A stretch of DNA of 13,133 nucleotides from Candidatus Stramentimicrobium fermentans (GTDB lineage: Bacteria > Atribacterota > Phoenicimicrobiia > Phoenicimicrobiales > Stramentimicrobiaceae). The notes below the pieces were generated by a model. It had not been told where the DNA came from. It saw nothing but the letters and a program-made list of their open reading frames with translations, and ran no database searches. A program made the translations under genes and the position numbers. Below, in pieces: positions 1-13,133 of the stretch; position 1 is the first letter of the stretch, and each line of letters begins with the position of its first letter. The stretch covers positions 1 to 13,133 of the forward strand of contig JAAYOB010000001.1 of the NCBI GenBank assembly GCA_012520575.1, in the 5' to 3' direction.

Positions 1-120
1 AGAGTAGCCCAAACTAAAGCGTGAAGACTACTCTGATTATGTACAGTAAAATTACAGATTATTTTTCAGTTTGTGATTTTTGGTAATTATGCCAGACGGT
101 AATCACGGTTGGAAAATCTA
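1..120. repeat. 120-bp terminal direct repeat, left copy
   Basis: These bases are identical, with no mismatch, to the last 120 bases of the window (13014-13133). The repeat begins with a short inverted repeat, AGAGTAG (1-7) and CTACTCT (28-34). On the minus strand it also contains the last codons of a decayed reading frame ending at a TAA at 59-61. A prefix exactly equal to the suffix is the usual mark of a circular assembly path. Direct repeats flanking the locus are the alternative. No replication gene supports an autonomous plasmid. Confidence 0.97.
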
Positions 121-238
121 TATTGAGTTTTTTACTCCTCGCATATGCAAGCATTCTTCACCGCTTTCCTAAATTTCTTTTTTATATTTCTATATCCTTC
201 TTCGTTGTCAAGCAAAACACTCTTTTCTTTCTAATTTA
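59..238 (-). pseudogene. Decayed coding remnant, family not recognised
   Basis: Two adjoining minus-strand frames read like the broken C-terminal end of one protein. The first (about 238 to 132) carries the residues LLDNEEGYRNIKKKFRKAV. A one-base frameshift near 150-160 then leads into a second frame (154 to 59) reading LNIDFPTVITVWHNYQK and ending in TAA at 59-61. The composition is protein-like (basic helix, then a hydrophobic strand with W, H and Y) rather than random AT-rich translation. I do not recognise the family. A transposase or a restriction-modification partner are guesses only. The last third of the remnant lies inside the 120-bp terminal repeat, so it is present again at 13014-13133. 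Confidence 0.35.
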
Positions 239-403
239 GGAACTAATTCAAATGATCAATAACTGAGATTGCCTATTTAGTTTTACTTTGGTGCTGTGCC
301 AATCAAGAAGATATTGGGACATAAGCTGTTTAAATCTGTCACAAATTTATTATTGGTGTTTTCCACTTCCAGTAGACATCCATTCCCTAAATAGTAATGT
401 TAT

Positions 404-638
404 TCACCACTCACATATTTCTTTTTTGCCTGCTTTGTATTTTTTAACAACTAAAGGGCGTGCGTGATAATATCTCTGTAATAAAATTCCCAGTACCACA
501 AGCATGCTCTGAAAATCGAGAGCCAATTCGCTCAGTCCCTTGTCTGACAAGGTCATACATTAGCTTAACTCCTCGCTCGGCTGTAAACGCTTCACCTTAC
601 TTTACAACACATTGCTTAGAATTTATTTGCTTCATCAT
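404..638 (-). pseudogene. Remnant of an N6-adenine DNA methyltransferase (motif I region)
   Basis: Minus-strand translation gives about 70 residues that resemble the central part of adenine DNA methyltransferases of restriction-modification systems: GEAFTAERGVKLMYDLV, then an ETERIDSRF-like stretch, then HACGTGNFITEIL at 468-506. ACGTGNF matches the family's AdoMet-binding motif I (PACGxGNF). The conserved GEVFT-type motif precedes it at the expected distance. The frame is broken by an in-frame TAA just before GEAFT (597-599) and by a frameshift near 454, after which LVVKKYKAGKK continues the family pattern in another frame up to a stop at 404-406. The catalytic NPPY-type motif IV is absent. 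It is a dead fragment, evidence that a restriction-modification or mobile gene was once here. A plus-strand ORF over the same bases (460-672) is only its shadow. Confidence 0.62.
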
Positions 639-863
639 AACAATATCCACCCTAATAAGACATAAATTCTAAAGTGTAAATTAGCACTCTACTTTAAGTT
701 CAGTTTTTAATAGCTTATATATTTTAACATTTAGAAAATGTGATTTAAAAAATTCAATGGTTTATACTATTATTTGGTGAATTTTATACAAAAAATATTC
801 TTAGAAGTAAAATTACACAGTTTACATATATTTATACAAAGATTGTGAGGGCAAATGGATGAG

Positions 864-894
864 ATTGTCACGCAGGCTAAAGCCTGCTTACAAT
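864..894. repeat. REP-like palindromic hairpin
   Basis: A perfect 7-bp stem GCAGGCT (872-878) / AGCCTGC (881-887) with an AA loop is flanked by a second paired segment, ATTGT (864-868) / ACAAT (890-894), across a small internal loop. It is GC-rich within AT-rich surroundings. No T-run follows on either strand, so it is not a typical intrinsic terminator. It resembles short dispersed extragenic palindromes (a GCAGGCTnnAGCCTGC core is a common theme). Only this copy was seen in the window. Confidence 0.55.
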
Positions 895-933
895 AAAAAA
901 GCAAAATAAAAGAAGGGGAAATATTAAAAGCAC

Positions 934-952
934 AACTTATTGTCAACAAGTT
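934..952. promoter_or_regulatory. 19-bp near-perfect palindrome, candidate operator
   Basis: AACTTATTGTCAACAAGTT has two 9-base arms that pair at eight of nine positions around a central T. It lies about 95 bases upstream of the candidate -10 box of the plus-strand hydrolase gene. The size and symmetry fit a site for a dimeric transcription factor, but no regulator gene is present in the window. It could be chance in AT-rich DNA. Confidence 0.3.
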
Positions 953-1044
953 CGGAATGAAGGAAAAAGAAGAATAGAAGGACTATAAAGATTAAATTTT
1001 ATCGCAATGTTGTAATATGAATTCCTTTTTAGAGTGAAGATGTG

Positions 1045-1078
1045 TATAATTACTAGGTATTGCCTTATAGTATAGTTA
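1045..1078 (+). promoter_or_regulatory. Candidate promoter -10 and downstream element for the DDAH-like gene
   Basis: A consensus -10 box TATAAT is at 1045-1050. The matching -35 position is weak (TTCCTT at 1022-1027, 17-base spacer), so activator dependence is possible. Sixteen bases after the -10 lies ATAGTATAGTTA (1067-1078), the same 12 bases found downstream of the -10 of the minus-strand operon promoter (12792-12803, in the matching orientation). A partial copy, TATAGTTA, recurs at 1116-1123. Transcription from here would give a leader of roughly 120 bases before the start codon at 1177. Confidence 0.4.
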
Positions 1079-1176
1079 ATTTTACCCGAATATCGTTGAA
1101 TCGCTATCTGGTATTTATAGTTAAATATAGTAGAAAGGTACTAAATAAATATATTCAGAACAGAGGAGGAACGGAG

Positions 1177-2127
1177 ATGGAATTAGAAACAAAAAAGATT
1201 GATATTGATGCCCTGCCGGGTGAAAGATGGTTTCCCAAAGAGACCAACTTTGAAGAAGATATGCCGCTTTACTGGGGTGACTGGGGTGTAGCTTCAGAGA
1301 TAGATACACTGAAGGCGGTTTTGATGAGGAGACCTGGTAAAGAGATTGAAAATTTTGATTACCGGGCAGTCAGATTCAATGATCCGATTAATGTCGAAAA
1401 ATTCAGACAGCAACATGATAATCTGGTTCAAATATATAAAGACCATGGGGTTAAGGTCTATTATGTAGAAAAACAGAGAGAAGACCGGCCTAATGCTGTA
1501 TTTATGCGGGACCAGGTGTTTATGACCCCTGAGGGCGCCATCGTTAGTAGACCGGCAATGGCAGAGAGAAGAGGGGAAGAAAGGTATGCTGCAGAAGCCT
1601 TAGCCAGATTGGGAGTACCTATCATCAAGACCATCAATGGAGACGGGATATTTGAAGGTGCCAGCGGTATGTGGGTAGATAGGCATACGGTTATTTTAGC
1701 CACTGGTATGAGAGCAAATAGATCCGGCTATGAACAAGTTGCACATGAATTGGAAAGAATGGGTGTTACCGAAATACTCCATATGCAAATACCCTGGGGC
1801 TATGCCCATATTGATGGATTGTTAAATATCGCTAGCTATGATACCGCTATGGTACACGCCACCCATGTACCTTATGATATCTGTATTGCCTTAATGAAAA
1901 AAGGGATGAAAATTTTAGAGGCACCTTCCCAAACTGAAGCAAGAGAAACTTTGGGCGTAAACTTCGTGGCACTTAAACCGGGGTTGGTAATTCAGCCCGC
2001 CGGAAACCCCAGATGCAAAGAGGTATTAGAGAAAAACGGTATTGAAGTCATTTCTGTAGATTTTTCGGAAATACTGAAGGGGTGGGGAGCAATACACTGT
2101 TCCACCGTATTCTTAAAGAGAGGTTAA
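1177..2127 (+). CDS. DDAH / arginine deiminase superfamily hydrolase
   Basis: This is a 316-residue cytoplasmic enzyme of the pentein (guanidino-modifying) superfamily, which hydrolyses or transfers from guanidinium groups through a Cys-His-Glu/Asp site. Visible catalytic pieces are FMRDQ (D112), FEGASG (E160), the WGYAHIDG motif with H211 and D213, and the nucleophile in GAIHCST (C308) near the C-terminus, as in dimethylarginine dimethylaminohydrolases and related amidinotransferases. The length suits the DDAH branch (about 250-320) rather than ArcA-type arginine deiminase (about 410). The start at 1177 is chosen over an upstream TTG (1060) because AGAGGAGGA lies 6 bases before it and the extra 39 residues look like translated leader. 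It is the only gene on this strand, converging on the transporter/hydrolase operon. The substrate (methylarginine, another N-substituted arginine or a guanidino acid) is not determinable. The family call is firm. Confidence 0.9.
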   Translation: MELETKKIDIDALPGERWFPKETNFEEDMPLYWGDWGVASEIDTLKAVLMRRPGKEIENFDYRAVRFNDPINVEKFRQQHDNLVQIYKDHGVKVYYVEKQREDRPNAVFMRDQVFMTPEGAIVSRPAMAERRGEERYAAEALARLGVPIIKTINGDGIFEGASGMWVDRHTVILATGMRANRSGYEQVAHELERMGVTEILHMQIPWGYAHIDGLLNIASYDTAMVHATHVPYDICIALMKKGMKILEAPSQTEARETLGVNFVALKPGLVIQPAGNPRCKEVLEKNGIEVISVDFSEILKGWGAIHCSTVFLKRG

Positions 2128-2215
2128 GATAAAAAAACTGCCCTCTCTATAATATACCTGAAAGATATTCTTAAAATTTAAAGTACTTTTCTTAAAACAA
2201 AAACTCAGATATTAT

Positions 2216-2249
2216 AAAGACGAGGCATTTGGACCTCGTCTTTATTTTT
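2216..2249 (+). terminator. Intrinsic terminator between convergent units
   Basis: A perfect 10-bp stem AAAGACGAGG (2216-2225) / CCTCGTCTTT (2234-2243), with an 8-base loop, is followed by ATTTTT on the plus strand. It lies 88 bases after the DDAH-like stop. Read on the minus strand, the same hairpin begins just past the deacetylase stop (2248-2250) but is followed only by TTT and ATAAT. It may therefore serve both converging units, more strongly for the plus strand. Confidence 0.88.
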
Positions 2250-3066
2250 AACTTCTCAGTAAACCTTCCTTTGCTTTACGGCATATCTCGTATGTCGGCC
2301 CTATTAAAACACCCGGCTTACTTTTCATGAAGATGATTATCTCTTCCAACATCTTTACCCGGCTGACCCTGCCGCATATCCAGGGATGCAAGACAAAGGT
2401 CAATGAACCACCCTCTTCATAGAGACCTTCAAACTCTTCCAACCAAATCTCTTTCACGATACTGGTAGGCATGATGGGCCTGCGGGATGGCTCCTGTATG
2501 GTGAAAAAGAAATGTGAGGAGTCATCATAGAGCCAATTAAAGGGCAGTTCAGTAATATATTTTCCCTCACTCGTTTTATGCAAATAAGGGCAGTCTCTAT
2601 CCATCATATTTGAGGAATATTCAAAATCATTTTGGGCAATAGCATCGATAGTCTCTTTGTTTAAATTAGCCTCCGGTGAGCGATGCCCTTTAGGTATAAC
2701 TCCCAGTAAGTCTTTCATTATCTTTTTGGATTTTAAAATAAGCTCATTTTCTTGTTCAATAAAATAAGCCTTTTCATGCAGATACCCATGATAACCGATT
2801 TCATGCCCCCTCCTTACTATCTCTTGACACACTTCACTATACCGCTCTATAACCCATCCAGGTATAAAAAAGGTTGCCTTAATCTCCTGCCGATCTAACA
2901 TATCGAGTATTCTTGGCACTGCCACTTTTGGTCCATAGGAACCTTCTGCCATTAAATTCATGGAATGTATACTATCCATGGTCCGGGAAAACCAGAAAGT
3001 TTCTGCATCAAGATCGAAAGTAAAAGCCACTCCGCATTTGATGCCATCAGGCCAGATTTTGGTCAT
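2248..3066 (-). CDS. Polysaccharide deacetylase-fold amidohydrolase (PuuE/HpPgdA-like)
   Basis: A 272-residue NodB-homology (carbohydrate esterase 4) protein with no signal peptide, so cytoplasmic. Motifs in order: FTFDLDAE (D18, D20; catalytic base and metal region), GYHGYLHE (H93, H97; metal-binding HxxxH), GHRSPE (R129), LPFNW near 174, and VLHPW (H227). The YHGYLHE form and the FTFDLDAE start are like the branch holding PuuE-type allantoinase, H. pylori PgdA and cyclic-imide hydrolases, rather than secreted chitin or peptidoglycan deacetylases. A soluble substrate with a C-N bond is therefore more likely than cell wall. The start is supported by GGAGGTG eight bases upstream. It is the last gene of the minus-strand run, 113 bases after the AstE-like gene, and ends at the shared terminator. 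The substrate is unknown. Confidence 0.88.
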   Translation of the reverse strand: MTKIWPDGIKCGVAFTFDLDAETFWFSRTMDSIHSMNLMAEGSYGPKVAVPRILDMLDRQEIKATFFIPGWVIERYSEVCQEIVRRGHEIGYHGYLHEKAYFIEQENELILKSKKIMKDLLGVIPKGHRSPEANLNKETIDAIAQNDFEYSSNMMDRDCPYLHKTSEGKYITELPFNWLYDDSSHFFFTIQEPSRRPIMPTSIVKEIWLEEFEGLYEEGGSLTFVLHPWICGRVSRVKMLEEIIIFMKSKPGVLIGPTYEICRKAKEGLLRS

Positions 3067-3179
3067 TAAACTTACACCTCCTATAGATTAGATATTTTTA
3101 CTTATCTTTGTATTGTAATGGTTTTTTTTCTTTAAACTTTAATCCATATTGATTGCCGTTTTATTTTAATATTTCTTTC

Positions 3180-4127
3180 CTATTTAGGAACAATGATCTC
3201 TATCAAGAGAGAGCCCCTTTTAACATATATACCGGTATTAACCAGTAGCACCTTCCCATCAGCAGGTGCCCGCAAAGTTTCCAGTTCTGTACCAAATACA
3301 TCTTCGACGGTTCCGATTATTTCGTTCTCTTTTACCTGTTCTCCTACTTTAGTATGATGATAAAAAATACCTTCCGCTTTTGCTCTGATATGAATAGGTG
3401 CTTTATAGTAGATTTGGTTTTCAAGCTCAATCAGACTATCATCTAAAACTTTCATAAAGCCTAATATATTAGTCAGGCCTCTTAAAATTAAATCTACATA
3501 TTTTTCACTGTCTTCCCCTATTTGTCCTGCATTCATAACCAGACTGGGAATTCCCATATCTGCGGCTGTAGAATAACTTTGGTTCCGATCATTTATCTCG
3601 CCTTCAGCCGATTTAATCACAATATCGGTCAACCCTGAGTATTTTGCCATCTTAAGAGACACTTCATTTACTCTCTTATCTTCCGAATCATGTATTTCAC
3701 AAAAGGGGCTCATGGCTTCTGTTAAATCCGCGGAGTGTAAATCAATATAGTAATCGCTACCCTTTATAAAATTTTGTACTAAATGATAGACTAGTCTTTC
3801 GGAATAGGTTCCGTTTTCGCTTCCCGGAAAACATCTATTAATATTCTTATTATCCTTGGGACAGACAAACATCTTTTTACTTTTAAAGGCCTCCATATCT
3901 ACAATGGGAATAATCTTTACAGTGCCTCGGAGTGTTTCGTAATTTAACCTTTTATACAGAGCTATTGCGGCTAGTACAGGCGGATATTCGCAGCCATGGA
4001 TACCTGCGGTAATACAAACCGTCGGCCCTTTCTGTGCACCTTTTACTAAGAGATAAGGGAATGTAATGGCATCACCATCGGCAGCTTTATACTTTACATA
4101 ACTTCCTTTTTTGTATATGATTGTCAT
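3180..4127 (-). CDS. Succinylglutamate desuccinylase/aspartoacylase-family zinc hydrolase
   Basis: A 315-residue M14-like carboxypeptidase-fold protein. Zinc and substrate motifs: GIHGCEYPP (H44, E47), NKNINRCFPG (N97, R98, the substrate-carboxylate-binding NRxFPG) and YIDLHSAD (H131). The C-terminal part (about 245-313) is the small beta-barrel typical of AstE/AspA relatives (KAEGIFYHHTKVGEQVKENE, then APADGKVL), similar to a lipoyl/biotinyl hybrid fold. Family members remove acyl groups from N-acyl amino acids. Oddity: where relatives usually have the catalytic glutamate of the E-A-G or E-x-G motif, this protein reads VMNAGQIGE, with Asn199 (codon AAT), so activity or mechanism may differ. 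The gene follows the transporter ATPase by about 100 bases and is probably co-transcribed. Its SD (AGAGAG) is modest. Confidence 0.87.
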   Translation of the reverse strand: MTIIYKKGSYVKYKAADGDAITFPYLLVKGAQKGPTVCITAGIHGCEYPPVLAAIALYKRLNYETLRGTVKIIPIVDMEAFKSKKMFVCPKDNKNINRCFPGSENGTYSERLVYHLVQNFIKGSDYYIDLHSADLTEAMSPFCEIHDSEDKRVNEVSLKMAKYSGLTDIVIKSAEGEINDRNQSYSTAADMGIPSLVMNAGQIGEDSEKYVDLILRGLTNILGFMKVLDDSLIELENQIYYKAPIHIRAKAEGIFYHHTKVGEQVKENEIIGTVEDVFGTELETLRAPADGKVLLVNTGIYVKRGSLLIEIIVPK

Positions 4128-4228
4128 AGTTTTTCACTCTCTTTATTCAGTATATTTTAGATATTTTTACGGGTAATAATTTGAGCAGGAGAGATTCTTC
4201 TTTAAAAAATCCATATAAGATAATATTA

Positions 4229-5209
4229 TTAGTTATCGGTAACTCTATGGCAGCGGCATTTAGTTCCATCAGATATTTTTTTTAGTTCGGGGTGTATGGT
4301 AGAGCAAATTGGAATACTGACCGGACATCTTGCCTGAAAACGACACCCTTTCGGCAGATTGATTGGAGAGGGTGGGTCATCTAATACCTTTAAATCAAAA
4401 TCTTTCTCTTCACATTCGGTATTAGCTGATTCGATTAAGAGCTTGCTATAGGGGTGTTTGGCATTTTGCCTGAACTCTTCTGCTTTTAAAATTTCTACAA
4501 TCTCTCCTAAATACATAACCGCTATATCAGTACAAATATATTCGGCAACCCTTATGTCATGGGTAACCAAGAGGTAAGTCAGTCTTTCTTTCTGCTGTAA
4601 TTCTACCAGCAAGTTCAGTATTTTGGCCTGTACTGAAACATCTAAAGCGGAAGTCGGTTCATCCAAAACAATAAAATCTGGATTTAACGATAAAGCCCTG
4701 GCAATACAAATTCTCTGTTGCTGTCCACCTGACAATTGATGGGGAAATCTGGTCAGCAGTTCTGGTCTTAAGTTAACTTTATCCAACAACTCTTCAATTT
4801 TTTGCTCAATTTCTATCTCTTTTTCGTATACTTTGTTTATTTTTAACGGCTCTTTGAGTAAAAAATCGATTGTTCTGCGGGGAGATAGAACTTCAGCCGG
4901 ATTCTGAAAGACTATTTGAATTTGACTGTAAATTCTATTTTCTCTTAAATCTCTACCTTTCATCTTGGTAATATCATGTCCTTTATACCAAATAGTGCCT
5001 GAAGTGGGTTCCTGCAGCCTAGTTATTAATTGAGCCAGGGTGGTTTTCCCACAGCCACTCTCACCGAGTAAACCAAAGGTAGTGCAGCCCATTATGTCCA
5101 GATCCACCTTATCAAGGGCATTAACATAGGCTTTAGGCTTATTCCATACTCCACGTCCAACGGGAAATAGCTTTTTTAGTTTGCATGTTGATAAAATAGG
5201 TTTAACCAT
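4229..5209 (-). CDS. Dipeptide/oligopeptide ABC transporter ATP-binding protein (DppF/OppF-like)
   Basis: A 326-residue ATPase of the peptide/nickel importer family. Walker A is GESGCGKTT (K55), the ABC signature is LSGGQQQR (159-166), Walker B is IVLDEPTSALD (D183, E184), and the switch histidine is H217 in VTHD. A C-terminal oligopeptide-transporter tail with KGCRFQARCP and further cysteines (C289, C295, C302, then CRC at 318-320) is present. The start is set at ATG 5209 because GGTGAT lies just before it. An upstream TTG at 5221 would add four residues but has no SD. It is the second ATPase of the importer, following the DppD-like gene by about 50 bases, and should pair with it under the two permeases at the inner face of the membrane. 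Confidence 0.95.
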   Translation of the reverse strand: MVKPILSTCKLKKLFPVGRGVWNKPKAYVNALDKVDLDIMGCTTFGLLGESGCGKTTLAQLITRLQEPTSGTIWYKGHDITKMKGRDLRENRIYSQIQIVFQNPAEVLSPRRTIDFLLKEPLKINKVYEKEIEIEQKIEELLDKVNLRPELLTRFPHQLSGGQQQRICIARALSLNPDFIVLDEPTSALDVSVQAKILNLLVELQQKERLTYLLVTHDIRVAEYICTDIAVMYLGEIVEILKAEEFRQNAKHPYSKLLIESANTECEEKDFDLKVLDDPPSPINLPKGCRFQARCPVSIPICSTIHPELKKISDGTKCRCHRVTDN

Positions 5210-5260
5210 ATTAATCACCAATCAAATGAAAGCACTCACTCTAACTTTATATTTGTGATC

Positions 5261-6226
5261 TTAAAGATATTTACGGCAAGCTACTCTTCTACCATTATCT
5301 AACTCTACCAACGCCGGCGGCGTACCTTGACAGCAATCCCCTGATTTCTCCAAACATCTGCAATCAAAGATACAGCCGTCGGGAATATTGAGCATATTGG
5401 GAACAAACCCTTCAATACTCTGCAGAGGCCTCCCCCTTTTGCTGACCGAGGGCTGTGAATCCATGAGAGCCCTGGTATAAGGGTGCAGAGGTTGCGATAG
5501 AATATCTTCAGTAGATCCAATCTCCACAATAATACCGCCATACATCACTGCAATCTTTCCACAAACTTGTTTAACCACATCTAGGTCATGAGAGATCCAG
5601 ATCAGCGAACTGTTGAACCTTCTCATAATATCTCTCATCAATTTGATTATCTGTTTTTCGACCGTAACATCCAAGGCGGTAGTCGGCTCATCGGCAATTA
5701 TTAAAGCCGGATTGCAGCTAACTGCCATCGCTATCATCACTCTTTGCGCCATTCCTCCGGAAAGCTCAAAGGGATATCTTTCCAGTACACTCTTTGCTTC
5801 CGGTACCCTCACAATCCTAAGCAATTCTTCCGCCCTATATACTGCCTCTTTATTATTGAGACGGGAATGTGTTTTCAGCACCTCTATCATCTGTTCTTTG
5901 ACTTTAAAGAGTGGGTTTAGAGAGGTCATAGGGCTTTGTAAAATCATGGAAAGTCCTGCACCTCTAATTTTCCCCATCTTCTTAGAGGATAAAGAGAGGA
6001 GATTTTCACCTTTAAAGAAGATGGAGCCTGATATAATTTTACCAGGAACGGGTAATATACCCATTATGGATTGAGATAAAACACTCTTACCGGAACCAGT
6101 TTCTCCAACAATTCCTAAAGACTCACATTCACCGACTTCTAGACTAATATCCCGCAGTACTCTGGATACACCGTCGAAAGTATTGAATACTACATTTAAA
6201 TTATTAACACTGAGTAATCTATTCAT
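5261..6226 (-). CDS. Dipeptide/oligopeptide ABC transporter ATP-binding protein (DppD/OppD-like)
   Basis: A 321-residue ATPase: Walker A GETGSGKS (41-48, K47), Q-loop MILQSPMTSLNP (94-105), signature LSGGMAQR (155-162), Walker B LIIADEPTTALD (D179, E180) and H-loop SHD (H213). The C-terminal extension has the family's DGCIFDCRC pattern with cysteines 285, 289, 291, 298, 299 and 317. In some peptide-importer ATPases this region carries an iron-sulfur cluster, which is possible but unproven here. It starts only 4 bases after the upstream permease stop, indicating translational coupling. All catalytic motifs are intact. Confidence 0.95.
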   Translation of the reverse strand: MNRLLSVNNLNVVFNTFDGVSRVLRDISLEVGECESLGIVGETGSGKSVLSQSIMGILPVPGKIISGSIFFKGENLLSLSSKKMGKIRGAGLSMILQSPMTSLNPLFKVKEQMIEVLKTHSRLNNKEAVYRAEELLRIVRVPEAKSVLERYPFELSGGMAQRVMIAMAVSCNPALIIADEPTTALDVTVEKQIIKLMRDIMRRFNSSLIWISHDLDVVKQVCGKIAVMYGGIIVEIGSTEDILSQPLHPYTRALMDSQPSVSKRGRPLQSIEGFVPNMLNIPDGCIFDCRCLEKSGDCCQGTPPALVELDNGRRVACRKYL

Positions 6227-6230
6227 CTTT

Positions 6231-7103
6231 TTATCTTCTCTGTCTCGGGTCGAAAATATCCCTCAGTCCGTCACCTAAAAGATTCAACCCCATAACAGTC
6301 AGCATAATGGCTAATCCCGGAAAAAATACCAGCCACCATTGCCCTGATACTATATATTGTCTTCCCTCACTGATTATCAAGCCCCATTCGGATATGGGCG
6401 GCTGTACTCCGATACCGATAAAACTCAATCCGGCAGTATTCAAAATAACATTTCCGAAAGAGAGTGTTGAACTTACTAAAACAGGGGGTAAAACATTGGG
6501 CAAGATATGATAAAACAGAATATAACTCCACTTGCCCCCGATTCCCCTGGTAGCTGTGACATAGCCGCTCTGTTTTAACGAGAGTGTTTCTCCTCTGGCA
6601 ATTCTCGCAGTACCGGTCCAGGAGCTGACTAGCATGGCAATAATCAGAGTTTTTATTCCTCCTCCCATAATGGTAGCTAACACCATAGCCACAATGACAG
6701 ATGGGAAAGCCATCAATAAATCTACAAATCTCATAATAAAATTATCGATATTACCGCCTAGATAACCAGAAACGGTGCCTATTGCCAGACCCAGCAAGGT
6801 AGAAAAGATTACTACAATAAAACCTATACTCAACGAGGTCCGGGCTCCGTAAATTACCCGGCTGAACAAATCTCTTCCATAACGGTCTGTGCCAAAATAA
6901 TGGGCGCGGGAGGGCGAATTGAGAATACTATGATAGTTTATTTCATCCGGAGGAATAGGGGCAAGGAGCGGTCCTAAAATTGCTATCAGAATGAAAACAA
7001 AGACAATAGTAGCCCCCACGACAGAAAGCTTATTGGAAAGGAATATCTTTTTTCGATGTGATTGTTTACTCTTATCTATTTGGATTCTTGTATCTCTTGT
7101 CAT
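6231..7103 (-). CDS. Dipeptide/oligopeptide ABC transporter permease (DppC/OppC-like)
   Basis: A 290-residue inner-membrane permease. It has a basic cytoplasmic N-terminus, a first membrane segment at about 27-49, the OppC signature GTDRYGRDLFSRVIYGART (71-89), further hydrophobic segments at about 91-113, 128-147, 150-161, 207-231 and 256-276, and the EAA coupling loop around 166-196 (ARGETLSLKQSGYVTATRG). It ends in the typical GDGLRDIFDPR tail. The start lies 15 bases after the DppB-like stop, with AGGA close to the ATG. It forms the translocation pore with the neighbouring permease. Confidence 0.95.
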   Translation of the reverse strand: MTRDTRIQIDKSKQSHRKKIFLSNKLSVVGATIVFVFILIAILGPLLAPIPPDEINYHSILNSPSRAHYFGTDRYGRDLFSRVIYGARTSLSIGFIVVIFSTLLGLAIGTVSGYLGGNIDNFIMRFVDLLMAFPSVIVAMVLATIMGGGIKTLIIAMLVSSWTGTARIARGETLSLKQSGYVTATRGIGGKWSYILFYHILPNVLPPVLVSSTLSFGNVILNTAGLSFIGIGVQPPISEWGLIISEGRQYIVSGQWWLVFFPGLAIMLTVMGLNLLGDGLRDIFDPRQRR

Positions 7104-7118
7104 AGTCCTGCTTTTTGG

Positions 7119-8150
7119 TCAGTATTGTATTCTCGGGTCGATAGCCATATAAATAAGATCTACCGCTAAATTGATCAACACATATATTAAAGCCATGAAA
7201 ATAATAAAACCCTGAATGGGGCCATAGTCTAAAAAATTGATGGAATCGACCGCATATCGGCCGATGCCGGGCCAATTAAATACGGTTTCAATAAAAACAA
7301 CCCCTCCGATAAGCTGTGCTAAAAACATGCCCAACATGGTCAAGACCGGCTTTATGCCGTTTTTTAAGGAATACTTCCATATTATCTTATTGGTCTTTAC
7401 TCCGCAGCTTTTGGCAAACTTAATATAATCCTGCTGACTTACCTCAATCATACCTGCTCTGGTTAGACGGCAGATCATTGCTAAAAAAGAATAAGAAAGG
7501 ACCAGAACGGGTAATAATAGATGCATAAAGGCATCTTTGAATAGGTCCCAATCACCGTTTTTTAGGGCATCGAATAATAAAAAACCGCTCCCTCCGGCAA
7601 CCACCTCTTTGGTTAAGCTTAACCGGCCGGTAGGTGCAGGAACCCAACTCAATTTATAATAAAAGATATAGATACATAAAAGCCCGATCCAAAAGCCCGG
7701 TGCTGAAATGCCACCGATGGAGAATAGTCGAGAGGCATGGTCAATCAATCCGTTCTTATGAACAGCTGAAATTATACCCAACCAAACCCCTACTAAAGCA
7801 GCAAAACCGAGACTCAGCAGGGAAAGTTCAATTGTTGCCGGCAGCCTCAACTTAAACTCTTCTACCACAGTTCGTCCGGTATGGTAAGAAAATCCAAGGT
7901 CGCCTTCCAATAGAGATTTTAAATAGTTAAGATATTGTTTTATATAGGGCCTATCTAATCCCATTTTTATTCTTACCCTATCGACATCCTCTTGCTTAGC
8001 CTGAGGCGGTAAGAGCATGCGCGCCGGGTCACCGGGAACAACTCTAACTAAAATAAATGCCACAATTGATGCACCTATCAAAACTAGGAGCATAAAGACA
8101 ACTCTTTTTAATAAATACCGGCTGAAATTCACTGAACCTTCCTCTACCAT
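7119..8150 (-). CDS. Dipeptide/oligopeptide ABC transporter permease (DppB/OppB-like)
   Basis: A 343-residue inner-membrane permease of the DppB family. Membrane segment one is at about 15-36, followed by the family's RVVPGDPA (36-43) and the external loop. Further segments are at about 105-130, 141-165, 208-228, 268-291 and 312-336. The EAA loop at about 229-262 reads RAGMIEVSQQDYIKFAKSCG. The C-terminus YMAIDPRIQY is typical. Start choice is uncertain: the ATG at 8150 has little SD, whereas a GTG at 8132 is preceded by GAGGAAGG four bases away and would give VNFSRYLLKR, the usual family beginning. The shorter form (337 residues) may be the real one. Confidence 0.94.
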   Translation of the reverse strand: MVEEGSVNFSRYLLKRVVFMLLVLIGASIVAFILVRVVPGDPARMLLPPQAKQEDVDRVRIKMGLDRPYIKQYLNYLKSLLEGDLGFSYHTGRTVVEEFKLRLPATIELSLLSLGFAALVGVWLGIISAVHKNGLIDHASRLFSIGGISAPGFWIGLLCIYIFYYKLSWVPAPTGRLSLTKEVVAGGSGFLLFDALKNGDWDLFKDAFMHLLLPVLVLSYSFLAMICRLTRAGMIEVSQQDYIKFAKSCGVKTNKIIWKYSLKNGIKPVLTMLGMFLAQLIGGVVFIETVFNWPGIGRYAVDSINFLDYGPIQGFIIFMALIYVLINLAVDLIYMAIDPRIQY

Positions 8151-8259
8151 ACTTTCAAAGTAAAAAACTCTTATTTCGATTTGCCTACAATAAGAGCCTA
8201 CGGAATCTTTTTACAGGAATGCGACTTTAATTATTGCTTATTATTCATATGATTCACTA

Positions 8260-8297
8260 CTTAGGACAGCAAAAGTTAACACTTTTACTGTCCTAAG
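8260..8297. promoter_or_regulatory. Long intercistronic hairpin between binding-protein and permease genes
   Basis: CTTAGGACAG (8260-8269) and CTGTCCTAAG (8288-8297) form a perfect 10-bp stem. Past one C/A mismatch it continues as AAAAG (8271-8275) / CTTTT (8282-8286) with a 6-base loop. It starts 17 bases downstream of the binding-protein stop and more than 100 bases before the permease gene. No T-run follows on the minus strand. Inference: an RNA-stabilising or attenuating element that lets the binding protein be made in excess of the membrane parts, as intercistronic hairpins do in other importer operons. Confidence 0.6.
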
Positions 8298-8314
8298 CTT
8301 ATTTCATTAATTAA

Positions 8315-9883
8315 TCATTCAATGTCCAATTCATATAGTCTGGTAATGCTATCAGAATAATGGACATAGTTCTTTACATTTTTCCGGAAAGCAAGGACAA
8401 TTTTGGCCTCATATATAGGTATATAAGGAACATCTACAGCTAATATTTCTTGAATTTCTGCTAATATTTCATTACGTTTTTCGGGGTCCATTTCTACTTT
8501 AGCTTTGTCTATTAAATTATCAACTTCTTCATTGGAATATTTGGCATAATTACCTGGGCTGGGAATGGAGGAGGAATCGACCAGATCGTTTAATAAACCT
8601 ACCGGGTCTGCTGCATTATCCCACCAAGAGACTACAAAAAAGTCCAATGTCCCACCGTCACCAGCTTGGAAGAAGGCTGGGGGTGCCATCGGCTTAATTT
8701 CCAAATCAACTCCTATTTTTTTCAATTCAGCCTGCATTATGACTGCCATATCCGGGAATTTACCGGCATTAAAGAGATCGAAACTGATCTTAAGTCCTTC
8801 TCCATAACCTGCTTCTTTTAATAATGCTTTGGCTTTTTCTAAGTCATATTCATATTTGAAGGCAGGAATAGAACCGGAGAGCTCGTCGGTTAAGATTGAC
8901 CTGGCTCTGGGAGAATATTTCCCTCCTCCGCCAATAATCTCACAAAGATGCTCATAGGGAATGGTATAGGCAATTGCCTGGCGGACTTTGACATTATCAT
9001 ATGGTGCAACTTCTGTATTCATACCTAAATACACAACTTTAGAATTGGCAGGTCTGACCAATAACTCTATATCCGGGTTGGCTTCTAAGGCAGGGTAGTC
9101 TATCGCGGCAGGCAACCTATAGAAGTCTATATCACCTTTTTCAAGCATGATTCTTAAATTACTGCTCTCCGCCACTGTTTTCAGAATGATACGGTCTATT
9201 TTGGGTTTATCTCCCCAATAATCTTTGTTTACCACTAAGCGGGCTTCATCGGTAGATAATGATTCTAAAATATAAGGGCCGGTACCTGCTTCATTGGAGG
9301 CCAGCCACTTCATCTGATCGTCCACAGCGGAACCGCCTTTTTCCAGAACAGTATTTCTGCTCAAAATGCTACCATTGTAGCTACTGATTCTCTTTAGAAA
9401 CTGCGGTTCTACGCGACTAAGTGTTATTTTTACTTGATATGGATTAAGAACTTCCACTTTGGAAATCAGTTCGTTGAAGAAAGAAGCATAACTGCCGTGA
9501 GTTCTGAGCATATCAAATGTAAACTCTACATCAGCTGCATCAAAATCATGGTTACTGTGAAACTTAACGCCTTTTCTTAAATTGAAGGTGTATTCTAAAC
9601 CATTTTCCGATATTGTCCAGCTTTGCGCCAATCTCGGATTGAACACATCAGGTTCTTCAACCAATTCACCATCTTTGGAGACCATACTACTTCTGCTTAT
9701 TAAAGTGTCATAGGTACTGATACTGATATATTGAGAGGTGATGTTTAACCCTATCAAAGGATTGATGTCTCCGGGAGGATTGCCATCACCTATTACTAAT
9801 ACTTTTTCCTGCGCACTGCCGGTCATGGATATGAATACAGAAATCAAAAGAAGAATTAAAAAATACGATATTCTTTTTTTCAT
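8315..9883 (-). CDS. Extracytoplasmic peptide-binding protein of the ABC importer (SBP family 5)
   Basis: A 522-residue solute-binding protein of the DppA/OppA family (SBP_bac_5). An N-terminal Sec signal (KKR, then a hydrophobic core to about residue 20) probably ends at TGSA/QEK (cleavage after A24). There is no lipobox cysteine, so it is a soluble periplasmic protein and not a lipoprotein. The family pattern lies at about 84-124 (RLAQSWTISENGLEYTFNLR, then GVKFHSNHDFDAADV), followed by the usual C-terminal lobe with AYTIPYEHL near 308. The length is normal for peptide binders. It is the first gene of the transporter set, separated by about 340 bases from the MBL gene upstream. The ligand could be peptides, opines or amino-acid derivatives, since this family is broad. 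The SD is weak (GAAAGGG about 10 bases upstream). Confidence 0.94.
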   Translation of the reverse strand: MKKRISYFLILLLISVFISMTGSAQEKVLVIGDGNPPGDINPLIGLNITSQYISISTYDTLISRSSMVSKDGELVEEPDVFNPRLAQSWTISENGLEYTFNLRKGVKFHSNHDFDAADVEFTFDMLRTHGSYASFFNELISKVEVLNPYQVKITLSRVEPQFLKRISSYNGSILSRNTVLEKGGSAVDDQMKWLASNEAGTGPYILESLSTDEARLVVNKDYWGDKPKIDRIILKTVAESSNLRIMLEKGDIDFYRLPAAIDYPALEANPDIELLVRPANSKVVYLGMNTEVAPYDNVKVRQAIAYTIPYEHLCEIIGGGGKYSPRARSILTDELSGSIPAFKYEYDLEKAKALLKEAGYGEGLKISFDLFNAGKFPDMAVIMQAELKKIGVDLEIKPMAPPAFFQAGDGGTLDFFVVSWWDNAADPVGLLNDLVDSSSIPSPGNYAKYSNEEVDNLIDKAKVEMDPEKRNEILAEIQEILAVDVPYIPIYEAKIVLAFRKNVKNYVHYSDSITRLYELDIE

Positions 9884-10226
9884 TTTTTATTTACCCTTTC
9901 TATACATTGATTTTAGTTTTTAGTAGTGCCAGTCGCTATTTGTCTAATATTTGGGGCTAACATAATTATAAGTAATTAATACAACTACCATTGTCCTACT
10001 GCCGAGTAAGGCAAAATTCCATATTTTGAGTTTTATCATTTGATTTAAATAATCCCTTACGGCTATATTTGCCGCAACCTATTCCATAAATATCACTCTT
10101 TTCTCTTTACCTTATTTTCCTTTTTATCATAATGTTATGTTATAAGATTGGTTAGACAATTGTTAGTCAATGGCTATAGCCCTTTTCCTCTAAGAGAGAG
10201 GTAAAGAAAGATAAATTGATATTTGA
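9884..10226. other. 343-base gap upstream of the binding-protein gene
   Basis: No gene is visible. On the minus strand there is a TATAAT at 9970-9965, about 80 bases before the binding-protein start, without a convincing -35. There is also TTGACT (10170-10165) followed 19 bases later by TTATAA (10145-10140). Either could let the importer be transcribed separately from the two genes upstream. Small stem-loops (for example CCTCT/AGAGG near 10187-10201) are too weak to call a terminator, so read-through is also possible. Confidence 0.35.
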
Positions 10227-11114
10227 TTACTCATTTTTTTTAGCGGTAAATTTGATTACATCACCAGTATAAAACATTCCATGCCGGGTACCGAATCTTT
10301 CTCTGAGCATATATTCTGCTTCAAACCCCGTACAATGCCCTGACCAGATATTGGCTATGTCAAACTTCTCTAATTCTTCAATAGTCCGTCTTCTAACTTC
10401 TGGACTCAAATCTATAAGATGAAATCCTCCCACCACCCCTAATATATTTTTGTTATTAGTTATATTAATTGAGTGGTATAATGTATTTGCTATTCCGGCA
10501 TGGCTGCAACCGGTTACCACCACTATTCCGGACTCACCTAAATCAAATACCAGAGCCATATCATCTTTTTCTGGATCTTCAATTAATATACCATTATCCA
10601 ATATATAGACATCTTCTTCCGGCTTTTCAAAATCGGTAATGCGAGGAACGGTACCGGTCATATGAATTTCGGGATAAATTTCAGTTTCATTAACTAACAG
10701 TATTAACCGCTCTCTTGGTAATTGTAATATTAGTTTTTCATCAATACCAATATAGTGGATTTCCGGTTTAAGGCTATATACTGGTCTGGTAACCTCTTTA
10801 TGGGCGAATAATTTAAACTTAGCAGTCTCATCATTGATCAATTTTTTTAAACCGCCAGTATGATCGTAATGGCAATGTGATAAAACCAGACTATCAATAC
10901 TTTCTACACTTATGTTTAGTTTCCCCATATTGTGTAACAACGGATCTGACTCCCAGCCGCTATCAAAGAGTATTCTCTTTTTTTCTCCATTATCCCAATA
11001 GCAATCTATTAAGACAGAAAGTCCGAATTGGGACCAGAGATTGTTAATATATCTTGAGCGGTCACAGACCAGTATCTTTAGGTCAATTCTTGCAAGTGCA
11101 GATTTATCGGACAT
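10227..11114 (-). CDS. Metallo-beta-lactamase-fold protein, COG1237 type
   Basis: A 295-residue MBL-fold protein of the branch often annotated as 7,8-dihydropterin-6-methyl-4-(beta-ribofuranosyl)aminobenzene-5'-phosphate synthase, a name based on a methanogen homologue that need not apply here. Metal ligands are visible: SHCHYDHTGG (H80, H82, D84, H85), TGCSHAGI (H205), GGFHL (H232) and SGHCTG (H260). An FDSGW strand precedes the first motif. No signal peptide is seen. The start is supported by GAGGTAA six bases upstream. It lies 29 bases after the transglutaminase-like gene, so the two are probably co-transcribed. Its reaction in this locus is unknown. Hydrolysis of an ester, lactone, amide or phosphoester bond is possible. 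Confidence 0.86.
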   Translation of the reverse strand: MSDKSALARIDLKILVCDRSRYINNLWSQFGLSVLIDCYWDNGEKKRILFDSGWESDPLLHNMGKLNISVESIDSLVLSHCHYDHTGGLKKLINDETAKFKLFAHKEVTRPVYSLKPEIHYIGIDEKLILQLPRERLILLVNETEIYPEIHMTGTVPRITDFEKPEEDVYILDNGILIEDPEKDDMALVFDLGESGIVVVTGCSHAGIANTLYHSINITNNKNILGVVGGFHLIDLSPEVRRRTIEELEKFDIANIWSGHCTGFEAEYMLRERFGTRHGMFYTGDVIKFTAKKNE

Positions 11115-11143
11115 AACTAATTACCTCGCTTTCTCATCTGCCA

Positions 11144-12742
11144 TTAAGGAAGCATAACATTTTCCCACTCTTCCTTTAGTAAAATTTCAAAATTTTCAGT
11201 GGTAGGTATATTTTCTTCTTTTATTCTGGGATGCTTTGTTTCATGTTCTCCATCTACATAAATAAGAATTCGGTCATTATAGAGGCTTTTTAATTTTCTT
11301 AGAACTTCTACTGCTTCAGCAGGTGAAAAAGTGCCTGAATAATGGCCTCCGGCAATGGGGGATGCAAATTTTCCCCGATAATGGAAGCGGGCAATAACCT
11401 TATTACCCCTAGGTCCGTTCCAGTGTATAGTGTTTTGTGACGATTGCAGCTTACCGTTATCAAAAGTAAATTCATAGTTAGGTACAAAAACATAATGGTG
11501 AGAACCCGGAACTTCCCCTTCCAGTAAATAATTTTCAATCCGGGCCATATCTAAAATGGCACTGATAACAAATGATTGGACCATGCAGTGCCCGGCACGG
11601 GTTCTGAAGGATTCATCTATAGAATATTCCACCAGACATTCATCCCATAAATGCCCCCAAATATAATTACGATTGGGTAGAGATGCGACGCTGATCCATT
11701 CTCTGTCTAAAACCAAAATTTTATCATATCCTTTTGCATTGCGAGAACAGGCGGCAATATAGGCTGAAATTGGACTTAAGGTATTAGCTCGAATTAGAAT
11801 ATCTTCAATAAAACCATAGTATTGCCAGGCTCTTTCCTTTTTAGTAGGCATTGCAATATCCCATAAAGAGTGGAACTTAAACCATTTGGTATATCTACCT
11901 GTACTCCTAACGGCAGCAATTACTGCCGCTGCTTCTTGTTTTTCTCCATCTAATAGAGTGGCATTTTTAACTTTTTCTAAGAGCGTTCTTTCTTGCGTGG
12001 TCAGTTCAGGGATACCGATTTTTTCTCGATATTGCTCAACAAGTCTTTGCAAATACGGAGATTCTTCTACATTATCCCGTCCCATCAGGGGATACCAGGC
12101 GAGCTTATCGTTAAAGATTAACACTATCTTTCCTTTAACATCTTCCACTTTTTCTCCGGTAACGGCACAATAGAATTCTCCTTTGCTCGATATCCAAGCC
12201 ATTCCTTCTTCGGAATAAATAACAAATACCTCCTCGGAAGACTCCTGTTTTTTGGTTTCAATAATAAACCTCATGGCAGCTGCCTCCAATTCGGTAATCT
12301 CTTTTTTATAAGTTTTTAAGGTGCTGGCCAAAGGCATCATCCTCTGATCCAGAAAAGGGAAAAAGGGATACCTTTCCGGGTATAAATCTTTAGTAGTCAT
12401 TACAATATTTGTTTTCTCCCAGGGAAACATTTTAAAGTCAAAGGGGGCAGAACGAAAATATTGAGTATGTGGTAAGAATTCATTACTTTCTCTATCATCT
12501 TCTAAAAAGGCATTTTGATAACCCGGCACACTAGAGATATGCTCGTAAAACCAGAGATCTGCCCTCAAATATATTTCCGGATGCATCACACAAATACTTC
12601 GTGAAGCATAAAAAGCATAATGATCAAAGGGGTCAGTTAAAGCGCTTTCAACTTTTTTAGTCCACATTTCTACATGAACAGAAAGCGGTGAAACTGGACT
12701 GGTTAAGAATAGCGGTTCATTTAATTCACTTGTGCGATCCAT
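11144..12742 (-). CDS. Transglutaminase-like cysteine hydrolase with a large unassigned N-terminal region
   Basis: A 532-residue protein without signal peptide or membrane segments. The C-terminal third carries a transglutaminase/cysteine-peptidase-like triad: TRAGHCMVQS (C386), GSHHYVFVP (H415 or H416) and FTFDNG (D428). The C-to-H (about 30) and H-to-D (about 12) spacings fit that fold. Residues 1-320 match no family I can name. They are rich in aromatic residues and include a helical stretch around 145-165 and 225-280. Such bacterial proteins are typically amidases, peptidases or protein-modifying enzymes, so a cytoplasmic step on an imported peptide or amide is plausible. The start at ATG 12742 has AAAGGAGA eight bases upstream. 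A TTG at 12778 would add 12 residues translated from the leader and is rejected. It is the first gene of the minus-strand run. Confidence 0.7.
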   Translation of the reverse strand: MDRTSELNEPLFLTSPVSPLSVHVEMWTKKVESALTDPFDHYAFYASRSICVMHPEIYLRADLWFYEHISSVPGYQNAFLEDDRESNEFLPHTQYFRSAPFDFKMFPWEKTNIVMTTKDLYPERYPFFPFLDQRMMPLASTLKTYKKEITELEAAAMRFIIETKKQESSEEVFVIYSEEGMAWISSKGEFYCAVTGEKVEDVKGKIVLIFNDKLAWYPLMGRDNVEESPYLQRLVEQYREKIGIPELTTQERTLLEKVKNATLLDGEKQEAAAVIAAVRSTGRYTKWFKFHSLWDIAMPTKKERAWQYYGFIEDILIRANTLSPISAYIAACSRNAKGYDKILVLDREWISVASLPNRNYIWGHLWDECLVEYSIDESFRTRAGHCMVQSFVISAILDMARIENYLLEGEVPGSHHYVFVPNYEFTFDNGKLQSSQNTIHWNGPRGNKVIARFHYRGKFASPIAGGHYSGTFSPAEAVEVLRKLKSLYNDRILIYVDGEHETKHPRIKEENIPTTENFEILLKEEWENVMLP

Positions 12743-12779
12743 ATATATCTTCTCCTTTACAAACAAATATCTAAACAAA

Positions 12780-12824
12780 CTATGTTACACATAACTATAC
12801 TATGACATAAATATTATAACATAG
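12780..12824 (-). promoter_or_regulatory. Inverted repeat and 12-bp element at the operon promoter, candidate operator
   Basis: CTATGTTA (12780-12787) and TAACATAG (12817-12824) are perfect 8-base inverted arms. The right arm overlaps the -10 box and its TG extension. Between them, TAACTATACTAT (12792-12803) is the complement of the ATAGTATAGTTA found beside the plus-strand promoter. A smaller palindrome, GTTACACATAAC, overlaps the left arm. A repressor bound here would cover the -10 and the start of transcription. Confidence 0.4.
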
Positions 12825-12843
12825 GTTTTAATTTTCTGTACAA
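12813..12843 (-). promoter_or_regulatory. Extended -10 promoter for the nine-gene minus-strand run
   Basis: On the minus strand, TTGTAC (12843-12838) is followed after 19 bases by TATAAT (12818-12813), preceded by TGT, giving the extended -10 form TGnTATAAT. The predicted start near 12806 leaves a leader of about 65 bases with the SD AAAGGAGA just before the ATG at 12742. An AT-rich tract and an 11-bp palindrome (12873-12883) lie upstream. Confidence 0.6.
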
Positions 12844-12872
12844 CGATTTCCTTAAAAGTATTCTTTGAAGAT

Positions 12873-12883
12873 AGTGACTCACT
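12873..12883. promoter_or_regulatory. 11-bp perfect palindrome upstream of the operon promoter
   Basis: AGTGACTCACT is symmetrical around its central C. It lies 29 bases upstream of the -35 box of the operon promoter, a typical position for an activator site. No second copy was found near the other promoter. A short symmetrical site like this could be chance. Confidence 0.25.
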
Positions 12884-13013
12884 TAAAACAGGCTTTACTT
12901 TTGGCCTTTATTCTATCTAAGCATTGCAGCACGGTCCTCATTCATAGTTAGTAATATTTTATGGCAGTAATTTTGAAGAGGGAGAGATAACACTTTTACC
13001 TTAATGGTAAAAA

Positions 13014-13133
13014 AGAGTAGCCCAAACTAAAGCGTGAAGACTACTCTGATTATGTACAGTAAAATTACAGATTATTTTTCAGTTTGTGATTTTTGGTAAT
13101 TATGCCAGACGGTAATCACGGTTGGAAAATCTA
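13014..13133. repeat. 120-bp terminal direct repeat, right copy
   Basis: An exact copy of bases 1-120, in the same orientation and reaching the last base of the window. It is preceded by a small AT-rich hairpin (TTTTACC 12994-13000 / GGTAAAA 13006-13012). If the molecule is circular, this copy is the same DNA as the left one and the true length is 13,013 bp. Confidence 0.97.

Follow-up and report, generated by a model that had tools for sequence, protein, structure and literature searches.

A probable three-module patchwork in Candidatus Stramentimicrobium fermentans: an importer-deacylase operon beside a rare cysteine-hydrolase-like/MBL gene pair and an arginine-deiminase-like gene

Gene content of the locus

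Does a locus that places a Dpp/Opp-type importer beside five enzymes encode a single pathway? A sequence-only reading had proposed this for the window, the whole stretch of 13,133 bp analysed here: a single compound of guanidino, ureido or N-acyl peptide type would be imported and broken down stepwise by all five enzymes. The ten genes, all inside 11.6 kb and nine of them on one strand, are intact long open reading frames with start codons, most preceded by a purine-rich ribosome site. The features are as follows.

1..120, unstranded: terminal direct repeat, copy 1; matches 13014-13133 and the first bases of another contig (C12) at 100% identity
1177..2127, plus strand: predicted single-domain arginine-deiminase-like guanidino hydrolase, 316 aa (Pfam ADI 4.3e-22, DDAH_eukar 3.8e-18)
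2214..2245, plus strand: terminator-like hairpin where the guanidino gene and the minus-strand operon converge (12-pair stem, then a T run)
2248..3066, minus strand: CE4-type amidohydrolase, HpPgdA-like, 272 aa (Pfam Polysacc_deac_1)
3180..4127, minus strand: AspA/DoeB-like zinc deacylase, 315 aa (Pfam AstE_AspA_cat 2.8e-24)
4229..5221, minus strand: DppF/OppF-type ATPase (Pfam ABC_tran and oligo_HPY)
5261..6226, minus strand: DppD/OppD-type ATPase (Pfam ABC_tran and oligo_HPY)
6231..7103, minus strand: OppC/DppC-type permease (Pfam BPD_transp_1 and OppC_N)
7119..8150, minus strand: OppB/DppB-type permease (Pfam BPD_transp_1 and BPD_transp_1_N)
8260..8297, unstranded: imperfect inverted repeat in the gap separating the first permease gene from the binding-protein gene (84% over 38 bases in inverted orientation when the window is compared with itself by BLAST)
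8315..9883, minus strand: substrate-binding protein of family 5, signal-like at its N-terminus (SBP_bac_5 2e-81)
10227..11114, minus strand: predicted metal-dependent hydrolase of the MBL fold, 295 aa, a relative of 2p4z/TM1679 (Pfam Lactamase_B models)
11144..12742, minus strand: unnamed 532-aa protein of cysteine-hydrolase-like type (profile comparison), encoded 29 bp upstream of the MBL gene
13014..13133, unstranded: terminal direct repeat, copy 2; 100% identical to 1-120

Pfam families and intact reading frames confirm the gene content claimed by the sequence-only reading, with two identities corrected. The absence of a canonical ast, arc, allantoin or agmatine set also holds within the window, where no otc, arcC or astABCD neighbors were found in the ORF list or by Pfam. 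Literature searches returned nothing on this gene set. Since the window is an entire contig whose first 120 bases are identical to its last 120, the wider context is missing. A phage origin of the window was rejected, as was membership in a defence system, for which PADLOC gave generic MBL models only. The sole Rfam match, a pyrrolysine insertion element at 1676-1762, was discarded as well: it lies inside a gene, and its 19.9 bits fall short of the gathering score of 36.

The best reading of the locus is an ordinary importer-deacylase operon (module 1) beside a rare cysteine-hydrolase-like/MBL pair (module 2) and a separately transcribed arginine-deiminase-like gene (module 3). It is probably a patchwork of these three separable modules rather than one conserved pathway.

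The importer operon and its two hydrolases

The Dpp/Opp-type importer is complete in one gene run, with a family-5 binding protein, two BPD_transp_1 permeases and two oligo_HPY ATPases, and Pfam domains uphold its earlier description as a full importer. The nearest PDB sequences of the binding protein are 5u4o, HbpA and DppA. At the position of the DppA aspartate that binds the peptide alpha-amine, the window protein has an aligned asparagine, with an aspartate one place earlier; a one-residue gap would align the two aspartates.

The AstE/AspA-like zinc deacylase was correctly recognized from the sequence, as the protein has the AstE_AspA_cat domain and the HxxE...H zinc motif of that superfamily, with the motifs GIHGCE, NINRC and DLHS. 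Its best NCBIfam model is DoeB (98 bits, cut-off 403), AstE scores 20 bits (cut-off 306), and both equivalog scores are missed. The second hydrolase belongs with the HpPgdA/PuuE branch of CE4 deacetylases, its closest PDB sequences being 3rxz (2.7e-46), next 3qbu HpPgdA, and PuuE. It keeps the HpPgdA metal site D20/H93/H97 (Asp-His-His, with the H-x3-H motif) plus D18/H227, whereas PuuE lacks the metal site (PMC3084791). Its PuuE allantoinase equivalog-domain score in NCBIfam is 49 bits, below the cut-off of 425. On these two grounds PuuE was rejected as the exact identity, and of the earlier designation "PuuE/HpPgdA-like" the HpPgdA part was retained. For HpPgdA itself, no activity was seen on the usual deacetylase substrates (PMC3084791).

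An Opp/Dpp-type importer and two cytoplasmic amide/acyl hydrolases in one gene run form a sensible import-and-cleave unit, and comparison with other genomes supports this. A Cytobacillus oceanisediminis plasmid (L068) likewise carries genes for a family-5 binding protein, two permeases, two ATPases and AspA-like deacylases in one gene run; it differs in having M14/M20 genes and no HpPgdA-like gene, whereas in the window just one AspA-like gene is accompanied by an HpPgdA-like gene. AspA-like genes also lie near Opp genes at four other loci (L222, L228, L230, L237) and close to a PuuE-like gene at two (L226, L233), and modules 2 and 3 are absent from the plasmid and from all six of these loci. 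In the window, the binding protein and ABC transporter would import a small peptide-like or N-acylated amino compound, from which the zinc-dependent deacylase may take off the acyl group inside the cell; the HpPgdA-like metal amidohydrolase would cut an amide, releasing amino and carboxylic acids. Both enzymes presumably act on the importer's cargo.

The guanidino enzyme

The residues D112, E160, H211, C308, R131 and R179 of the guanidino enzyme are invariant or nearly so among 47 homologues, and D213 is kept in 37 of them. The H-x-D motif that contains D213 (HID) aligns with HLD of arginine deiminase, while DDAH has HLK there; together with the catalytic Cys, Glu and Asp, this is the residue set of arginine deiminase. 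The earlier assignment as a DDAH-like guanidino hydrolase therefore stands at the level of the guanidino-modifying family, by Pfam and the catalytic residues, and DDAH as the exact identity was rejected, given HID in place of HLK and a best DDAH equivalog score in NCBIfam of 90 bits against a cut-off of 340. With the ADI/DDAH superfamily the enzyme shares the Arg positions that bind the carboxylate and the catalytic Cys, His, Glu and Asp. It differs in being a single 316-aa domain, in lacking arc genes alongside and in falling far under every NCBIfam equivalog cut-off (for the arginine deiminase models TIGR01078 and PRK01388, 78 and 83 bits against 489 and 414). Module 3 would hydrolyze arginine, or a closely similar compound, at its guanidino group. 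Its gene lies outside the operon, convergent to it, with the hairpin at 2214-2245 between them, and this orientation and the terminator-like hairpin indicate that it is transcribed separately.

The 532-aa protein

No Pfam, NCBIfam or PDB sequence match to the 532-aa protein was found, Transglut_core included. In profile-profile comparison, a Transglut_core-type match centered on C386 scored 39.2, against at most 16.5 for 30 column-shuffled controls, 15.4 for the reversed profile and 15.2 for the MBL profile. The Cys-His-Asp core thus aligns with Transglut_core proteins above the controls, and C386, H415/H416 and D428 are invariant in the family. AlphaFold, run on the protein with four homologues, both whole and as the core only, gave mean pLDDT values of 39 and 37, and the models were unusable. 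The protein is accordingly described as transglutaminase-like on the strength of the profile-profile match and the invariant residues; the earlier label "transglutaminase-like cysteine hydrolase" is supported to that extent, the Pfam match being absent. It resembles PF01841-type cysteine enzymes in the order of the aligned Cys, then His and Asp, and it is unlike them in having no Pfam match and in the roughly 370 residues that precede its core, for which no relatives are known. Its site may cleave or transfer an amide, and the MBL-fold hydrolase is its partner in module 2.

The family is very rare: members occur in one Clostridia MAG (G061) and in three MAGs of Bathyarchaeota, a sister species (G002) has a truncated copy, and identity between bacteria and archaea is 45-63%. 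Plasmid records contained no relative. Three genomes from the class of the Clostridia MAG encode more distant relatives, which offered no clue to function.

Occurrence of the genes in other genomes

The gene-neighborhood comparison bears on the proposal of a single pathway. Across 48 guanidino-enzyme loci (661 kb), no AspA, binding-protein, OppB/C or MBL gene was present; these loci contained one PuuE relative and one remnant of the 532-aa gene. On this evidence one conserved five-enzyme pathway was rejected. The sequence-only reading had itself named homologues found apart as evidence against it, and this is largely what was seen. What survives of its import-and-dismantle system is the importer with two hydrolases in one run and the recurrence of AspA near Opp; a single substrate for all enzymes is not supported.

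Stepwise breakdown of one compound by all five enzymes in the window itself is distinctly improbable. Besides the compact, mostly co-oriented layout, it can draw on the co-occurrence of some of the enzymes in the Clostridia MAG and the sister species, and on Kozakia baliensis, where an ADI-family gene accompanies PuuE-like genes and M20 peptidases. Against it, no AspA was found in the Clostridia MAG at E<=1e-20, no importer adjoins the 532-aa gene at the loci seen in other genomes, the guanidino gene has its own convergent transcript, and the gene run is broken by gaps of 343 bp and 164 bp. Counting against the patchwork, the guanidino enzyme is overrepresented among genomes of one class that have an AspA relative (21 cases against 13.1 expected, hypergeometric p 0.002, shared ancestry ignored), although no adjacency of the two genes was seen there. 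A striking enzyme list beside an importer is insufficient ground for inferring one pathway.

A further point against the patchwork is that modules 2 and 3 are only partly independent of each other. Close homologues of the 532-aa protein (63% identity) and the MBL protein (49%) occur in the Clostridia MAG together with two of the guanidino enzyme (55-56%). In the sister species, the truncated 532-aa gene comes immediately after the guanidino gene (77%). In Bathyarchaeota, an exporter adjoins the 532-aa gene in one genome (G062) and a guanidino-enzyme homologue in another (G063), the exporters being 84% identical. Given this co-occurrence, adjacency and exporter link, modules 2 and 3 may share a substrate. 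The same observations favor a further explanation, in which the trio forms a second, separate pathway, laterally acquired with or without the importer. We consider it rather unlikely: the three genes lie on different contigs in the Clostridia MAG, where a hairpin and about 250 bp without an MBL start come after the 532-aa gene, and most guanidino-enzyme genomes lack the 532-aa gene (guanidino-enzyme homologues occur in 46 of 154 genomes of one class and in 32 of 256 of another, against 1 and 3 with the strict 532-aa family).

The 532-aa/MBL pair

The MBL-fold assignment made from the sequence agrees with the Lactamase_B models and the PDB matches 2p4z (2e-29) and 3h3e; the protein has an HCHYDH motif. 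An MBL gene directly follows the 532-aa gene in the window and at both archaeal loci readable past the 532-aa gene (L024, L025), although the MBL tree, which counts against the patchwork here, did not group the window protein with its archaeal partners with support. It is conceivable, if less likely than not, that the two genes form an enzyme module without a named family, which lateral transfer has spread among Bathyarchaeota and unrelated, uncultured anaerobic bacteria and which may act with the arginine-deiminase-like enzyme on an amide compound. The modest interest of the locus resides in this pair, which remains as a small, concrete target: the cysteine-hydrolase-like proteins form an unnamed family from uncultured sediment-type lineages, are strongly conserved and have an MBL enzyme as partner. 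Their substrate, once known, would add one more step to the known use of amide compounds by such cells.

The pair might make or modify a compound rather than degrade one, since both the formation and the cleavage of amides can be catalyzed by enzymes of the transglutaminase fold, and the archaeal pairs adjoin UbiD-family, ABC exporter, MtrH and RACo-type genes. This is highly improbable, as the window has no biosynthetic scaffold gene and the 532-aa gene's neighbors in the Clostridia MAG (amidohydrolases, an M20 peptidase, DAP epimerase and a phosphotransacylase/acyl-kinase pair) suit breakdown.

Gene content and proposed modules of the locus

The best-supported account of the locus divides it into three modules: the importer with an AspA-like deacylase and an HpPgdA-like enzyme, a pair formed by a 532-aa protein and a metallo-beta-lactamase (MBL)-fold protein, and a guanidino enzyme. 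The data show gene identities, conserved residues, gene order and separability; the reactions and substrates of all three modules are those that the enzyme families would predict. Of ten long genes, nine run along the minus strand, between 12742 and 2248, and the plus strand carries one (1177-2127). The open reading frames and Pfam families, including a complete family-5 ABC importer, bear out the importer and enzyme genes named in the sequence-only reading:

11144-12742, minus strand, 532-aa protein
10227-11114, minus strand, MBL-fold protein
3180-4127, minus strand, AstE/AspA-type deacylase
2248-3066, minus strand, CE4-type deacetylase-fold enzyme (HpPgdA/PuuE branch)
1177-2127, plus strand, ADI/DDAH-type guanidino enzyme, 316 aa

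Along the minus-strand run, 29 bp separate the 532-aa gene from the MBL gene, 343 bp the MBL gene from the binding protein and 164 bp the latter from the first permease, followed by gaps of 15, 4, 39, 101 and 113 bp. The guanidino gene converges on the end of this run; a 12-pair terminator-like hairpin separates the two. The 120 bp at 1-120 are identical to 13014-13133 and to the start of another contig, C12; on the minus strand of this sequence, a T run comes directly after a 7-pair hairpin. The window's contig may be circular, tandem or repeat-bounded.

The deacylase is AspA/DoeB-like, yet far below the NCBIfam cut-offs for DoeB and AstE. Among known structures, 3rxz and HpPgdA are closest in sequence to the CE4-type enzyme, which retains the metal residues of HpPgdA. 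According to the paper on HpPgdA, this protein, unlike PuuE, can bind a metal ion at that site, and it showed no activity on the customary deacetylase substrates (PMC3084791). As a further representative of an already known type, the importer operon has a family-level link to peptide-like compounds, which suggests such a compound as its cargo. At the position of the DppA Asp that contacts the peptide alpha-amine, the binding protein aligns an Asn with an Asp just before it, and a one-residue gap would bring the two Asp residues into register.

The guanidino enzyme scored below all curated NCBIfam cut-offs for arginine deiminase, DDAH and related enzymes, and keeps catalytic Cys308, His211, Glu160 and Asp112 and arginines 131 and 179. 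Asp213 of its H-x-D motif, present in 37 of 47 homologues, aligns with the HLD motif of arginine deiminase, whereas DDAH has HLK there. The enzyme, described as a "DDAH-like guanidino hydrolase" in the sequence-only reading, is best called arginine-deiminase-like.

Separability of the genes in other genomes

A single import-and-dismantle pathway had been proposed, with co-occurrence of the gene set across genomes as its check; the full set was not found outside the window at 48 guanidino-enzyme and 20 AspA loci. Guanidino-enzyme homologues are common (46/154 and 32/256 genomes at E<=1e-25, in the two classes holding the other 532-aa relatives). A set of 48 loci around such genes (661 kb in total) contained no AspA, binding-protein, permease or MBL genes, a PuuE relative in one and a truncated 532-aa gene in one; some of these loci are short contigs, in which absences count for less. 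Other neighbours recur there, such as an acetolactate-synthase-like gene in six. AspA relatives (E<=1e-20) occur in 44 of the 154 genomes of the class of the Clostridia metagenome-assembled genome (MAG) with a 532-aa homologue, and that MAG has none at this threshold. The 20 AspA loci included Opp permease or binding-protein relatives in four, a PuuE relative in two, and guanidino, MBL or 532-aa genes in none; a Cytobacillus plasmid has AspA-like genes within an Opp gene run. AspA genes thus recur in combination with importer genes and in combination with a PuuE relative. A Kozakia baliensis plasmid combines an ADI-family gene, two PuuE-like genes, two M20 peptidases and an amino acid ABC importer, a further example of mixed C-N hydrolases close to an importer.

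The 532-aa protein and its MBL partner

The 532-aa family is nameless in the libraries searched, its window member having no match in Pfam, NCBIfam or PDB sequences, and is the sole part of the locus with real novelty. Among 84,980 species genomes, a single-protein query, which detects close relatives and may miss distant ones, found four: one in the Clostridia MAG (63%) and three in Bathyarchaeota MAGs (45-50%). The strict family occurs in 1/154 and 3/256 genomes of the two classes; among the window's own relatives, the sole copy is a truncated one in one sister species. Cys386, His415/416 and Asp428 do not vary across the family. A profile built from the family and its distant relatives matched Transglut_core proteins in an alignment centred on the catalytic Cys, scoring 39.2 against at most 16.5 for 30 column-shuffled profiles, 15.4 for the reversed profile and 15.2 for an MBL profile. 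On this profile comparison, a transglutaminase-like fold is supported but not proven. Distant relatives at L059-L061 (genomes G211 and G094) are larger, partly in tandem, have an N-terminal membrane-anchor-like segment, and carry Asn in place of Asp in the Cys-His-Asp site. One Bathyarchaeota homologue (L025, 2148-3707; contig coverage about 6-fold) has a single in-frame TAG at the Glu of its LMEGEVPGSH motif, most simply read as a point change or sequencing error.

The 532-aa/MBL pairing is real, with orthology only partly shown. An MBL gene comes directly after the 532-aa gene in the window and in the Bathyarchaeota loci L024 and L025, where a UbiD-family gene is next in line; the two archaeal genomes are mutually related, so the pairing represents two independent cases at best, one in the window and one in the archaea. 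In the Clostridia MAG, a hairpin and then the contig end lie 3' of the 532-aa gene, and the MBL homologue (49%) is on a separate contig. The MBL tree groups the window protein with the Clostridia MAG MBLs and does not settle its placement relative to the archaeal partners. MtrH-family, RACo-type and second UbiD genes near the pair in L024 (11164-15721) suggest methyl-group and aromatic-acid metabolism close by.

An association of the 532-aa, MBL and guanidino genes, separate from the importer, is possible on three observations: G002, a sister species, has the truncated 532-aa gene directly after its guanidino gene (77%); one Bathyarchaeota genome has an exporter adjoining its 532-aa gene, and a second has an 84% identical exporter next to a guanidino-enzyme homologue; and the Clostridia MAG has all three types, each on a different contig. 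In G002, a sigma-54-type transcriptional activator (L021, 3082-4458) lies directly upstream of the guanidino-enzyme gene; the window has none.
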